Notes under the pieces: generated by a model | Seen by the model: the letters and a program-made list of their open reading frames with translations, nothing else | Told to the model about the DNA's origin: nothing | Database searches by the model: none | Shown here: positions 1 to 64,000 of the stretch, piece after piece | How positions within the stretch are numbered: the stretch's first letter is position 1 | Layout: each line of letters starts with the position of its first letter | NCBI RefSeq assembly: GCF_021044585.1 | Contig: NZ_CP087998.1 | Coordinates: 1,116,001-1,180,000 of the forward strand | Reading direction: 5' to 3' | Length of the DNA stretch: 64,000 nt | DNA from: Sulfurimonas sp. HSL-3221 | Lineage (GTDB): Bacteria > Campylobacterota > Campylobacteria > Campylobacterales > Sulfurimonadaceae | Translations under genes and position numbers: made by a program

Positions 1-98
1 CCGGCGGTGACTGCTACCGGGGCGCGGACCTTGTTGTCAACGCCGTCTACGACGGCCGCGAAGCGGCGCGCTCCATCGTCAGAAGCCTGCTGAAATAA
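1..98 (+). CDS. gltD: Glutamate synthase small subunit, C-terminal end
   Basis: Only the last 31 codons are in the window, read from base 3 to the TAA at 96-98. The peptide begins GGDCYRGADLVVNAV and continues DGREAARSI. This is the C-terminal FAD-binding signature of the NADPH-dependent glutamate synthase beta subunit and related oxidoreductases (usually G-D-x-R-R-G-x-x-L-V-V-x-A-x-x-x-G-R). The protein would feed electrons from NAD(P)H to the large subunit for glutamate formation. The family call is good. The choice between GltD and a paralogous GltD-like oxidoreductase cannot be made from this fragment. Confidence 0.75.
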   Translation, partial: GGDCYRGADLVVNAVYDGREAARSIVRSLLK

Positions 99-99
99 T

Positions 100-151
100 G
101 GCGCTTTTCAGCGCCGTTTCTCTACCGCTTCCCCTGAGCATTTAGGGGAAG
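100..151 (+). terminator. Two hairpins between gltD and accD
   Basis: Two base after the gltD stop there is a perfect 6-bp stem (GGCGCT 100-105, AGCGCC 110-115) followed by GTTTCT. A second perfect 8-bp stem follows (CTTCCCCT 128-135, AGGGGAAG 144-151). Neither has a long T-tract, so termination strength is uncertain, but the position suits the end of the glt operon. Confidence 0.4.
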
Positions 152-168
152 TCTGGGCACTTTTTCGC

Positions 169-174
169 TACAAT
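169..174 (+). promoter_or_regulatory. Promoter -10 for the accD operon
   Basis: TACAAT lies downstream of a T-rich stretch (161-165) and 46 bp before the accD start. No -35 hexamer is obvious, as is common for the housekeeping sigma factor in Campylobacterota. Confidence 0.5.
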
Positions 175-219
175 TCCCCCAATCAATCAAAACTATTTCC
201 GAACCCCGAAGGATACGTG

Positions 220-1083
220 ATGAACCTTTTCAACCTTTTCGGCGGCACGTCCCGACAGCAGCCTACCAAGAGCGAGGCACCGGCACACTGGGTCAAATGC
301 CCCTCATGCAACTCCCTGATGTACTACAAAGAGGTTGAAAACCAGAACTACGTCTGTCCCAAATGCGGTCACCATATGCGTATCAACGTCGACAAGCGCA
401 TCGAACTGCTTTCGGACGAGGGGAGCTTTGTCGAGTTCGACGCGAACCTTGCGCCGGTCGACCCGCTGAAGTTCGTGGACAAGAAAAGCTACGTCAAACG
501 CCTTGAAGAGGGGGAAAAGAAGACGGGACGCCGCTCCTCCGTTGTCAGCGGCGAATGTACGATGAACGGCGTGAACGTGCAGCTCTGTGTCTTCGACTTC
601 GCCTTTATGGGGGGATCGCTGGGCTCCGTCGAAGGGGAGAAGATCACCCGTGCCATCCACCGCGCCATCGAGAAAAAGCAGGGTGTCGTCATCATCAGCG
701 CCTCGGGCGGGGCGCGGATGCAGGAGAGTACCTACTCCTTGATGCAGATGAGCAAGACCTCCGCCGCTCTGGCACGCCTGGGCGAACACAAACTCCCCTT
801 CATCTCTGTTCTGACCGACCCGACGATGGGCGGGGTCAGCGCCTCGTTCGCGACCCTCGGCGACATCATCATCGCCGAGCCGGGATCGCTCATCGGTTTC
901 GCCGGCCAGCGCGTTATCAAGCAGACGATCGGTTCGGACCTCCCCGAGGGGTTCCAGCGCTCGGAGTTCCTGCTGGAGCACGGCTCCATCGATATGGTCG
1001 TCAACCGTAACGAGCTCAAAGAGACTATCGCGGACCTGATCCGCATGATGCTGCCTGCTTCGGCCGACCATGACGCGCAGTGA
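220..1083 (+). CDS. accD: Acetyl-CoA carboxylase carboxyltransferase subunit beta
   Basis: AccD and AccA form the carboxyltransferase that moves the carboxyl group from biotin-BCCP to acetyl-CoA, giving malonyl-CoA for fatty acid synthesis in the cytoplasm. An N-terminal C4 zinc ribbon is visible at residues 26-52 (CPSC, then CPKCGHHM). The crotonase-like core follows, with SGGARMQES near residue 160 and the GGVSASFA stretch near 205. The length of 287 residues is normal. I place the start at ATG 220, because AAGGA at 209-213 is 6 bp from it. A GTG three bases upstream is too close. The gene overlaps thiE by 14 bp. Confidence 0.96.
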   Translation: MNLFNLFGGTSRQQPTKSEAPAHWVKCPSCNSLMYYKEVENQNYVCPKCGHHMRINVDKRIELLSDEGSFVEFDANLAPVDPLKFVDKKSYVKRLEEGEKKTGRRSSVVSGECTMNGVNVQLCVFDFAFMGGSLGSVEGEKITRAIHRAIEKKQGVVIISASGGARMQESTYSLMQMSKTSAALARLGEHKLPFISVLTDPTMGGVSASFATLGDIIIAEPGSLIGFAGQRVIKQTIGSDLPEGFQRSEFLLEHGSIDMVVNRNELKETIADLIRMMLPASADHDAQ

Positions 1084-1693
1084 AATAGACGCCTTCTTCA
1101 CCTCCCTCCCGTCCAACGCCCTCTACGCCCTCTGCGACCAGGCGTTGCTCGATTCCCATGCCCTTGACCTGGAACCCTATGTCGAAGCCTGCCGCCAGCT
1201 GGACGTCTCGCTGATCCAGTACCGGAACAAAGCTGCGGAGACCGACGTCGTCAAAGCCGCGCTGGAGCGCCTTCGGGGGCTGTGGGACGGGATGCTGATC
1301 ATCAACGACCGCTGGCAGCTCCATGCACTGTGCGACGGCGTGCATGTGGGCCAGGATGATCTGCTTGGAATCGGTGCAGATGCCGCCGCAGCGGTGCAAT
1401 CTCTGCGCCGGGAAGTGGGCAGCAACTGCGTCATCGGCCTCTCCACCCATAATGCCACGGAGATCGCGACGGCCAACACGCTCGGGATCGATTACATCGG
1501 GCTGGGAGCCTTCCGGGCGACGGGAACCAAAACGGATGCGGCGGTCCTGGGCGAAGACCTGGATACCCTGGCGTCTGCCTCCGTCCACCCGGTCGCGGCT
1601 ATCGGCGGGGTCGGCTTTGAGGACCGCTTTGCCCATGCGCGGATGCGGGTGATGGGCAGTGCGATCATTGCGGAGGCGCAGCGATGGAAGTGA
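1070..1693 (+). CDS. thiE: Thiamine phosphate synthase
   Basis: ThiE joins the pyrimidine (HMP-PP) and thiazole (THZ-P) halves of thiamine into thiamine monophosphate. The 207-residue TIM barrel shows IQYRNK (pyrophosphate region), [21 protein letters not shown] and the late loop AIGGV, in the order of the family. The start ATG lies inside the 3' end of accD and the stop overlaps rlmH by 10 bp, so the three genes are translationally linked. The sequence is somewhat divergent (for example [12 protein letters not shown] where a GPifpT-K motif is usual), but the order of motifs is convincing. Confidence 0.87.
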
Positions 1694-2142
1694 CCCTCTA
1701 TTCCATCGCCAAAAAAGAGCGGTCCATCTACGATCCGTTATACAAAGAACTTATAAAAATGAGTTCGCGCTTCGCCAAGGTCAATGACGTCGAAATTTTC
1801 GGCAAAAACGTCACCAAAGCACACACAATAGGCGAAGAGGCCGCAAAACAGGCCTATACGGAGAGTCTTGAGCCCTATTTAAACCGTGGATATTCGATTG
1901 CGTTGCATCCTGATGGAAAATTAATCGACAGTTTCGAATTCAGTAAGCTCCTTAGTGATAAAATGTCGGTGCAATTTTATATCGGAGGGGCGTTCGGATT
2001 CGAAGACGCGTTTCTTCGGCGCTGCGACAAGGTGATCAGCCTGTCGCCGCTGACGATGAGCCACAAGATCGCCAAGGCGGTCCTGCTGGAACAGATCTAC
2101 CGCGGATTCACGATCCTGAACAACCACCCCTACCACAAATAA
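1684..2142 (+). CDS. rlmH: 23S rRNA pseudouridine-1915 N3-methyltransferase
   Basis: RlmH is a SPOUT-class SAM-dependent enzyme that methylates pseudouridine 1915 in helix 69 of 23S rRNA in assembled ribosomes. Family marks are [13 protein letters not shown], the knot motif IGGAFGF near residue 98, and the C-terminal [14 protein letters not shown] and [11 protein letters not shown] followed by NHPYHK. The 152-residue length is typical. The base composition of the first half (1740-1970) is more AT-rich than in neighbouring genes. It overlaps thiE and is followed after 8 bp by the DksA-like gene. Confidence 0.95.
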
Positions 2143-2150
2143 GGACACCC

Positions 2151-2507
2151 GTGCAAAACAGCGAACTGTCATATTTCGAGGAGATTCTGCGCGCACGCAA
2201 AGCGCAGATCATGAAGAACATTTCCGGCGTCGAGGCGGAACTGGACGGTCTGAGCGACGTTGAAATGAACGACGAAGGCGATTACGCCGCCATCAGCAAC
2301 GACAATATGGTTGATACCGCGATCGGGACACAGCAGGGGACCGAACTGCTCGAGATCGAACTGGCGCTGAGCAAGATCAGCGCAGGCACCTACGGCATCT
2401 GCGAGATGTGCGAGGAGCCGATCAGTTTTGCGCGTCTCAAAGTGAAGCCGCATGCGCGTTTTTGCATTGACTGCAGGGAGATTGCCGAGAAGAACAGCGC
2501 CAAGTAA
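2151..2507 (+). CDS. dksA: DksA/TraR-family zinc-finger protein
   Basis: DksA-type proteins bind in the RNA polymerase secondary channel and, with ppGpp, reset transcription of ribosomal and biosynthetic genes. The 118-residue protein has an N-terminal coiled coil (residues 1-75) and a C-terminal C4 zinc finger, CEMCEEPI and CIDCREIAEK, with the family's intervening ARLKVKPHARF. It is shorter than classical DksA and closer to the size of the short DksA-like proteins. It has a GTG start at 2151, preceded by AAGGACACCC. The acidic DVEMNDEGDYA segment lies at the tip region of the coiled coil. Confidence 0.88.
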   Translation: MQNSELSYFEEILRARKAQIMKNISGVEAELDGLSDVEMNDEGDYAAISNDNMVDTAIGTQQGTELLEIELALSKISAGTYGICEMCEEPISFARLKVKPHARFCIDCREIAEKNSAK

Positions 2508-2516
2508 GGGGGACGC

Positions 2517-3566
2517 ATGTATATCAAACGCTACAGTATCGCCGCACTGCTGCTGATCTTTATGCTCGGATGGTTCGTCTACGGTTTCGTATCGAAAGAG
2601 AGCATCCACATCGAGCTGCTGGGCATTATGCTCCCGTCACTGCCGGTCGCCGTGTGGGTCGCCCTGGCGATGCTGCTGCTCTATGCCGGCACCCTTGCTC
2701 ATATGCTCTTCTACTCCGTTGTCGGCAGCGTACGCCTGCGCAAGTACGAAAAGGATTACGCCCACCTGCTCGACGCGGTCGCCGACGCCTTCTTGCAAAA
2801 AGAGGATCGCCGACACGCTTTTAAAACGGAGCGCTACGCGCTGATGGGCGAGATCGCCGATCACTCCCGGATGCTGCCCGATGAGAACCTTGAGGGGATC
2901 GAACATCCCAAACTCGGGGCGATCATCCAGGCGATCCAGCTGATCGAGAAGGGCGAAAGCGCCGACCTCAAGCGTTTCAACCTCCCCAGCGGCAATCCCC
3001 TGGTGCGCCAGAACCATATCAACCAGCTGGCCGAAGGCAAACTCGATGCGGAAACGGTCCTCTCGAAACCTGAACGCTACGATGCGGCGATCCACGCGCT
3101 GGCCTTCGAGCAGCTCAGCGTCTTCGCGCCGCTGCATATTTTGGAGAAGTACCGCCCTTACATGACCTTCAAAGCGGCCCTCTCCATCGTCAACCGCATC
3201 AACGCCGAGGAGAACACCCTCTCCGTGCCGAACGCGACGGTGGTGGACTTCGTCACCCGGATCGAAGGGCTCTCCTCGCTGGATTACCTCTACCTCGGCG
3301 TCGTGATGGGCGAGCATATGCTCCCCGAGCAGCGCATCGCCGTCTTCGAGATGCTCTCGGACAACGACGACAAGGCCCTGGACGGCTACCTCTTTACGCT
3401 CTTCGACCTCGAGATGGTCGACCGGGCCAAAGAGCTGCTGCACATCACGGCGGAGAACGAATACGTTCTGTTCAAAGCCTACGCCGATCTCAAGGCGTGC
3501 AACAAGCATTATGACGTCAAGCGTTTTGCGAACATGATGCTGCAGAATTATTCTCCGAAGGCCTGA
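2517..3566 (+). CDS. Conserved membrane-anchored protein of unknown function
   Basis: The protein has 349 residues. Two hydrophobic segments (about 8-27 and 36-65) lie at the N-terminus, followed by a soluble, largely helical region rich in acidic residues. I see no catalytic motif. A good ribosome site (AAGGGGG, 2507-2513) precedes ATG 2517, 9 bp after the dksA stop, so it is probably co-transcribed. The C-terminal half looks like repeated helical hairpins, perhaps a scaffold. The stop codon (3564-3566) lies inside the stem-loop described next. I do not recognise the family by name. Confidence 0.75.
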   Translation: MYIKRYSIAALLLIFMLGWFVYGFVSKESIHIELLGIMLPSLPVAVWVALAMLLLYAGTLAHMLFYSVVGSVRLRKYEKDYAHLLDAVADAFLQKEDRRHAFKTERYALMGEIADHSRMLPDENLEGIEHPKLGAIIQAIQLIEKGESADLKRFNLPSGNPLVRQNHINQLAEGKLDAETVLSKPERYDAAIHALAFEQLSVFAPLHILEKYRPYMTFKAALSIVNRINAEENTLSVPNATVVDFVTRIEGLSSLDYLYLGVVMGEHMLPEQRIAVFEMLSDNDDKALDGYLFTLFDLEMVDRAKELLHITAENEYVLFKAYADLKACNKHYDVKRFANMMLQNYSPKA

Positions 3567-3578
3567 CAGGCCTTCGGA
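3554..3578 (+). terminator. Strong stem-loop at the end of the accD operon
   Basis: An 11-bp perfect inverted repeat (CCGAAGGCCT arm at 3555-3564, AGGCCTTCGG at 3568-3577, plus one flanking T-A pair) encloses a 3-nt loop. The stop codon of the preceding gene forms part of the stem and loop. No T-tract follows. Confidence 0.55.
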
Positions 3579-3597
3579 ACTTATACGGCAGCCGGGC

Positions 3598-3708
3598 AAA
3601 ACAAGGGTACCGCTCGCGTAGCGATGTTTCCTCGAAAACAAGGGTACCGCTCGCGTAGCGATGTTTCCTCGAAAACAAGGGTACCGCTCGCGTAGCGATG
3701 TTTCCTCG
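3598..3708. repeat. Three tandem 37-bp direct repeats
   Basis: Three copies of a 37-bp unit run head to tail with no spacer (3598-3634, 3635-3671, 3672-3708) and I see no differences between them. Each unit carries an internal inverted repeat around CGCTCGCGTAGCG, and the unit junctions can also fold (TGTTT with AAACA). There are no spacers, so this is not a CRISPR array. The reading frames across it are repeat artefacts. Confidence 0.95.
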
Positions 3709-3810
3709 AAAGCCCGGACACCTACGCTGACGCTGAGTCCTCCTCGGCGGAGAGCTCGTACCCCAAGGGCACTTCTTCCAGAGCGCACACTTTCTCACCC
3801 CGTTTTTTGC

Positions 3811-3816
3811 TAAAAT
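3811..3816 (+). promoter_or_regulatory. Promoter -10 of dusB, leaderless arrangement
   Basis: TAAAAT is followed by exactly 6 nt and then the dusB ATG at 3823. A T-run (3803-3808) lies just upstream. Transcription would start at or next to the A of the ATG, and no Shine-Dalgarno sequence is present. Confidence 0.6.
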
Positions 3817-3822
3817 ACGCGT

Positions 3823-4821
3823 ATGATTTTAAAAGACATTCTTGATTTCTCCAAACCTCTATATGTCCTCGCGCCCCTGGCGGGCTATACCGATCTGCCG
3901 TTTCGCAGCGTCGTGAAAAAGTTCGGCGCGGATCTCACCGTCAGCGAGATGCTCAGCTCCAACGCCCTGGCCTACGGCTCGCAGAAGACCCTCAAGATGC
4001 TCGAGCGCAGTCCCAACGAGGACCCTTATTCGGTCCAGATCGCCGGGGCCGATACGGAGATCGTCCGCCGCGCCGTCGAGATCCTCAACGCGCAGGATGA
4101 CATCGACATCATCGACCTCAACTGCGGCTGCCCCGTCCCCAAGGTCGTCAGCCACGGGTCGGGCAGCTCTCTGCTCAAAGACCTGCCGCAGATGGGGCGG
4201 ATCATCGAGACCATCAAATCAACGTCGAACAAGCCGCTCACCTCGGTCAAAATCCGCCTGGGATTTGCCGAGAAGAATCACCTCGAGATCGCAAGGATCG
4301 TCGAGGAGAGCGGGGCGGACTTCCTCGCCGTGCACGGGCGGACCCGGGCGGGCAAGTTCAAGGCGGAGGTCGACTACGACGCCATTGCCGAGATCAAGCA
4401 GGCGGTCTCCATCCCCGTGATCGCCAACGGCGACATCGACAGCTACGAGAAGGCGCAGTGGGTGCTGGAGCATACCAAGGCTGACGGCGTCATGATCGGC
4501 CGCGGCGCCGTCGGCGCGCCGTGGATCTTCCACCAGCTCAAAACGGGCAGCGCGACCATCGACCCGATGATCCGCTACGAGATCATCATGGAGCATTACG
4601 ACCGCATGATCGAGTTTTACGGCGCGCGGGGGGTCCCGATGTTCCGAAAACATATCCATACCTACTCCAAGGGGTACGCCGGTGCCTCCGCCCTGCGCAA
4701 CGACGTCAACCGCATCGACGACGTGGCGGCGTTTAGGAGCCTCATCGATGGCTTTTTCAAAGAGAGCCGCTACGTCGGGGAGGCGACGGAGGCGTCGTCG
4801 ATCGCCTGCGCTTACGAATAG
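3823..4821 (+). CDS. dusB: tRNA-dihydrouridine synthase, DusB family
   Basis: An FMN enzyme that reduces specific uridines in the tRNA D-loop with NADPH. The TIM barrel begins with APLAGYTDLPFR (residues 17-28). LNCGCPVPKV near residue 104 holds the catalytic cysteine, HGRTRAGKF follows near 170, and the FMN-phosphate loops IANGDI and MIGRGAVGAPW come near 205 and 225. The 332-residue length fits. The ATG at 3823 is the only start that keeps the whole barrel. It has no ribosome binding site and lies 6 nt after a -10 element, so a leaderless mRNA is likely. Confidence 0.93.
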   Translation: MILKDILDFSKPLYVLAPLAGYTDLPFRSVVKKFGADLTVSEMLSSNALAYGSQKTLKMLERSPNEDPYSVQIAGADTEIVRRAVEILNAQDDIDIIDLNCGCPVPKVVSHGSGSSLLKDLPQMGRIIETIKSTSNKPLTSVKIRLGFAEKNHLEIARIVEESGADFLAVHGRTRAGKFKAEVDYDAIAEIKQAVSIPVIANGDIDSYEKAQWVLEHTKADGVMIGRGAVGAPWIFHQLKTGSATIDPMIRYEIIMEHYDRMIEFYGARGVPMFRKHIHTYSKGYAGASALRNDVNRIDDVAAFRSLIDGFFKESRYVGEATEASSIACAYE

Positions 4822-4835
4822 GCTGAGGGGCTTTT

Positions 4836-4868
4836 CCTAACACTTCCCTAACACTGGCGTGCTACACT
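4836..4868 (+). promoter_or_regulatory. Promoter with 11-bp spaced direct repeats upstream of the response regulator
   Basis: CCTAACACT occurs at 4836-4844 and again at 4847-4855, exactly 11 bp apart. It is followed by the -10 TACACT at 4863-4868. Tandem half-sites on one helical turn are typical of OmpR/PhoB-family regulators, and here they cover the -35 region. Autoregulation by the downstream regulator is an inference. Confidence 0.55.
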
Positions 4869-4892
4869 CACTGCAAAGGGGAGGAGAAACGC

Positions 4893-5546
4893 ATGCGAAT
4901 CCTGATGCTGGAGGACGATGCCGTCCTCGCCGAACTGGTCGGCGGCTACCTCTCCCGCCATTTCCGTGTCGATATCGTCTCCGAACTGGGCGATGCACTG
5001 GCGTATATCGAGCGTTACTGCTACAGTGTCGTCCTGCTCGACCGCAATATAAACGGGGTCGACGTGGGCATGTCGCTGATCGAAAAGATCAAGCAGCGAA
5101 GCAGCGAAACGGGAGTGATCGTTGTCAGCGCCTACGACGCCATCGCGGAGAAGATCGCGGGGCTTAACCTGGGGGCGGACGATTACCTCGACAAACCCTT
5201 TGACAACGCGGAACTGCTGGCGAGGGTGCATGCGCTGGCGCGCCGACACCAGGGAGCGCCCCATGTCGAAGTATGCGGCCTGACATGTGATATGCTGGGC
5301 CGCTCCATCCGCAGCGCGGGGGAGGAGATCGTACTCAGCCGCAAAGAGAATGACCTCTTCTTCTACCTTCTTTCGAAGCAGGGGCAGATCATCTCCAAGG
5401 ACGAACTGCTCGACGCCCTCTACGTCAATCCGCAGAATATCGCCTCCAACACCATCGACGCGACGGTCAAGAACATCCGCAAAAAACTGCCCAAAGCGAT
5501 TATCAAGACCGTCAAGACGCGGGGGTACGTCATTGAAAGGGAGTAG
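4893..5546 (+). CDS. OmpR/PhoB-family response regulator
   Basis: The receiver domain (residues 1-115) has the acidic pair in LMLEDDAVL, the phospho-acceptor Asp in VLLDRNING (near residue 50), and the conserved Lys in YLDKPFDNAE. The winged-helix DNA-binding domain (about 125-217) contains LSRKENDLFFYLLS and ends VKTRGYVIERE. A strong ribosome site, GGGGAGGAG, precedes ATG 4893. It overlaps the sensor kinase gene and is probably paired with it. The upstream 11-bp direct repeats may be its own target. The signal is unknown. Confidence 0.92.
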   Translation: MRILMLEDDAVLAELVGGYLSRHFRVDIVSELGDALAYIERYCYSVVLLDRNINGVDVGMSLIEKIKQRSSETGVIVVSAYDAIAEKIAGLNLGADDYLDKPFDNAELLARVHALARRHQGAPHVEVCGLTCDMLGRSIRSAGEEIVLSRKENDLFFYLLSKQGQIISKDELLDALYVNPQNIASNTIDATVKNIRKKLPKAIIKTVKTRGYVIERE

Positions 5547-6771
5547 AAGCCTGCAGCGGATGGTCATTTCGTACTTTCTGCTCAGCAGCGTCGTCACCTT
5601 CGCACTGCTCGGGAGCTATGTCGTCTACCGCTACCACGCCGAGCTTAAACGCAATCTGCGGCAGTCGCTGATCGTGTTGTCCGAGGACGTCGTCCGCCAT
5701 AAATTCTACCTGAACGACGCCGAAACGATCCGACAGAACTTCCATCTGCTCGAAGCCTACCACAGCGCACCCTTCGTCGATCACTTTGACGATCTGACCT
5801 TCACAATGACCGAGACCCTGCCGCCGGAAGCGGAGGAGGTCGCCGTCGTCTCCGTACTGCCCGACGGCCGCTACCTGAAGGTGCGTTCGAATACCCTGCG
5901 GATCGAACAAAAAAGCCGTGACCTCGCCCTGCACCTGGCGGCCGTATTCGGGCTTTTCCTGCTGCTGTTCGTCCTGCTGTTCTGGTTATATCTGACGCGG
6001 CTGCTGCGCCCGCTGCACTGCCTGGTAGGCTACTGCCGCTCCGGTGCCGGGGATGAAAAAGCGCTGCCGTCGTGCAGCGGTCCGGCGGAAGTCAACGAGC
6101 TGAAACATGCGATCATCGCTTTGCAGCGTGCCAACCGGTCGCTCTGCCGGGAAAAACAGAACATCTTCAAGGAGGCGGCGCACGAGATCAAAGCGCCCAT
6201 CGCCGTGCTCAAAGCGCGTCTGTCGCTCTTCGCCGAGGATGACGCCTTCGAAAAAGTGCGTTTCGTCGCCGAGAGCGAAGCGGACATCGCGACGGTCAGC
6301 AGCAAGCTCAAAGAGCTGATCTTCCTCAAAGAGATCGAGTGGGATATGCGCAAGGGGAGGGAGGACGTGCCGATGCAGGAGCAGTGTCGGCTGATGCAGC
6401 AGGTCTTCCAGCCGATTCTGGAGAAGAAAGGGTTGACGATCGTGTCGAACTTCGAGGAGGATTTCACCCTCTACATCCACAAAGCGGCGATTCTAAAGGT
6501 GCTGCAGGCCGTCTTTGAAAACATCTTCATGCATACGAAGAACGACACCGCCATCCGCACGATCGTCGATCCGGACAAAAAGCGGCTGGAGATCGTCAAC
6601 GAGATCGGCACCAAAAGCGACGAGACCCTTTTTAGTTCCCGCATCGGGTCCCGGATGATCAACCGTCTCGCCGACAAACTGGGGTACCGTTATGAGACCC
6701 GAAAGCATGATGGCCGCTTCAGCACGCTGATCACCTTCGATGCGGTCGAGCAGGAGCGTGATGCGCAGTAG
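5533..6771 (+). CDS. Sensor histidine kinase partner of the response regulator
   Basis: The 412-residue protein has a transmembrane helix near residue 12-30, a periplasmic region of about 100 residues, a second helix (about 135-155) and then a HisKA-like segment, EAAHEIKAPIAVLKARLSLF, with the phospho-accepting His. The ATPase half is degenerate. An N-box-like FENIFMHTKN is present, but the DxGxG and GxGxG glycine boxes are not recognisable. I chose TTG 5533, which overlaps the regulator stop by 14 bp. ATG 5560 is the alternative. Degenerate ATP-binding domains occur in some campylobacterial kinases, so activity is uncertain. Confidence 0.8.
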   Translation: MKGSRSLQRMVISYFLLSSVVTFALLGSYVVYRYHAELKRNLRQSLIVLSEDVVRHKFYLNDAETIRQNFHLLEAYHSAPFVDHFDDLTFTMTETLPPEAEEVAVVSVLPDGRYLKVRSNTLRIEQKSRDLALHLAAVFGLFLLLFVLLFWLYLTRLLRPLHCLVGYCRSGAGDEKALPSCSGPAEVNELKHAIIALQRANRSLCREKQNIFKEAAHEIKAPIAVLKARLSLFAEDDAFEKVRFVAESEADIATVSSKLKELIFLKEIEWDMRKGREDVPMQEQCRLMQQVFQPILEKKGLTIVSNFEEDFTLYIHKAAILKVLQAVFENIFMHTKNDTAIRTIVDPDKKRLEIVNEIGTKSDETLFSSRIGSRMINRLADKLGYRYETRKHDGRFSTLITFDAVEQERDAQ

Positions 6772-6781
6772 CGTCACCCTT

Positions 6782-6802
6782 GCGGCGGCATGCTGCCGTC
6801 GC
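6782..6802 (+). terminator. Hairpin after the two-component genes
   Basis: GCGGCGGCA (6782-6790) pairs with TGCCGTCGC (6794-6802) with one mismatch and a 3-nt loop. It starts 10 bp after the kinase stop. No T-tract follows, so the role as terminator is tentative. Confidence 0.35.
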
Positions 6803-6831
6803 TTCACCGCAGATTGACTCTGCGAACTCCT

Positions 6832-6872
6832 TTACAGATGTAACCCCCACTTTACCGTGCCTCCTGTATAAT
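6832..6872 (+). promoter_or_regulatory. Promoter and palindrome upstream of the TauE/SafE gene
   Basis: TATAAT at 6867-6872 is a consensus -10, 27 bp before the start codon. Upstream lies the small dyad TTACA-GA-TGTAA (6832-6843), centred about 42 bp before the predicted transcription start. That is a typical place for an activator, but the binding protein is unknown. Confidence 0.5.
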
Positions 6873-6899
6873 CGCGCGAATCAACACACGGGGCGGCAG

Positions 6900-7652
6900 A
6901 TGGCAGAGATTATCGAACTTGTATTTTTGGGCATTGGCGTCGGCGCGCTGTCGGGCTTTTTCGGTATCGGCGGCGGGACGATCCTGGTCCCCGCACTGCT
7001 CTTCATCGGCTTCGACATGAAGAGCGCCGTCGGTATCTCCGTCGTGCAGATGGTCTTCAGCTCCATCTACGGCAGCTACCTGAACCTGAAAAAGGGTACT
7101 CTCGACGTCAAGATGGTCCTGGCTATCGGTGTCGGGGGCGCGGTCGGGGCCCTGGGAAGCAGCTTCATCGTCAGCGCCCTTTCCGGACGCACGCTCGAGT
7201 GGATCTTCATGGGCTTTGTGCTCTTTGCCCTGGGGCGGCTCTTTTTCAAGACCGTCGATCACGACCAGGAGATCAAAAAAGCGCACCCGGTGCTGCTCTT
7301 CGTCATCGGCCTGCTGCTGGGGGCTTTCTCCATCTCCATCGGTGTCGGGGGCTCCATTCTGCTGGTGCCTATTCTGGCAGGCTTCTTGCATGTGCCGCTC
7401 AAGAATGCCATCTCCGCCGGCCTCTTCTTTGTCGTCTTCTCCTCCATCTCTGGGCTCATCAGCCTCTCGGCGGGCGGCTACGTCGACTACTACCACGGCG
7501 TCATTATCGGGGTCGCGTCGATGGCGGGAGTCTTCGGCGGAATCTGGCTCAAGCACGTTGTGCCGGTCAAACAACACAAACTCCTGATGATCGCCTTCTA
7601 CCTGGTGGTCATCGGATACTTCTTCTACAGATTGGTGGTGAAGCATGGATAA
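6900..7652 (+). CDS. TauE/SafE-family (DUF81) membrane transporter
   Basis: This 250-residue integral membrane protein has about eight hydrophobic segments in two homologous halves. The duplicated family motif is clear: GALSGFFGIGGGTILVPAL near residue 15 and LLLGAFSISIGVGGSILLVP near 138. Members export or import sulfur-containing anions such as sulfite, sulfoacetate or thiosulfate-linked compounds. The substrate cannot be read from sequence. Start ATG 6900 follows GGGGCGGCAG. An in-frame extension upstream would cross the promoter and is unlikely. It overlaps uvrA by 8 bp, an unusual coupling of a transporter to DNA repair. Confidence 0.88.
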   Translation: MAEIIELVFLGIGVGALSGFFGIGGGTILVPALLFIGFDMKSAVGISVVQMVFSSIYGSYLNLKKGTLDVKMVLAIGVGGAVGALGSSFIVSALSGRTLEWIFMGFVLFALGRLFFKTVDHDQEIKKAHPVLLFVIGLLLGAFSISIGVGGSILLVPILAGFLHVPLKNAISAGLFFVVFSSISGLISLSAGGYVDYYHGVIIGVASMAGVFGGIWLKHVVPVKQHKLLMIAFYLVVIGYFFYRLVVKHG

Positions 7653-10461
7653 GATAACGATCACGGGCGCGCGGGAGCATAACCTCAAGGATATCTCCCT
7701 CGAAGTGCCGAAGAACAAGCTGGTCGTCTGTACGGGGCTCTCGGGCTCGGGCAAATCGACCCTCGCTTTTGATACCCTCTATGCCGAGGGACAGCGCCGC
7801 TACATCGAGAGCCTCTCCAGCTACGCCCGCCAGTTCCTGGACCGCATCGGCAAGCCCGACGTCGACAAGATCGACGGCCTCACCCCCGCCATCGCCATCG
7901 ACCAGAAGACGACCTCCAAGAACCCCCGTTCGACCGTCGGGACCATTACCGAGATCTACGACTACCTCCGCCTGCTCTTTGCCCGCATCGGTGTCCAGCA
8001 CTGCCACCTCTGCGGCAAGGAGATCTCGCAGATGTCCGCCGCGGATATCATCGAGCAGGTTCAGAAGCTCCCCGAAGGCTCCAAGGCCGTCATCCTTGCT
8101 CCGCTGATCCGCGAGAAGAAGGGAACCTTTGCCGACCTGATCGAGGGGCTGCGCCACAAAGGCTTCGTGCGGGCGATGGTCGACGGCGTCATGGTCCGCC
8201 TCGACGAGGAGATCGAACTCTCCAAAACGAAGAAGCATACCATCAAGGTCGTCATCGACCGTGTCGTCATCAAGGATGAGAACCGTGACCGGATCGCCCA
8301 GGACGTCGAAAAGGCGCTCAAGGAGAGCTACGGCGAGGTCGAAGTCGAGATCATGAACCATACCGAGATGGACCTGACCGCGAACATCATCCACTACAGC
8401 GAGCACAACGCCTGTTTTGACTGCAAGGTGAGCTTCGAGCCCCTCGAGCCGCTCAGCTTCTCCTTCAACTCCCCCAAGGGTGCCTGCCCCGAGTGCGACG
8501 GCCTCGGCATCCGCTACGCCCTGGACCACGACAAGATCATTGACGGGGATCTCTCCATCGAGAAGGGTGCCGTCAAGATCGTCTACGGTTTCAACAAGGG
8601 GTACTACTTCACCTTCCTCAAAGGCTTCTGCGAGACGGAGGGGATCGACATCACCGTCCCGTTCCGCGAACTGGAGGAGCACCAGAAGAAGGCCATTTTG
8701 CACGGCAGCATCAACGAAGTGACCTTCAAGTGGAAGAACCACCTGGTGAAAAGGATCTGGCCGGGGATCATCCGTATCGCCTATGACATGTTCAAGGACG
8801 AGAAGGATATCCAGGACTACATGAGCGAGAAGGTCTGTAATGTCTGCGGCGGCCACCGCCTGCGCCGGGAGAGCCTTGCCGTCGACGTGGCGGGGCAGAA
8901 GATCAGCGGGGTCATTGCCCAACCCATCGAGGATACCTACCGCTGGTTCACGGCCGAGGACACCTTCGCCTTCCTCGGCGAACAGGACCGCATGATCGCC
9001 GCGCCCATCCTCAACGAGATCCGCGAACGTCTCTTCTTCCTCTTCGACGTCGGCCTCGGCTACCTGACGCTGAGCCGCGACGCCCGGACCATCAGCGGGG
9101 GCGAGGCGCAGCGCATCCGCATCGCCAGCCAGATCGGCAGCGGGCTGACGGGTGTCATGTACGTCCTCGATGAGCCCTCCATCGGCCTGCACGAACGCGA
9201 CACCCTCAAACTCATCCGGACCCTGCGCTCTTTGCAGGAGAAGGGGAACACCGTCATCGTCGTCGAGCACGACAAGGAGACGATCGAACACGCCGACCAC
9301 ATCATCGACATCGGTCCCGGGGCGGGGCAGTTTGGCGGGGAGGTCGTCTTCTCGGGCTCCCTCAAGCAGCTCATGAAGGCAAAGACGGAGACGGCGGCCT
9401 ACATGACGGGCAAGAAGAAGATCGAGTACTTCTACCGCCGCGAGCAGACGGAGTGGATCGAGATCAAGAACGTCACCATCAACAACATCGAGGACCTCTC
9501 CGCCCGCATCCCGCTGCAGAACCTCGTCTGCGTCACCGGCGTGAGCGGCAGCGGCAAGAGCTCTCTCATCCTGCAGACCCTGCTGCCGACGGCGCGGGAG
9601 CTGCTCAACCGCGCGCGCAAGGTGCACACCGTCGCCGGCGTCGAGATCACGGGGCTGGAGCAGCTCGACAAGGTGATCTACCTCGACCAGAGCCCCATTG
9701 GACGCACCCCGCGCTCGAACCCGGCGACCTATACGGGGCTGATGGACGAGATCCGCAACCTTTTTGCGAAGACGAAGCTCTCCCAGATCCGCGGTTACAC
9801 GGCGAGCCGCTACAGCTTCAACGTCAAGGGCGGCCGCTGCGAGAAGTGCCAGGGGGAAGGGGAGCTCAAGATCGAGATGCACTTCCTCCCCGACATCATG
9901 GTCAAGTGCGACGCCTGCGGCGGCAGCCGCTACAACCCGCAGACGTTGGAGATCGAGTACAAGGGCAAGTCCATTGCCGACGTCCTCAACATGAGTGTCC
10001 AGGAGGCGTTGACCTTCTTCGACGCCATCCCGAAGATCAAGGCGATCCTCAAGACGCTGAATGACGTGGGCCTGGGCTACATCACCCTGGGGCAGAACGC
10101 CGTCACCCTCTCGGGCGGGGAAGCGCAGCGCATCAAGCTCTCCAAGGAGCTCAGCCGCAAAGATACGGGCAACACCCTCTATATCCTTGACGAGCCGACG
10201 ACGGGGCTTCACTTCGCCGACGTCGACCGCCTCACCCAGGTGCTGCACCACCTCGTCGAACTGGGCAACTCCGTTCTCGTCATCGAGCATAACCTCGATA
10301 TGGTCAAGAACGCCGACTACATCATCGACATGGGCCCAGAAGGGGGCAGCAAGGGCGGCCGCATCATCGCCGTCGGCGACCCGGAAACGGTGGCATCAAT
10401 GGCCGACGACACCGGCAGCTACACCGGCGAGTACCTGAAGAAGGAACTCCCAGCGCAGTAA
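7645..10461 (+). CDS. uvrA: Excinuclease ABC subunit A
   Basis: UvrA is the ABC-type ATPase that, with UvrB, finds bulky DNA lesions for nucleotide excision repair. The 938 residues contain two nucleotide-binding domains. The first has Walker A TGLSGSGKST (about 31-40) and signature ISGGEAQRIRIA (about 485). The second has TGVSGSGKSS (about 632) and LSGGEAQRIKLS (about 823). Both zinc modules are present: CHLCGK in the first half with the CFDC/CPEC pair, and CEKCQGEG with CDACGG in the second. The start begins MDKITITGAREHNLK, as in the family. Length is normal. Confidence 0.98.
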   Translation: MDKITITGAREHNLKDISLEVPKNKLVVCTGLSGSGKSTLAFDTLYAEGQRRYIESLSSYARQFLDRIGKPDVDKIDGLTPAIAIDQKTTSKNPRSTVGTITEIYDYLRLLFARIGVQHCHLCGKEISQMSAADIIEQVQKLPEGSKAVILAPLIREKKGTFADLIEGLRHKGFVRAMVDGVMVRLDEEIELSKTKKHTIKVVIDRVVIKDENRDRIAQDVEKALKESYGEVEVEIMNHTEMDLTANIIHYSEHNACFDCKVSFEPLEPLSFSFNSPKGACPECDGLGIRYALDHDKIIDGDLSIEKGAVKIVYGFNKGYYFTFLKGFCETEGIDITVPFRELEEHQKKAILHGSINEVTFKWKNHLVKRIWPGIIRIAYDMFKDEKDIQDYMSEKVCNVCGGHRLRRESLAVDVAGQKISGVIAQPIEDTYRWFTAEDTFAFLGEQDRMIAAPILNEIRERLFFLFDVGLGYLTLSRDARTISGGEAQRIRIASQIGSGLTGVMYVLDEPSIGLHERDTLKLIRTLRSLQEKGNTVIVVEHDKETIEHADHIIDIGPGAGQFGGEVVFSGSLKQLMKAKTETAAYMTGKKKIEYFYRREQTEWIEIKNVTINNIEDLSARIPLQNLVCVTGVSGSGKSSLILQTLLPTARELLNRARKVHTVAGVEITGLEQLDKVIYLDQSPIGRTPRSNPATYTGLMDEIRNLFAKTKLSQIRGYTASRYSFNVKGGRCEKCQGEGELKIEMHFLPDIMVKCDACGGSRYNPQTLEIEYKGKSIADVLNMSVQEALTFFDAIPKIKAILKTLNDVGLGYITLGQNAVTLSGGEAQRIKLSKELSRKDTGNTLYILDEPTTGLHFADVDRLTQVLHHLVELGNSVLVIEHNLDMVKNADYIIDMGPEGGSKGGRIIAVGDPETVASMADDTGSYTGEYLKKELPAQ

Positions 10462-10531
10462 GCGCCAAGTAGTAACTGTATCCATGAAGATGGCATGATT
10501 GCCTAAACGCTACAGGGCAAAGGGAGAGTCT

Positions 10532-11305
10532 ATGGGAACGGAGAAAGCGCCAAAAAAGATTTCGCTTGCTTTATCGGGCGGCGGCGTGCGCGCCGTGGCC
10601 CATCTGGGGGTCGTCGAGGTCCTGCAGCAGCAGGGGTATGATATTGCCGCCGTCGCCGGCAGCAGCGGCGGAGCCCTGGCCGGGGTGCTGCTCTGCGACG
10701 GCCGTACCCCGCGGGAGGTCCTGGAGATCTACCGCGAGCTCCGGCGCATCGACCTTGTGCGCCATTTCCGGCAGGGCGGGGTGTTCGCCCTCAAGGGGAT
10801 CGAACGGCTCCTCTCGCACCACCTCTCCGTGACCCACATCGAGGATCTCCAAACCCCCTGCGTCATCGCCGCGACAGACCTGACGGCGGGGACGATCCGC
10901 TACTTTGACCAAGGCCCCATTGCCAAGCTGGCCGCAGCCTCCTCGTCGCTCATCCCCTTCTTTGCCCCCGTATCCTACGGGGGGATGCGCCTCGGCGACG
11001 GCGGTTTCATGGACAATATGCCGGTGCGGGCCCTCAAAGCGAAGGGCCTGCCCATCCTCGGCATCAATGTCAACGCCATCCTGCCCCAAGAGCCGAAAAA
11101 CGTCATGCAGACGACCTACCGTGCCCTCATACTGATGATGGCGGCCAACGTCGAGGCGTCGAAGCATTTTGCGGACGCCTATTTGGAAGTGCAGGGGTGC
11201 GCAGAGATGAATATCTTCGATACATCGAAGCTCGATGATGCCTTTGACGCGGGGCGACGCGAAGCGGAAGCGGCGCTGGAAAAGGGACTACTGGATCTTG
11301 CGTAG
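10532..11305 (+). CDS. Patatin-like phospholipase family protein
   Basis: Patatin-fold acyl hydrolases use a Ser-Asp dyad to cleave acyl esters of lipids. The 257-residue protein has the glycine-rich oxyanion loop SGGGVRAVAHLGV (about 13-25), the nucleophile elbow GSSGG (near 43) and the dyad Asp in GDGGFMDN (near 155). I place the start at ATG 10532 because AGGGAG at 10521-10526 is well spaced. Bases 10462-10531 separate it from uvrA. No signal peptide is seen, so a cytoplasmic or peripheral membrane location is likely. Its 3' end overlaps the convergent dehydrogenase gene by 18 bp. Confidence 0.9.
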   Translation: MGTEKAPKKISLALSGGGVRAVAHLGVVEVLQQQGYDIAAVAGSSGGALAGVLLCDGRTPREVLEIYRELRRIDLVRHFRQGGVFALKGIERLLSHHLSVTHIEDLQTPCVIAATDLTAGTIRYFDQGPIAKLAAASSSLIPFFAPVSYGGMRLGDGGFMDNMPVRALKAKGLPILGINVNAILPQEPKNVMQTTYRALILMMAANVEASKHFADAYLEVQGCAEMNIFDTSKLDDAFDAGRREAEAALEKGLLDLA

Positions 11306-12118
11306 CAGGGCGTCGAGCCCCCGGGTGGGCAGCAGGCGTTTGAAAAGCGCGAGCAAGGTCGTCGCGCCGGTAATGTGGTAGCGCGGGGCCGGGCGCTCCG
11401 CCTCCAGGGCCCTGATAACTTTACGGGTCACGGCGTCCGCATCGCGGGTGAAGCGGTCCTTCTCCTCCTTGTTCGCTTTGCGCTTGTACACCTCCTCCTG
11501 GTACACGTCCGCAAAACGGCTCTGCGCCGTGTCGACATTCTTTTCAAACATTTTGATGGCGTTGTCGCGGAAACGTGAGCGGATCGGGCCCGTGTTGAGG
11601 GTGACGACGTGGACGCCCGTGCCCTCCAGCTCCAGGCGCAGGGTGTCGCAGAGCCCCTCGATGGCGTACTTGCTGGCATTGTAGGCGCCGCGGAAGCGCA
11701 GCGAGACGAGTCCCAGTACCGAACTGTGCTGCAAAATGCGCCCGTACCCCTGAGCGAGCATAAGGGGGAGGACGCGGCGGGTCAGCTCGTGCAGTCCGAG
11801 GACGTTCGTCTCGAACTGTTCGCGCAGGGCGAAGGTCGGGACGTCCTCGAGGGCGCCGGGCTGGCCGTAGCCTGCGTTGTTAAAGAGGGCGTAGAGGGTG
11901 CCGCCCGTCTGCTCCAGGACCCATTTCAGGGCCGCGTCGATGCTGTCGGGGTCGGTGACATCGAGCTGGTGGGCATTAAGCCCCTCCGAGATAAGCCTGA
12001 GAACATCTTCCTGGGCACGCGCCGTGGCAAAGACGTCATAACCCTGTCTGAAAAGCGTCAGGGCCGTTTCATAGCCGATGCCGCTGGAGCAGCCGGTAAT
12101 AAGGATGGATTTTTTCAT
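11288..12118 (-). CDS. Short-chain dehydrogenase/reductase
   Basis: A classical SDR with a Rossmann fold: TGCSSGIG for NAD(P) binding (residues 8-15), NNAG (about 86-89), catalytic Ser in QHSSVLG and the YNASK active-site pair (about 152-156). The 276-residue length and C-terminal extension resemble oxidoreductases acting on steroid, retinol or lipid-like alcohols, but the substrate is unknown. The start ATG (12116-12118) has no ribosome site and lies 6 nt from a consensus TATAAT on the same strand, which predicts a leaderless transcript. The neighbouring patatin converges on it. Confidence 0.9.
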   Translation of the reverse strand: MKKSILITGCSSGIGYETALTLFRQGYDVFATARAQEDVLRLISEGLNAHQLDVTDPDSIDAALKWVLEQTGGTLYALFNNAGYGQPGALEDVPTFALREQFETNVLGLHELTRRVLPLMLAQGYGRILQHSSVLGLVSLRFRGAYNASKYAIEGLCDTLRLELEGTGVHVVTLNTGPIRSRFRDNAIKMFEKNVDTAQSRFADVYQEEVYKRKANKEEKDRFTRDADAVTRKVIRALEAERPAPRYHITGATTLLALFKRLLPTRGLDALLRKIQ

Positions 12119-12124
12119 GGCGCC

Positions 12125-12130
12125 ATTATA
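12125..12130 (-). promoter_or_regulatory. Promoter -10 of the SDR gene, leaderless arrangement
   Basis: Read on the minus strand, TATAAT is followed by GGCGCC and then the ATG of the dehydrogenase. The predicted transcription start coincides with the start codon. Confidence 0.65.
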
Positions 12131-12181
12131 GCCTGCCTCCGTGAAAGGGGGCGTATGGCGCGCAGGGGGGATGATGGATAG

Positions 12182-12325
12182 TTAGCCGTGGTAGATGTGG
12201 TGGCAGTTATGGCACTTGTATTTTCTTTTTCTGAACAGCAGGTACTTCTCAACGAAGGTACGCTTGAGCCGTAAAGCTTGTCCCGCACCGCAGACAGGGC
12301 AAACCTTTTGTGTAAACGCTTTCAC
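12182..12325 (-). CDS. Small zinc-ribbon protein (47 aa)
   Basis: A 47-residue reading frame with GTG start at 12325-12323 and ribosome site AGAGGT 7 bp upstream. Two CxxC knuckles, CPVCG near residue 9 and CHNC near residue 38, make a C4 zinc ribbon. Between them is a strongly basic stretch (LRLKRTF and LFRKRKYK), and the protein ends HHIYHG. Such small ribbons often bind nucleic acid, but no function is known to me for this one. It is divergently arranged with the DUF503 gene across an AT-rich promoter region. The ordered Cys pairs and start signal argue it is real. Confidence 0.72.
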   Translation of the reverse strand: MKAFTQKVCPVCGAGQALRLKRTFVEKYLLFRKRKYKCHNCHHIYHG

Positions 12326-12432
12326 AATTTTTACCTCTGAAAAATTTTATTCTCTCTTCATCGCATCAAGATGGCAATTATATCAGACATATCTATGATA
12401 TTCTTATTATAAAATAACAAAAATAATAAAAG
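12326..12432. promoter_or_regulatory. AT-rich divergent promoter region with a dyad
   Basis: The stretch between the zinc-ribbon gene and the DUF503 gene holds TATAAT-like hexamers on both strands (for example minus-strand TATAAT around 12375-12381 and plus-strand TATAAA around 12408-12414). It also holds the dyad ATATCA-N10-TGATAT (12379-12400), a plausible operator shared by both genes. Confidence 0.45.
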
Positions 12433-12714
12433 GTGTTTATGATCATCTGTCACTGCGATCTGCACTTCGAACTCCCCTATGTCCACTCTCTCAAGGGACG
12501 CCGCAGCATCACGAACAGCATCAAGGAGCGGTTGAAGAGCTTCAACGTCTCCGTCATGGATATCAGCGGCGAATACCCAAAAGAGGCCGACATCGCCCTC
12601 ATTTTCCTCTCCCCGGACGCCCGGGCCGCGGCGCAATACCGCGAGGCCATCGAACAGATGCTGGAGCGCCACTTCCCCGAGCTGCAATACGGCATGGAGT
12701 ATGACGAGCTGTAG
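12433..12714 (+). CDS. DUF503 (YlxP-like) family protein
   Basis: The 93-residue protein shows the family pattern: a short beta strand (MIICHCDLHFEL), then HSLKGRRSITNSIKERLKS, a strand FNVSVMDI, and a second helix region. DUF503 proteins have a ferredoxin-like fold and in Firmicutes are often encoded beside translation factors. Their role is not settled. The first line is richer in Cys and His than is usual for the family. AAAAGGTG before ATG 12433 serves as ribosome site. The next promoter (12721) begins just after its stop. Confidence 0.78.
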   Translation: MFMIICHCDLHFELPYVHSLKGRRSITNSIKERLKSFNVSVMDISGEYPKEADIALIFLSPDARAAAQYREAIEQMLERHFPELQYGMEYDEL

Positions 12715-12720
12715 TCACGC

Positions 12721-12726
12721 TATAAT
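12721..12726 (+). promoter_or_regulatory. Promoter -10 for the small membrane protein and arfB
   Basis: TATAAT in the context CGC-TATAAT-GGGAGG, 7 bp after the DUF503 stop and 32 bp upstream of the next start codon. Confidence 0.6.
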
Positions 12727-12757
12727 GGGAGGTAAAAGTTCACCAAAGGATATGACT

Positions 12758-12925
12758 ATGGCCGACAAACCGCTCTCCGAACTCGACGAACGCGAACCGG
12801 AGCTGGATGAATCCAGCGACTATGAAAAACCGCTCTCTTCGAACAAGCGCACCTGGATCCTCAGCGCCTTCGCCATCGCGATCATCGTCTACCTGCTCTA
12901 TAACATCCTGATGTCTTCGTTCTAG
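12758..12925 (+). CDS. Small single-pass membrane protein
   Basis: The 55-residue product begins MADKPLSELDEREPELDE, an acidic cytoplasmic segment, followed by a transmembrane helix at about residues 32-52 (WILSAFAIAIIVYLLYNIL). ATG 12758 is preferred because AAAGGA ends 7 bp before it. The in-frame ATG at 12752 is too close to that site. It is followed after 6 bp by arfB and is probably co-transcribed. Function unknown. The acidic tail plus one helix suggests an adaptor or small subunit. Confidence 0.7.
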   Translation: MADKPLSELDEREPELDESSDYEKPLSSNKRTWILSAFAIAIIVYLLYNILMSSF

Positions 12926-12931
12926 GGAACC

Positions 12932-13345
12932 ATGCTGACCATTTCCAACAATGTGAGCCTCAGCGAGGATGAGATCGAGATCGAGGCCATCAGGGCCCAG
13001 GGCTCCGGCGGGCAGAAGGTCAACAAGACCTCCGCGGCCATCCACCTGCGCTTTGACATCGCCGCCTCCTCACTGCCGCCTTTTTACAAAGAGCGCCTGC
13101 TCGCCCTCACAGACAGCCGCATTACCAAAGAGGGGATCGTCGTCATCAAGTCCCAGCAGCACCGCAGCCGCGAACAGAACAAAGAGGAGGCTTTGGAGCG
13201 TTTAGTAGAGCTGATCAAGAGCGTCAACGTCTCCAAAAAGAAGCGCATCGCGACCAAACCGACGAAGGGGTCTGTCAAAAAAAGATTGCAGTCGAAAAAG
13301 AAACACGGAGAGAAAAAAAAGCTGCGAGGCAAAGTCGCCGACTGA
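12932..13345 (+). CDS. arfB: Alternative ribosome-rescue factor, peptidyl-tRNA hydrolase ArfB
   Basis: ArfB (YaeJ) hydrolyses peptidyl-tRNA on ribosomes stalled without a stop codon. The catalytic GGQ is in GSGGQKVNKT (near residue 27). The domain continues with the class-I release factor fold without codon-recognition domains. The C-terminal tail after residue 105 is highly basic (runs of KKK, KKR and KKLR) and would enter the empty mRNA channel. The 137-residue length is typical. It follows the small membrane protein closely. No stop-codon recognition motif is present, so it is not a general release factor. Confidence 0.95.
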   Translation: MLTISNNVSLSEDEIEIEAIRAQGSGGQKVNKTSAAIHLRFDIAASSLPPFYKERLLALTDSRITKEGIVVIKSQQHRSREQNKEEALERLVELIKSVNVSKKKRIATKPTKGSVKKRLQSKKKHGEKKKLRGKVAD

Positions 13346-13866
13346 ACTGCTGAAAGCGCGCCAATCGCATTCTAATAAAAGCGCGGGAACAGGGAGTCTG
13401 TCATTTGAAGTGCCGCTCCCGCTTCACACGGCAGCGGTGGGAGCCTCTGTGCTCCCATGGGCGGTATGTTTGGCCCAGGCGGTGCATACGGTGCACCCTT
13501 TAGTAAGATGCCGAACTCCCGAAGGGGCATATGACCTCTCAGTGTGTCGCGAGCCCGATTTAAGCGGCGCGACGTATCCAATCTCTGGAGCGAGGTTGCC
13601 CGGCATCTTGTCTGTGAAAGGCGAAGTGACCGCGGTCACATCTGGTGGCGCTGCACTGTCATGCGCGCCGAGCTCTATTGGCTGCTTCGACCCGGCTTCA
13701 CCTTGACTCAGAAAAGCATCTTACTTCGCTTACCCGATCCTTCGTCGCGTTTCAGCCCATACCCCAACTCTGTATTAGGGGCGGCATCCTCTTGCGACGA
13801 GGGACCCAAAACCACCAATAAATTCGTTTGATTCATTGGCTTCCTTTGCGGTACCTTGTTAAAGAT

Positions 13867-13884
13867 CTCTAGTACGTACTAGAG
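13867..13884. repeat. 18-bp perfect palindrome
   Basis: CTCTAGTACGTACTAGAG equals its own reverse complement. It sits at the right edge of the gene-free stretch, just before an AT-rich segment. It could be an operator or recombination/processing site. There is no direct evidence for either. Confidence 0.7.
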
Positions 13885-13969
13885 TCATGATAACTCCTAA
13901 AAAATAAAAGCAAAATTAAATGGAGAAGGTCGTTTCTGGAGGAGATAAAAAGGTGATACGGGGGAGGAT

Positions 13970-13988
13970 GCGGGCACAGCGCGCCCGC
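13970..13988 (-). terminator. Hairpin after the OmpA-family gene
   Basis: GCGGGC (13970-13975) and GCCCGC (13983-13988) form a 6-bp stem just downstream of the minus-strand gene stop. The first T-run on that strand is about 25 nt further, so efficiency is uncertain. Confidence 0.4.
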
Positions 13989-13995
13989 GTAGGCG

Positions 13996-14841
13996 TTACT
14001 CGGCGAGCTTAGGCAGCTCGTTGGAGAGGATCTCCAGGTTCGGCAGCATGATGATCTCGATGCGGCGGTTGAGGGCGCGCCCCTCCGGCGTCTCGTTGGT
14101 CGCGCGGGGGTGGAACTCGCCGAAGCCAGCGGCGGAGACGTTGTCGGCGGAGACGCCCTCGTCGATCATGAGGTGGACGACGCTGAGGGCGCGGGCGGTG
14201 GAGAGCTCCCAGTTGCTCGGGAAGCGCGCGCTCTTGATGGGCACGTTGTCCGTGTGCCCCTCGACCTGGAAGCGGCGGTCGGGGAAGGCGGCGAGGGCCT
14301 TGGCGATCTGCGCAAGCGCCTCCTGGCCCGCTTTGTTGACCGTAGCGCTTCCGCTGGCGAAGAGGACTTCATCGGGGAGGTTGATGACGATGCGCCCCTT
14401 CTCGATGGAGACGGTCAGCTGCCCGCCGTCGATCATCTTCTGCAGCTCTTTGACGAACTGTGCGTAGATCTCGTTGCGTTTCTGCGTCTCGGCCTCGATC
14501 TGCTTCATGGTCTCAAGCTGCTCCTGGGAAGCTCCCAGCTCTTTGCGGGCCGCCTCAAGGTCCTGCTGGAGCTGCAGCTTGCGCATCTCCATCTCGCTCA
14601 GCTCGACGTTGTTGAACTCGATCTGCGACTTGCCCTTGGCGATCTCCTCGCGGTCCTTGGCGATCTGCGCCTGGTTGCGCTCAATCTCGTCGCGCTGGTC
14701 CTTGATGGTCTGCTGCGCGGAACCGAGCTGCACGCGGGTCTGGTTCAGCTCCTGCAGCGTCGCCTCGTGCGTACTCTTCATAACACAGCCGGAACTGAGC
14801 AACATCACTGCCGCCATTGCGGCCACCGGAATCAGTTTCAT
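13996..14841 (-). CDS. Outer-membrane lipoprotein with OmpA-like peptidoglycan-binding domain
   Basis: The 281-residue product starts with a lipoprotein signal peptide ending in the lipobox LSSGC (Cys 19). A long coiled coil follows (about 30-125, rich in Q, E and K, including QQTIKDQRDEIERNQAQI). The OmpA/MotB C-terminal domain (about 150-265) has FASGSATVNKAGQ, EGHTDNVPIK and NRRIEI. The helical rod plus OmpA domain suggests an anchor spanning from the outer membrane to peptidoglycan. ATG 14841 follows AAGGAG at ideal distance. A longer in-frame start exists but precedes the promoter-proximal region. Confidence 0.9.
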   Translation of the reverse strand: MKLIPVAAMAAVMLLSSGCVMKSTHEATLQELNQTRVQLGSAQQTIKDQRDEIERNQAQIAKDREEIAKGKSQIEFNNVELSEMEMRKLQLQQDLEAARKELGASQEQLETMKQIEAETQKRNEIYAQFVKELQKMIDGGQLTVSIEKGRIVINLPDEVLFASGSATVNKAGQEALAQIAKALAAFPDRRFQVEGHTDNVPIKSARFPSNWELSTARALSVVHLMIDEGVSADNVSAAGFGEFHPRATNETPEGRALNRRIEIIMLPNLEILSNELPKLAE

Positions 14842-14872
14842 AATGGGGACTCCTTTTTGACAAATGGCCGTC

Positions 14873-14878
14873 ATTATA
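14873..14878 (-). promoter_or_regulatory. Promoter -10 of the OmpA-family gene
   Basis: Minus-strand TATAAT 31 bp upstream of the start codon, giving an untranslated leader of about 25 nt that contains the AAGGAG ribosome site. Confidence 0.6.
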
Positions 14879-15020
14879 ACCGAAGAGGGGAAATAGCACT
14901 CGCACATGGAAACGCCCCCTTCCTACGCCGTTCCAGGGTAAGAAATGCTGTAAAAATGGCGAAAAACAGTGCGGAAAAGCGACCTTTGATGAAGAGAATA
15001 CGAACAATGCAGCGTCATGC

Positions 15021-15433
15021 GGCGGCTTTCAAAGAGCGCTCAGTGCCAATTTTCGATTTTATTGAATGCGCTTCGACGAGTCGAAGCTCTTTTTTTGACG
15101 TTAGCTTCGGGTTGCCGAAGCGCATTAATCAATAGGCTCAGTGTCGTTAAGCGTGCCTTGAAAGCCGCCCTGAAGGCATAAAGCCGAGAAGGGCGAGCGA
15201 TTCGCGCAACGACGATTTTCTTTTGGTTCTTTTCTTATGAAAAAGAAAAGAATGAATAGAGTGTATTCCTTTGCCACATTTTTAGAAAAAGTAGCGCAAA
15301 GAGCGGTCTTTCGCAAATCGCTCATAGGCTTCCGGGATGGCTTATAAGGAATGCTCAAGGCCAAGCCCCAATTGATTGGATGCGCTTCGGCGTGCCGAAG
15401 CTCTATATTTCCATTAGCTTCAGGGCCTGAAGC
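15021..15433. repeat. Palindromic repeat element A (structured modules)
   Basis: The element is built from modules. A partial module on the minus strand lies at 15021-15053, a complete plus-strand module at 15143-15252 and a decayed minus-strand module at 15258-15370. They are flanked by 16-18 bp palindromes of the type GCTTCG...CGAAGC at 15070-15087, 15104-15121, 15384-15401 and 15417-15433. In the complete module GTCGTT (15143) pairs with AACGAC (15208), GCG (15151) with CGC (15203), and CGCCCT (15166) with AGGGCG (15190). A 10-bp hairpin tip (15227-15252) follows. About 100 bp is nearly identical to 37782-37884. It lies between divergent genes. Confidence 0.88.
15070..15096 (+). terminator. 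Terminator-like palindrome at the left edge of element A
   Basis: An 8-bp perfect stem (GCTTCGAC 15070-15077 and GTCGAAGC 15080-15087) is followed by TC and a run of seven T. This is the canonical form of an intrinsic terminator on the plus strand, although no plus-strand gene lies immediately upstream. Confidence 0.55.
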
Positions 15434-15505
15434 GCGTTAATCAATATTCAGAAGCTCAGCTCGGTTTTGTTTAAACTTAATATAACATATGTAGTTATAT
15501 TGCGA

Positions 15506-15511
15506 TAGAAT
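15506..15511 (+). promoter_or_regulatory. Promoter -10 of radC, leaderless arrangement
   Basis: TAGAAT is followed by exactly 6 nt and the radC ATG at 15518. The upstream region is AT-rich and no Shine-Dalgarno sequence is present. Confidence 0.55.
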
Positions 15512-15517
15512 TATTGC

Positions 15518-16177
15518 ATGAAAAAGCTCCAGGAACTCTACAAAAGTGATAAGCCCCGCGAAAAACTGCTGGCAAAAGGTCCCTCTGCCCTCAAAGCGTA
15601 CGAGCTGATGGCGGTGCTGCTCGGCAGCGGGGTTCCGGGCAAGGATGTGCTGCAGCTCTCCAAGGAGATCGTAGGGCTCTTTGATGCCTCTTTCGAATCC
15701 CTGACGCTCGATGACCTTACTTCCATCCATGGCATGGGCGCGGCAAAAGCCGCGCAGATCCTCGCCGCCGTCGAGCTCTCCCGGCGTTATCTCATCAAGC
15801 AGCATGTCAAAATTACCTCAGCTGCGGATGTCTACGAACTGCTACGCGAATACGGGGCCAAAAAGCAGGAGTATTTCATTGCCCTGGCTCTGGATGGAGC
15901 CTCGCACCTTATCGAGAAGCGCGTCGTCTCCATCGGGACCCTCAACCAGTCCCTCGTGCACCCCCGAGAAGTCTTCGCCGATGCCGTCGCGGACCGGGCG
16001 GCGGGGATCATCGTCGCCCACAACCATCCCGGCGGGCAGCTCGCCCCGAGTCGGGAGGACGTCGCGGTTACCCGGCGCCTCAAGGAGGCGGGGACATTGT
16101 TGGGGATAGAGCTGCTCGATCATGTTATTTTGACCAGAGACGGGTTCCTTAGTCTGCGGGAAGAAGGGATGTTGTGA
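15518..16177 (+). CDS. radC: RadC family JAB-domain protein
   Basis: The 219-residue protein has an N-terminal helix-hairpin-helix-like region (HGMGAAKAAQILAAVELSRR, about 70-90). It also has a C-terminal JAB/MPN metalloprotease-like domain with HNHPGGQLAPSREDVAVT, whose His-His-Asp set binds zinc in this family. RadC was once linked to DNA repair, but that role is not supported and the true function is open. It may act in transformation or phage-related processes. Next to a toxin-antitoxin pair and a restriction system, it may mark the edge of a mobile or defence region. The start has no ribosome site. Confidence 0.92.
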   Translation: MKKLQELYKSDKPREKLLAKGPSALKAYELMAVLLGSGVPGKDVLQLSKEIVGLFDASFESLTLDDLTSIHGMGAAKAAQILAAVELSRRYLIKQHVKITSAADVYELLREYGAKKQEYFIALALDGASHLIEKRVVSIGTLNQSLVHPREVFADAVADRAAGIIVAHNHPGGQLAPSREDVAVTRRLKEAGTLLGIELLDHVILTRDGFLSLREEGML

Positions 16178-16185
16178 TCAATCTA

Positions 16186-16207
16186 AATATATCTAATAAG
16201 ATATTTT
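16186..16207 (+). promoter_or_regulatory. Operator-like dyad and promoter of the toxin-antitoxin operon
   Basis: TATCT-AATA-AGATA (core 16190-16203, with imperfect extension to 16186-16207) lies just upstream of TATAAG/CATAAT -10 candidates (16216-16228) and the GTG start at 16230. It is a fitting site for autorepression by the downstream HTH antitoxin. Confidence 0.5.
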
Positions 16208-16229
16208 TTATACCCTATAAGGCATAATC

Positions 16230-16568
16230 GTGGAATGGAAAGTGGAGTTTTACACGGATGAGAAGGGCGCTAAACCGGTAAAAGAGTGGATGCTGGGATT
16301 GGAAGCGAGTGCCCGTTCTGCCCTGATGCGCAATGTGGATTTGCTGGAACGGATGGGCCTGGGCATACGCGAGCCCTATGTGAAGTATTTGGAAGAGAAA
16401 CTCTACGAAGTCAGGGCGAAAGACCGCAGTGGCATTTACCGGGTTATTTATTTTGCCCACACGGGAAAACGGTTCGTCCTTTTACACGGGTTTGTCAAAA
16501 AGACGCAGAAGACACCCCGAAAAGAGATTGAGATTGCGAAGCAACGGATGAGGGAGATGATGAAATGA
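16230..16568 (+). CDS. HigB/Gp49-like (RelE superfamily) toxin
   Basis: The 112-residue protein belongs to the phage Gp49-like branch of RelE toxins, which cleave mRNA, usually on the ribosome. Marks are WKVEFYTDEKGAKPVKEWM at the start, the middle YVKYLEEKLYEVRAKDRSGIYRV (substrate-groove strands) and the basic C-terminal FVKKTQKTPRKEIEIAKQR. It has a GTG start at 16230, with a near-leaderless arrangement behind the operator dyad. The toxin gene comes first and overlaps the antitoxin by 4 bp (ATGA), as in higBA loci. Confidence 0.9.
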   Translation: MEWKVEFYTDEKGAKPVKEWMLGLEASARSALMRNVDLLERMGLGIREPYVKYLEEKLYEVRAKDRSGIYRVIYFAHTGKRFVLLHGFVKKTQKTPRKEIEIAKQRMREMMK

Positions 16569-16837
16569 GTGAATTTCAAGATTTTTTGAAAGAGCAGTTG
16601 AAAGATGAAAAGTTCAAAGCGGAGTGGGACAGGCTGGAGCTGCGCTACAGGGTCATTGAGCAGATTCTGAAACTCCGCATGAAGTATGACCTGACGCAGA
16701 AGCAGTTTGCGGAAAAGGTCGGAACGACACAGGCCGTCATCTCCCGCATCGAAAACGGCAATGTTAACATCGGGATTGACTTTCTGGATCGTGTGGCCAA
16801 GGCGTTTGGGAAAAAAGTCGAAGTGAAGCTGATATGA
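16565..16837 (+). CDS. HigA-like XRE-family antitoxin
   Basis: The 90-residue protein has an N-terminal helical region that would cover the toxin, and a Cro/C1-type helix-turn-helix: MKYDLTQKQFAEKVGTTQAV and then SRIENGNVNIGIDFLDRVAKA. It would neutralise the upstream toxin and repress the operon through the dyad at 16186-16207. Its start overlaps the toxin stop. Its own stop overlaps the start of ywbE by 4 bp, so YwbE is translated from the same message. Confidence 0.92.
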   Translation: MSEFQDFLKEQLKDEKFKAEWDRLELRYRVIEQILKLRMKYDLTQKQFAEKVGTTQAVISRIENGNVNIGIDFLDRVAKAFGKKVEVKLI

Positions 16838-17037
16838 GCACAATGCCGGACCCCAGACAAAGAAAGAACATACGCTTCGGATTGAGCGTCGCCATCGTGT
16901 TGAAACAGGACCAGGACACCGGCCGACTTACTGACGGCATCGTCCGCGATATCCTCACCAAAAGCGCCACGCATCCGCACGGCATCAAAGTACGGCTGAT
17001 GAGCGGCGAAGTAGGGCGGGTGAAGGAGATTTACTAG
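16834..17037 (+). CDS. ywbE: YwbE-family (DUF2196) protein
   Basis: The 67-residue protein matches the YwbE family almost end to end: RKNIRFGLSVAIVLKQDQ, DGIVRDILTKSATHPHGIKV and a final GEVGRVKEIY. The fold is a small KOW/SH3-like barrel and the biological role is not known. It is unusual as third gene of a toxin-antitoxin operon (ATGA overlap with the antitoxin). Either it was captured by the operon, or it is a host gene whose promoter now depends on the toxin system. It ends 4 bp before the convergent hsdR stop. Confidence 0.9.
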   Translation: MSTMPDPRQRKNIRFGLSVAIVLKQDQDTGRLTDGIVRDILTKSATHPHGIKVRLMSGEVGRVKEIY

Positions 17038-17041
17038 CAGA

Positions 17042-20014
17042 TTACTGTTTTGGTGATTTCTCCGTATACTCTTCGCTTTCTTCCGCCGCCATCATGGCGT
17101 TGCCGGAAATAGCATGGGCATAATTCGAAGAATTAGCCGCTTTCTCCGTAGAAGAACCGAGACTCCCTCCGCCATCATAGAACTTCTCTACAAAGCCCAT
17201 AATCTTACCTAGTACTCTCGGTACGATCTTTTTGCGTTCAAGCAGTTTCGGTTTGACGTTGAGCGTATTGGCGATGTCGTCTTTTAGCGGGGATCTGCCG
17301 TCATAGAGGTAGGTGTCGATGACCTTGTTGACTTCTGCTTTGTTGAGGTTTTCTTCCTCACAGAGCGCGTCGAAGGCTTTGATCTGCTCATCATCCCAGA
17401 ACTTTTCGAACGCATCGTCGATCAGGTCGTCGTCTTCGATGTGCATCAGGTGGTCGTCGATGAACTTCTCGATCAGCTCGCGTTTGCTGCGGAGGCTGGG
17501 CTGAGCGTTGATGATGCTGACGATGGTGTCACGCTGCTTCTGCTGCTCTTCTGTTTTTGCCTTTCTATATTTGGCCAGGAGTTTGAGGATATAGGCAACA
17601 TTGATCTCGTCCTTATGGATGAGCTCCAGTTCAAAGTCGATCTCCTGCAGGACAGAGACCTTTTCCGTTTCATTGCGGCTTTTGGCCCGCTCGTAGAGAT
17701 CAAGGTATTTGGACTTGTAGTCTTCAAAGAGTTGTTCCGCCATGGAGAGGTCGTTCCAGTCGAAGTCGGCAAAGCCCTCCAGAATATTTCTCACCCGCAT
17801 CAGTTCCCGGAATGCCTTGATGAATTCCAGCTGCTTCTCTTCGTCAATGATAGCATCAACGCTATTGATGCTCGGGGCAATGGCAATGAGCTTCGCGAAA
17901 GCCTCGTTGAACTTCTCGACGTACTCTTCGTAAGGCCCCATGAGAATCTTGTCTTTTTTATCTAAATCAGAGAAGAGGGCAATGGCATCGTCGGTCGCTG
18001 TTTTTAGGTTGCGGAAGCAGACGATATTCCCCTGCGATTTCGTCTCGCCCAGGATGCGGTTGGTACGTGAGAAGGCCTGGATAAGACCATGATATTTTAG
18101 GTTCTTGTCGACGTAGAGAGTGTTTAGGGACTTGGAGTCGAAGCCCGTGAGGAACATGTTGACGACGAGCAGGATGTCGACTTCACGCTGTTTCACCCGT
18201 TTGGAGATGTCGTTGTAGTAGTTGTAGAAGCTCTGGCTGTCTTTGGTGCTGAACTTCGTGCCGAACATAGCGTTATAGTCGTCAATGTACTCGTCGAGCT
18301 TCTCGCGGCTGTGCTTGTTGATGTGCTCTTCGTCCACTTTCGTCTCGTCGAAGTCGATCAGCCCGTTGGCGTCTTTGTCCTCCTCGTTGGCACTGTAAGA
18401 GAAGATCGTGGTGATCTTGAGGTCGTGCTTCTTGCTCTTGAAGGTCTCATAGTACTTAGTGAGCATGTCGACGCTGCCGACACACATCATCGCCGTAAAC
18501 TCTTTTGAGTGGGTCTTGCGCGGATGGAAGGAGAGGATGTAGTCGACGATCTTTTCAATCCGCACGGGGCTTTCCAGCAGCTCCTTGGTGTCGATGGCTT
18601 CTACTTCGATATCAAGCTCGTTTGCGCTCTCTTTTTCTTTGTAGCGCCCGATATACTCCACCGAAAACTTCAATACGTTGTCGTCGCCGATGGCGTCGGT
18701 GATGACGTAACGGTGCAGGCGCTCGCCGAAGAGGTCGGCGGTCGTGCGCTTGCCCAGCTTGTTTCCGACGGCGTTTTCTTCAAAGATGGGGGTTCCCGTA
18801 AAGCCTATCATCTGTGCCTTTTCGAAGAAGCGGGTGATGTTGCGGTGGGTCTCTCCAAATTGGCTGCGGTGGCATTCGTCGAAAATGAAGACGACGTGCT
18901 TGTCCCGCAACTGCTCCATCTCGTTTAGGTAGCGTGTTTTGCTGATAGCGGTGTTGAGCTTTTGGATCGTCGTGATGATAAGGTCGGTTTGGACGTGCTG
19001 GCCCTTTTTGTCTTTGTGGCGTCCGAGGAACTGGTCGACGAGGATCTTCGTGTTGTCCGTGCCGTCGACACTCCCTTCGGAGAAGCTGTTGAACTCTTTG
19101 CTCGTCTGGAAGTCCAGGTCCTTGCGGTCGACGACGAAGACGACCTTATGGACGTGGGGAAGCTTGACGAGAATCTGCGAAGCTTTGAACGAAGTGAGGG
19201 TCTTACCCGAGCCGGTCGTGTGCCAGATGTAGCCGTTTTTGTCGCTGTTCTGCACCCGGTCGATGATCGCCTCGACGGCATGGAACTGGTAGGGACGCAG
19301 CACCATCAAAATCTTCGGCACCTCCGCTAGCACGATGTACTTGCAGATCATCTTGGAAATGTGGCACCGCTCGAGGAAAACCGAGGTGAAGGCTTCGAGC
19401 TGGGTGATGTTGAGGTTCTCTTTGTCCGCCCAAAAGAATGTCTGTTTGAAAGTTTGTTTCTTGTTGTTGGCGTAGTACTTGGTGTTGACGCCGTTGGAGA
19501 TGACGAAGAGCTGTACGTAGTTGAAAAGAGCACTGTTGTAGCCGTAGGAGTGACGCTGGTAGCGGTTGATCTGGTTGAAGGCCTCTTTGAGCTCGACGCC
19601 CCGTCGTTTGAGCTCGATCTGCACGAGGGGCAGGCCGTTGATGAGCAAGGTGACGTCGTAGCGGTTCTTGTACTTCCCTTCGATTGTCACCTGCTGCGTG
19701 ACCTGGAAAAGGTTCTGGCACCAGTGTTCGGAATCCAAAAACTCGATGTAAGCCGTCGTGCCGTCATCCTTGGGCAGGGCGAATTTGTCCCGCAGGATCT
19801 TCGCCTTTTCGAAGACGTTGCCTTTGTTCAGATGGTTGAGGATGCGGCCGAACTCGGTATTGCTGAGCGAGGTTTTGTTGTGCTTTTCGAGCTGGCGCTT
19901 GAGGTTGGCTTTGAGGGCCTCTTCGTCCTGGATGATAACTTTTTCATAGCCCAGTTCTTCGTTGAGCTGCTTGACAAGATTGGCTTCGAGGACGGCTTCG
20001 GGTTGCTTACTCAT
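17042..20014 (-). CDS. hsdR: Type I restriction enzyme, R subunit
   Basis: HsdR is the motor and nuclease of a Type I restriction complex, translocating unmethylated DNA and cutting at a distance. The 990-residue protein has an N-terminal PD-(D/E)XK nuclease (YDVTLLINGLPLVQIELKR, with Asp, Glu and Lys, about 118-137). The SF2 translocase has TGSGKT (about 267), DECHRSQ (about 385) and GFTGTPIF (about 410), then a second RecA domain with VNMFLTGFDS and QAFSRTNR. The C-terminal helical region binds the HsdM2S core. It is the last gene of the locus on this strand and overlaps the preceding gene by 8 bp. Confidence 0.96.
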   Translation of the reverse strand: MSKQPEAVLEANLVKQLNEELGYEKVIIQDEEALKANLKRQLEKHNKTSLSNTEFGRILNHLNKGNVFEKAKILRDKFALPKDDGTTAYIEFLDSEHWCQNLFQVTQQVTIEGKYKNRYDVTLLINGLPLVQIELKRRGVELKEAFNQINRYQRHSYGYNSALFNYVQLFVISNGVNTKYYANNKKQTFKQTFFWADKENLNITQLEAFTSVFLERCHISKMICKYIVLAEVPKILMVLRPYQFHAVEAIIDRVQNSDKNGYIWHTTGSGKTLTSFKASQILVKLPHVHKVVFVVDRKDLDFQTSKEFNSFSEGSVDGTDNTKILVDQFLGRHKDKKGQHVQTDLIITTIQKLNTAISKTRYLNEMEQLRDKHVVFIFDECHRSQFGETHRNITRFFEKAQMIGFTGTPIFEENAVGNKLGKRTTADLFGERLHRYVITDAIGDDNVLKFSVEYIGRYKEKESANELDIEVEAIDTKELLESPVRIEKIVDYILSFHPRKTHSKEFTAMMCVGSVDMLTKYYETFKSKKHDLKITTIFSYSANEEDKDANGLIDFDETKVDEEHINKHSREKLDEYIDDYNAMFGTKFSTKDSQSFYNYYNDISKRVKQREVDILLVVNMFLTGFDSKSLNTLYVDKNLKYHGLIQAFSRTNRILGETKSQGNIVCFRNLKTATDDAIALFSDLDKKDKILMGPYEEYVEKFNEAFAKLIAIAPSINSVDAIIDEEKQLEFIKAFRELMRVRNILEGFADFDWNDLSMAEQLFEDYKSKYLDLYERAKSRNETEKVSVLQEIDFELELIHKDEINVAYILKLLAKYRKAKTEEQQKQRDTIVSIINAQPSLRSKRELIEKFIDDHLMHIEDDDLIDDAFEKFWDDEQIKAFDALCEEENLNKAEVNKVIDTYLYDGRSPLKDDIANTLNVKPKLLERKKIVPRVLGKIMGFVEKFYDGGGSLGSSTEKAANSSNYAHAISGNAMMAAEESEEYTEKSPKQ

Positions 20015-21077
20015 GAGTATCTACTATATCGATTTCATTTGAAACAATAATTTTGTATTTTGGTGCGAATCCAATATCAAAACCTGACTCACCTTGATTA
20101 AGAAAATCACTATCTTCTTTCTTCTTAATTATCTCAATTCTTGTCATGACATCTTCGTCAGCTCTTTTAGCAGATGTGGCCAATGTAACTTCTTTCCATT
20201 CACCCTCTTCCATTACTTCATCTTGATTTAATGAATATTTTTCATTGTTATAAACCTTCTTGATTATTTTGTTGGTATAAGAGTTATTTTTACTAAAAAT
20301 TGAATCACATATTAGACTTTGCCATGTAGACGCGACAGGGTAAATATATTTACTACTATGTACATGCAAATCATCAAATGTAGGGTTTATTGAGTTGAAT
20401 ATACTCTTCATATAATGTGCATCGACAATGGAACATCCGTAGTGTTGATAAGATGTATGTTGAGGACTGTAGTTATATAAAAGATATAAAGGATACCCTT
20501 TCTTTTTTGATGCGTAATTGATTAAATCTGTATTTTGATTTTTGTAAGGAATTTGTTCGTACTTATTGCTTGGATAAAGAACTTTTGCTTGCATTGGAAA
20601 AAACAAGTATTTACCATTTGGCTGTTGAACAAAAAACTCAATATCATTTCCATTGACTCTTTCGTTTATTGCTTCAAATGCTTTTACTTGTTTAAAAGTG
20701 CAATGTTCAGAAAACTTAGCTAATTCGAACAATAAATTTTGGGTTATGGTTGTTTCAAATAATTTCAACTGACTTGCATTAGTTCTTGTAAACTTGAGTC
20801 TATACCAAGTATCATGAGATAAATCAGTCATTTTAGTACATAAGTTACAATCTTCAATCAATATCTTATTCGAAAGAGCCATCATTTTATTGTATTCTGT
20901 ATGGTATGCCGGTTTATCCAATGTAGTAGCAATATTAAAAAAGTCTCTTGCTTTAATTCCTGTTGAACTGAGTTCTTTGGCATGGAGTAAAATTTGCTGA
21001 TGAAATGTTGCAATTTTATCGCCTGAAGATGCAGTATTAACGGCACTCTCAATGTTTGTTATTAATTTCATATCCAT
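20007..21077 (-). CDS. DUF6615-like protein, candidate PD-(D/E)XK nuclease, inside the Type I R-M locus
   Basis: The 356-residue gene sits between hsdS and hsdR and overlaps hsdR by 8 bp. The central region, ERVNGNDIEFFVQQ followed by GKYLFFPMQAKVLYP and later DLINYASKKKGYPLYLLYNY, resembles DUF6615. In that family a G-x-D-x-E strand and a Q-A-K strand look like the metal-binding core of a restriction-like nuclease. It is much more AT-rich than the rest of the window, with Asn, Lys and Tyr-rich composition, so it was probably acquired separately. Family assignment is from memory of the pattern. Nuclease activity and a defence role are inferences. Confidence 0.62.
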   Translation of the reverse strand: MDMKLITNIESAVNTASSGDKIATFHQQILLHAKELSSTGIKARDFFNIATTLDKPAYHTEYNKMMALSNKILIEDCNLCTKMTDLSHDTWYRLKFTRTNASQLKLFETTITQNLLFELAKFSEHCTFKQVKAFEAINERVNGNDIEFFVQQPNGKYLFFPMQAKVLYPSNKYEQIPYKNQNTDLINYASKKKGYPLYLLYNYSPQHTSYQHYGCSIVDAHYMKSIFNSINPTFDDLHVHSSKYIYPVASTWQSLICDSIFSKNNSYTNKIIKKVYNNEKYSLNQDEVMEEGEWKEVTLATSAKRADEDVMTRIEIIKKKEDSDFLNQGESGFDIGFAPKYKIIVSNEIDIVDTHE

Positions 21078-21154
21078 GCTCTCTATTTATAGATTTAACC
21101 CATCATCTTTAGTCAAGACTTCCTGGTTCAATAAAAATAATCATATATTCTCAT

Positions 21155-22390
21155 TTACACAAACATCTGCTGGAGCAGTCCTTTTTTGAATTGCTTGACG
21201 TTTTCCAGCTCTTTGGCGACGAGGTCGATTTTGGTGTTGATAGATGATAGGAAGTCGGCTATTTTGGTTTGTTCTTCAAGACAAGGTACATCTAATTTTA
21301 ATTGATTTAAATCTTTAAGATTTACAACTTGTTGAGCAGAGCCAGCACTTGGTTTTAAAACATCTTTACGACCGACATGAGAATTAAGATACTGCACAAT
21401 AAAATAATTATTAATGTTTTGATTGAATCTTAAAAGCCCTACAGCTCTAGAAATATTGTGACCAACTAGTTCATTAGGAATGATTGCAGCCTCACCAGGA
21501 TAACCAACTAATGCGATGACGATATCATTAAGTTGTAAAGTAGTTCTCTTATATTCTTTAGCAATTTTTTCAGATACTAAAGGCAAGTCAGTGTTTACTG
21601 TGCTGTTTTTGATATCTCCGCCTCTAACCATTTTGATTCCTGAGTCAAGGAAATTACCAGCTTTTACAATGCCATAGGTAGCTTTTATCTGAAGATATTC
21701 ATTCAGATACTTCTCCTCCCACTCCGGAAAATCACTCCCGTCATCCGCTTTAAAGCGAATTTCCTGCGAGAAGATTTTTTGCATCACCCCTTTTTTGTAC
21801 TGCTCAAGCAGCTCCTGTTTTTTGGTGAGCTCTTCGATCTTGGTATCGACAGCGGTGAGGAAGGAGGCGGTTTTGTGTTGTATATCAAGTGATGGGATGT
21901 CGATTTTCCATTTAAACCAATCTGAAAGTTTGAAGATCATCTTTTCCACATGAACTCCAATACTAGAGTGAAAACAAGTTTGCTGAAAATATACAGAGTG
22001 ACTAAGATATTTCAAATATTGTGAATCTATTAGTGGCGTCGTTCTTAAGACAGAGTATTCATTGGAGACAATACTTCCACCAAATTCGCTAGTCACTAAT
22101 GCACAGGCACCATGAACAATTTGACGTTTTGAAATAACAAAATCACCTTCTGCAATTTTAAATTGAGATTGAACGGAGATTTTTTTACCTTTCATAATAG
22201 CACGTTCTTCAATGCCGCCACGCGATCTTTTTATAGTAATTAACCTATAGTCCTCGTCGTCTTTGAGTTTAACTGGTCTTTTTTCTTCATAAAGTAAATC
22301 ACCGATGTGAACCCTACGATACCCATTTTTCAATTTTCCTAATTTTGGAATCCCTGGCTGCACTGATTTTGGATACGTTGAATGACTCAT
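21155..22390 (-). CDS. hsdS: Type I restriction-modification specificity subunit
   Basis: HsdS recognises the bipartite target for both methylation and cleavage. The 411 residues show the usual duplicated plan: a first target-recognition domain (about 20-175) ending in a conserved helix with IQHKTASFLTAVDTKIEEL, and a second (about 215-375) ending EEQTKIADFLSSINTKIDLV. The central linker EWEEKYLNEYLQIK starts the second repeat. The two recognition domains are AT-rich and the helical spacers GC-richer, which fits exchange of recognition domains. Two half-sites of unknown sequence are expected. The start is 12 bp after hsdM. Confidence 0.93.
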   Translation of the reverse strand: MSHSTYPKSVQPGIPKLGKLKNGYRRVHIGDLLYEEKRPVKLKDDEDYRLITIKRSRGGIEERAIMKGKKISVQSQFKIAEGDFVISKRQIVHGACALVTSEFGGSIVSNEYSVLRTTPLIDSQYLKYLSHSVYFQQTCFHSSIGVHVEKMIFKLSDWFKWKIDIPSLDIQHKTASFLTAVDTKIEELTKKQELLEQYKKGVMQKIFSQEIRFKADDGSDFPEWEEKYLNEYLQIKATYGIVKAGNFLDSGIKMVRGGDIKNSTVNTDLPLVSEKIAKEYKRTTLQLNDIVIALVGYPGEAAIIPNELVGHNISRAVGLLRFNQNINNYFIVQYLNSHVGRKDVLKPSAGSAQQVVNLKDLNQLKLDVPCLEEQTKIADFLSSINTKIDLVAKELENVKQFKKGLLQQMFV

Positions 22391-22402
22391 AATGATGAGA
22401 TC

Positions 22403-23965
22403 CTAAAATGGTGCTGGAATATCAAGCTCTTTACAGAACTCGGCAATCTGTGCATCGGTAGTTTTCATATCCGTTTCAAGGGCTTTGAGTGCGCCGGTGA
22501 CCGCATCCAGATCGACCGGTTCCTCTTCCTCGAAGGTGTCGACATAGCGAGGAATGTTGAGGTTGTAGTCATTCTCCTTGATCTCGTCGAGTGTGGCGAG
22601 GTGCGAGTACTTTTCTATCGCCTCCCGGTTGCGGTAGGTGGCGATGATCTTCTCGACGTTGGCATCGGTCAGGATGTTTTGGTTCTTGGCCTTCTCGAAC
22701 TCGCCCGAAGCGTCGATAAAGAGGACATTGTCACTTGCCTCGCGGCACTTTTTAAAGACTAATATACATGTGGGAATACCAGTACCGTAAAAAATATTTG
22801 CTGGCAAACCAATGACGGCGTCGAGATAGTTCCGGTCCTCGATGAGGTAGCGGCGGATGTGCCCCTCAGCCGAGCCCCGGAAGAGCACGCCGTGGGGCAG
22901 GACGACCGCCATGGTGCCGTTGTCGTCGAGCTGGTAGATCATGTGCTGGACGAAGGCGAAGTCTGCCTTGGAGGAGGGTGCGAGCCTGCCGTATTGGCTA
23001 AAGCGGTCGTCGCTCATGTGGAGCGGATTCGCCGACCATTTGGCGGAGAAGGGGGGATTGGCCACGACCGCTTCGAAACGCTGCTCCGTGTGCTGAGGGT
23101 GTTCGAGGGTGTCTTCCTGCTTGATGTCGAACTTGCGGTAGTGGACGTCGTGCATGATCATGTTCATGCGGGCTAGGTTGTAGGTGGTGCGGTTGAGCTC
23201 CTGCCCGTAGAAGTTGGAGACCTCCTCGACCTCCTTGGCAACGCGCAACAGCAGCGAACCGGAGCCGCAGGTCGGGTCGTAGACGGACTTGAGCTTGCTC
23301 TTGCCCGTCGTGACGATCTTGGCGAGGATCTTGGAAACTTGCTGCGGGGTGTAGAACTCCCCCGCCTTCTTGCCCGCACCCGCCGCGAACTGTCCGATAA
23401 GGTACTCGTAGGCATCGCCGAGAACGTCCCGGTCGTGGCTCTTCAGTTCGAAGTTGATGGCATCGAGATGGGAAAGCACCTTAGCGATAAGCGTGTTCTT
23501 CGCCGCTTCGGTCCGGCCCAGTTTGGTGCTGGTAAGGTCGAGGTCTTCGAATAGGTGGATGAAATCGTCCTCGCTCTCGTGCCCCATTGTCGTCTGCTCG
23601 ATGTTGCGCAAAATCTGCGTCAGGTCTTCGAGAATGAAATTATTTTCGTCTGCATTTCCGCGCTTAGCAATCTCGCTAAAAAGTTCGGAAGGTTTGAGGA
23701 AATAGCCCAGTTTCTCGATAGCCTCTTCCTGGATGGCTTCAAGTAGTTCTTTACCGTCATCTGTTACTTCGTCGATATCAAGGTACTTGATGCCGTCTTC
23801 GACGAGGATAGTGTCGGCGTAATCTTCCATCTTTTCGGAAAGGTACTTGTAAAAAATAAACCCGAGGATGTAGTCACGGAACTCATCCGCATCCATCTTC
23901 CCGCGAAGCGTATTCGCGATGTTCCAAAGCTGCTGTTCTAAAATCTTTTTGTTCTCTTCACCCAA
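22403..23965 (-). CDS. hsdM: Type I restriction-modification methyltransferase subunit
   Basis: HsdM makes N6-methyladenine at the site chosen by HsdS. The 520-residue protein begins with the N-terminal helical domain ILEQQLWNIANTLRGKMDAD. It has SAM motif I, YDPTCGSGSLLL (about 225), and the catalytic motif IV, ANPPFSAKW (about 295). A TTG start at 23963-23965 is needed to keep the conserved MGEENKKILEQQ N-terminus. The next Met is after residue 20. Minus-strand TATAAG (about 23979-23984) and TATACT (about 24006) are -10 candidates. It leads the operon hsdM-hsdS-nuclease-hsdR. Confidence 0.96.
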   Translation of the reverse strand: MGEENKKILEQQLWNIANTLRGKMDADEFRDYILGFIFYKYLSEKMEDYADTILVEDGIKYLDIDEVTDDGKELLEAIQEEAIEKLGYFLKPSELFSEIAKRGNADENNFILEDLTQILRNIEQTTMGHESEDDFIHLFEDLDLTSTKLGRTEAAKNTLIAKVLSHLDAINFELKSHDRDVLGDAYEYLIGQFAAGAGKKAGEFYTPQQVSKILAKIVTTGKSKLKSVYDPTCGSGSLLLRVAKEVEEVSNFYGQELNRTTYNLARMNMIMHDVHYRKFDIKQEDTLEHPQHTEQRFEAVVANPPFSAKWSANPLHMSDDRFSQYGRLAPSSKADFAFVQHMIYQLDDNGTMAVVLPHGVLFRGSAEGHIRRYLIEDRNYLDAVIGLPANIFYGTGIPTCILVFKKCREASDNVLFIDASGEFEKAKNQNILTDANVEKIIATYRNREAIEKYSHLATLDEIKENDYNLNIPRYVDTFEEEEPVDLDAVTGALKALETDMKTTDAQIAEFCKELDIPAPF

Positions 23966-24078
23966 CTGTGACGGCCTTATAGCTGTATTCGTTTTTTTTG
24001 AGTGAGTATAGCAGAGGGAGAGTGTGTAACCTCTTGAAGTGTATTAGTTTAGAGATTTAATACTACATAAAATCAAAG

Positions 24079-24633
24079 TTATTTCTTTTTCGTATGAAAT
24101 CTTCGGTACAGACTTTTGTTGAGATGTTCAAACATGTATGTCATCTGTTCAATATTGGAGAGATAAATGATAAATGCGATGCCAAAAGTCATTAGACTAA
24201 ATAAGATAGCAAACGAAGCAGTTACTCCATACTGATACATCGTCTCTGAGTGGCGCGCGAGAAATACCATTGCCATGCCGAAGAGTGTGGCAGCGACGAC
24301 AAATGTCCCATTGAGTATATCTTTTGTGATATCACTTAGAAACATAGTGATCTTACACGTCTCTAGCTTGCCGAAGTTAAACATTATATAACTTACTACA
24401 AGTGTTATAAAAAAAAAGGCGATACCAATACTCCCATTTCTATCCCAGTTTTTGACGACTGTTTGAGTAATATTTTTTACTACGGCTATTTGTTGTTCTA
24501 TGGGGAGCAAGGCATAACTCTGATAGGTTAACACGGTTGCCAATACAAACCATACAATAAATTTTCTCACTAAGAAAACCTCTGTGATTTTCTTGATTTT
24601 ATCAAACGAAGACTTTGATGGGGTGAAGGACAC
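24079..24633 (-). CDS. Four-helix membrane protein upstream of the Type I R-M locus
   Basis: The 184-residue protein has about four hydrophobic segments (around 24-42, 71-88, 108-128 and 135-158) and a Lys-rich C-terminus. No family is recognised. It starts with GTG. Its AT-rich composition matches the nuclease-like gene rather than the chromosome backbone. It lies 113 bp upstream of hsdM on the same strand. Small membrane proteins beside restriction systems sometimes act as abortive-infection effectors, but nothing in this sequence shows that. Confidence 0.6.
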   Translation of the reverse strand: MSFTPSKSSFDKIKKITEVFLVRKFIVWFVLATVLTYQSYALLPIEQQIAVVKNITQTVVKNWDRNGSIGIAFFFITLVVSYIMFNFGKLETCKITMFLSDITKDILNGTFVVAATLFGMAMVFLARHSETMYQYGVTASFAILFSLMTFGIAFIIYLSNIEQMTYMFEHLNKSLYRRFHTKKK

Positions 24634-24843
24634 TTTTTTCCTTTAGTATTTTTACTAGTAAATAAAAGTTCTATTGTATTAAAATAAACACAAAAAAATA
24701 TCAAATATATTTTTATTAATAGAAAACAATGTGTGATAAGGTTTGAAGAAGTAATACAGCTTTTTTACTACTGTATAACCGATGGGCTGCATTCGCATAT
24801 CTGTACAATGGCGGTATTAGATGACAAAGAGGGGGTAAGGGAA
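24634..24843. other. AT-rich intergenic edge of the defence island
   Basis: This stretch holds A/T runs and no gene. A short plus-strand reading frame starts at 24733 but has no ribosome site. After about 24840 composition returns to the GC-rich backbone, so this probably marks the right boundary of the acquired region. No clear flanking direct repeat or tRNA gene was found. Confidence 0.5.
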
Positions 24844-25002
24844 ATGAGTGATAAAATTTGGTTGTCGCTGATTGATGCGAAATTCAAGGTTTTTCTGATG
24901 TGTGGCAAAGGTCATCGACGCAAAGAAATTGGCAGCGGGAGACACCTGCTGTATTCCAAGGAGATGGACACGGGATTTGATGAGGTGTTCGGCGATGATT
25001 AG
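24844..25002 (+). CDS. Possible small protein or gene remnant (52 aa)
   Basis: A reading frame begins MSDKIWLSLIDAKFKVFLM and ends GFDEVFGDD. AAGG lies only about 3-4 bp before the ATG, which is poor spacing. The peptide has no family I recognise and could be a fragment left at the island edge. An upstream in-frame extension to 24733 exists but is AT-rich and unlikely. Confidence 0.3.
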   Translation: MSDKIWLSLIDAKFKVFLMCGKGHRRKEIGSGRHLLYSKEMDTGFDEVFGDD

Positions 25003-25018
25003 AGCGTGGCACGGACGG

Positions 25019-26062
25019 ATGCCGAAAATGAAAGTTGTCTTTGTCACCGTCGCGCTGTTTTTCGCTGGCTGCGGTTCTAAGCAGCCCGAACCGGCTCCGG
25101 CGCCTTCGACGATGACGATCGATGGACAGAAGTTACTTATCCCTGAGGCAATGCGCGGGCGCGTTATGACGCGCGTGAAGCCTGTCACCTACTACAGTCT
25201 GGCCCGGAACGACAACCTGCTCCCGCATTTCAGTTACAGCAACGACGACAACCACATCAGTTTCAAAAAGGCATCGGAGCGCCCCCGCTATACCCTCGAT
25301 TTCGGCGGTCGCTACATCGTGCGCGAACTCTACGTGGAGCCTAGCGGCGGTCTGTACTGGAAGGAGGGGGATATGATCAAGGACCTGATCCGTCTGCCGC
25401 TCTCCTATGCCCTTGACCCTCTTTTTGTGCACCAGATGATCGACGTCGATATCGCTGCGGCCGGCCAGACGTTGCCGCGGCATCTCGCGCTTGACTCAAG
25501 GGAGGAAGTCGCCCTGGGCTTTACGAGCCTGCGGCCGCTCTCCAAAGTCGATATCAGCGTTAAAAGCCTCTACAACACCCAGACGGTGCGCCGGGGCAGG
25601 GAGTATCACCTCGCGCCTGACACCTTCCATGCAGAGCTACTGCGACCGGAAGATTTCGAAGCGATGGCACGTTATACCCTCGTCAACCGCCCCGCCCCCC
25701 ACGAGAACGAGTCTTTGGTGCTGATGCTCTGCCGGCACGACCGAGCCAACTTCGCCAGGCTCAAGCGTCAGCGCCGGAGCTTCACCCTTCCGAGCTTCTC
25801 GATGCTCGACCTCCCCGACGACGTCGACGTCGCCTATGCGGTGGGGAACATGGCCAAGATCGCCAGGAGCAACCAGTACAAAACCAACCGCGGCCAGATC
25901 CGGGTGATCCGCAGCGACAGCTTTTACAGTGTCGGAAAGGGTAGGGTGGCTGGCGGCGAGGAGTTCAAGGTGCGCAGCGGCGGCAAGAAGATGACCGTCC
26001 GGCACGAGGCACCGACGGCAGGGAACGAGGAGTTCATCGATTTCGACGGGGGGCTTGAGTGA
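25019..26062 (+). CDS. Putative lipoprotein of unknown function
   Basis: The 347-residue product starts MPKMKVVFVTVALFFAGCGS. This is a short lipoprotein signal with lipobox FAGC, followed by a Pro-rich linker PEPAPAPS. The mature part is mostly beta-strand-like with no catalytic motif I can name. ATG 25028 (three codons later) is an alternative start. The stop overlaps the GTG start of the next gene by 4 bp, so the two products probably work together, one lipid-anchored and one in the inner membrane. No homologous family is recognised. Confidence 0.7.
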   Translation: MPKMKVVFVTVALFFAGCGSKQPEPAPAPSTMTIDGQKLLIPEAMRGRVMTRVKPVTYYSLARNDNLLPHFSYSNDDNHISFKKASERPRYTLDFGGRYIVRELYVEPSGGLYWKEGDMIKDLIRLPLSYALDPLFVHQMIDVDIAAAGQTLPRHLALDSREEVALGFTSLRPLSKVDISVKSLYNTQTVRRGREYHLAPDTFHAELLRPEDFEAMARYTLVNRPAPHENESLVLMLCRHDRANFARLKRQRRSFTLPSFSMLDLPDDVDVAYAVGNMAKIARSNQYKTNRGQIRVIRSDSFYSVGKGRVAGGEEFKVRSGGKKMTVRHEAPTAGNEEFIDFDGGLE

Positions 26063-27891
26063 GCACGGCCACGCCGCATAAGCGGCTGGGGATCGCCGTA
26101 GGGTTCGTCTGGCTGCTCATTGCCCTCAAGGTGCTTTATCTCGCTGCGGAGTCCTATTATAATGCCCACCTCGTCGACGTCGCTACCAGCCTAGATGCCG
26201 ACCGCGATAGATTTGAGGCGCTCGAGGCGATGGGCCACCGCCTCTCATCGATCGGCCTGACCCTGCTGGCGATGCCGCTGTTTTACCTGATCGGCCGCCG
26301 CCTTGCGCGCACCCAGTTCCAGGCGATGGCCGCCGCGTCGCTGCTGGCGCTGCTGAGCTACCATGGGCTCTACGCGGGTCTCGAACGCCTCATGGAAAAG
26401 ATTGTCGAGCTCAATCAGGAGAAGCGCTACGAGGCCTACTACGCCACGGCACTGCGATACGGGATGTTGGCGCAGAGCATGGGGTACACGAGTTTCCTGC
26501 CCCAGGAGCGGTTGGGCAACCTGCAGACCGAAGACCGGGTGATGCTGGCGAACATCTTTTTGCTCACCCAGCTCGAACCCGCCCTCGTCGACCGGATTGT
26601 TGACGAGGGGCGGGAGCGCTTCGTCGATATCCTCATCCTGCAGCACGACCGCGATGCCTTCGACAAGGAGGAAGTGGCCTTCAAGGCGCAGGTGGGGCGC
26701 ATCGCCGAAGCGTGGAATGGCTATGTCGACGCGCGGGCGAAGATCAACGCGAGTTTCGAGGGCAGGGCGGACGCGGCGACGATCCAGAAAGCTTATGACG
26801 ACTTCAAGCGCAGCCTCAACGAGCGCTATGCCAAATACGGCGAGGGGGTAACGCGTTATGAGCGCGAACTCAATGCCGAACTGGCCAAGGGGGATGGCCG
26901 CTACGACGAGCTCAAACGCTACTTCCGTTACCGCCGTTACGCGTCAGCCAAGCGTAAGTACCGCGAAAGTATGCTCGAGAGCTTTGGCTACGAGGTGCCG
27001 CCGGAGCGCTGGTGCGCCCACGGCCGCTGTCCCGACCGTGGTGCAGTAGACAGTGTGATTGAGCAGGAGGTGCGCAAACGCTTCGAGACGCGCAGCAGGG
27101 GGTTGCCGCCGAATCTGAACAAGCGCGCCTTTTTCCTGCATCCGAAAGTCAAAAAGGAGGTCATTGCCGAACTTGCCAAGCAGGGCATTCGGGTGCGCAG
27201 TGATTTCAACTATTCTGCCGCGCAGTTCGCCACGGCCTACAAGCAGATGGTAAAGCGTGAGTTTAAGCGCGCGGTCGCAAAGATGCAGGAGGGCTTCGAG
27301 GCCGACACCGGGATCAAGCGGGTCCGCACCGACCTTGACCACGACGCCTTCGTCGCACTCTTCACGCCACAGTTCAAGGAGCGCTTTTCTAAGCCCCGCT
27401 ACACGAACGCGGCGATTACGATGGCGCAGCAGGGGGACACGAGCGGTTTTTACGAGCAAATCTACCGTCCGCAGGTACACGCGAAAGTGATGGAAAACGT
27501 CCTTTACCCGCGCAGCACGTTCGAGAACGATCCCGAGGCGATGCGCCGCGGCGACGACGCCATCAAGATGCTTTTTATCCCGCCCTTCGCGATATTCCTC
27601 TCGCTCTTCGCCGGGTTGCTTAACCTAGCCTCGTTGTTGGGGATGCTCTACGCCCTGGCGCTGCACGGCCGCCGTGGCAGATGGGTCAGCGCGTCGAAGC
27701 TCCTAATCAAAACCCTCCTGGTGGCCCTGATCGTCTACCTACCCTACCGGGTCGCGATGCAGGAGGGGGTGCTGGAACGTTATCCGGCGCTTTCGCACGA
27801 TACGCCTTTCTTACGCTACTACCGGCCACTATTGGCCTGGCTTCTCGTCGCCGAGCGGGCCAACTACGACCTCTTCTACACTGGGCGTTAG
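26059..27891 (+). CDS. Large inner-membrane protein of unknown function
   Basis: The 610-residue protein has three hydrophobic segments near the N-terminus (about 12-30, 58-78 and 84-106). A large charged, helical soluble region follows (about 110-480), with long Arg/Lys/Glu-rich helices. Three more hydrophobic segments come at the C-terminus (about 505-535, 550-570 and 590-605). The soluble part contains a short Cys pair, WCAHGRCPD. It has a GTG start in a GTGA overlap with the lipoprotein gene. The fold of a large domain between two membrane bundles suggests a sensor, tether or secretion component. I cannot name a family. Confidence 0.7.
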   Translation: MSTATPHKRLGIAVGFVWLLIALKVLYLAAESYYNAHLVDVATSLDADRDRFEALEAMGHRLSSIGLTLLAMPLFYLIGRRLARTQFQAMAAASLLALLSYHGLYAGLERLMEKIVELNQEKRYEAYYATALRYGMLAQSMGYTSFLPQERLGNLQTEDRVMLANIFLLTQLEPALVDRIVDEGRERFVDILILQHDRDAFDKEEVAFKAQVGRIAEAWNGYVDARAKINASFEGRADAATIQKAYDDFKRSLNERYAKYGEGVTRYERELNAELAKGDGRYDELKRYFRYRRYASAKRKYRESMLESFGYEVPPERWCAHGRCPDRGAVDSVIEQEVRKRFETRSRGLPPNLNKRAFFLHPKVKKEVIAELAKQGIRVRSDFNYSAAQFATAYKQMVKREFKRAVAKMQEGFEADTGIKRVRTDLDHDAFVALFTPQFKERFSKPRYTNAAITMAQQGDTSGFYEQIYRPQVHAKVMENVLYPRSTFENDPEAMRRGDDAIKMLFIPPFAIFLSLFAGLLNLASLLGMLYALALHGRRGRWVSASKLLIKTLLVALIVYLPYRVAMQEGVLERYPALSHDTPFLRYYRPLLAWLLVAERANYDLFYTGR

Positions 27892-28038
27892 CCCTAGAAC
27901 AATCCATATGTACACCAAGCGTACGTTTTGACTCTGACCAGCGTCGTTCCCACGCCATTTCGACCTTAGCAAGCTGGCTATATGTTTTACAGCACTAGGG
28001 AGATGTTAAAAAGGTTGGCGAAGAAATGAGAACATCTA

Positions 28039-28443
28039 TTAGGCCGTTTGGCTGTGTAAGTAGTCATGATTCAGATGAGTCAGTGCGGCGTCCCAGGCGT
28101 TGATGGCTTTTGGCGGGGCTTTGCGGTCCAGGACCTGTTTCATGCCTTTAAGCAGCGCTTCGAAGATGAGTGCGAACTGTTCTGGCGTTGCGGTGGGATA
28201 CATGGCTTTGAATTTTTCCGCGTACGTTTTCATTTTTTCGGGGCGGTCGATAAAGCTGGTCAGTGCAATGACGGCAAAACTGAATTGCTGGGGCATGTCG
28301 GCTTTGGCTCCCTGGAATAGCACCTTCAGTTCCGGGTGCTCGGTCAGCAGGATTTTAAACGTCTGCTCGGTAATGGCATGGATGTTCTCGGCCACCTTGG
28401 GCGCGCTTTTTTGCAGGTTTTCGTAATGCTCCTCCGGGATCAT
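28039..28443 (-). CDS. Globin-fold protein lacking the proximal histidine
   Basis: The 134-residue protein aligns by eye to single-domain bacterial globins: FKILLTEHPELKVLFQGA (B-C helices), the E helix QQFSFAVIALTSFID, and the G-H region EALLKGMKQVLDRKAP with NAWDAALTHL. Where Vitreoscilla-type globins carry KHCQ with the haem-ligating His F8, this protein has FKAMYP, an Ala. It may bind haem differently, bind another ligand, or be a non-haem globin. AAGGAG 6 bp before ATG 28443 gives a sound start. It is divergent from the DUF4197 gene. Confidence 0.78.
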   Translation of the reverse strand: MIPEEHYENLQKSAPKVAENIHAITEQTFKILLTEHPELKVLFQGAKADMPQQFSFAVIALTSFIDRPEKMKTYAEKFKAMYPTATPEQFALIFEALLKGMKQVLDRKAPPKAINAWDAALTHLNHDYLHSQTA

Positions 28444-28543
28444 GACGCTCCTTTTAGTTACTGATGAGCAATTCTCATTCCAATCATTGCGTATTTCGAT
28501 CTTTATGGCATACTGCTAGACAAACGTATACCTAGGACCAACT

Positions 28544-29353
28544 ATGCATATTTCAAAACTTTTAATGACCTCTTCTTTAGCCGTAGTGCTTACGACCCAG
28601 ACCCTCAATGCCGGACTGTTTGACTCCATCATCGAAACGGTGACAAAAACGACTTCTGGGGAGACGCAGACGAAGGATGTCTCCGGTCTCTCGATCACGG
28701 ACATCGACGGCGGGCTGCGCGAGGCGCTCAACAAGGGTGTCAAACAGGCCATTGAACAGTTGGGGCAGCAGGACGGTTTCCTCGGTAACAGCCTGGTGAA
28801 GATCCCCGTGCCCGACAAGCTGATGATGGTCGAGAAGGGGCTGCGCAAGGCGGGGATGGGCAAGTATGCCGATGACTTCGTTACGGCGATGAACCGGGCG
28901 GCGGAGAAGGCGGTGCCGGAGACGGCGAAGATCTTTGCCGATACCATCTCCGGTATGAGCATCGAGGATGCGAAGAAGATCCTTACGGGGCCGGACAACG
29001 CGGCGACGGAGTATTTCCGCGAACACTCCGGCCCGGCGCTGCAGGCGGCGATCTTGCCCATTGTCCAGCAGTACACCCAGGAGACCGAGGTGACGCAGTA
29101 CTACAAGACGATGGTCGACACCTACGACAGTTACGGCGCGCCGGTGCTGGAGCAGACGGGGGTAACGAAGCTTCTTGGTTCACTGTCGGGTGAAACGAAC
29201 GCAACGACGTATGATCCGCGCGACCTCGACGGCTACATCACGGCCAAGGGGGTCGACGGCCTCTTTACGGTCATTGCCGAAGAGGAGAAGCAGATCCGCA
29301 CCGACCCCGCGGCGCGTACGACGGAGCTGCTGCAGAAGGTTTTCGGCAACTGA
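28544..29353 (+). CDS. DUF4197 family secreted protein
   Basis: The 269-residue product has an N-terminal signal peptide (MHISKLLMTSSLAVVLTTQT, cleaved near LNA-GLF). The DUF4197 core follows, with DGGLREALNKGVKQAI, VKIPVPDKL, GMGKYADDFVTAMNRAAEKA and YYKTMVDTYDSYGAPV. The family is periplasmic, all-helical and of unknown function. The start ATG 28544 follows AGGA. CATACT at 28509-28514 is a candidate -10. It stands alone and diverges from the globin-like gene. Confidence 0.88.
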   Translation: MHISKLLMTSSLAVVLTTQTLNAGLFDSIIETVTKTTSGETQTKDVSGLSITDIDGGLREALNKGVKQAIEQLGQQDGFLGNSLVKIPVPDKLMMVEKGLRKAGMGKYADDFVTAMNRAAEKAVPETAKIFADTISGMSIEDAKKILTGPDNAATEYFREHSGPALQAAILPIVQQYTQETEVTQYYKTMVDTYDSYGAPVLEQTGVTKLLGSLSGETNATTYDPRDLDGYITAKGVDGLFTVIAEEEKQIRTDPAARTTELLQKVFGN

Positions 29354-29406
29354 GGGTGGGGGTAGAACGGTTTTTGTAATAGAGGGCTAAAAAAAGGTTC
29401 TCTACA

Positions 29407-29694
29407 GTGCAAAACAAAACGCGTCCAAAAGTCGTTCTTCTCAAAGGCAACGGTCCCATTATCATTAACAGTGAAATGATGGAGCTTATTACGATCACAC
29501 TCTCTCACGGTCTTGTCGGTCTTCCGCTGGAGGAGCTGCGCGCCGAGAAGGTGATCATCGTCAAAGACCTCAATGCGTTCTGGGACGTTCACAAGACCGT
29601 CAAAGCGAAACCGGCCTGTTTCGTCTACAGCTATGACGAGCTGGAGGAAGAGGACCTCAAAAAGATCCACTCGGACGACATCAGCTACATTTAG
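29407..29694 (+). CDS. Small hypothetical protein upstream of the ComB-like gene
   Basis: The 95-residue product starts at GTG 29407 (MQNKTRPKVVLLKGNGPIII), with AAGG about 10 bp upstream. It is a mixed alpha/beta sequence with an acidic C-terminus (DELEEEDLKKIHSDD). No motif is recognised. A later ATG pair at 29476-29481 is a weaker start. It ends 15 bp before the ComB-like gene and is likely co-transcribed with it. Confidence 0.6.
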   Translation: MQNKTRPKVVLLKGNGPIIINSEMMELITITLSHGLVGLPLEELRAEKVIIVKDLNAFWDVHKTVKAKPACFVYSYDELEEEDLKKIHSDDISYI

Positions 29695-29709
29695 GAGAGA
29701 CAGTAATCA

Positions 29710-30402
29710 GTGACACTCCGGGTTGAGATTTTCCGCGGCAACGACCTTGCGCTTCCCGATTCGGAGGTCAACGTCGTCATCGATGTCGTACGGGCCTTTA
29801 CCGTGGCGCATTACGCCTTTTTGCGGGGTGCCGCGGAGATTCTCCTCGTCCCGGACGTCGCGGCGGCCTTTGCCGTGCGGAAGGAACGTCCGGAGGTATT
29901 GCTGGCCGGTGAAGTAGGGGGATTGCCGATAGAGGGGTTCGATCTCGACAACTCCCCCGTCCGTTTCGCCTCCGCCGAACTGGAAGGGCTTATAATCGTG
30001 CAGAAGACGACGAACGGCGTTAAGGCGGCGCTGCACTCGCTGGGGGCGCCGACGGTGCTGCTGACGGGCTTCTCCAATGCCGAAGCGACAGTGCGCTATC
30101 TGCAGGCGCATTACGGCGGCACCGACGCGCGGATAAACCTTGTCGCCTCCCACCCGACCGGAGACGAGGATTTCGCCTGCGCGGAGTATATCCGTTCACA
30201 GCTGCTGGGCGAGGCGATGGATACCGATGAGGTCCGGCGGCGCATCTACGGCTGCGAGACGGTTGTGAAGTTCCTTGACCCCGCCCGTCCCGAGTTCAAT
30301 GCCGAAGACATCGACTACTGCGCAACCTCCCTGCCGCCCGCCTTTGTTATGGCTGTTTATCAAGGAGCTCTGTGGACCAGCGTGCGGAAAGTGACACTCT
30401 GA
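29710..30402 (+). CDS. 2-phosphosulfolactate phosphatase family protein (ComB-like)
   Basis: The 230-residue protein has the ComB family marks: VVIDVVRAFTVAHYAFLRGA near the start, LLAGEVGGLPIEGFDLDNSP (about 65-84), and VQKTTNGVKA (about 96). In methanogens ComB dephosphorylates 2-phosphosulfolactate during coenzyme M synthesis. Bacterial homologues without the rest of that pathway have no firm role, and none of the other coenzyme M genes is in this window. The start is GTG 29710 after GGAGAGACAG. A Mg-dependent phosphatase of a sulfonate or related acid is a reasonable guess. Confidence 0.82.
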   Translation: MTLRVEIFRGNDLALPDSEVNVVIDVVRAFTVAHYAFLRGAAEILLVPDVAAAFAVRKERPEVLLAGEVGGLPIEGFDLDNSPVRFASAELEGLIIVQKTTNGVKAALHSLGAPTVLLTGFSNAEATVRYLQAHYGGTDARINLVASHPTGDEDFACAEYIRSQLLGEAMDTDEVRRRIYGCETVVKFLDPARPEFNAEDIDYCATSLPPAFVMAVYQGALWTSVRKVTL

Positions 30403-30456
30403 ACAGAGTCCGCCCCGTGAGCGCCCCGGCAGGGCCTTTGTATATCTCCCTTACGA

Positions 30457-30462
30457 TAAAAT
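30457..30462 (+). promoter_or_regulatory. Promoter -10 of the PAS kinase
   Basis: TAAAAT lies 18 bp upstream of the ATG at 30480, with the AGGAGGAG ribosome site between them. This gives a very short leader. Confidence 0.45.
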
Positions 30463-30479
30463 GAGGCAGGAGGAGATGC

Positions 30480-32006
30480 ATGTTCAGTTTTGAAGAGATT
30501 TTCGACCTTGTCGATATCGGGATTACTGTCTATGAACCGTTGGAGGAGGGTGACGACTTCAAGGTCGTCTACATCAATGACAAAGCGAAGAAACTTTGCC
30601 ATTTTGATGTAGGAGAGTCCGTCAGCGAAGCGTTATCCACGCTCTTCCCTGTCAATGCGACCCGTCCCCTGCTTGAGTTCTTCCGGGAGGTGTACCGCAC
30701 GGGAGAGGCGGAGGAGGTCGCCCTGGTCCCCTGCTACGGGTCCACCGACCTCTGGCAGGAGGGCTACATCTACAAACTCTCCAGTGGCCACCTCGTTTCG
30801 CGCTGCATGGGGGTGAAGGAAGAACGCGCGCGGGAGATCCTGGCCCCGGATGAGCGTCTGACCTTTCGAACGATCCTCGATACGGCGCCCATCGGGATCT
30901 GGTCCCAGGACATATCCGGCAGACTCCGCTTCGTCAACAAGGCCTTCTGCGATGCCACAGGTATCAGCGAGGAGCGGTTCCTCTCCGTCCCCCATTACGA
31001 ATCGCTCTATTCAGCGGAAGCCGCGCAGAGCTGCATGCGTTCGGATGCCGCGGCCCTGCAGCAGAGCGAACCCCATCTCTCCTATGAGAAGATCCCCTTT
31101 ACCGACGGCAAAGTGCATGAGGTCCTCATTGTCAAAACGCGGGTCGAAAACGCGGAGCACGGCGTCAGCGGCCTGGTCGGACTCAGTCTCGATATGACCG
31201 AACAGCTCGAAGCGGAGCGGAAGCTCGAGGCGATCAACCGGAACCTCGAGGAGCGGATCAGGGAGGAGATCGAAGCGAGCCGCCGGAAAGACACGATGCT
31301 CTTTCAGCAGAACAAGTTCGCCGCGATGGGGGAGATGATCAGCAACATTGCGCACCAGTGGCGGCAGCCGCTCAATACCCTTGGGTTGCTGATGACGGGA
31401 ATGTCGGTCAAGATGATGATGGCGAAGGACGAAACGCGCGAGAGCGAATTCGAAGAGTTCCAGAGCCACTGCAGCGAGATCATCCAGTACCTCTCCGACA
31501 CGATCGACGATTTCCGCCTCTACTACCAGGAGGACGGGGGGCACGACAGTTTCTGCATCAGCGATATGGACAAATCGCTGCAGACCCTCGTTATCAGCTC
31601 CATTATGGGCAAGCGGATCGGTTACGAGACCGATCTCGAAAACGTCCGGATCGGCGGGCATCTGAACAACCTTAAACAGGCGCTGATCAACCTCTATTCG
31701 AACGCGGCCAATGCCATTAAGAGCCACAGGACCGATGCGGGCTTCATCCAGTGCAGAGGATTCGCCGAAGGATCGCAGTATGTCATCAAGGTCTGCGACA
31801 ACGGCGGCGGCATCGACAAGGCGATCATCGACAAGATCTTCGACCCCTATTTTACGACCAAGCACAAAAGCCAGGGCACGGGACTGGGGCTCTACATGAC
31901 ACGGCAGATTATCGAGCAGAAGTTTGGCGGCACGATCTCCGTGAAAAATGAGAAAGCCGGCGCCTGCTTTACGATCCGCATCCCCTTTGCCGGAGAGGCG
32001 TGCTGA
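30480..32006 (+). CDS. PAS-domain sensor histidine kinase (soluble)
   Basis: The 508-residue protein lacks membrane segments. Two PAS-like regions (about 1-115 and 120-245, the second with GIWSQDISGRLRFVNKAF) precede a coiled coil, RNLEERIREEIEASRR. The kinase core has the H-box MGEMISNIAHQWRQPLNTLG (about 281-300), N-box NLYSNAANAI, and G-boxes VCDNGGGIDK and GTGLGLYMTRQI. The HQWRQPLN type is common in Campylobacterota. No regulator gene is adjacent, so the partner is elsewhere. A cytoplasmic PAS sensor suggests redox, oxygen or small-molecule sensing. Confidence 0.93.
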   Translation: MFSFEEIFDLVDIGITVYEPLEEGDDFKVVYINDKAKKLCHFDVGESVSEALSTLFPVNATRPLLEFFREVYRTGEAEEVALVPCYGSTDLWQEGYIYKLSSGHLVSRCMGVKEERAREILAPDERLTFRTILDTAPIGIWSQDISGRLRFVNKAFCDATGISEERFLSVPHYESLYSAEAAQSCMRSDAAALQQSEPHLSYEKIPFTDGKVHEVLIVKTRVENAEHGVSGLVGLSLDMTEQLEAERKLEAINRNLEERIREEIEASRRKDTMLFQQNKFAAMGEMISNIAHQWRQPLNTLGLLMTGMSVKMMMAKDETRESEFEEFQSHCSEIIQYLSDTIDDFRLYYQEDGGHDSFCISDMDKSLQTLVISSIMGKRIGYETDLENVRIGGHLNNLKQALINLYSNAANAIKSHRTDAGFIQCRGFAEGSQYVIKVCDNGGGIDKAIIDKIFDPYFTTKHKSQGTGLGLYMTRQIIEQKFGGTISVKNEKAGACFTIRIPFAGEAC

Positions 32007-32076
32007 TCTTCCGCCCGCCGTCTTGGCGGTTTACATTCATTTACGTCGCAGCAACAATGGTTTGGGGAATGTGGCG

Positions 32077-32082
32077 TATAAT
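32077..32082 (+). promoter_or_regulatory. Promoter -10 of the cytochrome b gene
   Basis: TATAAT in GGCG-TATAAT-ATTC, 27 bp before ATG 32110, with GGGAGGGGAG as ribosome site. Confidence 0.6.
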
Positions 32083-32109
32083 ATTCCCAATTAACCGGGA
32101 GGGGAGATC

Positions 32110-32667
32110 ATGAAAGATTACTCGTTACAACTGCGCGTCTGGCACTGGGCCAACGCCGTCGTCGTCCTCGGTCTGCTGGGGACGTTTTTCCTGCGCAAGA
32201 CCTTTTTGAGCTGGCACACCAATTCGCAGATCCTGCTGGAGAAGCTCGCATCATTCGGCATTACCGTGACGCCTGAGCAGGCCGCGGCACTGGCCAAGGC
32301 TGTCAGGGCGCCGATGTGGGAGTGGCACATCATCCTGGGGTACGTTTTCGCCGTGCTCGTCCTCTGGCGGCTGGTGATGATTTTTAAAGAGGGGTTCGGC
32401 TACGCACCGGAGAACAGCCACATGGCATGGGTCTATCGAGGCTACAAAGTCATCTACGCCGTGATGGCATTTATGGCCGTCAGCGGGCTGCTCATCACTT
32501 TCTACAAGGATATCGGCCTTGCCAAGGACATTGCGGGCTCCGTCAAGGAGCTGCACGAGCTTGTCGCCTGGGCCATCGTCGCCTTTGTTGTTCTGCACAT
32601 TGCCGGCGTCTTTGTCGCCGACAACCGCGACCAGAAGGGGATCACCTCGAAGATGATCTCGGGCTAG
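32110..32667 (+). CDS. Cytochrome b/b6-domain membrane protein
   Basis: The 185-residue protein has four transmembrane helices and paired histidines typical of di-haem cytochrome b561/hydrogenase-type b subunits: RVWHWANA in helix 1, WEWHIILGY in helix 2, and ELHELVAWAIVAFVVLHIAG in helix 4. It would carry electrons between a quinone pool and a partner redox protein. No partner dehydrogenase is adjacent, so it may be an electron-transfer orphan. It ends with a 4-bp overlap with the convergent hydrolase gene. Confidence 0.88.
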   Translation: MKDYSLQLRVWHWANAVVVLGLLGTFFLRKTFLSWHTNSQILLEKLASFGITVTPEQAAALAKAVRAPMWEWHIILGYVFAVLVLWRLVMIFKEGFGYAPENSHMAWVYRGYKVIYAVMAFMAVSGLLITFYKDIGLAKDIAGSVKELHELVAWAIVAFVVLHIAGVFVADNRDQKGITSKMISG

Positions 32668-33470
32668 TCCCTGTGGCAGTGCCTGGAGAGGAAGGGGAGC
32701 AGGGCGGCATTGAACGCCTCGGGGTTCTCGAGGTTGCTCAGGTGTCCCGCCCCTTCGATGATGACGAGCTCGGCGTCCGGGAGGGCGTTGTGCATGTAGA
32801 CCGAAGCGTCCGGCGGAGCGATTTGGTCCGCCTCGCCGACGAGGATAAGCACCGGGAGAGCGAGCCGGGGGAGTCCGCTGCAGGTCTCGTCGCGCTCGCG
32901 CATGGCGCGCAGCGAGTGCACCAGGGAGTGTGCGGGCGTTGAAACGATCATCTCCCTGACTGCGGCGACTGTTTCGGGATGCTGTTCGAAGGTCTGTTCC
33001 GCGAGCAGTTTTCCCAGCAGCCCCTCGGCAAAGGGCTCGACGCCGTCCGCTTCGATGGCGCGGATGGCCTGCAGCCGCTTCTCGCGCCCTTCGGGCGTAT
33101 CGGCGGCGCACTGCGTATCACAGAGAATGAGGGCGTTGAAGCGTTCGGGGTGTTGCTCCGCCGCCCGCAGGGCGATGTAGCCGCCCATTGAGAGGGCGCA
33201 CAGCGTCGCTGTTTTGACCCGCAGGGCATCCATCAGTGAGAGCAGGTCCTGCACAAAGAGGGGAATGGAGAAGGGCTCTTCGCCCCCCTCCGTTGCCCCG
33301 TGTCCTCTTAGGTCGTAAGCGATGACCCGGCAGTGCTTCCTGCAGGCTTCCGCCTGGCGCTGCCACATCGTCCGGTTCAGGGGAAAGCCGTGCAGAAAGA
33401 TCAGTGCCGGCATGTCGACCGATCCCAGGTCGTCATAGTGTATTTCAATACCGTTGACCGTCGTTGTCAT
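32664..33470 (-). CDS. Alpha/beta-fold hydrolase
   Basis: The 268-residue protein has the oxyanion region FLHGFPLNRTMW (about 26-37), the nucleophile elbow ALSMGGYIAL (Ser near 98), the acid-residue loop VLILVGEADQIAPP and the catalytic His in IEGAGHLSNLENPE near the end. It resembles 3-oxoadipate enol-lactonase or carboxylesterase-type enzymes, but the neighbourhood gives no aromatic degradation genes, so the substrate is open. AAGGAGCGAGC precedes ATG 33470. Minus-strand TATACT at about 33487-33492 is a candidate -10. Confidence 0.9.
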   Translation of the reverse strand: MTTTVNGIEIHYDDLGSVDMPALIFLHGFPLNRTMWQRQAEACRKHCRVIAYDLRGHGATEGGEEPFSIPLFVQDLLSLMDALRVKTATLCALSMGGYIALRAAEQHPERFNALILCDTQCAADTPEGREKRLQAIRAIEADGVEPFAEGLLGKLLAEQTFEQHPETVAAVREMIVSTPAHSLVHSLRAMRERDETCSGLPRLALPVLILVGEADQIAPPDASVYMHNALPDAELVIIEGAGHLSNLENPEAFNAALLPFLSRHCHRD

Positions 33471-33579
33471 GCTCGCTCCTTCTATAAGTATATTTAATCA
33501 ATTTTAGCGAAAAAACATACCGTTTTCATAATGAAAATCTATATGTGTCCTACGGTGGTCCGTCAGCAGGCAGCAGTGC

Positions 33580-33585
33580 TATAAT
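33580..33585 (+). promoter_or_regulatory. Promoter -10 of the 49-aa Cys-containing protein
   Basis: TATAAT in the context GTGC-TATAAT-GGGG, 47 bp upstream of ATG 33633. Confidence 0.6.
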
Positions 33586-33632
33586 GGGGATAAAGAGCTA
33601 CTGACAAAAAAACGGGAAGGAGAGGAGCAAAG

Positions 33633-33782
33633 ATGAAGACGCTGTGCAAGATCAGATTGAATGCGGATGAGAAGCCGGACAAGGCGCTGCGAAAGCTGCT
33701 CTCCTCCCCGAAATACTACTGCAGAAAATGCCTGCGTAGCGCGGCGGAGAAGGGGGCGCTGTGCAAACCGGAGAAGCTATGA
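33633..33782 (+). CDS. Small cysteine-containing protein (49 aa)
   Basis: A 49-residue product begins MKTLCKIRLNADEKPDKALR and has YYCRKCLRSAAEKGALCKPE in its second half. There are four cysteines in all, including a CxxC pair, so a small metal-binding or redox-active fold is likely. It has its own consensus -10 (33580-33585) and a strong ribosome site, GAAGGAGAGGAG, before ATG 33633. These signals make it very likely real. The last 6 bp overlap the convergent gene at 33777. Function unknown. Confidence 0.8.
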   Translation: MKTLCKIRLNADEKPDKALRKLLSSPKYYCRKCLRSAAEKGALCKPEKL

Positions 33783-34220
33783 ACCGTAGACTTCCATCGG
33801 CATCCCGATGGCAATGGGGTTGTGGAGCATGACGCTGCGCTTCGCCTCGCCGTCGGCGGCAAAGAGGTCGTAGGGGACGTAAAGCAGGCGCGCGGAGATT
33901 TTTTTGTGCGCCTGCGCCTTCTCCTCGACGTGGATGCGGATCCCCTGGGGCGAGGGGGCACTGTACTGCTCGGGGATCGTGACGCGGGCCACGAGGGCAA
34001 CGGCGTCGACGTCTTCCATCTTCACTTCGCCCTTGAGGCGTTCGAGCAGGTGCTCGTAGCACTGTTTCTCTTCGACGCTTTCGCAGGCGAGGTCGCGTAC
34101 CGTTCCGTTCTGCGCCAGCAGTTTGGCAAAGGGGAGGAGGGGACGGTCGTTCTCCAGGGCGATAACGGCGTCGGCGACGCAGCGCTCCACCATCTCGAAC
34201 AGTTTCTCTTCGTCGGTCAT
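33777..34220 (-). CDS. Hypothetical protein (147 aa)
   Basis: Cytoplasmic protein starting MTDEEKLFEMVERCVADAVI, with no motif I recognise. It has an N-terminal helical part with LLPFAKLLAQNGTVRDLACE and a C-terminal beta-rich part (RIHVEEKAQAHKKISARLLY). ATG 34220 follows AAGGAAAACG on the minus strand. A longer in-frame extension would run into the upstream gene. Its start overlaps the stop of the upstream zinc-ribbon gene by 4 bp, so they form an operon. Confidence 0.7.
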   Translation of the reverse strand: MTDEEKLFEMVERCVADAVIALENDRPLLPFAKLLAQNGTVRDLACESVEEKQCYEHLLERLKGEVKMEDVDAVALVARVTIPEQYSAPSPQGIRIHVEEKAQAHKKISARLLYVPYDLFAADGEAKRSVMLHNPIAIGMPMEVYGS

Positions 34221-34522
34221 CGTTTTCCTTTTTGGTTTGTGTGCCCCTTGTACCATTTGCAGCGCTTTTTCTGCTTGATGGTATAGACGTTGTACTGAAA
34301 CTTCTTGCCGCAGTCGGGGCAGGCGAAGATCGCACGGTTCTTCGCCTTCATATAGCGCACAAACAGGAAGTTGCCGACCTGGTCGCCCTCGCGGTAGACG
34401 GTTTTGTCGTTGCGGGCGGCGAGCGCCTCGGCGTTTTGGGCATCTTCGCGCGCACGGCGCTGCCAGAGCGGCTCTTCGTCCTCTTCGAACGTGCCGGTGT
34501 CGGCGGTGTAGCGTTCGGTCAT
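34217..34522 (-). CDS. Zinc-ribbon-containing hypothetical protein (101 aa)
   Basis: The N-terminal half is acidic (MTERYTADTGTFEEDEEP). The C-terminal half carries FACPDCGKKFQYNVY and KKRCKWYKGH, a CxxC pair plus Cys and His that could bind zinc, ending in a basic tail. The start ATG 34522 has no Shine-Dalgarno sequence. Instead the stop of a 19-codon upstream frame (34519-34578) overlaps it as ATGA, which suggests termination-reinitiation. It is followed by the 147-aa gene with a 4-bp overlap. Function unknown, possibly nucleic-acid related. Confidence 0.68.
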   Translation of the reverse strand: MTERYTADTGTFEEDEEPLWQRRAREDAQNAEALAARNDKTVYREGDQVGNFLFVRYMKAKNRAIFACPDCGKKFQYNVYTIKQKKRCKWYKGHTNQKGKR

Positions 34523-34578
34523 CGGCAACGGGCCGTCATGCGCAGCAGAAATCGGCAGAGAGGTGAGTTGGCAGACAT
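34519..34578 (-). CDS. Leaderless 19-codon upstream ORF
   Basis: Minus-strand TATAAT (34585-34590) is followed by 6 nt and ATG 34578. The frame encodes MSANSPLCRFLLRMTARCR and ends in a TGA that overlaps the next start codon. It could deliver ribosomes to a gene lacking its own ribosome site. The peptide itself need not have a function. Expression is inferred from arrangement only. Confidence 0.45.
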   Translation of the reverse strand: MSANSPLCRFLLRMTARCR

Positions 34579-34584
34579 GGGTGA

Positions 34585-34590
34585 ATTATA
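34585..34590 (-). promoter_or_regulatory. Promoter -10 for the zinc-ribbon operon
   Basis: Minus-strand consensus TATAAT, 6 nt before the leaderless upstream ORF and about 63 nt before the main start codon. Confidence 0.55.
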
Positions 34591-34660
34591 TCCTATCCGC
34601 GCGGCGGGAAAAAACGCCATGCCGGCTCGGAAACATGCCGTTCGGTCAGAGGGAATGTGC

Positions 34661-34680
34661 TATTATCTTCTTAGATAATA
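34661..34680 (+). promoter_or_regulatory. 20-bp dyad at the HD-GYP gene promoter
   Basis: TATTATCT-TCTT-AGATAATA is a perfect 8+4+8 inverted repeat containing the -10-like GATAAT (34674-34679). It begins 42 bp before ATG 34703. A repressor site over the -10 is the simplest reading. The regulator is unknown. Confidence 0.5.
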
Positions 34681-34702
34681 ACGTTCACAGAAAGTGTTAA
34701 CG

Positions 34703-35938
34703 ATGGACTACGAACTCAATATTCGCGAAGTGATTTACGCCCTCACCGAGGCCCTTGACCTTGTCGGTATCGACGATACGCGTCACGGAAAGCGGGTGGC
34801 CTTCATGGCCGCCGAATGCGCAAGAGCCGCGGGGTTTGATGAGGCATTTATAGACGATATCATCGGGATCGGGATGCTCCATGACTGCGGTGTTTCAACG
34901 ACGGACGTTCACCGCTCCCTTGTCACGCAGCTGGAGTGGAAGGATGAGCAGATCCACTGTGAACGCGGTGCGATCCTGCTGGGCAAGGTGGCGCTCTTTC
35001 AACGCTTCGCATTGCCGGTCTACTACCACCACACCCACTGGGAGCTTCTGGAGCATCTGCCCGTTGACAGGCGTGTCAAACAGCTGGCCAACCTGATCTA
35101 TCTCGCCGACAGGGTCGATGCGCTCCGCTCGCAGATGGGCGGTTCGGGCCTGGAACAGAGTGCGGAGATCGAACGCGTCATCGTCGAGCACAGTGGCACC
35201 TTTTTCGCACCGGATTTCGTCGAAGCGTTCCAAAAGGCTTCGGGCCGGAACTCCTTCTGGTTCTCCCTGGAGGACGAACCGCTGGAAGAGCAGCTGATGG
35301 AGTGGGTCGGCAGGGGGGAGAACAGACCGTTCTCCTTTTCGGCCGTGCGGGAGATGGCGCAGATGTTCGCCGACGTCGTCGACGCGAAAAGCCCCTTCAC
35401 CTTTGAGCACTCCTTCGGGGTCGCGGCACTGGCAAACTTTTTGGCCCGGGGGTTCGGGCTGGACGAACAGAGGCGCGAGACGGTGGAGATCGCTGCACTC
35501 CTGCACGATCTGGGCAAACTGCGGGTCGAAGATGCCATTTTAAACAAGAACGGTCGGCTGGATGCCGGGGAGAAGATATTGATGAACCGGCACGGGTTCG
35601 ATTCGAATATGATCCTGCGGCGCATCCACGGTTTCCGGGGAATCGCCCGCATCGCCTCCCTGCACCACGAGATGCTCGACGGAAAGGGGTACCCCTACAG
35701 CCTTGGGGAGGAGGAGATCCCCCTTGAAGCGCGGATCGTAACCGTCGCCGATATCTTCCAGGCCCTGGTGCAGACGCGCCCCTACCGCGCGGCGATGGAA
35801 CCGGACGCGGCCTTCGCCATTTTGCAGGAGATGGCCGATAATGGGAAGATCGACACGGCGGTCGTGGCGATGATCGGCACAAACCTGCAGCAGGCCTACC
35901 GCCTGGCAAAATACAAAGAGCGCGTCAAAGCGGCATAG
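34703..35938 (+). CDS. HD-GYP-type phosphodiesterase with tandem HD domains
   Basis: The 411-residue protein has an N-terminal HD-like half (HGKRVAFMAAECARA, then GMLHDCGVSTTD near 65, and VYYHHTHWEL). The C-terminal HD-GYP domain has FEHSFGVAALANFLA, ALLHDLGKLRVEDAIL, RHGFDSN, LHHEMLDGKGYP and VTVADIFQAL. HD-GYP domains hydrolyse c-di-GMP to GMP. Here the residue before the GYP tripeptide and the HD ligands are kept, so activity is plausible. The N-terminal copy may be regulatory. ATG 34703 is preferred over GTG 34694. A dyad covers its promoter. Confidence 0.9.
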   Translation: MDYELNIREVIYALTEALDLVGIDDTRHGKRVAFMAAECARAAGFDEAFIDDIIGIGMLHDCGVSTTDVHRSLVTQLEWKDEQIHCERGAILLGKVALFQRFALPVYYHHTHWELLEHLPVDRRVKQLANLIYLADRVDALRSQMGGSGLEQSAEIERVIVEHSGTFFAPDFVEAFQKASGRNSFWFSLEDEPLEEQLMEWVGRGENRPFSFSAVREMAQMFADVVDAKSPFTFEHSFGVAALANFLARGFGLDEQRRETVEIAALLHDLGKLRVEDAILNKNGRLDAGEKILMNRHGFDSNMILRRIHGFRGIARIASLHHEMLDGKGYPYSLGEEEIPLEARIVTVADIFQALVQTRPYRAAMEPDAAFAILQEMADNGKIDTAVVAMIGTNLQQAYRLAKYKERVKAA

Positions 35939-35948
35939 GGCCGCCGCA

Positions 35949-36422
35949 CTACAGGGCTGCTTTCAGGAAAAGAATCATGTTGCGGTAGTGGTCGCCGTTC
36001 CAGTAGACGCGGCCGCATTCGGGGCACTGCCGGAAGGTGTCGAAGGTTTCGTAGACCTTTTCGGGTACGGCCTTTTGAATCGCGGCGGGGCAGACGCGCA
36101 CGAGCGGAGCATTGCAGACAAGGCAGCGCCGATGCACATCCTCGCCTATTTCCAACCCGAAATGCGCCGCCAGTTCGCGCAGCTGGTCGTGGAGTTCGAC
36201 GGCGTCAAGCAGATAGACCGGCACGTTTTTGCGCTGTGAGAGGGCCGCATCCCGGGTGAGAATGGTGCGTGTCTCATCCTTGGCTACCCGGAGCAGTTCC
36301 GTGTCCGGGATGGTCGGGAAGAAGAGGGTGTCGTACCCCATGAAGCGGAGGTACTTGGCAACACGGCCGAGATGGCAGTCCGCGATAAAACGGTGCTTGC
36401 CGTCTCGCTGAGCACTGCCCAT
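35949..36422 (-). CDS. Mut7-C RNase-domain protein
   Basis: The 157-residue protein matches the Mut7-C (DUF82) family, a PIN-like fold. FIADCHLGRVAKYLRFMGYDT carries the first conserved acid, PDTELLRVAKDETRTILTRD the second, and the C-terminal zinc ribbon has CLVCNAPLV with CPECGRVYW and GDHY. Activity as a ribonuclease is predicted for the family, not proven. Its ATG overlaps the stop of the upstream small gene (TGATG), so the pair is translationally coupled. Confidence 0.88.
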   Translation of the reverse strand: MGSAQRDGKHRFIADCHLGRVAKYLRFMGYDTLFFPTIPDTELLRVAKDETRTILTRDAALSQRKNVPVYLLDAVELHDQLRELAAHFGLEIGEDVHRRCLVCNAPLVRVCPAAIQKAVPEKVYETFDTFRQCPECGRVYWNGDHYRNMILFLKAAL

Positions 36423-36670
36423 CAGGCTTCGGGGATCGTCTCGCTGACGCTGCTCCAGTCGGCCAGGCCTGTAGGGACGTTGCCGTACTCGTTTTCGAGC
36501 CGGTCCCACTCGGGATAGTCGGTGTTGAAGGCGGCGACGTCCTCGGCCGCTTTCTCCGGGCTCTCATACTCGCCGAGCATCTCCTCATCGATCCAAAGCT
36601 GGTAGCGCTCGTGGCCCGCCTGTCGGATCTCGAAGGTCCCGATATCGGTGTTGAAAAGGTAGTTCCGCAT
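36422..36670 (-). CDS. Small conserved protein, paralogue 1
   Basis: The 82-residue product starts MRNYLFNTDIGTFEIRQAG and has GEYESPEKAAEDVAAFNTDY in the middle. It is clearly related to the product of 39412-39723: the same FNTD-GTFEI opening, an LGEY segment, A-x-D-V-A-x-FNT and a W-x-x-L-E pattern. GGAGGAG precedes ATG 36670. Function unknown. Here it is coupled to a Mut7-C gene, and the second copy sits beside a Lys-rich small protein. Confidence 0.82.
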   Translation of the reverse strand: MRNYLFNTDIGTFEIRQAGHERYQLWIDEEMLGEYESPEKAAEDVAAFNTDYPEWDRLENEYGNVPTGLADWSSVSETIPEA

Positions 36671-36700
36671 CTGCTCCTCCTTGGGTGCCTATAAGGATGA

Positions 36701-37045
36701 TTATACCGTCATTACCGCCCAGCTGTCATCTTTGAGACACGCCGTGAGCATCTCGCCGGTGTGGGTATTCTCTACTCCCAGTGCCGCGAGGGCATCCGTA
36801 GCCTCATAATCCTCGGTGCAGACGATGCAGGCGCTCATGGTGACGCCGCTCTCCTGCATCTGTTTCAGACGTGCCTGCACCTCCGCATCGGCGGCGGCCA
36901 GTTTGATGGAGGGTCCCCAGATCATCAGGTGGGCCTCTTCCCAGTAGCCCCGTTCCAAAATGACGGAGCCGTAAAGCAGGGGCAGCTTCATGGCGACCTC
37001 TTTGTCGCCGTTCGTCCAGACGATCAGGAGTTTCGTTTTCGACAT
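36701..37045 (-). CDS. DsrE-family protein
   Basis: The 114-residue protein has the DsrE fold pattern: KLLIVWTNGDKEVAMKLPLL (strand then helix), HLMIWGPSIKLAA, a region AEVQARLKQMQESGVTMSAC with a Cys in the family's active-site area (CIVCTEDYEA), then GVENTHTGEML. Some DsrE proteins carry persulfide sulfur, and others have lost that role. The two nearby cysteines (CIVC) keep a sulfur-transfer role possible. Start ATG 37045 follows AAAAGG. Its promoter overlaps that of the divergent membrane gene. Confidence 0.83.
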   Translation of the reverse strand: MSKTKLLIVWTNGDKEVAMKLPLLYGSVILERGYWEEAHLMIWGPSIKLAAADAEVQARLKQMQESGVTMSACIVCTEDYEATDALAALGVENTHTGEMLTACLKDDSWAVMTV

Positions 37046-37062
37046 TGTTTTTGCCTTTTTGG

Positions 37063-37072
37063 TAAAATTCTA
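37063..37072. promoter_or_regulatory. Overlapping divergent -10 elements
   Basis: Plus-strand TAAAAT (37063-37068) and minus-strand TAGAAT (37072-37067) share two bases. They drive the membrane gene at 37078 and the DsrE gene at 37045 respectively. Polymerase binding at one should exclude the other. Confidence 0.55.
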
Positions 37073-37077
37073 TCCTA

Positions 37078-37392
37078 ATGATCCGAGAAAAAATCGCAAC
37101 CGCCACCTATCGCCTGAAACACAACCCCGCCCTGCGACGCAGTGTCGCGCAGATGAAGCCGAAAAAAACGGTGTGGGGTTTTTTGGGAGTCGTCCTTTTC
37201 TTCTTTGTCCCCGAGATCATCGCATTTATCTGGGGTGCCGACATCACCGCCTACGCCCATGCGCAGATGCTCGATGTCCCCGCCGAACCGCTGGCCACCT
37301 GGTACGAGTTGCTGGTCATGCTTTTTGAGGATGGGGGCAGCTGGGTGAACCTCGGTATCGGCTTCGCCTTCCTCGTCTGGCTTTTCCTGTAA
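37078..37392 (+). CDS. Small two-helix membrane protein
   Basis: The 104-residue product starts MIREKIATATYRLKHNPALR, a basic amphipathic N-terminus. It has a hydrophobic helix at about 34-52 and a second at the extreme C-terminus (about 88-104, ending FLVWLFL). No family is recognised. The ATG lies 9 nt after the -10, so the leader is only a few bases and no ribosome site is seen. Confidence 0.6.
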   Translation: MIREKIATATYRLKHNPALRRSVAQMKPKKTVWGFLGVVLFFFVPEIIAFIWGADITAYAHAQMLDVPAEPLATWYELLVMLFEDGGSWVNLGIGFAFLVWLFL

Positions 37393-37412
37393 AAAACCGG
37401 CTACCTACATCA

Positions 37413-37884
37413 GCTTCGGTTCCCGAAGCGCATTCAATGAAATTAGGAATTGGCCTTGAGCGCTCTTTGTAAGCCATCCCGGAGGCATATAGCCGGGAGG
37501 GATGAGCGATTCGCGAAAGGCCGCTTTTTGCGCTACTTTTTCTAAAAAAGTGGAATGAACATTTTTCCTTTTCCTTTCTTTTTACAAAGAAACGAAACCA
37601 AAGAAAATCGTCGTTGCGCGAATCGCACGCTGCTCCCGGCTTTATGCCTCCGCAGCGGCTTTCAAGGCACGCTTAACGACCTTTCGCCTATTAAAGTTAT
37701 GCGCTTCGACGTGTCGAAGCTCGTATCAAGAGCTTTGTACTGACAAAGCGCATTCAAATCAATCGGAAGTTGGCCTTGAGCGCTCCTTGAAAGCCGCCCT
37801 GAAGGCATAAAGCCGAGAAGGGCGAGCGATTCGCGAAAGGCCGATTTTCTTTTGGTTCTTTTCTTATGAAAAAGAAAAGAATGA
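37413..37884. repeat. Palindromic repeat element B (structured modules)
   Basis: Three modules are seen: plus-strand at 37452-37560 (outer stem GGCCTT/AAGGCC, inner CATCCC/GGGATG), minus-strand at 37575-37680 (outer GTCGTT/AACGAC, inner CGCTGC/GCAGCG) and plus-strand at 37772-37884 (outer GGCCTT/AAGGCC, inner CGCCCT/AGGGCG). All keep the GGC-ATAAA/ATATA-GCC apex and the GCGATTCGCG stretch, and end in a long A/T hairpin. Palindromes at 37413-37429, 37703-37720 and 37732-37749 separate them. The element lies between convergent gene ends and includes no convincing coding frame. Confidence 0.9.
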
Positions 37885-37906
37885 GAAGCGCCTCTTCATG
37901 CTTTTA

Positions 37907-39358
37907 TCATGAGGAGCAGGAGAGCTTGAGGTTCTTGTGTTCGTTCGGCGTTGCTTTGGCGTAGCGCTCGAACTGCGGCAGTTCGTCAAAGGGATTGCGG
38001 GCGATTTCCAACAGCTCCTCGACTCCGCTGTTGTCGAACTTCTCCGCTTTTTTAATCGCCTCTTGCAGCATGTAGTTCTTCAGCACGTATTTCGGGTTGG
38101 TCCGCAGCATGGCGGTGCGGCGCTCTTCCGCGCTGTGCTCCTCCAGCCGCAGCCGGGCGTCGTACTCGGTCAGCCATTCACGGACCGGTTCGCGGTCGAC
38201 GCAGATATCGAGCAGTGCTTTGCCGTCGCCGTCGTAGCGGCTGAGAGTGCGGAAGAAGAGGGTGTAGTCCGCCTGGCTTTTTTGCAAAGCGGTGAGCATC
38301 TTTTTAAGCAGGATGATGTCGTCCTCCTTCTCAGTCGCCAGTCCCATTTTGCTACACATAATCTCGACGTAGGTCTGGGTGTAGACGGAACCGTAATCGT
38401 CGAGCTTCTTCTCCATCCGCTCCTTGGAGACGATGGGCGACATGGCCTCGGCGAGCATGGAGAGGTTCCAGTAGGCGACGTGGGGCTGCTGCCCGAAGCC
38501 GTAGCGGCCGTGGGTGTCGGTGTGGTTGCAGATAAAGGAGATGTCGTAGTCATCAAGCATGGCGTAGGGGCCGTAGTCGATGGTGAGGCCGCCCATGGAC
38601 ATGTTGTCGGTGTTCATGACCCCGTGGTTGAATCCGACACTCTGCCACTGCGCCAGCAGACGGGCGGTACGCTCGACGACCTCGGCGAACATCAGGAAAT
38701 AGGCATCTTCTTCGCCCTGAAGGTGCGGGTAGCTCTCGGCGATGACATAGTCGGCGAGGGGTTCGAGTTTGTCGTGCTCCTCTTTGTAGTAGAAGTACTC
38801 GAAGGTGCCGATACGGACCCAGGTCGGTGACATCCGCAGCACGACCGCCCCGCGCTCGAGGCGTTCGCGCACGACTTTCGTTTCCGATCCGATCAGGGCG
38901 AGGGCCCGGGTCGTTGGGATGCCGAGGTGGTGCATCGCCTCGCTCATCAGGTATTCGCGCACAGAGGAGCGCAGGACGGCCCGCCCGTCGCCCATGCGCG
39001 AGTAGAGGGTTTCGCCGCTCCCTTTGAGCTGAAGGTTCCACGCGCCGCTCTTGCCGAGGTTGATCGCCCGCCCGTCGCCGAGGCGCGGGACGAACATCCC
39101 GAATTGGTGCCCGGCGTAACACATGGCGAAGGGACGCGAACCCTCCGGCAGGAAGGTGCCGTTGAGCAGCCCGACGAGTCTGTCGTCCGTGCCGGCGTCC
39201 GAAGAGAGGCCGATCAGTTCGGCGGCGTCGGGGTTGAAGCTGATAAGGTAGGGGTTTTTCAGCGGCGTCGGTTCGGTCGGGTCGTAAAAGTGCGGATCGA
39301 GGCTGAGATAAGGGGTGTCGAGTGTGAGTGCATCCAAAGTCATGCCGACTTTGTACAT
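37907..39358 (-). CDS. selO: Protein adenylyltransferase SelO (YdiU)
   Basis: SelO is a pseudokinase-fold enzyme that transfers AMP to Ser, Thr or Tyr of target proteins in redox homeostasis. The 483 residues show MCYAGHQFGMFVPRLGDGRA, KGSGETLYSRMGDGRAVLRS (nucleotide loop), NHGVMNTDNMSMGG with the catalytic Asp region, and YGPYAMLDDYD. The C-terminus ends SCSS, the Cys variant of the selenocysteine tail. The start at ATG 39358 has TAGAAC 5 nt upstream and no ribosome site, so it may be leaderless. ATG five codons later is an alternative. Confidence 0.95.
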   Translation of the reverse strand: MYKVGMTLDALTLDTPYLSLDPHFYDPTEPTPLKNPYLISFNPDAAELIGLSSDAGTDDRLVGLLNGTFLPEGSRPFAMCYAGHQFGMFVPRLGDGRAINLGKSGAWNLQLKGSGETLYSRMGDGRAVLRSSVREYLMSEAMHHLGIPTTRALALIGSETKVVRERLERGAVVLRMSPTWVRIGTFEYFYYKEEHDKLEPLADYVIAESYPHLQGEEDAYFLMFAEVVERTARLLAQWQSVGFNHGVMNTDNMSMGGLTIDYGPYAMLDDYDISFICNHTDTHGRYGFGQQPHVAYWNLSMLAEAMSPIVSKERMEKKLDDYGSVYTQTYVEIMCSKMGLATEKEDDIILLKKMLTALQKSQADYTLFFRTLSRYDGDGKALLDICVDREPVREWLTEYDARLRLEEHSAEERRTAMLRTNPKYVLKNYMLQEAIKKAEKFDNSGVEELLEIARNPFDELPQFERYAKATPNEHKNLKLSCSS

Positions 39359-39411
39359 TTACTGTTCTAAAAACGCAATGGGATGCGGCGATGCGTGCTC
39401 GCCGCTTGGTG

Positions 39412-39723
39412 TCACCCCTCTGAATTGACGAGATAGGGGTTGTCGTCGACACCCCGGCGGTGAAGGTTGACGGCGCTCTCCAGCGTGCGCTCAATCACTT
39501 CGCTCCACGCTTCGATTCCCGCGGGGACATGGATGGCCTCGCTTTCAAGGTTGTCCCATTCGATGTAGCCCGTGTTGAATGTCGCGACGTCATCGGCAGC
39601 TTCGGCGGCCGTGGCGTATTCGCCGAGTTTCTCGTTCTCCAGCCAGAGTTCGTACATCCGGTGGTGGCGGCTGTTCGTAATCTCGAACGTGCCCAGGTCG
39701 GTATTGAAAATATAGCTGTGCAT
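39412..39723 (-). CDS. Small conserved protein, paralogue 2
   Basis: The 103-residue product starts MHSYIFNTDLGTFEITNSRH and shares its first 75 residues with the product of 36422-36670 (LGEYATAAEAADDVATFNTG against LGEYESPEKAAEDVAAFNTD). The C-terminus is about 20 residues longer and ends DDNPYLVNSEG. GGAGAGAGG precedes ATG 39723. It lies just downstream of the Lys-rich small protein, probably one transcript. Function unknown. Confidence 0.8.
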   Translation of the reverse strand: MHSYIFNTDLGTFEITNSRHHRMYELWLENEKLGEYATAAEAADDVATFNTGYIEWDNLESEAIHVPAGIEAWSEVIERTLESAVNLHRRGVDDNPYLVNSEG

Positions 39724-39746
39724 CCTCTCTCCTCTTGATGAATGCA

Positions 39747-39893
39747 TCAGCCCTTGCGTTTCGCTTTCTTTTCGACACGCTCTTTGACTTTGTAGTCTTT
39801 GATGTGCTTCTTGACCTCCTGCTTGAGCTCTTTTTTCAGTATGTTCTTGAGCTCTTTCTTGACGTATTTGCTGACTTTTTTCTTGTCGATCAT
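39747..39893 (-). CDS. Small Lys-rich protein (48 aa)
   Basis: A 48-residue product, MIDKKKVSKYVKKELKNILK onwards, is about half Lys, Arg and Glu in an amphipathic helical pattern (KKELKQEVKKHIKDYK) and ends KAKRKG. AAAGGAG lies 6 bp before ATG 39893. It lacks Cys or hydrophobic segments, so a nucleic-acid- or membrane-surface-binding helix is the simplest guess. It precedes paralogue 2 by 23 bp on the same strand. Confidence 0.75.
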   Translation of the reverse strand: MIDKKKVSKYVKKELKNILKKELKQEVKKHIKDYKVKERVEKKAKRKG

Positions 39894-40017
39894 CGCATCT
39901 CCTTTGCAACGGTATGGTTACATCATAAAACAGGATGGCTTAAATGTCAACGTTGCGGCAGCCGCAACGGACATGTCGGCGGGAGCGTGCGGGGAGAGGC
40001 GATCGTGCGCGGGTCGC

Positions 40018-41460
40018 TTACGCGGCGGGGCTGCCTTCGCGGACCGTCCGGCGGGAGAGGCAGGTCGGGTAGGAGCGCGCTTCGGCGATGGAGGAGGCTT
40101 CGGTTTCGATCAGCTGTTCCGAAGGGACGGCCGGCACGTCAAAGGTGCGCGTCCCTTGGACAGAGGCGTCAGCGTAGCCGAGGCGTACAAGACGTTCAAC
40201 GATAGCATCGGTCATGCTCAGTACCGAGGAGGCTTTGACGACTTCGCAGCGGGCATAGCGGTCGCCGACGAAGGAGACGTCGGCGGCGCGAAGGGTCGGG
40301 TCGTCGCCGGGGATCTGCTGGGCACCGAAGAGGGGCTTGGAGGCGACCTCGGCGTCGATGAAGGCGGGAATATAGCGCGCCATGTGCTCGATGGCGCGGC
40401 GGCTGCGGCGTTCGACGCAGGACCACTCCCACTCCCGGTCGATCATCTCGATAAAGCGCTCGTCAAGGTTCGGCTGGGCGCTGGCGGGGGTGCTGCCGAC
40501 CAGCCCTTCGTCAAAGAGGGTGATGTCGTTGGTCATGCCGTGCAGCTGCACGAAACCGCAGGGATAGGGGGTGAACTGGGCCATCCCGTTGGGGGTGCCG
40601 CGCTCGCCGTGGAAGATCACCTCCGGCCAGACGGCGCTCTCCTGCCACTTGGTGACGTAGGCGGCCTTGAATTCGACCATCCGCTCGCGTTTGAAGCCGA
40701 GCATGTCGTCGATCTCCCCGGTGCGGAAGCCCGCGGCGTTGATTAGGTAGTCGAAGCGCTGCGTCGTCGTATGCTCCCCTTCGGTCGCGGTGACAATGAA
40801 ACCGTTTCCGTCAACGCTTTGCGTCGCGGCGGTGACCGCCGTGCCGAGTTGCAGGTCGCAGCCGTCGAGCTTTTGAAGCGAGAGGGCGGCGCCCGCGCCG
40901 AGGCGGAAGAGGTTCAGACCGTACTCCTGGACCATAATGAGGGGAAATTTGACGGTGGAGAGGTCGACTTCGCGGGCGACGGGGATCATCCACTCGTCGG
41001 GGGTCTGCGGCATGGCGACCGGTTCGCGTTCGCGGAGCGCTTCGACGCTTTCGCGGTCGTAAAGGCGGAAGTAGGTCTCCGGGTCGCCCAGGACCTGGTT
41101 GCGTTCGTCCTCGGCGATAAAGCGCCGGTATTCGCTGCGCAGCATCTCCAGCCGGGGGTAGAGGTCGTCGGGCTCGCCTGTGTCGGTCAGGGGGACGGCG
41201 ATGACCGTCGGGCGGAAATCGACGGCGTAGGGGTAGAAACGCAGCAGATCGATGGACTGGCGCAGCAGGGTGACGCACTGTTCATCGGAAATCTCGCGGT
41301 AGAGGTTCCCGCCGGCATGCAGGTGGCAAAACGGGGGGCCGGAGACGAGGCTCTCGCCCTTTTCGAAGAGGGTGACCCGCATCCCGATGCGGCTCAGGTA
41401 GAGCGCCGCCGTCGCTCCTGCGACCCCTCCGCCGACGATGGCGATGTTAGCCGGCACCAT
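40018..41460 (-). CDS. FAD-dependent oxidoreductase (DAO family)
   Basis: The 480-residue protein starts MVPANIAIVGGGVAGATAAL, the dinucleotide-binding GxGxxG of FAD enzymes, and continues RVTLFEKGES. A middle region FDYLINAAGFRTGEIDDMLG carries the second FAD contact, and the C-terminal part includes VSFVGDRYARCEVVKASSVL. The substrate is unknown. DAO-family members oxidise amino or hydroxy acids. Start ATG 41460 lies within the 3' end of gph (14-bp overlap), so it follows gph in an operon. A longer frame upstream is an artefact of that overlap. Confidence 0.83.
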   Translation of the reverse strand: MVPANIAIVGGGVAGATAALYLSRIGMRVTLFEKGESLVSGPPFCHLHAGGNLYREISDEQCVTLLRQSIDLLRFYPYAVDFRPTVIAVPLTDTGEPDDLYPRLEMLRSEYRRFIAEDERNQVLGDPETYFRLYDRESVEALREREPVAMPQTPDEWMIPVAREVDLSTVKFPLIMVQEYGLNLFRLGAGAALSLQKLDGCDLQLGTAVTAATQSVDGNGFIVTATEGEHTTTQRFDYLINAAGFRTGEIDDMLGFKRERMVEFKAAYVTKWQESAVWPEVIFHGERGTPNGMAQFTPYPCGFVQLHGMTNDITLFDEGLVGSTPASAQPNLDERFIEMIDREWEWSCVERRSRRAIEHMARYIPAFIDAEVASKPLFGAQQIPGDDPTLRAADVSFVGDRYARCEVVKASSVLSMTDAIVERLVRLGYADASVQGTRTFDVPAVPSEQLIETEASSIAEARSYPTCLSRRTVREGSPAA

Positions 41461-42133
41461 GGGAGACTCCGAAGGGGGCAGCGACCTCGGCGAAGGTGTC
41501 GCAGACGAGATTGGGGGTATACGAGGCGATTGCCTCCCCGTAGTTGTAGCCGTAGCCGAGGCCGATAGCATCCATTCCGGCGGCTTTGGCCGCGAGGATG
41601 TCGTTTTTGGAGTCGCCGATCATGACGCAGCGCTCCTTGTCCACGCCAAGGGTTTCGCAGACGTGCAGCAGGGGCCGGGGGTCCGGTTTCCGTTGGGGCA
41701 GCGAATCGCCGCCGAGAGTATATTCGAACAGTTCAGACATCCCCAGGCTGTGCAAGATGGGTTCTATGAAGGCGTAGGGCTTGTTGGTGACAATGGCCAG
41801 GCGGTAGCCCTCTTTGTGCAGTTGTTGCAGGACTTCGGGCACCTGAGGGTAGGGGCGCGTCAGCACGGCGAGGTTGCCGGCATAGAACTCCAAAAAGATT
41901 GCGAGAGCGCGGTCGACCGTTTCGGTATCGTCCTCCGCGTTGCCGCTCGCGCGCAGGGCACGCTCGACAAGGGTGCGAGCCCCGTTGCCGACCCAGCCGC
42001 GCACGGTCGTCTCTTCGAAGGGGGGACGCCCGAGCTGTTCAAGCATATGGTTGACCGCCAGCGCCAGGTCGGGGGCGCTGTCGATGAGGGTACCGTCAAA
42101 GTCGAATAGAATCAGCTCTTTATGCGTGAACAC
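41447..42133 (-). CDS. gph: Phosphoglycolate phosphatase, HAD family
   Basis: The 228-residue HAD hydrolase has motif I LFDFDGTLIDSAPDLALAVN, motif II AIVTNKP (about 117), Lys motif GDSLPQRKPDPRPLL and motif IV MIGDSKNDILAAKAAG. The cap is of the Gph type. It removes phosphate from 2-phosphoglycolate, a product of DNA 3'-end repair or rubisco oxygenation. It has a GTG start at 42133 with AAGGAAA at proper distance. Minus-strand TATAAT (about 42168-42173) is a consensus -10. The divergent polA starts 121 bp away. Confidence 0.9.
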   Translation of the reverse strand: MFTHKELILFDFDGTLIDSAPDLALAVNHMLEQLGRPPFEETTVRGWVGNGARTLVERALRASGNAEDDTETVDRALAIFLEFYAGNLAVLTRPYPQVPEVLQQLHKEGYRLAIVTNKPYAFIEPILHSLGMSELFEYTLGGDSLPQRKPDPRPLLHVCETLGVDKERCVMIGDSKNDILAAKAAGMDAIGLGYGYNYGEAIASYTPNLVCDTFAEVAAPFGVSHGAG

Positions 42134-42253
42134 CTGTCGTTTCCTTATTTAAATATTTCGCCGGGATTATAGCGCAGCCCGATTAATCCCGTTTTCGTTA
42201 AAATGGCTTCCGTTTTTATCTAAGTGCAACTTTAAGACCAAAAGAGACCCGCT
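42134..42253. promoter_or_regulatory. Divergent gph/polA promoter region
   Basis: Minus-strand TATAAT near 42168-42173 serves gph. Plus-strand TAAAAT near 42198-42203, after a T-rich stretch, serves polA, whose ribosome site is AGAGA before ATG 42254. Confidence 0.5.
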
Positions 42254-44968
42254 ATGCCCAAAACCATTACCGTCATCGATACCTTCGGTTTCTTCTTTCG
42301 CAGTTTTTACGCCCTGCCGCCGCTCACGAACAAAGAGGGGTTCCCGACCGGCCTGCTCACCGGTTTCATCAACTTTATCGACCGCCTTCACCAGGACCAT
42401 GCCAGCGACTACATCGTCTTCGCCCTCGATGCCAAGGGGCCGACCTTCAGGAACGAGATCGACCCCGAGTACAAGGCGCACCGCCCGCCGCCGCCCGACG
42501 AGCTCAAAGCGCAGCTCCCCATCGCCATCGAGTGGATCGAGAAGATGGGCTTCAAGACCCTGATGCAGAGCGGTTTTGAAGCCGACGATATGATCGCCTC
42601 TATTACGAAAAAGGCGGTCGAAGCGGGGATGGTCGTGCGGATCGTCTCCCACGACAAGGACCTCTACCAGCTTATCGACGATGACAGGGTCGTGCTCGTC
42701 GACGCCATAAAGCGCAAGGACGTCAACGAGACGGAGTGCCTGGAGAAGTACGGCATCCGCCCGGAGCAGTTCACCGACTACCAGGCGCTGCTCGGCGACA
42801 GCGCCGACAACGTGCCGGGAGTCAAGGGGATCGGAAAGGTGACGGCGCAGAAGCTGCTCAACCAGTACGAGACCCTCGATAACGTCTACGCGAACCTCGA
42901 CGAGGTGAAGCCGGCCGGGGTACAGAAGAAACTGCGCGAAGGGGAGGAGAACGCCTGGATGTCGCGCAAGCTCGTCACCCTGCGCGACGACCTTTTCGAG
43001 AAGGTAGCGTGGGACGAATACGACATGGACGACGGCAACCCTTTCCTGCCGATCGTACCGGAGCTGATACGCTACGAGATGAACGGGATCATCCGCAAGC
43101 TCAAAGCGAAGAAGCTTATCAGCGAAGAGGAGATCAGTAACGAAAATGCCGTGCAGGAAGCGGAGTGCCCGCTGCCGGCGAACGCCGGGTTTAGCGCGAA
43201 ACTGATCACCGACGAATCGGAGCTCGCCGCGCTCACCGGCGCGATCACCGCGGAGACCCTGGTCGCTTTCGATACGGAGACGACGGGGCTGGATTATCTG
43301 GAAGATACGATGGTCGGGTTCAGTTTCTGCCTGAACGCAGAGGAGGCCTACTACGTCCCCGTTGGGCACAGCTACCTCGGCGTTCCGGAACAGGTCGGCG
43401 AAGCGGCCGCGTCTGCGGCACTGCGGCAGATCTTCACCGGGCGGGTCGTCGGGCACAACCTCAAGTTCGACCTCCACTTTGTTAACCACTATATGGAGGG
43501 GTTCGAACCCTCCCTTTATGCCGATACGATGGTCATGGCGTGGCTTGCCGCACCCGAGAGCCCGCTCTCCCTGGACAAGCTCGCACAGGTCCACCTTAAT
43601 CATACGATGATCAGCTTCAAAGAGACGGTCAAGAAGGGGGAGGACTTCTCCGGGGTCGACCTGGCCGATGCCTGCGGCTACGCCGCGGAGGATGCCTGGG
43701 CGACGTTGATGCTCTATGAGAAACTGACGGCGCTGCTGGACCTGCAGGGCGAGCATCTGCTCGAAGAGGCCGCGGCGGTGGAGTTCCCCTTCTCACTGAC
43801 GCTCGGCGCGATGGAAGAGGCGGGTATCAAGGTCGACACCAAGGTGCTTGCGACCTTCCTGGAGGAGGCGAAAGAGCGTCTGGCGGAGCTGACGCAGAGC
43901 ATCTACGAGCTCAGCGGCAGCGAGTTCAACATCAACTCCACGAAACAGCTGGGCGAGGTGCTTTTCGAGAAGCTGGAGTTGCCCGTGGTCAAGAAGACAA
44001 AGACGGGCTATTCGACAGACGAGAAGGTACTGAGTTCTCTGCTGGACGCGCACCCCGTCATCGAGAAGCTGCTGTCATACCGCGAACTGCACAAGCTCGT
44101 TTCCACCTACCTCGACCCGCTCCTGCAACTGGGAGCGCAGCGCCCCGACGGCCGCATCCACACCTCCTACGTACAGACGGGGACGGCGACGGGGCGGCTC
44201 AGTTCGAAAAACCCCAACCTGCAGAACATTCCGACCCGCACCCCGCTGGGCGCGCGCATCCGCGAGGCCTTTGTGGCGGAACCGGGCAAAAAGCTTATCG
44301 GCATCGACTACTCGCAGATCGAACTGCGGCTGCTGGCGCATTTCAGCGAGGACCCGACCCTCGTCGACGCCTTCAAGCATGACAAAGATATCCACCTGAG
44401 CACCGCGATTGCCCTCTTCGGCGAGGAGGAGGCCCCGAAGAAGCGCAGCATCGCGAAGACCGTCAACTTTGGCCTGCTCTACGGCATGGGTCAGAAGAAG
44501 CTCTCCGATACCCTGGGGATCACGACGAAGGAGGCACGGGAGATCATCACCCGCTACTTCGAGACCTTCCCGACGGTCAAATCCTACTTCGCCTCCATCG
44601 TCGAGCGCTCCAAAGAGCAGGGGTACGTCGAGACCCTGCTGGGGCGCCGCCGCTATTTCGACTACGACAAGGCGACGCCGATGCTCAAAGCCGCGTACGA
44701 GCGCGAATCGGTCAACACCGTCTTCCAGGGCAGCGCGGCCGACCTGATCAAAATGGCGATGAATCGCATCGATGATGTGATAAAAAAAGAACGCCTCCCC
44801 GCTACCATGCTGCTGCAGATTCACGACGAACTGATCTTCGAGGCGGATGCGGCCCAGGCCGATGCGCTGGGGCAGCGTTTCCAATCTATTATGGAAGAGA
44901 TCCATCCCCTGCATATCCCGCTGCGGGCGTCGCTGAACATCGGGGCGCACTGGGGCGAACTGAAATAG
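42254..44968 (+). CDS. polA: DNA polymerase I
   Basis: The 904-residue enzyme fills repair gaps and removes RNA primers. The 5' nuclease domain (1-290) has SDYIVFALDAKGPTFRN, YKAHRPPPP, SGFEADDMIAS and DSADNVPGVKGIGKVTAQ. The 3'-5' exonuclease motif FDTETTG near 341 keeps Asp and Glu, so proofreading is probably active. The polymerase domain has GIDYSQIELRLLAHFSED (about 682), O-helix KKRSIAKTVNFGLLYGMG (about 735) and HDELIFE (about 857). Length and order are normal. Confidence 0.97.
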   Translation: MPKTITVIDTFGFFFRSFYALPPLTNKEGFPTGLLTGFINFIDRLHQDHASDYIVFALDAKGPTFRNEIDPEYKAHRPPPPDELKAQLPIAIEWIEKMGFKTLMQSGFEADDMIASITKKAVEAGMVVRIVSHDKDLYQLIDDDRVVLVDAIKRKDVNETECLEKYGIRPEQFTDYQALLGDSADNVPGVKGIGKVTAQKLLNQYETLDNVYANLDEVKPAGVQKKLREGEENAWMSRKLVTLRDDLFEKVAWDEYDMDDGNPFLPIVPELIRYEMNGIIRKLKAKKLISEEEISNENAVQEAECPLPANAGFSAKLITDESELAALTGAITAETLVAFDTETTGLDYLEDTMVGFSFCLNAEEAYYVPVGHSYLGVPEQVGEAAASAALRQIFTGRVVGHNLKFDLHFVNHYMEGFEPSLYADTMVMAWLAAPESPLSLDKLAQVHLNHTMISFKETVKKGEDFSGVDLADACGYAAEDAWATLMLYEKLTALLDLQGEHLLEEAAAVEFPFSLTLGAMEEAGIKVDTKVLATFLEEAKERLAELTQSIYELSGSEFNINSTKQLGEVLFEKLELPVVKKTKTGYSTDEKVLSSLLDAHPVIEKLLSYRELHKLVSTYLDPLLQLGAQRPDGRIHTSYVQTGTATGRLSSKNPNLQNIPTRTPLGARIREAFVAEPGKKLIGIDYSQIELRLLAHFSEDPTLVDAFKHDKDIHLSTAIALFGEEEAPKKRSIAKTVNFGLLYGMGQKKLSDTLGITTKEAREIITRYFETFPTVKSYFASIVERSKEQGYVETLLGRRRYFDYDKATPMLKAAYERESVNTVFQGSAADLIKMAMNRIDDVIKKERLPATMLLQIHDELIFEADAAQADALGQRFQSIMEEIHPLHIPLRASLNIGAHWGELK

Positions 44969-44971
44969 GCT

Positions 44972-44994
44972 CTGAATAAGCAACGCTTATTCAG
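44972..44994 (+). terminator. Stem-loop after polA
   Basis: CTGAATAAGC (44972-44981) and GCTTATTCAG (44985-44994) form a perfect 10-bp stem with a 3-nt loop, starting 4 bp after the polA stop. No T-tract follows. Confidence 0.5.
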
Positions 44995-45035
44995 CCTCTC
45001 CCGCCGATTGAAAGACTCCGTTAACCGAAAATGAC

Positions 45036-45041
45036 TACAAT
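45036..45041 (+). promoter_or_regulatory. Promoter -10 of ccsBA
   Basis: TACAAT 51 bp before ATG 45092. AAAGGA 7 bp before the start is the ribosome site. Confidence 0.5.
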
Positions 45042-45091
45042 TACGCACTTTGGGGGCCGCACAGCCCTCTGACTGCATGAAAAGGAATGAG

Positions 45092-48000
45092 ATGAAGTAC
45101 CTCCTCTCTGTGATCAGCTCCATGAAAACCATGGCCACGTTAATGCTGGTGTTTGCCGTCTCCGTCGGATACGCGACTTTTGTCGAAAACGATTTCGGCA
45201 CGCCGACGGCCAAGGCCATGATCTACAACGCCCGATGGTTCGAGGTGCTGCTGGGTATTCTGGCGTTCAACCTCGTACTCAATATCGTACGCTTCAAAAT
45301 GTGGAAGAAAGGGAAGGGGCTCGTCTTCCTCTTTCACTTCGCTTTCCTCGTTATCCTGTTCGGCGCGGCGGTGACCCGCTACGTCGGTTACGAGGGGATG
45401 ATGCACATCCGCGAAGGCGAGACGGAGGACAAGATCACCAGCTCCACGAGCTACCTCAAGATCGTCTATGACGACAACGGCAAGGTCGGCGAGTACAAGC
45501 AGAGCCTCTACCTCTCCAAGCTCGGCGGCAACGACGTCGACACGACCTTTGATGTCGCCGGCAAAACGGTCAGCGTCAAGCTGCTCGAATACATTCCCGA
45601 CGCCGTCTACAGCGTCGTGGAAGCGCCCGACGGCAAGCCGATCGCCAATATGATGATCACCGGCGGAGGTGCCCCCGACCAGATGCAGCTCTCCCAGGGC
45701 GAACAGTATGAAAACGAGAAGCTCATTATCGACTTCGATTCCGGCAAGCCCGTGCACGACGGTAAGCCGGTCGTCCGCCTGTTTATGGAAGGGGATACCC
45801 TGAAGATGGCCCACGGCTTCCCGCTGACCTACCTCAAAATGGATGACCAGAGCAGCGGTGCCGTTGCCCCGTCCCTGGAAGACAACGCCTCGACACGTAC
45901 CCTCTATACGACGGAGAACGGCGCGAACTTCGTGATTCGCAGCTTCTTCGCCAAAGGGAAAAAGACGATCGTTTCTCAGGAGACGAAAAAGAAGGGGCCG
46001 ATGATGCGCACTGCTTCGCAGGACGCGATGCGCCTACAGTTCAGCGACGGCAGCGAGACCAAAGAGGTCGTCGTCATGGGCACTTCCGGCCAGGTCGGCG
46101 TGCCGGAACCGGTGACGCTCTCAGGCATCCCGATGTCGGTCAGCTACGGCGCCGAGCTCATCCGCCTGCCGTTCGCCCTGAAACTGGCGGACTTCGAGCT
46201 CGACCGCTACCCGGGATCGCAGTCGCCGATGTCCTATGCGAGCGACGTTGTCCTGATAGATAAGGAACAGAACATCGAAATGCCCTATCGTATCTTTATG
46301 AACCACGTTCTTGACCACCGCAACTACCGTTTCTTCCAGTCCTCGTACGACCGTGATGAGAAGGGGACGATCCTCTCCGTCAATCACGACCCGGGAACCC
46401 TGCCGACCTATATCGGTTACCTGCTGCTCGCCATCGGAATGTTCGGCTCACTCTTCGTCAAGGGCGGCCGTTTCCGCCAGCTGGGCAAGATCGCCAAGCA
46501 CGCCGCCGAAGAGAAAGAGAAACTGGCCGCGGGGCTCATCGCAGCACTGCTGCTGACGTTCGCGCCGCAAAGCGCCAAAGCCGATACGAACCCGATGATC
46601 AAGGAGATCACCTCCTTTGACCGCACCCACGCCGATATGTTTGGGGCCCTGATCGTTCAGGACAGCAACGGCCGTATGAAGCCGGTCGATACCCTCAGCA
46701 CGGAGATCCTGCACAAGATTAACCGCGGCGACACCATTCTCGGTCTCAATGCGAACCAGATCCTGCTTTCGATGATGCTGATGCCCGAAGCGTGGCGCGA
46801 CATCAAGATGATCCGTTCGGACAAGCTGGTTAACAAGGAACTGGGATTCGACGCCGGTGAGAAAACACTTGCCTTCAACCAGTTCTTTGAATACCCCGAT
46901 GAGATGGCGGGCTACAAACTGAACAAATATGTCGAAGAGGCGATCCGCAAGGCACCGGGCAAACGCGATAAGTTTGACAAGGCCGTCATCAAAGTAGACG
47001 AACGCGTCAACGTCGCCTACATGGTCTACACGGGCGCGATGCTGCGCCTCTGGCCGGACGCGGGGGATGCGAACCACAAATGGGTGGCGACGATCGAGGC
47101 GATCAACGGCTTTACCCCGCAGGAGAGCATGCTCGTACGTTACCTCGCCGCCCAGTACTTCTCCTCCATCGACGACGCGGTCAAGAGCGGCGACTGGAGC
47201 AAGGCGGATGCCGCGCTGGAGCAGATCGCCGAGCATCAGAAAAAGGCCGGATCTACCGTCTATCCCGACGAGAACAAAGTGAAACTGGAGATCTGGTATA
47301 ACCACGCAAACATCTTCGAACGCCTCTGGCCGCTCTATTTCCTTGTCGGTTTCGTGCTGCTGGTCTTCGCCTTTGCACACATCATCAACCCGCGCGTCAA
47401 GCTGGGGCTCTTCGCCAAGGGGGCCTATGGACTGCTCGTGCTCTTCTTCATCGCCCACACGGTCGGCCTGGCGATCCGCTGGTACATCTCCGGCCACGCC
47501 CCTTGGTCGAACGGGTACGAGTCGATGATCTATATCGGCTGGGCATCGGTCCTGGCGGGCTTCATCTTCTCGAAGAATTCGCCGATTACCCTTGCGGCCA
47601 CCTCCATCCTTGCCGGGCTGATCCTCTTTGTCGCCCACCTCAACTGGATGGACCCGCAGGTAACGAACCTCGTGCCGGTCCTGCAGTCGTACTGGCTCAG
47701 TATCCACGTTTCCATGATTACCGGCAGCTACGGCTTCCTGGGACTGGGGGCGCTGCTTGGCTTTATTACGCTGATCCTTTTCATGTTCAACTCGGGCAAG
47801 CGCGCGCACAGCATTTCGCTCTCCATCAAGGAGCTCAACGCCATTAACGAAATGAGCCTGATGGTGGGGCTGGCGACGCTGACGGTGGGGAACTTCCTCG
47901 GCGGGGTCTGGGCCAACGAGAGCTGGGGCCGTTACTGGGGCTGGGACCCGAAAGAGACCTGGGCGCTGGTGACGATCCTTGTCTATGCCGTCGTTATCCA

Positions 48001-48241
48001 CCTGCGCTTTATCAAGAAGATCTACACGCCGTACCTCTTCAGCGTTATCTCCCTGCTTGCCTTTACATCGGTCCTGATGACCTACTTCGGCGTCAACTAC
48101 TACCTGGCGGGGATGCACTCCTACGCCAAGGGCGACCCGGTGCCGATCCCGGATTTCGTCCCGGTGACCTATGCGATCGTCTTCGCGGTCATTGCGCTGG
48201 CTTCGCGCCACCGCAAACTTGCACCCCTCTGCAAAGAGTAG
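45092..48241 (+). CDS. ccsBA: Fused cytochrome c biogenesis protein (System II, ResB-CcsA)
   Basis: This 1049-residue protein is the fused CcsBA synthetase that exports haem and attaches it to CxxCH motifs of apocytochromes c in the periplasm. The N-terminal ResB/Ccs1-like part (about 1-480) has four membrane helices and a large periplasmic domain. The C-terminal CcsA part (about 730-1049) carries the haem-binding WWD-type motif NESWGRYWGWDPKETWAL near 945 and the flanking histidines (HTVGLAIRWYISGHAPW and HVSMITGSYGF). The fused form is typical of Campylobacterota. Start ATG 45092 follows AAAGGA. It would mature the peroxidase and the CxxCH protein in this window. Confidence 0.96.
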   Translation: MKYLLSVISSMKTMATLMLVFAVSVGYATFVENDFGTPTAKAMIYNARWFEVLLGILAFNLVLNIVRFKMWKKGKGLVFLFHFAFLVILFGAAVTRYVGYEGMMHIREGETEDKITSSTSYLKIVYDDNGKVGEYKQSLYLSKLGGNDVDTTFDVAGKTVSVKLLEYIPDAVYSVVEAPDGKPIANMMITGGGAPDQMQLSQGEQYENEKLIIDFDSGKPVHDGKPVVRLFMEGDTLKMAHGFPLTYLKMDDQSSGAVAPSLEDNASTRTLYTTENGANFVIRSFFAKGKKTIVSQETKKKGPMMRTASQDAMRLQFSDGSETKEVVVMGTSGQVGVPEPVTLSGIPMSVSYGAELIRLPFALKLADFELDRYPGSQSPMSYASDVVLIDKEQNIEMPYRIFMNHVLDHRNYRFFQSSYDRDEKGTILSVNHDPGTLPTYIGYLLLAIGMFGSLFVKGGRFRQLGKIAKHAAEEKEKLAAGLIAALLLTFAPQSAKADTNPMIKEITSFDRTHADMFGALIVQDSNGRMKPVDTLSTEILHKINRGDTILGLNANQILLSMMLMPEAWRDIKMIRSDKLVNKELGFDAGEKTLAFNQFFEYPDEMAGYKLNKYVEEAIRKAPGKRDKFDKAVIKVDERVNVAYMVYTGAMLRLWPDAGDANHKWVATIEAINGFTPQESMLVRYLAAQYFSSIDDAVKSGDWSKADAALEQIAEHQKKAGSTVYPDENKVKLEIWYNHANIFERLWPLYFLVGFVLLVFAFAHIINPRVKLGLFAKGAYGLLVLFFIAHTVGLAIRWYISGHAPWSNGYESMIYIGWASVLAGFIFSKNSPITLAATSILAGLILFVAHLNWMDPQVTNLVPVLQSYWLSIHVSMITGSYGFLGLGALLGFITLILFMFNSGKRAHSISLSIKELNAINEMSLMVGLATLTVGNFLGGVWANESWGRYWGWDPKETWALVTILVYAVVIHLRFIKKIYTPYLFSVISLLAFTSVLMTYFGVNYYLAGMHSYAKGDPVPIPDFVPVTYAIVFAVIALASRHRKLAPLCKE

Positions 48242-48284
48242 GGTCTTTTTAAATCCTCCAAAACCTTTACGCCTGTTCTTCCGC

Positions 48285-48302
48285 CGATGCCCCCGGGCAT
48301 CG
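48285..48302 (+). terminator. Terminator-like palindrome after ccsBA
   Basis: CGATGCCC-CC-GGGCATCG, an 8-bp perfect stem, 44 bp after the ccsBA stop and followed by the pyrimidine-rich CTCCTCTTTTCTC. Confidence 0.55.
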
Positions 48303-48363
48303 CTCCTCTTTTCTCATACAATCATCCATTTTCCACCATCCGAATCCCCATTGAAACGGTCGG

Positions 48364-48418
48364 AATTATTTAATTTTATTCCCGGTTATTTTATGGGATT
48401 AAATAATTTGGATATAAT
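48364..48418 (+). promoter_or_regulatory. Long inverted repeat and promoter of the monohaem protein
   Basis: AATTATTTAAT (48364-48374) and ATTAAATAATT (48398-48408) are perfect 11-bp arms 23 nt apart. The right arm ends 4 bp before the consensus -10 TATAAT (48413-48418), so it covers the usual -35 region. A large-footprint regulator is suggested. Confidence 0.55.
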
Positions 48419-48449
48419 TTTTTCTGAATCAAAATGAGAGGAGAGAGGT

Positions 48450-48881
48450 ATGGTGAAAATCGTCCTGATGGCACTGATCGCGTTCGGCGTCCAGCTGCAT
48501 GCGGCGGATCAGAAATTCAACCTGAAGTTCAATATGCTGAAGCTCAATGCGGAGATGGGATCGGCCCGGGAGTCTATGATCCGGAACGACAGGGCGGAAG
48601 CGCTGAAAGTGTTCAAGCGTCTCAAAACGGAGGTGCACGATCTTCTGAGCAACAAGGAGAAGATCGAATCCATGCTCCCCCCGGAGAAGAAACAGAAATC
48701 AAACATCGCCCTCGAGTCGGCAAAGCTGATCGCAGAGAATATCGAACTGATCGAGGATGCCTACGGAGAGAATACGCGGGACCTGACGCCGCGCAAACGC
48801 CAGATCAAAGCCCAAAGAGCCTACACCTCCATCGAACTGGCCTGTTTCCACTGCCACAACCTGGTGCGCGACGAACTGTAA
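48450..48881 (+). CDS. Periplasmic c-type cytochrome-like protein, single CxxCH
   Basis: The 143-residue product has a signal peptide (MVKIVLMALIAFGVQLHA, cleavage after HA). It is then all helical, and its only haem site, ACFHCHNLVRD, is at the extreme C-terminus. A helical bundle with a C-terminal CxxCH is the arrangement of cytochrome c-prime-like proteins. Those may bind NO or act in electron transfer. Haem would be attached by the upstream ccsBA product. It has its own promoter with a long inverted repeat, so its expression is probably regulated separately. ATG 48450 follows GAGAGG. Confidence 0.8.
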   Translation: MVKIVLMALIAFGVQLHAADQKFNLKFNMLKLNAEMGSARESMIRNDRAEALKVFKRLKTEVHDLLSNKEKIESMLPPEKKQKSNIALESAKLIAENIELIEDAYGENTRDLTPRKRQIKAQRAYTSIELACFHCHNLVRDEL

Positions 48882-48916
48882 ACACCCTTCGATAACGATG
48901 CGCCCGCCCGGGCGTG

Positions 48917-49360
48917 TCAGGGTGTCGCTGTCGAGATAACCTCCCACGCCTCCACATCCCCAGCTATCGCGCTAAAGAGCGGATGCGTTTCAATTTCCTG
49001 TAACGATTCAAGTGCTTTGTAACGGTCTGGGTTCCGTTGTTTCAGTTTATGGAGCAGATGGGCAAACTCGTAGGCAAGCTGGCCCCTCTGCACCGACAGC
49101 GTTGCGCATTCACCTTCGCGCACTATTTTCCCCCTGTTGAACCTATAACCTCTCCTGTCCGCCTCGTCCACCACGTCACCGAGATAGCATGCAATGGCTT
49201 TTGCGGGGTCTTCGCACTGTTTGAAACGAAGTAACTGCGGGTGGTTCTTGTACCCTTTTGTTCGGCCGAGCAGCACGTTCTGCGCCAGCAGCGCTTCGCG
49301 CCACAGTGCGACCAACCCTTTGGCGTCCAGGTATTTCGGGTGGAGTGACCAGAGTCGCAT
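48917..49360 (-). CDS. Pyrimidine dimer DNA glycosylase/endonuclease V-like protein
   Basis: The 147-residue protein starts MRLWSLHPKYLDAKGLVALW, the conserved opening of the T4 endonuclease V (DenV)-like Pyr_excise family. It continues LLAQNVLLGRTKGYKNHPQL, RFKQCEDP and a C-terminal helical region. Members cut the glycosidic bond of UV-induced pyrimidine dimers, using the N-terminal amine as nucleophile after Met removal. Some relatives of this length are uncharacterised, so dimer cleavage is the likely but not proven role. GGAGGAG precedes ATG 49360. Confidence 0.78.
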   Translation of the reverse strand: MRLWSLHPKYLDAKGLVALWREALLAQNVLLGRTKGYKNHPQLLRFKQCEDPAKAIACYLGDVVDEADRRGYRFNRGKIVREGECATLSVQRGQLAYEFAHLLHKLKQRNPDRYKALESLQEIETHPLFSAIAGDVEAWEVISTATP

Positions 49361-49408
49361 CGGAGTCTCCTCCTTTTGCCCACATTGTGAGCGTTGTAGC
49401 TTATCCCA

Positions 49409-49774
49409 CTATACTACAGATTTGCCGAGAACGCCGTCAGTCTTCACCAGGTCGATGACCCGTTTAAGCGCGTCGCCTTTTGAAAGCGTCAGCCGGATAA
49501 TGCTCTTCGTACGGGCTTCGAGGGAGTGGGGGACGTGTGCATCGAAACAGACCATCTCCCCGCATTCAAGATCTGCTGCATCACCATTGGAGGTGAGTGT
49601 GACGCAGCCTTCGAGGACCATGATGGTAATCGGTCCGGGCGCGGTGTGCCCGCGCATGATGTTGCCTTTGGCCATACAGATGCGGATCTCTTTGGAAAAA
49701 GGGGTCTCCAGCATCTTTTCGACGACGACCCGTTCTCCGAAATGCGGCGCTTCCAGAAACGTGTATATTTTCAT
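49409..49774 (-). CDS. Cupin-fold protein
   Basis: The 121-residue single-cupin protein has motif 1 RGHTAPGPITIMVLEGCVTL (one His in place of the usual three-ligand set) and motif 2 LECGEMVCFDAHVPHSLEA (Pro-His). This suggests a metal site with two or three His. Similar small cupins occur beside hemerythrin and nitrosative-stress genes. It follows the hemerythrin gene by 1 bp on the same strand, so it lies in the operon controlled from the FNR-type site at 50235-50248. Substrate unknown. Confidence 0.83.
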   Translation of the reverse strand: MKIYTFLEAPHFGERVVVEKMLETPFSKEIRICMAKGNIMRGHTAPGPITIMVLEGCVTLTSNGDAADLECGEMVCFDAHVPHSLEARTKSIIRLTLSKGDALKRVIDLVKTDGVLGKSVV

Positions 49775-49775
49775 G

Positions 49776-50183
49776 TCAACTCCCCTTCACCATAGCGATG
49801 AAGTTTGCCGTGACGGTGTCCATGGTCGCGATGTGTTGTTGCAGCCACTGTGGCGTATCGGTGCAGATGTAGTCGCGGATGATCTCATCGTCGTTGCGGT
49901 TGCGCCACTCCATCATCACCAGCTGGAATGCATTAAGGGCGCGGTCATGCTCGGCTTTGTGCATCTCGAACGCGGGAAAGCCGACTTCTCGCATGAGGTA
50001 CTCCTCGTTGGCGAAGTGCTCGCGGGTATGGAAAAAAAGTGCCTCAAGTGCCTGAGCGAGGGCCGTTTCGGGCGCACCGGTGTCGAGGAGCGTCTCGATA
50101 TGGTTGAGCTGTTCCACCTCTTCGGCATGAACGGTGTTCATCTCGTCATAAGCGACTTTGGGGAGTTCGGCGAAAGCGATCAT
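49776..50183 (-). CDS. Bacteriohemerythrin
   Basis: The 135-residue four-helix protein carries the di-iron ligand pattern: NTVHAEEVEQLNHIETLL, FFHTREHFANEEYLM (His-x3-His-x3-Glu), EMHKAEHDRAL (His-x3-His) and QQHIATMDTV (His-x4-Asp). It would bind O2, or NO, at a non-haem di-iron site in the cytoplasm. AAGGA before ATG 50183 is the ribosome site. Minus-strand TATACT (50206-50211) is the -10, with an FNR-type box centred about 42 bp upstream of the predicted start. First gene of the hemerythrin-cupin operon. Confidence 0.93.
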   Translation of the reverse strand: MIAFAELPKVAYDEMNTVHAEEVEQLNHIETLLDTGAPETALAQALEALFFHTREHFANEEYLMREVGFPAFEMHKAEHDRALNAFQLVMMEWRNRNDDEIIRDYICTDTPQWLQQHIATMDTVTANFIAMVKGS

Positions 50184-50205
50184 TGGATGATTCCTTTTTT
50201 GCGCC

Positions 50206-50248
50206 AGTATAGGTTATGATAGGGGATTGTGACATTGATATAGATCAA
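50206..50248. promoter_or_regulatory. Divergent promoter with a perfect FNR/CRP-type site
   Basis: TTGAT-ATAG-ATCAA (50235-50248) matches the FNR consensus TTGAT-N4-ATCAA at all ten fixed positions. Minus-strand -10 TATACT at 50206-50211 puts the box at about -42 of the hemerythrin start, the class II activator position. For the plus-strand regulator gene (TATGAT, 50214-50219) the box lies just downstream of the predicted start, consistent with autorepression. Confidence 0.75.
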
Positions 50249-50260
50249 GTTGGAGGGGGC

Positions 50261-50905
50261 ATGGGACTGGAACACTGCTATCTGTTCAACCGGCTGGAAG
50301 GGGATGACCTGGCACAGCTGCGGGAAATCAGCCGGGTGAAATCGCACAGCGCTGGGAGCACGCTTTTTTACGCCGGGGAGTACCCGGGAAAACTCCGCCT
50401 CATCGCATCGGGAGTGGTAAAGGTCGTCAAGCACGACACGGCAGGCAACGAGATCGTCCTGGCCCATTTCCGTGCTGACGACCTGGTAGCCGAAGCGGCA
50501 CATTTCGAAAACATCCCCTATCCGGCGACAGCGCGCTGCGAAACGGACGTGACGCTCTACGAGATCGATTTCGGGGCTTTCAAAAGTCGCTTTCTGAACC
50601 GACCGGATGTGGCGCTGGGCATCATCCGGTCGCTGACGCGCAAGATCAAGCAGCTCGAAGCGGTGATCCGGCGCACCACGGTCGACGACGCGCAGACCCG
50701 CCTGGCACGCTACCTGCTGGAGCATGCCGACGTGCTTTCCGAGACGACCCAGAAGCAGATCGCGTCCGAGATCGGCCTGACGCCCGAAACGGTCTCGCGT
50801 ATCGTGCGGCGCTTCAAAGCGCGGGGATGGGTCGAGGTGCGCGCGCGGAAGATCGTCATTACCGACCCGGAGGGGCTGAGAAGCATGCAGGATGAAACGG
50901 CGTAG
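50261..50905 (+). CDS. Crp/Fnr-family transcription regulator
   Basis: The 214-residue protein has an N-terminal cyclic-nucleotide-binding-type beta barrel (LFYAGEYPGKLRLIASGVVKVV) and a C-terminal winged helix, IASEIGLTPETVSRIVRRFK. It lacks the N-terminal Cys cluster of classical FNR, having only the Cys of HCYLFNRL, so an iron-sulfur sensor is unlikely. Haem-based NO sensing, as in DNR, is possible. It most likely controls the hemerythrin-cupin operon through the box at 50235-50248, and itself. Start ATG 50261 follows GGAGGGGG. Confidence 0.9.
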   Translation: MGLEHCYLFNRLEGDDLAQLREISRVKSHSAGSTLFYAGEYPGKLRLIASGVVKVVKHDTAGNEIVLAHFRADDLVAEAAHFENIPYPATARCETDVTLYEIDFGAFKSRFLNRPDVALGIIRSLTRKIKQLEAVIRRTTVDDAQTRLARYLLEHADVLSETTQKQIASEIGLTPETVSRIVRRFKARGWVEVRARKIVITDPEGLRSMQDETA

Positions 50906-50918
50906 GTGAAATGAAGAG

Positions 50919-50985
50919 CGGGACAGACCGTACACAAATCTTTTGATGCTTTTATCCGTCCTCCCTGTCCCGATGGAATTTTTTT
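50919..50985 (+). terminator. Terminator after the Crp/Fnr gene
   Basis: CGGGACAG (50919-50926) and CTGTCCCG (50965-50972) form an 8-bp perfect stem with a long loop, followed by ATGGA and a T-run (50979-50985). Confidence 0.55.
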
Positions 50986-51018
50986 CACTTTTTACTTCTG
51001 GGCGGTCGGCGGAACCGT

Positions 51019-51024
51019 TATAAT
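51019..51024 (+). promoter_or_regulatory. Promoter -10 of hrpB, leaderless arrangement
   Basis: TATAAT is followed by 7 nt and the hrpB ATG at 51032. No Shine-Dalgarno sequence is present. Confidence 0.6.
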
Positions 51025-51031
51025 TCCAACC

Positions 51032-53506
51032 ATGGTACCCGAACTTCCCATCCATGCAGTCCTGCCCGAAATAGGGCAGGCGCTTTTCGACAACAACCAG
51101 CTTATCCTGCAGGCCCCTCCGGGTGCAGGTAAAACGACCGTTGTGCCGCTGGAACTGCTCGAAGCGGCGTGGCTGGAAGGCAAGAAGGTCGTTATGCTCG
51201 AGCCGCGGCGGCTCGCGGCGCGCAACGCGGCACTTCGGATGGCGGAACTGCTTGGCGAGGCGGTCGGAGAGCGGGTGGGGTACCGCATCCGACAGGAGAC
51301 GAAAGTCTCGGCAGCAACGCGGATAGAGGTTGTCACCGAAGGGATCCTGACGCGGATGCTGCAGAGCGACCCGGCGCTGGAGGAGGTGGGGGTGCTCCTT
51401 TTCGATGAGTTTCATGAGCGCTCCATCCATGCCGACCTGGGACTGGCGCTCTCCTTGCAGTCGCAATCCCTGCTGCGTGACGACCTGAAGCTCGTGGTGA
51501 TGTCGGCGACGCTGAATGCCGAAGCGTTGAAGGGCGTGCTGCCCGATGCCGCCGTCGTGACCAGCGAAGGGCGCTGCTATCCCGTAGCGTACCGTTACCT
51601 CGATATCCGGCGGAAGCTGCCCGAGGCGAAGAGCGTAGCATCGCTGACGGCGGAGACGATCATGAGCGCACTCAATGAGGAGCAGGGGAGCATCCTTGTC
51701 TTTCTGCCCGGTGTCAAAGAGATCAATGCCGTCGAGCGTGCGCTGCAGGGTGGGACGGCAAGCAACATTGTGATTGCGCCGCTGTACGGCGATCTCTCCA
51801 AAGCGGCGCAGCAGCATGCCATCGCCCCCGCCCCCGAAGGTAAACGCAAGGTCGTCCTCGCGACGAACATCGCCGAAACTTCCCTGACGATTGACGGCGT
51901 ACGCATCGTCGTCGACAGCGGGCTGGAGCGTTTCGTGGAGTACGATGCGGCCTCTGGCATGAACCGGATGCGCACGCGCATGATCACGCAGGACTCCGCC
52001 GTGCAGCGCGCGGGACGGGCGGGCCGGACGCAAGAAGGGGTCTGCTACCGGCTCTGGCATGAGAATAAGCCGCTGGTGCCGCATGCGCGGCCCGAAATCG
52101 TGCAGAGCGACCTGGCACCCTTGATGCTGGAACTCGCCAACTGGGGTGCCGGCGTCGATGAACTGAATTGGGTCGACAGGCCGCCAATGCATGCGGTAGA
52201 AGAGGCATCCTTATTATTAATATCACTTAATATGGCAGATGTTTCCGGCCGCATCACGCCGCACGGCGAAGCGGCGCTGGCGCTTGGGCTGCATCCGCGC
52301 CTGGCCCACATGCTGCTGCGGGCCAAGGCGGAGGGACTCGGGTACGAGGCGGTTCTGCTCGCGACCCTGCTGCAGGAGCGGACGGGTTTCAGCGGTACGG
52401 ACCTGTCCGAAGGCATGGGGTGGCTGGACCGTGTGCTGCAGACGGGTGAGAGCGGCAACCTGCTGCGCCATGCCGTGAACCTGCTCAAAAAGCGCACGGG
52501 CTGCGAACGGGGCAGCGGGGTGAAAACCGATACGGCGGGGGTACTCGCGGCGCTGGCGTATCCCGACCGCATTGCCAAACGCCGCAGTCAGGGGTCGGAG
52601 CGCTTTTTGCTGGCCAACGGCAAGGGGGCGGTGCTGGGCGATGCGACTCTGTTCCTGCATGACGATTACCTTGCCGTCGCCGATGCAGGCGGGCAGGGGG
52701 AGCCGCTGCGCATCTTCCATGCCGCCGCATTATCGCAGTCGGAACTGGAAGCGTGGTTCGGCGATGCCATTGCGACGGAGGAACAAGTCGCGTGGAACGA
52801 CGAGTCGGGTCGCGTCGAGGCACTCCGGCTGCGGCGCCTCGGTGCCTTGACGCTGGAACAGTCACGCATTGACAGCCCTTCGCAGGAACTAGTCGCCAAG
52901 GGCGTGCTTGAGGGCCTGCAACAGAGCGGACTTTCCGTCTTGCCGTGGGCAAGAAAGAGCATGTCGCTCCGTGAACGGGTCAACTTCGTCAACCGCCACA
53001 TGCCGGAGACGTTTGCCGCCATGGATGACGACACACTGCTGGAGACACTGGAGCACTGGCTGTTGCCCTACCTGGAGGGTGTCCGCGACCTCAAGGGGCT
53101 GCAGAAGCTCGATATGCATTCGATCCTCTCTGCGCTGCTGGGCTGGGACGCATTACAGAAACTGGATGCGCTGGCACCGGAGACGGTAACGGTGCCCAGC
53201 GGTTCGACCATCCGCATCGACTACGCAGACCCGGTGCAGCCGGTGCTTGCCGTGCGCCTGCAGGAGGTTTTCGGCTGGGAGCGTACGCCGACGGTACTGG
53301 AGGGTAGCGTGCCGCTGATGCTGCACCTGCTCAGCCCGGCCCAGCGGCCGGTACAGGTGACGAAGGATCTGGCGTCGTTCTGGCGGGAGGGATATGCCGA
53401 GGTGCGCAAGGAACTGCGGGGCCGGTACAAGAAACACTACTGGCCCGAAGACCCCTACGAGGCGGTCGCGACATCGAAGACGAAGAAGGGGATGGCGCGG
53501 GGCTGA
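51032..53506 (+). CDS. hrpB: ATP-dependent helicase HrpB
   Basis: The 824-residue DEAH-type SF2 helicase has Walker A QAPPGAGKTTVVPLELL near residue 30, MLEPRRLAARNAA (motif Ia), LLFDEFHERSIHADLG (motif II), VMSATLNAE (motif III) and QRAGRAGRTQEGVCYRLW (motif VI). The HrpB-specific C-terminal domain runs to KKHYWPEDPYEA. RNA helicase activity is presumed; the physiological role of HrpB is not settled in most bacteria. The mRNA is probably leaderless. Its stop TGA abuts the convergent lolA stop, forming TGATCA. Confidence 0.95.
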   Translation: MVPELPIHAVLPEIGQALFDNNQLILQAPPGAGKTTVVPLELLEAAWLEGKKVVMLEPRRLAARNAALRMAELLGEAVGERVGYRIRQETKVSAATRIEVVTEGILTRMLQSDPALEEVGVLLFDEFHERSIHADLGLALSLQSQSLLRDDLKLVVMSATLNAEALKGVLPDAAVVTSEGRCYPVAYRYLDIRRKLPEAKSVASLTAETIMSALNEEQGSILVFLPGVKEINAVERALQGGTASNIVIAPLYGDLSKAAQQHAIAPAPEGKRKVVLATNIAETSLTIDGVRIVVDSGLERFVEYDAASGMNRMRTRMITQDSAVQRAGRAGRTQEGVCYRLWHENKPLVPHARPEIVQSDLAPLMLELANWGAGVDELNWVDRPPMHAVEEASLLLISLNMADVSGRITPHGEAALALGLHPRLAHMLLRAKAEGLGYEAVLLATLLQERTGFSGTDLSEGMGWLDRVLQTGESGNLLRHAVNLLKKRTGCERGSGVKTDTAGVLAALAYPDRIAKRRSQGSERFLLANGKGAVLGDATLFLHDDYLAVADAGGQGEPLRIFHAAALSQSELEAWFGDAIATEEQVAWNDESGRVEALRLRRLGALTLEQSRIDSPSQELVAKGVLEGLQQSGLSVLPWARKSMSLRERVNFVNRHMPETFAAMDDDTLLETLEHWLLPYLEGVRDLKGLQKLDMHSILSALLGWDALQKLDALAPETVTVPSGSTIRIDYADPVQPVLAVRLQEVFGWERTPTVLEGSVPLMLHLLSPAQRPVQVTKDLASFWREGYAEVRKELRGRYKKHYWPEDPYEAVATSKTKKGMARG

Positions 53507-54022
53507 TCACTCCCGGAGCAGGTCGTAATAGGGCGGGATCTCCGGCGCGAAGAGGGCGTCGTCGAGGTTGCGGTTGATCTTCTGGTTTGAGAAGCGGATC
53601 TGGACACTGTTCTCGAAAGGGTCGTTGTAGGAGATCGCCAACGGGATGTCGTCGCGGATCTTGATAGTGAACTGCTGGGACTTGTGGGTCGCCAGGTAGG
53701 TTTCGTCGTCGAGCTTCACGGCCTTGGCGAGGATCTTGAAGAGGTCGATCTCGTCGCGGAAGGTCTTGACGATGGCCTGCTCGAGTTCCGGTTCGATGAT
53801 GGTGACTTTGTGGCCGATAACGAAAACGCTCTTTTCGACGGGCTTGAAGTAGTGCCAGTGGGCCTTGTCCGGGCGCGTCGCGTCGACATGCCCCTCGTAG
53901 GTGATGGTCTTGTTCGTATCGTCGACGATCTGCTGGGTAAAATCCGCGCTGAAAGAACGGATGGAGTCGGTAAACCCGAAAAGGGCGCTAAAAGCGGCGA
54001 GCAGCAGAAAAATTGTTTTCAT
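53507..54022 (-). CDS. lolA: Outer-membrane lipoprotein carrier protein LolA
   Basis: LolA shuttles lipoproteins through the periplasm from the inner-membrane LolCDE complex. The 171-residue product has a signal peptide (MKTIFLLLAAFSALFGFTDS) and the beta-half-barrel pattern IRSFSADFTQQIVDD, ITYEGHVDATRPDKAHWHYF, and late ISYNDPFENSVQIRFSN. ATG 54022 follows AAGG and is preferred to the upstream in-frame start. It is divergent from secA, whose downstream neighbour is a LolC/E-type permease, so lipoprotein export genes flank secA. The outer-membrane lipoprotein in this window (13996) would be a client. Confidence 0.88.
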   Translation of the reverse strand: MKTIFLLLAAFSALFGFTDSIRSFSADFTQQIVDDTNKTITYEGHVDATRPDKAHWHYFKPVEKSVFVIGHKVTIIEPELEQAIVKTFRDEIDLFKILAKAVKLDDETYLATHKSQQFTIKIRDDIPLAISYNDPFENSVQIRFSNQKINRNLDDALFAPEIPPYYDLLRE

Positions 54023-54110
54023 TTGAAACCTTTTTTGCGCAATTGTAACCAAAAATGGTGACCGGACACCCCTTTACGAAACCTTTATAGAAACGATACC
54101 TTCGCTTAGT

Positions 54111-54147
54111 TATAATCAGCGCAAAAAAAGGGGCACTGCCGGTGCCC
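54111..54147 (+). promoter_or_regulatory. secA promoter with hairpin leader
   Basis: TATAAT at 54111-54116 is the -10. The leader of about 40 nt contains a perfect 6-bp stem, GGGCAC (54131-54136) with GTGCCC (54142-54147). It ends shortly before the AGGGAAAAG ribosome site. Confidence 0.55.
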
Positions 54148-54162
54148 GGAACTAGGGAAAAG

Positions 54163-56742
54163 ATGCTGCAGACGATGATGGGCAAGGTGTTCGGCACCAA
54201 GAACGACCGGGAGCTGAAACGCTACAAACGGGCACTCAAAAAGATCAATGCGCTCGAAGCGACATATGAAGCGATGGACGATGCGGCACTGCAGGCTGCT
54301 TTCGAAGAACTGAAAATGGCCGTGCGCGCCGAAGAGAAGAGCCTCGAAGAGGTCCTTCCCGACTCCTTTGCCATCACACGCGAAGCAGCCAAACGTACCC
54401 TGGGAATGCGTCACTTCGACGTCCAGATGGTCGGCGGTATGGTCCTGCACGAGGGACGCATTGCTGAGATGAAAACGGGGGAGGGTAAGACCCTCGTTGC
54501 CTCCCTTCCTGTCGCGCTTAACGCGATGACGGGCAAAGGCGTCCACGTCGTCACGGTCAACGACTACCTCGCGCAGCGCGACGCCACGGAGCTTACGCCG
54601 CTGTACGGGTTCCTGGGCTACGAGGTCGGTACGGTCCTTGAGGGCGAATACGACCCGCAGGTCAAACGTGCCCACTACGCCGCCGACATTACCTACGGGA
54701 CGAACAACGAGTTCGGGTTCGACTACCTGCGTGACAACATGAGCTTTTCCCGCGAACAGATGGTGCAGCGTGGCCACCATTTCGTCATCGTCGATGAAGT
54801 GGACTCCATTCTTATCGACGAGGCGCGGACCCCGCTGATCATCTCCGGCCCGACCAACCGCACCCTTGACAACTACGTCCGCGCCGATGAGATCGCCAAG
54901 CAGCTCTCGAAAGAGACCCACTTTACCGTTGACGAAAAAGACCGCCTCGTCCTCATCACCGAAGAGGGTATCGCCAAGGCCGAAGAGCTCTTCGCCGTCG
55001 ACAACCTCTACAGCCTGGAGAATTCCGCCCTGTCGCACCACCTCGACCAGGCGCTCAAGGCCAACTACATCTTCGAGATCGACGTCGATTATGTCGTCAA
55101 GGACGGCGAAGTCGTCATCGTCGACGAATTCACTGGCCGCCTTTCCGAAGGGCGCCGCTACTCCGAGGGGCTGCACCAGGCCCTCGAGGCCAAAGAGCGC
55201 GTGCAGATCAAGGAGGAGTCACAGACCCTCGCGGACATCACCTTCCAGAACTACTTCCGCATGTACGACAAGCTGGCGGGGATGACCGGTACAGCGCAGA
55301 CGGAGGCGACGGAGTTCGCCCAGATCTACCGCCTCGACGTCGTCTCCATCCCGACAAACGTCCCGGTCGTCCGTGAAGACCTCAACGACCTTATCTACAA
55401 GACCGAGCTCGAGAAGTTCCAGGCGTCCATCGAGAAGATCAAGGAGCTCAATGCCAAAGGGCAGCCGGTCCTCGTGGGTACGGCCTCCATCGAGAAGTCC
55501 GAAGTGCTGCACGAGCTGCTGAAGCGCGAGAAGATCGCCCATACCGTTCTCAATGCGAAGAACCACGCCCAGGAGGGTGAGATCATCAAGAGTGCCGGCG
55601 ATAAAGGCGCGGTCACGATTGCGACCAATATGGCCGGACGCGGGGTTGACATCAAGGTCAGCGACGAGATCAAAGCGATGGGTGGCCTCTACATCATCGG
55701 GACGGAGCGCCACGAGAACCGCCGTATCGACAACCAGTTGCGCGGCCGTTCCGGCCGCCAGGGCGACCCGGGGGTCAGCCAGTTCTACCTGAGCCTCGAG
55801 GACAATCTGCTGCGCATCTTCGGCTCGGACAAGATCAAAACGATCATGGAGCGCCTCGGCGTCGAAGACGGCGAGTACATCGAGTCGAAAATGGTTACCC
55901 GCGCCGTCGAGAAGGCGCAGAAGAAGGTCGAGAACCTCCACTTTGAAGGGCGGAAGCAGATCGTCGAGTACGATGACGTCGCCAACGAACAGCGCAAGAT
56001 CGTCTACCGTTTCCGCAACCAGCTGCTCGACCCGGAATTCGATATTGGCGTCAAGGTCAACGAGATCCGCGAGGCGTACGTGGCGCGCGCACTGACGGAG
56101 TGCGAGATCTATGAAGGCGGTGGCCGTGAGGACTTCGACCTCGAGAAGCTCGGGAAACTGCTGCAAGAAGAGGTCCATTTCATGGTGGAGGCTGCCGACT
56201 TCGAGGGGCTCGACTTCGAAGCGCTCGCCGAGAAGCTCCTCGCCGACGTCAAAGATGAGTATGACACGAAGATGGCCGTCGTGGACGAGCCGGTCCGCCG
56301 CGACATCGAGCGCGAGATTTACCTTAAAACCCTCGACACGGCGTGGCGGGAGCACCTTTACCGTATGGATACGATGAAGACGGGTATCCGTCTGCGCGCG
56401 TATAACCAGAAAGATCCGCTTGTCGAGTATAAAAAAGAGAGTTTCAACCTCTTTACGGAGCTGATTGAGACAATCAAGTACGACACGATCAAGACCCTGC
56501 AGATCATCCGCTTCCAGCTCCGTTCGCCGGAAGAGGAGGCCGAGGCCTTCGCCCGTGCGCAGGAGATCGAACGAAAGCAAAAAGAGATGCAGATGCAGCT
56601 CAACCGTGAAAGCGACGAAGCCGCAGACGCCCCCTCCGCGAAAAAACCGGCCCGCAACGACCCCTGTCCCTGCGGCAGCGGTAAAAAATACAAGAACTGC
56701 TGCGGACAGAGCGGACCGAAGAAGGGGGCGTTTGCCTCTTGA
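54163..56742 (+). CDS. secA: Preprotein translocase ATPase SecA
   Basis: SecA drives export of unfolded proteins through SecYEG. The 859-residue protein has Walker [17 protein letters not shown] (about 105), the DEAD-like [12 protein letters not shown] (about 210), the preprotein-binding region, [10 protein letters not shown] and [13 protein letters not shown] (motif VI), and [15 protein letters not shown]-like scaffold. The C-terminal zinc SEC-C motif [13 protein letters not shown] is present. Start ATG 54163 ([18 protein letters not shown]) matches the family N-terminus. A GTG 21 bp upstream is less likely. The last 4 bp overlap the permease start. Confidence 0.97.
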
Positions 56743-57947
56743 AAAAGCAGCGCGGCCTGACGAACTACCTGTTGCGCCGCTTTCTGCGGTTTGACCGGGA
56801 GCAGCCCTTCATCTTCCTCTCCGCGATGCTCGCCTTCCTGGGCATCATGCTCGGCGTCATGGTCCTCATCATCGCCATGGCGCTGATGAACGGTTTCGAC
56901 AACGAGTTCAAGAAAAAACTCACGATCATGAACTACCCGCTCACCATCGTGCCGCGCTTTTACGGCAGCGTGAACAGCGAGCTTTTGATGCAGCTCGAAC
57001 AGGAGTTCCCGCAGCTGAAGTTCAGCCCCTATGTCGCCGCTTCCGTTATTGCCCGCAGCGGCTCGCAGCTGGAGGGGGGCTACCTCTTCGGGGTGGACTT
57101 CAAGGCCGAACGGGAGGTTAACCCGGTCGTTGCGAAGGGGCTCGAGACGCTGCCGGAAGGGAACTTCAAGGTCCTTGTCGGCGAAGCGCTGCTCGAAGCG
57201 TTTGCCCTCGGCGAAGGGGACCGGCTGATGTACATCTTCACCCAGATCGAACCGGGCGGGCTGGCGGTGACGCCGAAGCTCAAGCGTTTCGTCATCGCCG
57301 GCAGTTTCGATTCGGGTCTGAGCGCCTATGACAAGGCCTACAGCTACACCGATCTGCACTCGCTGCAGACGATCATGCACCTGCCCGATAACGTCTATGA
57401 CGGCATCCACATTATGACCGACGATCCCCAGAAGGTGATAGAGGAGGTGCGTTCAGTCCTGCCCGAAGGCGTGCGCATCAAGGGGTGGTGGGAAGACAAC
57501 GTCAACTTCTTCGCGGCGCTGGAGCTGGAAAAACGTTCGCTCTTCATCGTGCTGATGCTTATCATCCTGATCGCAGCCGTCAACATCATCTCTTCGCTGC
57601 TGATGACGGTGATGAATCGCCGCAGCGAGATCGCGCTGCTGATCTCCCTGGGGGCCTCCCCGGCGCAGATCAAGAAGCTCTTTTTGAAACTCGGTGTCGT
57701 CATCGGCATCGGGGGGATTGTTACCGGGGCCATTCTCGGGCTTTCGGGTGTATGGGTGCTGCAGACCTTCGACATCATCACGCTGCCCAAACACGTCTAC
57801 CCGACGGCCCGCCTGGCGCTGGACCTCTCCTGGCAGGATTTCCTCTCCATCCTCGGCGGGGCCTTTGCCATCGTTGTACTCTCTTCGTGGTACCCGGCGA
57901 AGAAAGCGAGCGAGGTCGATGTCCTGACGGTGCTGCGCAACGAATAG
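56739..57947 (+). CDS. LolC/LolE-type lipoprotein-releasing ABC permease
   Basis: The 402-residue protein has the FtsX/MacB-type layout: one helix near the N-terminus ([20 protein letters not shown]), a large periplasmic domain (about 50-265) and three C-terminal helices ([40 protein letters not shown] and [20 protein letters not shown]). The N-terminal LRRFLRF motif and [11 protein letters not shown] are typical of LolC/E. It has a TTG start in a TTGA overlap with secA. No LolD ATPase is adjacent, so it must be elsewhere. One gene may serve as a homodimer (LolF-like). The C/E choice is not possible here. Confidence 0.87.
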
Positions 57948-57951
57948 CGTT

Positions 57952-57972
57952 GGCGCTCCGGCGCCTCTTTTT
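57952..57972 (+). terminator. Intrinsic terminator after the LolC/E gene
   Basis: GGCGC (57952-57956) and GCGCC (57961-57965) with a 4-nt loop, followed directly by TCTTTTT. It begins 5 bp after the stop codon. Confidence 0.7.
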
Positions 57973-58112
57973 CCCTCTTATTCCTCCAATCCATGACAAA
58001 ATTGTTACATTTATAATAACATTATCGATAATCACTATCAAATTAAAGCTTCTTTGAAGAATATCTTTTGCATACTATCAAAACGATTATGATTATCAAT
58101 AATGGAGTCAAG
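57973..58112 (+). promoter_or_regulatory. AT-rich regulatory region with a Fur-like box
   Basis: The best Fur-type match is at 58085-58103, agreeing with the 19-bp GATAAT-based consensus at 14 positions by my count. It overlaps the leader before the GGAG ribosome site. TGCATACT (58066-58073) is an extended -10 just upstream. A second GATAATCACTATC-like stretch near 58025 may be another half-site. Confidence 0.5.
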
Positions 58113-59285
58113 ATGAAAATAGGAACGTTTACGGGACTCGGAATCCTACTGGTGCTGCTCGGCGGCTGTAACGAATCGAACAAGAGCGGTCTCGATCCGC
58201 AGAGGGTAGCGCTCGGCGAGGCGTTTTTCAATGATACGAACCTCTCAAACACGGGGAATCAGGCCTGCGCCTCCTGCCATGACGCGGGACGCGCTTTCAG
58301 CGAAGCGCGTACGGCAACGGCTCAGAACGATTTCGGTGCCGTCTCCATCGGTGACGACAATGTTTCCATCGGCGACCGCAACGCGCCGTCCGCGATGTAC
58401 GCGGCGTTCTTCCCGGCGTTTCATTTTGACGACGAGGCGGGCGAGGGCGAAGGGAGCGGCGGCCTCTGGCTGGGCGGCCAGTTCCACGACGGCCGGGCGG
58501 CAGACCTTAAAGCGCAGGCGAAGGGGCCGTTTTTGAACCCGGTCGAGATGCAGATGCCCGATTTCAGCAGTGTCGTGGCGCGGGTCAGGGCGAACCCTGC
58601 TTACGTCACGGAACTCGAAGCACTCTACGGCGACAGTGTCTTCGACGACGATGCCGTGGCCTACGACGCGATCGGGGAGGCTATCGCCACCTTTGAGAAG
58701 AGCGACGTCTTCGCACCCTTTGATTCGAAATACGACCGCTGGCTCAAAGGGGAGGCGGATCTTACCGAGCTGGAGCGTACGGGGCTGGAGATGTTCGTGC
58801 GCGCCGACAAAGGCAACTGCGCGGCCTGCCATCCCAACGTCGGGACGGGCGGCACGCCGGCCCTCTTTACAGATGCGACCTTCGACAACCTGGGGGTCCC
58901 CGTCAATGAAGCGGTCCGCAGCAACCCGAACAACCCGCTGAGCGCCGTGGCGGATTACCGCGACCTCGGTCTGGGGGGAACGACGGGCGATCCCTCCCTC
59001 GACGGCGCGTTCAAGGTGGCGACGCTGCGCAACATCGCGGTAACGGGACCCTACATGCATAACGGCGTCTTCAAGACCCTCAAAGCGGTGGTGCATTTCT
59101 ACAATACCCGTGACGTGACCGGCGCGCTCAACCCGGAGACAGGACTGCCGTGGCGCACGCCGGAGGTGCCCGAAACGATCAACATCGACGAGCTCGGCAA
59201 CCTGGGGCTGAGCGACGAGGAGGAGGATGCCATCGTCGCCTTCCTCAAAATCCTGACAGACGCCCGTTACGAATCGCTGCTGTAG
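58113..59285 (+). CDS. Di-haem cytochrome c peroxidase family protein
   Basis: The 390-residue protein starts with a lipoprotein signal, MKIGTFTGLGILLVLLGGC, so it is lipid-anchored in the periplasm. It has two CxxCH sites, QACASCHDAGRAFSE (about 52-66) and NCAACHPNVGTGGTPALF (about 235-252), plus the MauG/peroxidase context GALNPETGLPWRTPEVP. These proteins reduce H2O2 with electrons from small cytochromes. The lipoprotein form is less usual. Haem insertion would need the CcsBA protein. The preceding Fur-like box suggests iron control. ATG 58113 follows GGAG. Confidence 0.93.
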   Translation: MKIGTFTGLGILLVLLGGCNESNKSGLDPQRVALGEAFFNDTNLSNTGNQACASCHDAGRAFSEARTATAQNDFGAVSIGDDNVSIGDRNAPSAMYAAFFPAFHFDDEAGEGEGSGGLWLGGQFHDGRAADLKAQAKGPFLNPVEMQMPDFSSVVARVRANPAYVTELEALYGDSVFDDDAVAYDAIGEAIATFEKSDVFAPFDSKYDRWLKGEADLTELERTGLEMFVRADKGNCAACHPNVGTGGTPALFTDATFDNLGVPVNEAVRSNPNNPLSAVADYRDLGLGGTTGDPSLDGAFKVATLRNIAVTGPYMHNGVFKTLKAVVHFYNTRDVTGALNPETGLPWRTPEVPETINIDELGNLGLSDEEEDAIVAFLKILTDARYESLL

Positions 59286-59340
59286 CGATTGATTCGGCCC
59301 CGCCATTGCGCTATACTATCTAGAAAACAATGGAGGGGCC

Positions 59341-59565
59341 ATGTCCGTAGAGGGGCTGATGCTGAGTGCCGCCGCGCTGCTGCTAATCGTGACGGCGGGA
59401 CTTTTTTACCTTATTGTACGGCGGATCGGGCGTGCCCAGCGCGATGACAATGCGCGAATGGACAAACTCAGCGAATCGCTGATGGAGAAACTCGAATCCC
59501 AGTCACTTTCCGAAGAGCAGAAGGCGAAGATCGCCGAAGCGCTCAAAGAGATAAGGGAGCGTTGA
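59341..59565 (+). CDS. Small membrane protein with coiled-coil tail
   Basis: The 74-residue product has one transmembrane helix (about 6-27, LMLSAAALLLIVTAGLFYL) followed by a charged helical tail (LSESLMEKLESQSLSEEQKA). TATACT near 59310-59315 is the -10 and GGAGGGG precedes ATG 59341. Such tails often mediate self-association. Function unknown. Confidence 0.7.
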   Translation: MSVEGLMLSAAALLLIVTAGLFYLIVRRIGRAQRDDNARMDKLSESLMEKLESQSLSEEQKAKIAEALKEIRER

Positions 59566-59569
59566 CCTT

Positions 59570-59956
59570 TTAAAGGATCGCCCACAGCACCAGCGGCGGG
59601 TAGACGGCGAAGCCGGCATACGGCATCCATTTCCCCAGCGGCATAATGAGCATCTCCTGCAGCGGTGCGGAGACCTCCCTCTTTTCAAATACCTGCTGCA
59701 TCAGGACGATCTTTGTCGCGATATCGACCGTTTTGATAAAGAGGAGCATGACGGCGGGCAGCGCCATCCGCGTCTCCAGGATCAGCCAGATGGCAAAGTA
59801 GTAGGTGGGGTGCAGCAGAAAGAAGTAGAATATGCTTCTGTCATAGCGGCGCCGGATGCGTATGAGCATCTCCAGCATCGTCGGCGCCTTCTGCCAGGCA
59901 ATCTCGAAACCTTCGAGAAGCAGATAAAAAACCGTTACCGCGACAATGCTCTCCAT
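59570..59956 (-). CDS. Multi-pass membrane protein of unknown function
   Basis: The 128-residue protein has hydrophobic segments at about 3-16, 41-60, 65-85 and 105-127, with a basic stretch RIRRRYDRSIF after the first. I recognise no family. GGAAGGAATAG precedes ATG 59956. The minus-strand -10 TATAAT at 59991-59996 overlaps the promoter zone of the divergent gene. It converges with the small coiled-coil protein, ending 4 bp from it. Confidence 0.68.
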   Translation of the reverse strand: MESIVAVTVFYLLLEGFEIAWQKAPTMLEMLIRIRRRYDRSIFYFFLLHPTYYFAIWLILETRMALPAVMLLFIKTVDIATKIVLMQQVFEKREVSAPLQEMLIMPLGKWMPYAGFAVYPPLVLWAIL

Positions 59957-59978
59957 CTATTCCTTCCCCAATCTTTGT

Positions 59979-59996
59979 TAAAATAGCGCCATTATA
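59979..59996. promoter_or_regulatory. Interlocked divergent promoters
   Basis: Plus-strand TAAAAT (59979-59984) and minus-strand TATAAT (59996-59991) are 6 bp apart. Each predicted transcription start falls in the other's -10 hexamer, so only one direction can be open at a time. Confidence 0.5.
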
Positions 59997-60009
59997 CCAA
60001 GGGCAGTGC

Positions 60010-60750
60010 ATGAACGTTACCTACACGACGACGAATGAAGAAAATATCCCGGTCACGATCGAGGCGAACCTCGATTTTGAGCCCCAAAGCGACGATACGG
60101 TCTGGATGCTCTGGAGCTTTGCACCGCTCAAATCGCCGAACGCGGCGGGCGGGTGCAGCGAAGAGGAACGCCGTGTCCTCGATGCGATCAAGACGGAACT
60201 GAACGATCGGCTCGAACTGCGTAACGGCGCCCTGTATGCGGGCATGCGCCTGCAGGAGGGGTGGGCGGAGCTCTACTACTATGCCGCCTGGAGCAAGGGG
60301 GCGGAGCAGCAGTTCCGGGATCTTTTCAAGCAGCACGGCTACGGCCAGATAGAATACGGGGCGACCCGGGATACCCATCACGCCTTTTATCATGACGTTC
60401 TCGTACCCGATCCCTTTGAGCTTCAGCAGGCCAAAAGCGCCGAGATCATTGCGGAACTCTCAGCGGCCGGCGATGACCTCTCCTGTGAACGCCCGGTGGA
60501 GCATTACCTCTTTTTCCAGACGCGCACGGCGATGCAGCGCGCGGCGGTGGCTCTGGCCGAAGAGGGTGTGCGTATCGAGACGGACCTGGAAGAGGAGGGG
60601 CTCTATCCCCACGGACTTATGTACGAACGCACGCACGCCTGTACCCCCGAAGTGCTTGAGGAGGTCACCCGGCCGCTGATCGAAACCGCACTCGAGGCCC
60701 ACGGACACTACCTGGGGTGGAGTACCTCGCTTTCCGGAAACGAGGGGTGA
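60010..60750 (+). CDS. DUF695 and RraB-like two-domain protein
   Basis: The 246-residue protein has an N-terminal DUF695-like domain (about 10-130, with TVWMLWSFAPLKSPN and LYAGMRLQEGWAELYYYA). The C-terminal domain (about 150-235, HYLFFQTRTAMQRAAVALAE and LYPHGLMYERTHACTPEVLE) resembles RraB, an inhibitor of RNase E. RNase E is not universal in Campylobacterota, so the target here may be a different RNase. ATG 60010 follows AAGGGCAG. The downstream acyltransferase starts 2 bp after its stop. Confidence 0.75.
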   Translation: MNVTYTTTNEENIPVTIEANLDFEPQSDDTVWMLWSFAPLKSPNAAGGCSEEERRVLDAIKTELNDRLELRNGALYAGMRLQEGWAELYYYAAWSKGAEQQFRDLFKQHGYGQIEYGATRDTHHAFYHDVLVPDPFELQQAKSAEIIAELSAAGDDLSCERPVEHYLFFQTRTAMQRAAVALAEEGVRIETDLEEEGLYPHGLMYERTHACTPEVLEEVTRPLIETALEAHGHYLGWSTSLSGNEG

Positions 60751-60752
60751 GG

Positions 60753-61364
60753 ATGCGCAAGGGCGTGCTGCTGCTGCTCTGGACGGTGGCCGCGCTACTG
60801 GTGTCGCTGCGCTACCGCGTCCGGGCCGAGGGACGGGAACACGTTCCGCCGTCCGGGCCTGTGCTGCTGCTGGGCAACCATGTCAGCTGGCTGGACTGGC
60901 TGCTGGTGCAGATCGCGCTGCGCCGCCGTCTGCTGCGCTACATGATGGAGCGCGCCATCTACGAGTGGAAAGCGCTGGGGTGGATGTTCCGGCTGGGACG
61001 GACGATCCCCGTCTCCCCCAAGGCGTCGAAGCAGGCGTTCAAAGAGGCGATATCATCGTTAAACGCAGGAGAAGCCGTGGCTATTTTTCCCGAAGGGGGC
61101 ATCAGCCGGCGCTGCGAGATAGAAAAGTTTTATAGGGGATTTGAGATAATAGCGTCTCAGAGTCACGGGGGGGAAATCGTGCCGTTTTACATCGACGGGA
61201 TGTGCGGCAGCCGATGGTCCTATACCCGAAAGAGCCATACCGGCCCGCGGCGTTCGCTGCGGCGCACGGTGACGGTCGTCTTCGGTGCCCCGATGCCCCT
61301 TGCCAGCAGCGCGGATTCGGTCCGCGACGCGGTCATGCAGTTAAAGGATTCGATTGCTCAATAA
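60753..61364 (+). CDS. Lysophospholipid acyltransferase (PlsC family)
   Basis: The 203-residue protein has an N-terminal membrane segment (VLLLLWTVAALLVSLRY), then the acyltransferase motifs GNHVSWLDW (His-x4-Asp) and IFPEGGISRR (acceptor pocket). It would add an acyl chain from ACP or CoA to a lysophospholipid or 1-acyl-glycerol-3-phosphate. Start ATG 60753 follows GGGGTGAGG; the longer frame upstream overlaps the previous gene. It overlaps dgkA by 11 bp, so lipid acylation and diacylglycerol recycling are coupled. Confidence 0.9.
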   Translation: MRKGVLLLLWTVAALLVSLRYRVRAEGREHVPPSGPVLLLGNHVSWLDWLLVQIALRRRLLRYMMERAIYEWKALGWMFRLGRTIPVSPKASKQAFKEAISSLNAGEAVAIFPEGGISRRCEIEKFYRGFEIIASQSHGGEIVPFYIDGMCGSRWSYTRKSHTGPRRSLRRTVTVVFGAPMPLASSADSVRDAVMQLKDSIAQ

Positions 61365-61719
61365 ACCGGAATACACCCTCTTTAAAAATACGCGCTATGC
61401 CCTGAGCGGCCTCATCGAGGTGATTCGCAACGAGAGCTCTTTCAAACTGCAGCTGCTGCTCTTTTTCGGCATGGGCACCTTTGCCTGGCTGCTGCCGATC
61501 AGCCCGCTTTACAGCGCAATTTTGAGCATTTCTCTCTTTATCCCGCTCCTGGCGGAACTGGCCAACAGCGCGGTGGAGCGCGTCGTGGACCTGGTGACGC
61601 TCGAATACCATGAACTGGCCAAACGCGCCAAGGATGCGGGGGCGGCACTGGTGTTCGTTTCGCTCGTGATGACCGGCGCCATCTGGATCAGCACCCTGCT
61701 GATCGCTTTTTACTTCTGA
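61354..61719 (+). CDS. dgkA: Diacylglycerol kinase
   Basis: DgkA phosphorylates diacylglycerol released by membrane-derived glycan or lipid A modification, returning phosphatidic acid. The 121 residues hold three transmembrane helices and the family signature NSAVERVVDLVTLEYHELAKRAKDAG near 70-95 (first part AELANSAVERVVD). It has a TTG start at 61354 overlapping the acyltransferase gene. Its 3' end overlaps the convergent Cys-rich gene by 10 bp. Confidence 0.94.
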   Translation: MLNKPEYTLFKNTRYALSGLIEVIRNESSFKLQLLLFFGMGTFAWLLPISPLYSAILSISLFIPLLAELANSAVERVVDLVTLEYHELAKRAKDAGAALVFVSLVMTGAIWISTLLIAFYF

Positions 61720-61979
61720 GCCTTTTTCGCACTCGCATTGGCATCCGCCGCATACGCGCCGGGGAGTTCCGGGGTGTATCCGTTGGCGATGTCGAGGCAG
61801 CGCCGGTAGGCGGTATCGCAGGTGTCGTAACACGACGAGGAGGCGTTTTCCATTCCGTCACACTTCGCGACGCAGGCGTCGTTCCTTTCGTCGCATACTT
61901 CCATCGGGTCTCTCTCTTCGGCTTGCGCTGAAAGTGCCGCAAACAGTAGGCACGCTCCCCAAACTATCTGTTTCATCAT
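61710..61979 (-). CDS. Small secreted cysteine-motif protein
   Basis: The 89-residue product has a signal peptide (KQIVWGACLLFAALSAQAEE, cut near QA-EE). The mature part holds six cysteines in a mirror pattern, CDERNDACVAKC (C-x6-C-x3-C) and CYDTCDTAYRRC (C-x3-C-x6-C). That pattern would let two antiparallel helices be joined by disulfides in the periplasm. The C-terminus is Ala-rich. Two adjacent ATG codons at 61979 and 61976 follow GGAGGAG. No named family. Its role could be metal or redox related, but that is a guess. Confidence 0.75.
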   Translation of the reverse strand: MMKQIVWGACLLFAALSAQAEERDPMEVCDERNDACVAKCDGMENASSSCYDTCDTAYRRCLDIANGYTPELPGAYAADANASAKKAQK

Positions 61980-62072
61980 GCGCTTTCTCCTCCCGGCTGT
62001 ACGGCTGTCTATTTGGCATAGGGCAATGCAATGAGTGTCTAAATTATAGCGCTGTTTTTGCAAAAAAAGGAG

Positions 62073-62179
62073 TATAATTTCTGGTTTGCACTTATTTTTG
62101 TTTTGGCCGCTGCGCGCGGTCATAGTCGGGTAGCAGCCCGTGTTCGGCGCCCCTTGGCGCTTTACTATTTGAGGTCGAA
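62073..62179 (+). promoter_or_regulatory. Promoter and structured leader of the acidic small protein
   Basis: TATAAT at 62073-62078 starts a leader of about 95 nt. It contains several GC-rich inverted repeats (GGCCGC...GCGGTC near 62105-62122, GGCGCC...GGCGC near 62146-62161) before the GAGG ribosome site. The length and structure suggest post-transcriptional control. No known riboswitch is recognised. Confidence 0.4.
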
Positions 62180-62428
62180 ATGACGATTTCTGATATCGAA
62201 ATGGAAATGAAGTTGAACGGTGTGGAGGAAGCGGATGCCGCTTCGATCCTTGCGGTTTGCAAAACGAAGGGGTACGCCCCCGAAACCCTTGACGAAGAGC
62301 TGGAAAAACGGGGATACGAGCGCATCTTTACGTATGATTTTGAGAACGATGAAACCTGGGAGGACGACGAGGACGATTTCGCGCCGGTTGAACGCTTCCC
62401 CCACAAACACCGTTTCGATGATGAGTGA
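62180..62428 (+). CDS. Acidic hypothetical protein (82 aa)
   Basis: It starts MTISDIEMEMKLNGVEEADA, has ETLDEELEKRGYERIFTYDF and an acidic tail (DETWEDDEDDFAPVERF, ending HKHRFDDE). No family is recognised. GAGG lies before ATG 62180. The stop overlaps the next start by 8 bp. The leader is long and structured (see the preceding entry). Confidence 0.7.
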   Translation: MTISDIEMEMKLNGVEEADAASILAVCKTKGYAPETLDEELEKRGYERIFTYDFENDETWEDDEDDFAPVERFPHKHRFDDE

Positions 62429-62828
62429 GCGCGTGATGGAACCGCGGCAGTTGCTCGAACACTATTATGCGATGTGGAATGATAAGGATTTCTCCCAGGC
62501 TGATGTGCTGTTGGACCCCGATGTCCGTTTCAGGGGATCGCTGGGAATCGAAGCGAACGGCCTGGCGGGCTTCAAAGACTATGCTGAGATGGTGACACGG
62601 GCGTTTCCGGCCCTTTACCACGCCGTCGAGATCACCGTCGTCGAAAATGAGAGGGCTGCTGCATACGTCTCCTATACGGGCAAGCATGAAGGTGCGCTTT
62701 TCGGGCATCCGGCTTCGGGCAACAGGGTCAGCTTCTCCGGCGCCTCTTTTTTCCATTTCCGTAACGGCAGGATCGCATCGATCAACGTGCTCGGCGACCT
62801 CAATACGCTGCTGTCACAGTTGTCATAG
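62421..62828 (+). CDS. SnoaL-like (NTF2-fold) protein
   Basis: The 135-residue protein has the SnoaL/ketosteroid isomerase-like pattern: HYYAMWNDKDFSQADVLLDP, VRFRGSLGIEANGLAGFKDY, ERAAAYVSYTGKHEGALFG and FHFRNGRIASINVLGDL. Such proteins include polyketide cyclases and hydrolases acting on small molecules; the substrate is not predictable. ATG 62421 overlaps the previous gene. ATG 62436 is an alternative. It is followed by a separate operon after 65 bp. Confidence 0.83.
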   Translation: MSERVMEPRQLLEHYYAMWNDKDFSQADVLLDPDVRFRGSLGIEANGLAGFKDYAEMVTRAFPALYHAVEITVVENERAAAYVSYTGKHEGALFGHPASGNRVSFSGASFFHFRNGRIASINVLGDLNTLLSQLS

Positions 62829-62893
62829 TCACCTTTCTCTGTTACAATCTAAACCAAAAATGCCTTTTTGGCTACGAAAGTGAGCGGCGTATT

Positions 62894-63451
62894 TTGAAGA
62901 AACGGACCTTCCTGGCGATCTTATGTTTAGTGGCGTTCAGTGCGCTGGCGGCTGTGGAGACGGCCGCGCAGCAGCCCCCTGTCGTCGAAACACCGGCCGA
63001 AGTGAGCTGGAGCGACGAAGAGGCGGACGCGGGCGAGATCGGCACGAAACAGGTGATCGGGAAGGTGGAGAAGGTGTTTGTCGAACCGGGTGGCTTTGTC
63101 CTCGACGGCAGGATCGACACCGGTGCCAATACGACCTCCATCGGCGCAGAAGAGCTCCAGATCATCAATGAAGACGGCCAGGACTGGGCCCTGTTCAACG
63201 TGAACGGAAAACCGATCCGTGCCAAGGTCGTCCGTTTTGTCAAAATCAAGCAGCACGGCGCCCCCTCGCAGCGCCGGGCGGTTGTAATGCTCAAACTCAC
63301 CCTCAGTGACGTGACCCAGGCGGTCGAGGTGACCCTGACCGACCGGAGCAACTTCAAATACAAGATCCTCATCGGGGTCAATTTCCTGCATGATCACTTC
63401 ATCGTCGATGTCAGCCGAAAATATATCAAAGAGCTGGTGGAAACACCGTGA
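62894..63451 (+). CDS. Retropepsin-like aspartic protease (RimB/DUF785-type)
   Basis: The 185-residue product starts with a signal peptide (KKRTFLAILCLVAFSALAAV). It has the aspartic protease pattern LDGRIDTGANTTSIGAEE near 72 (the DTG of a retropepsin) and a second half, KILIGVNFLHDHFIVDVSRK. The family is usually called putative ATP-dependent zinc protease. In many genomes it stands in an operon with an inactive transglutaminase membrane protein and an ATP-grasp glutamate ligase. The next gene is the second of these. TTG start 62894; GTGA overlap with the next gene. Confidence 0.87.
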   Translation: MKKRTFLAILCLVAFSALAAVETAAQQPPVVETPAEVSWSDEEADAGEIGTKQVIGKVEKVFVEPGGFVLDGRIDTGANTTSIGAEELQIINEDGQDWALFNVNGKPIRAKVVRFVKIKQHGAPSQRRAVVMLKLTLSDVTQAVEVTLTDRSNFKYKILIGVNFLHDHFIVDVSRKYIKELVETP

Positions 63452-64000
63452 TATCGTCACGTTTTCAGGTATTGATGATCGCCATGCTGCTGGCGATGGC
63501 GGGGCTCTTCGTCTCCTGGTACAAGGTGGTGTACCTGGGTGTTCCTGTTACGCCCCATGACAAGCGATCCGTCTTTACGGTCACGGCGGAGGTGGACCTG
63601 GAAGGTACCGGCAGTGCCGCGTCGGTCTCGCTGCGCCTCCCGTCGCAGCAGCCGGGCATGAAGATCCTTGAGCGGGAGGGGGAGGCCGGCGAGTTCGGCA
63701 TGACGACCGCCTCCATGCAGGACGGAGAACTGCTGCACTGGACGAAACGGCAGTTTGACGACAAGAGCAAGCTTTTTTATAAGGTAAGGGTCACGCCCGA
63801 GCCGCTCTACGAGCCCCAGGAACGCAAGGATATGTGGGACACGACCCCCGCATACGACGACACGCAGTTCTGGGATGCATCGGAACAAGCCGCGGCGGCG
63901 GGGATCCTCAACTTCGCCCGGGAGCATTCGGCCGATGGGATCTCCCTGGCGGCACAGCTAATCGATATGTTCAACACCGAAATGCCGACCGATGCGGTCA
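63448..64000 (+). CDS. Inactive transglutaminase-like membrane protein, N-terminal part
   Basis: The gene starts with GTG 63448 and runs off the window, giving 184 codons here. After an N-terminal helix (VLMIAMLLAMAGLFVSWYKV) the residues match the N-terminal region of the inactive transglutaminase fused to seven transmembrane helices (VVYLGVPVTPHDKRSVFTVT, and ERKDMWDTTPAYDDTQFWDA). Members lack the catalytic Cys. It would be anchored beside the preceding retropepsin-like protein, and a RimK-type ATP-grasp ligase would be expected next. The pathway is thought to build or process glutamate-containing peptides; that is inference. Confidence 0.82.
   Translation, partial: MISSRFQVLMIAMLLAMAGLFVSWYKVVYLGVPVTPHDKRSVFTVTAEVDLEGTGSAASVSLRLPSQQPGMKILEREGEAGEFGMTTASMQDGELLHWTKRQFDDKSKLFYKVRVTPEPLYEPQERKDMWDTTPAYDDTQFWDASEQAAAAGILNFAREHSADGISLAAQLIDMFNTEMPTDAV

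Follow-up and report, generated by a model that had tools for sequence, protein, structure and literature searches.

The repeat at positions 15021-15446 of the window (the whole 64,000-nucleotide stretch analysed, C1:1116001-1180000 of the complete 2.52-Mb genome of Sulfurimonas sp. HSL-3221), designated element A, is an incomplete tandem array of a 308-bp unit, P-L-R-P, in which P is an 18-bp palindrome (GCTTCGN6CGAAGC) and L and R are homologous half-modules of about 115-130 nt each, lying in opposite orientation. We hold with moderate confidence that the family to which it belongs is a non-autonomous, BIME-like intergenic dyad repeat that has long stayed in the same places, its copies being homogenised by recombining with one another.

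The first-pass annotation had described element A as a nested inverted array with palindromes at both ends; the alternating modules are real, but the array holds four palindromes and not one per end (Table 1). Its leftmost part is a truncated R end, with 15024-15069 being 84.8% identical to positions 83-128 of the R module, and an L stub extends the array to 15446. The AATCAAT borders ascribed to the palindromes are present where they had been placed. The L module of element A is 89.3% identical to the L reference and is matched by model R2 over 15142-15255 (62 bits). The suspected loss of part of the inner stem from the right-hand module was borne out, as this R module is 114 nt instead of the full-length 128 because one arm of the inner stem b is deleted, and it scores 50.3 bits, where every other R module in the genome scores 78.6-96.5. 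At the element A site of the complete congeneric genome G027, the R modules are full-length in both units, and the number of units itself varies, a single full unit being present here but two apiece in G027 and the further complete congeners G010 and G036. Within the window, GCTTCGN6CGAAGC with at most one mismatch occurred five times (four exact) against 0.47 expected, a count reached by none of 100 shuffles. Folding yielded z = -5.58 for 15015-15175 and z = -7.98 for an intact unit.

Table 1. Features of element A and of the second site of the family within the window.
Feature	Positions	Strand	Remark
Truncated R module, P-proximal end only	15021-15069	+	Orthologous stretch in G027
Palindrome P1, then TCTTTTTTT	15070-15087	.	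Intrinsic-terminator-like on +
P-P linker TCTTTTTTTGACGTTA	15088-15103	+	Resembles linkers at other P-P junctions
Palindrome P2	15104-15121	.	
L module: stem a, nested hairpin b, GATTTTCTTTTGG, hairpin c	15122-15252	+	
Centre separating L from R	15253-15269	.	
R module, L homologue inverted, one stem b arm deleted	15270-15383	-	
Palindrome P3	15384-15401	.	Terminator-like on +
Second P-P linker	15402-15416	+	
Palindrome P4 GCTTCAGGGCCTGAAGC	15417-15433	.	
13-nt stub of a further L module GCGTTAATCAATA	15434-15446	+	
Second window site P-R'-L'-P-L, own site 1153413	37413-37881	-	Convergent genes; P-L-R-P-P-L in G027 and G036

The first-pass proposal hinged on the existence of further copies, and a BLAST search of the HSL-3221 (own) genome returned 43 matches (E <= 0.01). 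Parsing of the stretches fetched around these matches, with L and R as queries, resolved 16 sites consisting of single copies or arrays. The palindrome pattern was found at 22 places genome-wide, compared with none for a reversed control pattern, and 21 of the 22 fall inside parsed sites, the exception being at 2083279. A whole-genome scan with a covariance model, itself built partly from ten own copies, detected 35 half-modules (E <= 0.01), one of them marginal, all of which lie at the 16 sites. These sites are clustered, with five of the 16 located inside 25 kb, a figure reached in 2 of 20,000 random placements. At the second window site, the outer L (37756-37881) is a hybrid, with an R-type stem a (GGCCTT/AAGGCC) and an L-type hairpin c. 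Elsewhere in the genome, the hairpin b loop of one L module carries a 290-bp insertion with inverted ends GGGTATATCTATAACCCC (C1:1709756-1710045) that is absent at the matching site in G010, G027 and G036; given five other genomic matches to it, this insertion looks like a separate MITE family.

In every half-module, stem a encloses an internal loop and the nested hairpin b and is followed by an A/T-rich hairpin c, with GATTTTCTTTTGG standing between a and c in L; this paired structure carries compensatory changes. Of 219 candidate modules, 181 were retained by a stem-a filter and 70 of these were left once redundancy had been removed, from which 50 modules chosen by eye formed alignment A1, 20 of genus g14 formed A2, and 21 of the own genus and near relatives formed A3. 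The RNAalifold structure for the mixed alignment A1 was set aside, as misalignment of the two genera in the region of stem a kept that stem from being detected; separate alignments, A2 and A3, with handwritten structures overcame this. With structures handwritten from the very sequences on which the pairs were counted, 94.0% of cells were paired in A2 (85.2% when shuffled; 34-pair structure) and 97.0% in A3 (85.1% when shuffled), and 15 of 34 and 10 of 19 pairs, respectively, had changed on both sides. The covariation scores of 0.258 for A2 (0.115 shuffled) and 0.367 for A3 (0.148 shuffled) were each reached by none of 500 shuffles, a control that ignores relatedness. When partners were slid by 1-3 columns, pairing fell to 43.1-58.8% (A2) and 23.6-45.1% (A3), although this control flatters the structure because it was derived from the same sequences. 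G-U pairs were rare by hand count (15 of 630 paired cells in A2 and 6 of 387 in A3), and the first inner pair of P, across 133 copies, was AT in 64, GC in 62, GT or AC in 4 and some other combination in 3. The rarity of wobble pairs, together with the whole-pair changes, suggests that pairing may matter on the DNA or on both strands.

Occupation of sites is shared across species. The element lies between collinear flanks at 14 of the 16 own sites in at least one of G010, G027 and G036; of the two that remain, the left flank of 1521587 was not found, whilst 591499 is unoccupied in G036 and fell outside the fetched DNA in the others. More distant relatives also retain the element beside the same genes, as at own site 2245 in a Sulfuricurvum MAG (flanking protein 53% identical), 2247 in a Campylobacterales MAG (flanking proteins 96% and 75%) and 2275 in genome G050 (91% and 92%). 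Five own sites (1153413, 1510988, 2251607, 2275322 and 2284928) display clear reversals between species, and sites 1514012 and 1523166 differ between species too, but with genes inserted. At 2284928, similarity of the left flank in G010, G027 and G036 continues as far as the first base of P, and beyond it the unit is reversed in two of the three. Along 1.505-1.535 Mb of the own genome and the matching stretches of the three congeners, genes confined to some species lie between copies, among them those encoding a 269-aa protein (G010 and G036), a 1021-aa protein (G036) and a 1777-aa protein (G000), as if element sites were hotspots of gene gain and loss. A run of CTAAGTG tandem repeats at about 2243900-2244040 of G010:C1 adjoins an element site.

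At some sites the sequence has been replaced as well as reversed. The units of site I2251 split by orientation into separate clades (each 100/99) in a tree of 47 units. Reversed orthologues at single-unit sites had a mean identity of 89.2% (15 pairs), compared with 93.0% for those in the same orientation (16 pairs), a contrast with a one-sided p of 0.001 in which the pairs are not independent and reversal is in part tied to which species are compared; the single-unit list was made by hand and includes B1153 and J2275, both with extra half-modules. Non-orthologous pairs averaged 87.0% (713 pairs). The contrast is limited to single-unit sites, because the averages over all sites do not differ (88.4% in the same orientation and 88.7% reversed); it may vanish there because multi-unit sites mix non-corresponding units, and where a site has several units, orthologues in the same orientation often resemble each other no better than random copies do. 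Own units 1521605 and 2284945, situated 763 kb apart, are 99.3% identical in the L-R core, an identity that begins at the inner arm of the left P and continues through the right P to its end. In-place inversion as the whole story was rejected on the separate clades of I2251 and the lower identity of reversed alleles.

The preferred reading, at about even odds, is that ectopic gene conversion or another copy-and-replace step is the agent of replacement. A donor copy would pair with its recipient in either orientation, since the ends are palindromic and the halves are homologous inverted repeats, and replacement and reversal would therefore occur together. More tentatively, the hairpins could function in the DNA itself or on both strands, and P, as a hairpin followed by a T-run, might signal the end of transcription in one orientation, which could render the repeat tolerable or useful between genes. 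No conversion event could be traced with certainty as to both its donor and its recipient. The clustering of copies far beyond chance is more than conversion alone would account for, and the original spread of copies requires some transposition-like step. A more speculative proposition, possible but in our view improbable, is that of an orientation-blind self-replacing repeat, in which any copy could overwrite any other in either direction at fixed intergenic sites and stems would be rewritten as whole pairs, from A-T to G-C with almost no wobble, as if template switching edited the palindromes. If this were true, the repeat would persist across genera without a transposase of its own.

A rival explanation, of which we are doubtful, is that of a miniature transposon moved in trans by some transposase, for example one acting on single-stranded hairpins, that lands preferentially beside or into existing copies, with precise ends at AGCTTCG...CGAAGCT. 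The ends of IS200/IS605-type elements carry conserved hairpins, and those of the present family would suit such a mechanism, as would the precise unit ends at P in reversed alleles, the nearly identical pair of distant own units and a site occupied or differently filled in another genus. Terminal inverted repeats, comprising P and the adjoining GCAT, are present at both unit ends, and in this respect the likeness to MITEs raised in the first-pass annotation stands; mobility of the strict MITE kind was not evident, and most sites are conserved across species, including some in more distant relatives. The target-site duplications that had been proposed as a check were not found, the comparable unoccupied sites all being refilled or too diverged, and the congener and g14 junction comparisons revealed no clean empty site. 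PF01797 (Y1 transposase, RAYT), the transposase family surveyed, was not detected in the own genome (E <= 0.01) and was absent from G010, G036 and G081; hence the RAYT gene that the annotation had suggested seeking was found neither in the own genome nor in G010 and G036. It was weak in G027 and present in G025, G062, G107 and G051, yet a model scan of the 24,737 bases fetched around the Y1 genes of relatives identified no module beside them, the sole match being one place, in two overlapping loci, at 16.9 bits. A true REP/BIME mobilised by a RAYT would account for the alternating inverted modules, the intergenic arrays and the variable copy number, but these results, along with untagged P flanks (GTAG or GTGG in one and a terminal CGTC in none of 266), render it extremely improbable, and a RAYT/IS200 origin was rejected for the own genome, as far as PF01797 can reveal one. 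The precise reversal between inverted repeats at five sites is also what a programmed invertible switch (phase variation) would generate, through a dedicated recombinase at inverted P sites; however, in a comparison of one assembly per species, reversed alleles also diverge in sequence and sometimes belong to other clades, unlike those of a pure switch, making this very unlikely.

Gene context bears on another explanation, which we consider rather unlikely, namely that the repeat is a structured RNA or transcription-end element (a bidirectional terminator or mRNA 3' stabiliser) selected at fixed gene ends, with mobility being secondary. Based on gene calls from a codon-score script, the 16 own sites comprised eight tandem, six convergent and two divergent gaps, with 14 touching at least one gene 3' end, whilst the full set of gaps longer than 60 bp in those regions comprised 47 tandem, 17 convergent and 25 divergent; in raw counts, convergent gaps represent 6 of 16 sites against 17 of 89 gaps. 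With its T-run, P is terminator-like by score twice in element A, at P1 and P3 (a region total of 3 versus 1.1 in shuffles), and the structure is conserved across genera. However, element A itself is located between divergent genes, an OmpA-family gene and radC, and the scarcity of G-U pairs in both A2 and A3 argues against a structured RNA, as does the finding that no Rfam 15 family matched the window at gathering score. Sub-threshold Rfam matches, mostly to miRNA- and snoRNA-type families, were chance-like and were discarded. Adjoining radC, a Gp49-like (PF05973) gene and an HTH gene (16230-16837) form a tandem, toxin-antitoxin-like pair, after which a type I restriction R subunit is encoded at 17042-20014.

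The unit was matched in 43 of 151 genomes of the family (E <= 0.001), representing 6 of 18 genera, with long, strong matches in eight of the 43, the own genome included (genera g1, g8 and g12). In genus g14 the halves are often head to head, and the matches, among those listed, cover mostly the L core around hairpin c. Across the phylum, model R2 matched at least 14 of 298 genomes (E <= 1e-4), a lower bound because scoring covered 12 candidates per genome out of roughly a thousand or more. The five loci read in family f4 (at least four genomes) contain half-modules of the same plan, mostly solitary, whereas four further genomes, all of family f7, yielded only short matches (49-62 nt of 118 model positions), which we take to be probably hairpin-only and do not trust. 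The repeat thus extends beyond the own genus and, in the form of solitary halves, into a second family of the order. At a convergent junction of g14, for which 13 of 25 loci passed the alignment filter, the element is present in 6 of the 13 species aligned, the others having a different hairpin repeat or a short spacer. Three loci at that junction (L163, L169 and L168) contain quite different hairpin repeats, two of which presumably resemble REP dimers of the CGTC type and the third another common repeat. Matches in Acidovorax and Planctomycetaceae contigs were found on reading to lack the element and were taken as chance matches to the core pattern. The plasmid, phage and viral collections searched gave no match, and literature searches returned no paper that we recognised as describing the P-L-R-P repeat.

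For the question of how REP-like repeats persist without a transposase, the family is a natural system with fixed sites, few copies and several complete congeneric genomes, in which visible reversals let replacement be dated against the flanking DNA. Editing of palindromes by template switching can be tested directly on the paired changes in P. A further caution to be drawn is that arrays of intergenic hairpins may arise by replacement on the spot and not by insertion.

Compared by description, the family resembles the BOX elements of Streptococcus, which are module mosaics with a variable number of the middle part, except that the unit here is dyad-symmetric. MITEs and PATEs (palindrome-associated transposable elements) are likewise short and non-coding with inverted or palindromic ends, as are the present copies, but no target duplication, empty site or partner transposase (PF01797 surveyed) was found here. 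Head-to-head dimers, intergenic location and the lack of a known dedicated transposase are shared with CGTC-tagged REPs, which are apparently without a transposase of their own and for which a Sulfurovum strain is named as host of both REP types (PMC3733652). Those REPs measure 20-40 bp with the CGTC tag unpaired, whereas the equivalent bases of the present modules are paired inside stem a, and CGTC is missing from many modules (R; genus g14). The likeness to BIME/REP arrays proposed in the first-pass annotation holds for the inverted palindromic modules, conserved linkers, tandem expansion and alternating orientation in extragenic arrays; a role in transcription termination has been suggested for BIMEs (PMC2817692). 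It does not extend to the tag, module size or RAYT: in place of a 20-40 bp palindrome with a GTAG or CGTC foot tag, the modules are of ~115-130 nt with nested stems a and b and a separate A/T-rich hairpin, no GTAG or RAYT accompanies them, and 34-35 half-modules were found, compared with the more than 100 copies per genome usual for REP/BIME (PMC2817692). The family is BIME-like by form and behaviour, and is a seemingly new, larger, untagged family without a RAYT, rather than a REP in the strict sense.

Follow-up and report, generated by a model that had tools for sequence, protein, structure and literature searches.

In a Type I restriction operon of Sulfurimonas sp. HSL-3221, the gene that we call X lies between hsdS and hsdR and encodes a predicted PD-(D/E)XK nuclease, an assignment that is well supported by structure models and residue conservation. 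We give an even chance to the fuller reading, in which X serves as an accessory nuclease in defence and the hsdS–hsdR slot of this Type IC-like operon carries it as exchangeable cargo. The window analysed was a stretch of 64,000 nucleotides (GCF_021044585.1, NZ_CP087998.1, forward strand, 1,116,001–1,180,000) and all coordinates given below are relative to it.

Gene X (20007–21077, minus strand; 356 aa, ATG start) is inside an intact operon of the EcoR124 type, with all genes on the same strand. It is flanked on one side by hsdS (21155–22390, minus; 411 aa, Pfam Methylase_S), beyond which lies hsdM (22403–23965, minus; 520 aa, Pfam N6_Mtase and HsdM_N), and on the other by an EcoR124-type hsdR (17042–20014, minus; 990 aa, Pfam HSDR_N, SWI2_SNF2 and EcoR124_C). 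The stop of X and the start of hsdR overlap by 8 bp (ATGAGTAA, 20007–20014, minus). The GC content of X is 30.4% (GC3 24%), compared with 51.6% for hsdR (GC3 75%); hsdM has 53.7% and the whole window 56.7%. Low GC content is shared by hsdS (36.9%), which has been replaced relative to the sister species. The composition of X is foreign and the gene has been recently acquired. Coordinates, Pfam matches and GC values thus bear out the position, the overlap and the AT-richness described in the initial annotation. A promoter scan gave 14 matches, not clearly above the 10.9 of shuffled sequences (sd 2.9), and none of them was within the gap between hsdS and X.

Residues 4–71 of X (20865–21068, minus) matched the Pfam HTH_73 domain (PF24718) with 31.3 bits (E 1.9e-7), above the cut-off of 27 bits. 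This domain was also recovered independently by genome search, aligning with other HTH_73 domains, and in related genomes HTH_73 is found fused as the N-terminal part of McrB-like AAA proteins. The initial annotation did not contain this N-terminal domain. It did describe the protein as DUF6615-like, which was supported even though the Pfam match (PF20320) fell below the gathering cut-off of 23.8 bits: X scored 14 bits (E 0.035) and an orthologue from a sister genus (G378) scored 22.5 bits (E 9e-5). Homology to DUF6615 is indicated by a tblastn match between X and a plasmid DUF6615 gene (E 2e-7), together with a common pattern of invariant residues. Matches to relatives on viral contigs ranged from E 9e-9 to 2e-13 in tblastn searches covering candidate stretches only. 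From these alignments, X is a divergent DUF6615 relative that falls outside the family as drawn. No model of its gene family was found in PADLOC, PHROGs or NCBIfam; a PADLOC search of X returned only Cas11f (E 0.025), outside the core, and the relatives of X had no PADLOC match. A literature search found no paper on DUF6615.

The AlphaFold model of X had a low mean pLDDT of 55, with values of 60–87 in the core, and that of a DUF6615 relative (L020) was better (pLDDT 79); a PD-(D/E)XK core was present in both. In X this core spans residues about 104–225 (20403–20768, minus) and is modelled as a helix (108–121), three strands (128–133, 146–151 and 157–167), a second helix (181–191) and a final strand (197–202), i.e. 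the alpha-beta-beta-beta-alpha-beta order of the PD-(D/E)XK superfamily. It also has the acidic residue of strand 2 and the (D/E/Q)xK motif of strand 3, in the QxK form. Invariant positions (21/21) were E108 in the first core helix (20754–20756), D145, the predicted metal-binding aspartate (20643–20645), Q163-A164-K165, the motif on the third core strand (20583–20591), and Q181 at the start of the second core helix (20535–20537), all on the minus strand. The two segments previously picked out as strands of a PD-(D/E)XK core, NGNDIEFFV (residues 142–150) and PMQAKVLYP (residues 161–169), do form part of it in the models.

Searches of solved structures by sequence gave no informative match. Structure searches with X matched Hjc (Z 10.5, rmsd 3.0, 120 aligned) and RecU (Z 10.7, rmsd 3.0, 132 aligned), and searches with the relative L020 matched the same two proteins (Hjc, Z 9.6, rmsd 2.9, 117 aligned; RecU, Z 9.3, rmsd 3.2, 135 aligned). 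Judged by the models, these would be the nearest solved nucleases to both proteins; there was no entry for Mrr or McrC among the structure matches listed. The best structural match was human Rep15 (Z about 11.5), a seeming conflict that is removed by the Rep15 authors' report of a resemblance to the Hjc resolvase. On that account, the match fits the core and is uninformative on function. The PD-(D/E)XK fold in the models and the invariance of E108, D145, Q163-A-K165 and Q181 in all 21 sequences make the prediction of a nuclease, of the QxK variant, well supported.

In Mrr and MspJI, QxK is known to replace ExK. This would suit a Type IV-like activity, with modified bases recognised by HTH_73 or by the core. 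X would then act on modified phage DNA and HsdR on unmethylated DNA, so that the two complement each other. The N-terminal HTH_73 of the McrB-like AAA proteins points the same way, as do the Mrr_cat cargo found in the equivalent slot of a related operon (G187) and the modification-dependent TgvAB, which occupies this slot in Vibrio cholerae. Nevertheless, QxK is found in modification-independent nucleases as well, the nearest solved nuclease folds are Hjc and RecU rather than Mrr or McrC, and Pfam revealed no EVE, SRA, YTH or DUF262 reader domain in X. We consider a Type IV-like role unlikely. The initial annotation had raised the possibility that methylation state controls the second nuclease, and no link between X and methylation state was found.

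Conservation of X at its position was also checked. The G378 orthologue is 46–48% identical to X and occupies the identical hsdS–hsdR slot; since the equivalent place is filled in another genus, the presence of gene X there is not a matter of chance. The spread of X is known from 397 genomes of the phylum and 200 of the family, with two occurrences in each set. A scan of 84,980 genomes, using either the single X protein or a three-sequence alignment, returned no relative. A viral scan gave no match with X, the orthologue or the three-sequence alignment, and relatives were found when six-sequence alignments were used. A search of the phylum with the Pfam DUF6615 model was silent, as were its controls, and so is no sign of absence. 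The rarity of X, and the foreign composition that it shares with hsdS, could be taken to indicate that X arrived by chance along with the new hsdS and is now a functionless passenger, either selfish or in decay. This is very improbable, given that the reading frame is intact, that all the catalytic positions are kept in 21 of 21 relatives, and that the core is 59% identical between X and the orthologue as opposed to 31% and 28% in the two ends.

More distant relatives were found in other settings. On a Vibrio gigantis plasmid, the gene immediately after hsdR of a different Type I system, which it overlaps by 1 bp, encodes a DUF6615 protein, and in Spirosoma a relative has a UvrD/REP helicase gene on one side and a DNA methylase gene on the other. 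DUF6615 genes also occur on Prescottella equi plasmids. Most of the DUF6615 genes met were orphans with no Type I genes, located on plasmids or within the head modules of prophages. A Type I partner is therefore not required by DUF6615, which, like the rarity of X, weighs against the accessory-cargo reading.

To place X among its equivalents, we surveyed the hsdS–hsdR slot in 22 related operons (HsdR about 70% identical or more). The slot was occupied in 18 and near-empty in four, and at least 10 cargo families were represented, with cargo that included Shedu, Mrr_cat, NgoFVII-type PLD, DUF4268/NucS, Abi_C, Abi_2, Abi_alpha, Fic, RhuM and Phd/YefM. The earlier suggestion that auxiliary genes in Type I loci are often extra defence effectors agrees with this survey, where the slot usually holds genes of defence type. 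In the sister species (G288), HsdR is 95% identical, the cargo is different and DNA homology resumes exactly at 20014, the hsdR ATG. Like the rlo-type accessory genes, X is inside an intact hsd operon, on the same strand, at a place where the content varies among related operons. Because slot content varies across the 22 operons and the G288 homology border falls at the hsdR ATG, we regard X as probable exchangeable defence cargo, in the manner of PrrC, RloF, DarTG2 and TgvAB.

The slot survey also bears on whether X might be an accessory to restriction itself, processing, for example, ends or junctions that arise from HsdR translocation, with a junction preference like that of Hjc or RecU. 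Holliday junction resolvases are its nearest nuclease folds, and a gene of this kind has hsdR as its neighbour in two separate Type I systems. Such a role is nonetheless highly unlikely: many related operons carry other cargo or none, orphan relatives are abundant, and fold likeness does not show the substrate.

A different form of coupling is suggested by PrrC, the ABC-ATPase tRNA anticodon nuclease of the EcoprrI Type IC operon, which is sequestered and kept latent by the Hsd proteins and released upon T4 infection (PMC2610378, PMC3874165). By analogy, the Type I complex could hold X inactive until a phage anti-restriction protein frees it to cut DNA (or RNA), leading to cell death or arrest. 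HsdR here is of the same EcoR124/IC type as that of the PrrC operon, the 8 bp shared by the end of X and the beginning of hsdR would help to coordinate expression, and the C-terminal domain of HsdR is also present, as a copy, in two cargo proteins of the slot (G288 and G395), which makes it plausible that cargo of this slot docks onto the Type I complex. However, X itself has no HsdR-like tail, and Pfam and PADLOC identified neither an ABC ATPase with the ACNase triad nor any other PrrC feature; orphan DUF6615 genes, moreover, would lack the holding partner. On balance, guarding of X by the complex is doubtful. A broader proposal, that the hsdS–hsdR junction is a dedicated cargo dock, is distinctly unlikely in our view. 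Here, recombination from hsdM to the beginning of hsdR would exchange hsdS and cargo together, leaving scars of the hsdS 3′ end and hsdR 5′ end between stacked cargo. The cargo, HTH_73–DUF6615 in this operon and proteins with an HsdR-type docking tail in others, would be functionally coupled to the Type I complex, and a second nuclease would become active whenever restriction is lost or inhibited.

Taking these analyses together, the most likely function of X would be that of a nuclease forming a second layer of defence, directed at DNA that has evaded the Type I enzyme. It would be produced together with this enzyme, its HTH_73 domain may provide DNA binding, and it would cut invading DNA in a metal-dependent manner where the Type I enzyme fails, e.g. 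on modified or site-poor phage DNA, much like TgvAB, which occupies the equivalent slot. DUF6615, a domain of unknown function, gains a predicted function as a PD-(D/E)XK nuclease in which the E/D/QxK set is invariant, and a new HTH–nuclease fusion joins the accessory genes known from Type I restriction operons. In the survey, the hsdS–hsdR junction clearly behaves as an exchangeable slot for defence genes, and the border of the cargo falls at the start codon of hsdR. The HsdR-tailed proteins hint at a physical tie between cargo and the Type I complex; should this be borne out, a general guard logic beyond PrrC would become testable.

It is well documented that additional effectors can lie between hsdS and hsdR, and X is a new example of this known arrangement. 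The initial annotation had spoken of an unreported combination; this holds for the gene family of X but not for hsdS–hsdR effectors generally, as PrrC, RloF, DarTG2 and TgvAB demonstrate. PrrC is an extra nuclease in a Type IC operon, as X is predicted to be, but the fold of X is of the DNase type and lacks an ATPase. The rlo (restriction-linked) genes of Campylobacter jejuni are variable and likewise inside Type I loci, with rloF between hsdR and hsdS; RloC is a PrrC-like tRNase, RloF is a DUF262/GmrSD protein, and no HTH_73–DUF6615 member is named in the rlo literature searched. The DUF6615 family (PF20320) has the E, G(A/N)D, QAK and Q core pattern in common with X, and some members are linked to R-M genes, but those met were mostly orphans and lacked the HTH_73 domain that X has. 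DarTG2 of the EPEC RRDM island is also inserted between hsdS and hsdR, a site termed a potential recombination hotspot for defence systems (PMC12255303), although it is an ADP-ribosylating toxin–antitoxin and not a nuclease. The Shedu (SduA) cargo of G341 and the Mrr-like cargo of G187 occupy the same slot and are also PD-(D/E)XK-type nucleases, but belong to other families and have no HTH_73. TgvAB, from VPI-2 of V. cholerae, consists of two GmrSD (DUF262) family proteins whose modification dependence is experimental, and no sequence relation to X was found. Its nuclease-type genes nevertheless lie in the same slot as X, where they provide a complementary layer of defence (PMC11411939).

The Type I operon is intact in the window, with hsdM (22403–23965), hsdS (21155–22390), gene X (20007–21077) and hsdR (17042–20014) all on the minus strand. 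Gene X is an open reading frame of 356 aa; the other three genes were identified by domain searches, which grouped HsdR with EcoR124. The initial annotation had placed gene X between hsdS and hsdR, AT-rich and overlapping hsdR by 8 bp, and all of this held: the X stop and the hsdR start share ATGAGTAA. The GC content of gene X is 30.4% (GC3 24%), compared with 51.6% (GC3 75%) for hsdR, 53.7% for hsdM and 56.7% for the window, and that of hsdS is likewise low (36.9%). Judged by this difference in composition, gene X is a recent import and the present hsdS is probably another. The genome is a single contig of 2.52 Mb. Immediately beyond the 3′ end of hsdR, on the other (plus) strand at 16230–16837, there is a HigBA-like pair comprising a Gp49-like (DUF891) toxin gene and an HTH_3/HTH_37 gene.

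Residues 4–71 of X match HTH_73 above the Pfam cut-off, presumably forming the DNA-binding part, and residues 135–232 match DUF6615. The latter Pfam match is weak; the earlier description of X as DUF6615-like is supported by tblastn, which linked X to a DUF6615 gene of a Streptomyces plasmid (E 2e-7); a Spirosoma plasmid gene was also found (E 1e-13). An alignment-based scan reached seven viral-contig loci. HTH_73 was absent from the plasmid and viral-contig relatives in an alignment of X with 20 relatives (plasmids, prophage-like contigs and an orthologue from another genus). In related genomes, HTH_73 either makes up a small free protein or forms the N-terminus of an McrB-like AAA protein. 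Two loci encode AAA_5 proteins of this kind, and at another a small free HTH_73 protein lies behind an AAA_21-type ATPase gene and one more gene, which is unassigned.

In the same alignment, 11 columns are invariant (E108, T112, E139, G143, D145, Q163, A164, K165, Q181, L185 and Y201), and these residues match the QxK variant of the PD-(D/E)XK active-site pattern. AlphaFold modelled X with low overall confidence (pLDDT 55), but the core, at 60–87, is ordered helix-strand-strand-strand-helix-strand; D145 falls at the second strand and QAK lies on the third. Comparison of such a model with nuclease folds had been named beforehand as a check on the proposed PD-(D/E)XK-type core, and the best solved nucleases were RecU (Z 10.7, rmsd 3.0, 132 residues aligned) and Hjc (Z 10.5, rmsd 3.0, 120 aligned); numerous restriction enzymes and SPARDA nucleases ranked below them. 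A viral-contig DUF6615 protein models better (pLDDT 79, pTM 0.79) and finds the same structures (Hjc Z 9.6, RecU Z 9.3). Therefore, from the invariant residues, the models and the Hjc and RecU matches, the nuclease fold of X is well supported and X is a predicted nuclease. The top match for both proteins, ahead of the true nucleases, was human Rep15 (PDB 8a4a–8a4c, Z about 11.5), a Rab effector and the closest solved structure to the DUF6615 models. Its own authors noted its likeness to Hjc (PMC9308819), and it may be a derived PD-(D/E)XK fold.

Gene X was found in two of 397 genomes of the phylum, HSL-3221 and a member of a different genus, and in the same two among 200 genomes of the family. 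The second genome repeats the order hsdM-hsdS-X-hsdR, with 82% identity to the window for HsdM, 77.5% for HsdR and just 46% for X (59% in the core and about 30% at the ends). On a Vibrio gigantis plasmid, a distant DUF6615 gene directly follows the hsdR of another Type I operon with a 1-bp overlap, and the Spirosoma relative has a UvrD/REP helicase gene on one side and a DNA methylase gene on the other. Most of the remaining DUF6615 genes met were orphans carried by plasmids or located within prophage head modules. Three related, prophage-like viral contigs carry the gene as a moron inside a head-gene module, and two other loci have copies split into two frames.

Related operons were located by HsdR, and 20 were read in addition to the window operon and that of the other genus. 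The hsdS–hsdR junction is near-empty in four (8, 9, 14 and 223 bp); in another (G235), neither hsdM nor hsdS was recognised in the sequence retrieved. Each of the remaining operons carries one to four cargo genes. The expectation that auxiliary genes in Type I loci are often extra defence effectors was borne out, in that defence-type genes are usual here; the cargo comprised Shedu, Mrr_cat, an NgoFVII-type PLD nuclease, DUF4268/NucS, Abi_C, Abi_2, Abi_alpha, Fic, RhuM, DUF3800, SMEK, DUF2326, DUF2971, DUF4917, pentapeptide and Phd/YefM.

In a sister species (G288), whose HsdR is 95% identical, nucleotide homology to the window ends near the hsdM end (22425), reappears briefly within hsdS and restarts exactly at the hsdR ATG (20014); the cargo genes between these borders differ from those of the window. 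In its slot (locus L073) the 3′ end of hsdS recurs as short copies at reverse-strand 6844–6887 and 8136–8179, one behind cargo gene 1 and the other where cargo gene 3 begins, adjoining an apparent fragment of the hsdR 5′ end. Such hsdS-end copies also occur within the slots of G167, G106 and G261 (loci L077, L088 and L092), and the copies as a whole measure 38–61 bp. Given these copies and the apparent hsdR remnant, cargo looks to have been stacked or swapped through recombination at the hsdS–hsdR junction.

Two cargo proteins, in G288 (L073, 7192–8202, minus strand) and G395 (L082, 6260–7243, plus strand), are 44% identical to each other and end in a copy of the C-terminal HsdR domain (HsdR residues 879–948; profile E 8e-20 and 7e-17, respectively). 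Such proteins may attach to the Type I complex as HsdR does, since the title of Grinkevich 2018, as cited in PMC9613975, connects this region of EcoR124 HsdR with assembly of the complex and with DNA binding. X has no HsdR C-terminal-type tail.

X is most simply, and most likely, explained as a second-layer nuclease, with a predicted activity that would attack DNA getting past HsdR. It may respond to modified DNA, to a Type I enzyme that has been inhibited or to some other cue; we found no evidence here for the suggestion that methylation state controls a second nuclease. The combination had also been proposed as unreported. Extra genes in this slot are already known, and what is new is the HTH_73-DUF6615 family there, which has no entry in PADLOC, PHROGs or NCBIfam; no mention of DUF6615 was found in the literature searched. 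In its position, X resembles RloF and TgvAB, the latter a modification-dependent nuclease system adding to Type I defence (PMC11411939), and DarTG2, whose authors regard the slot as a possible hotspot of recombination for defence systems (PMC12255303). X is also like PrrC in being embedded in a Type I operon, that of PrrC being Type IC, with PrrC kept latent by the operon's own enzyme (PMC2610378, PMC3874165).
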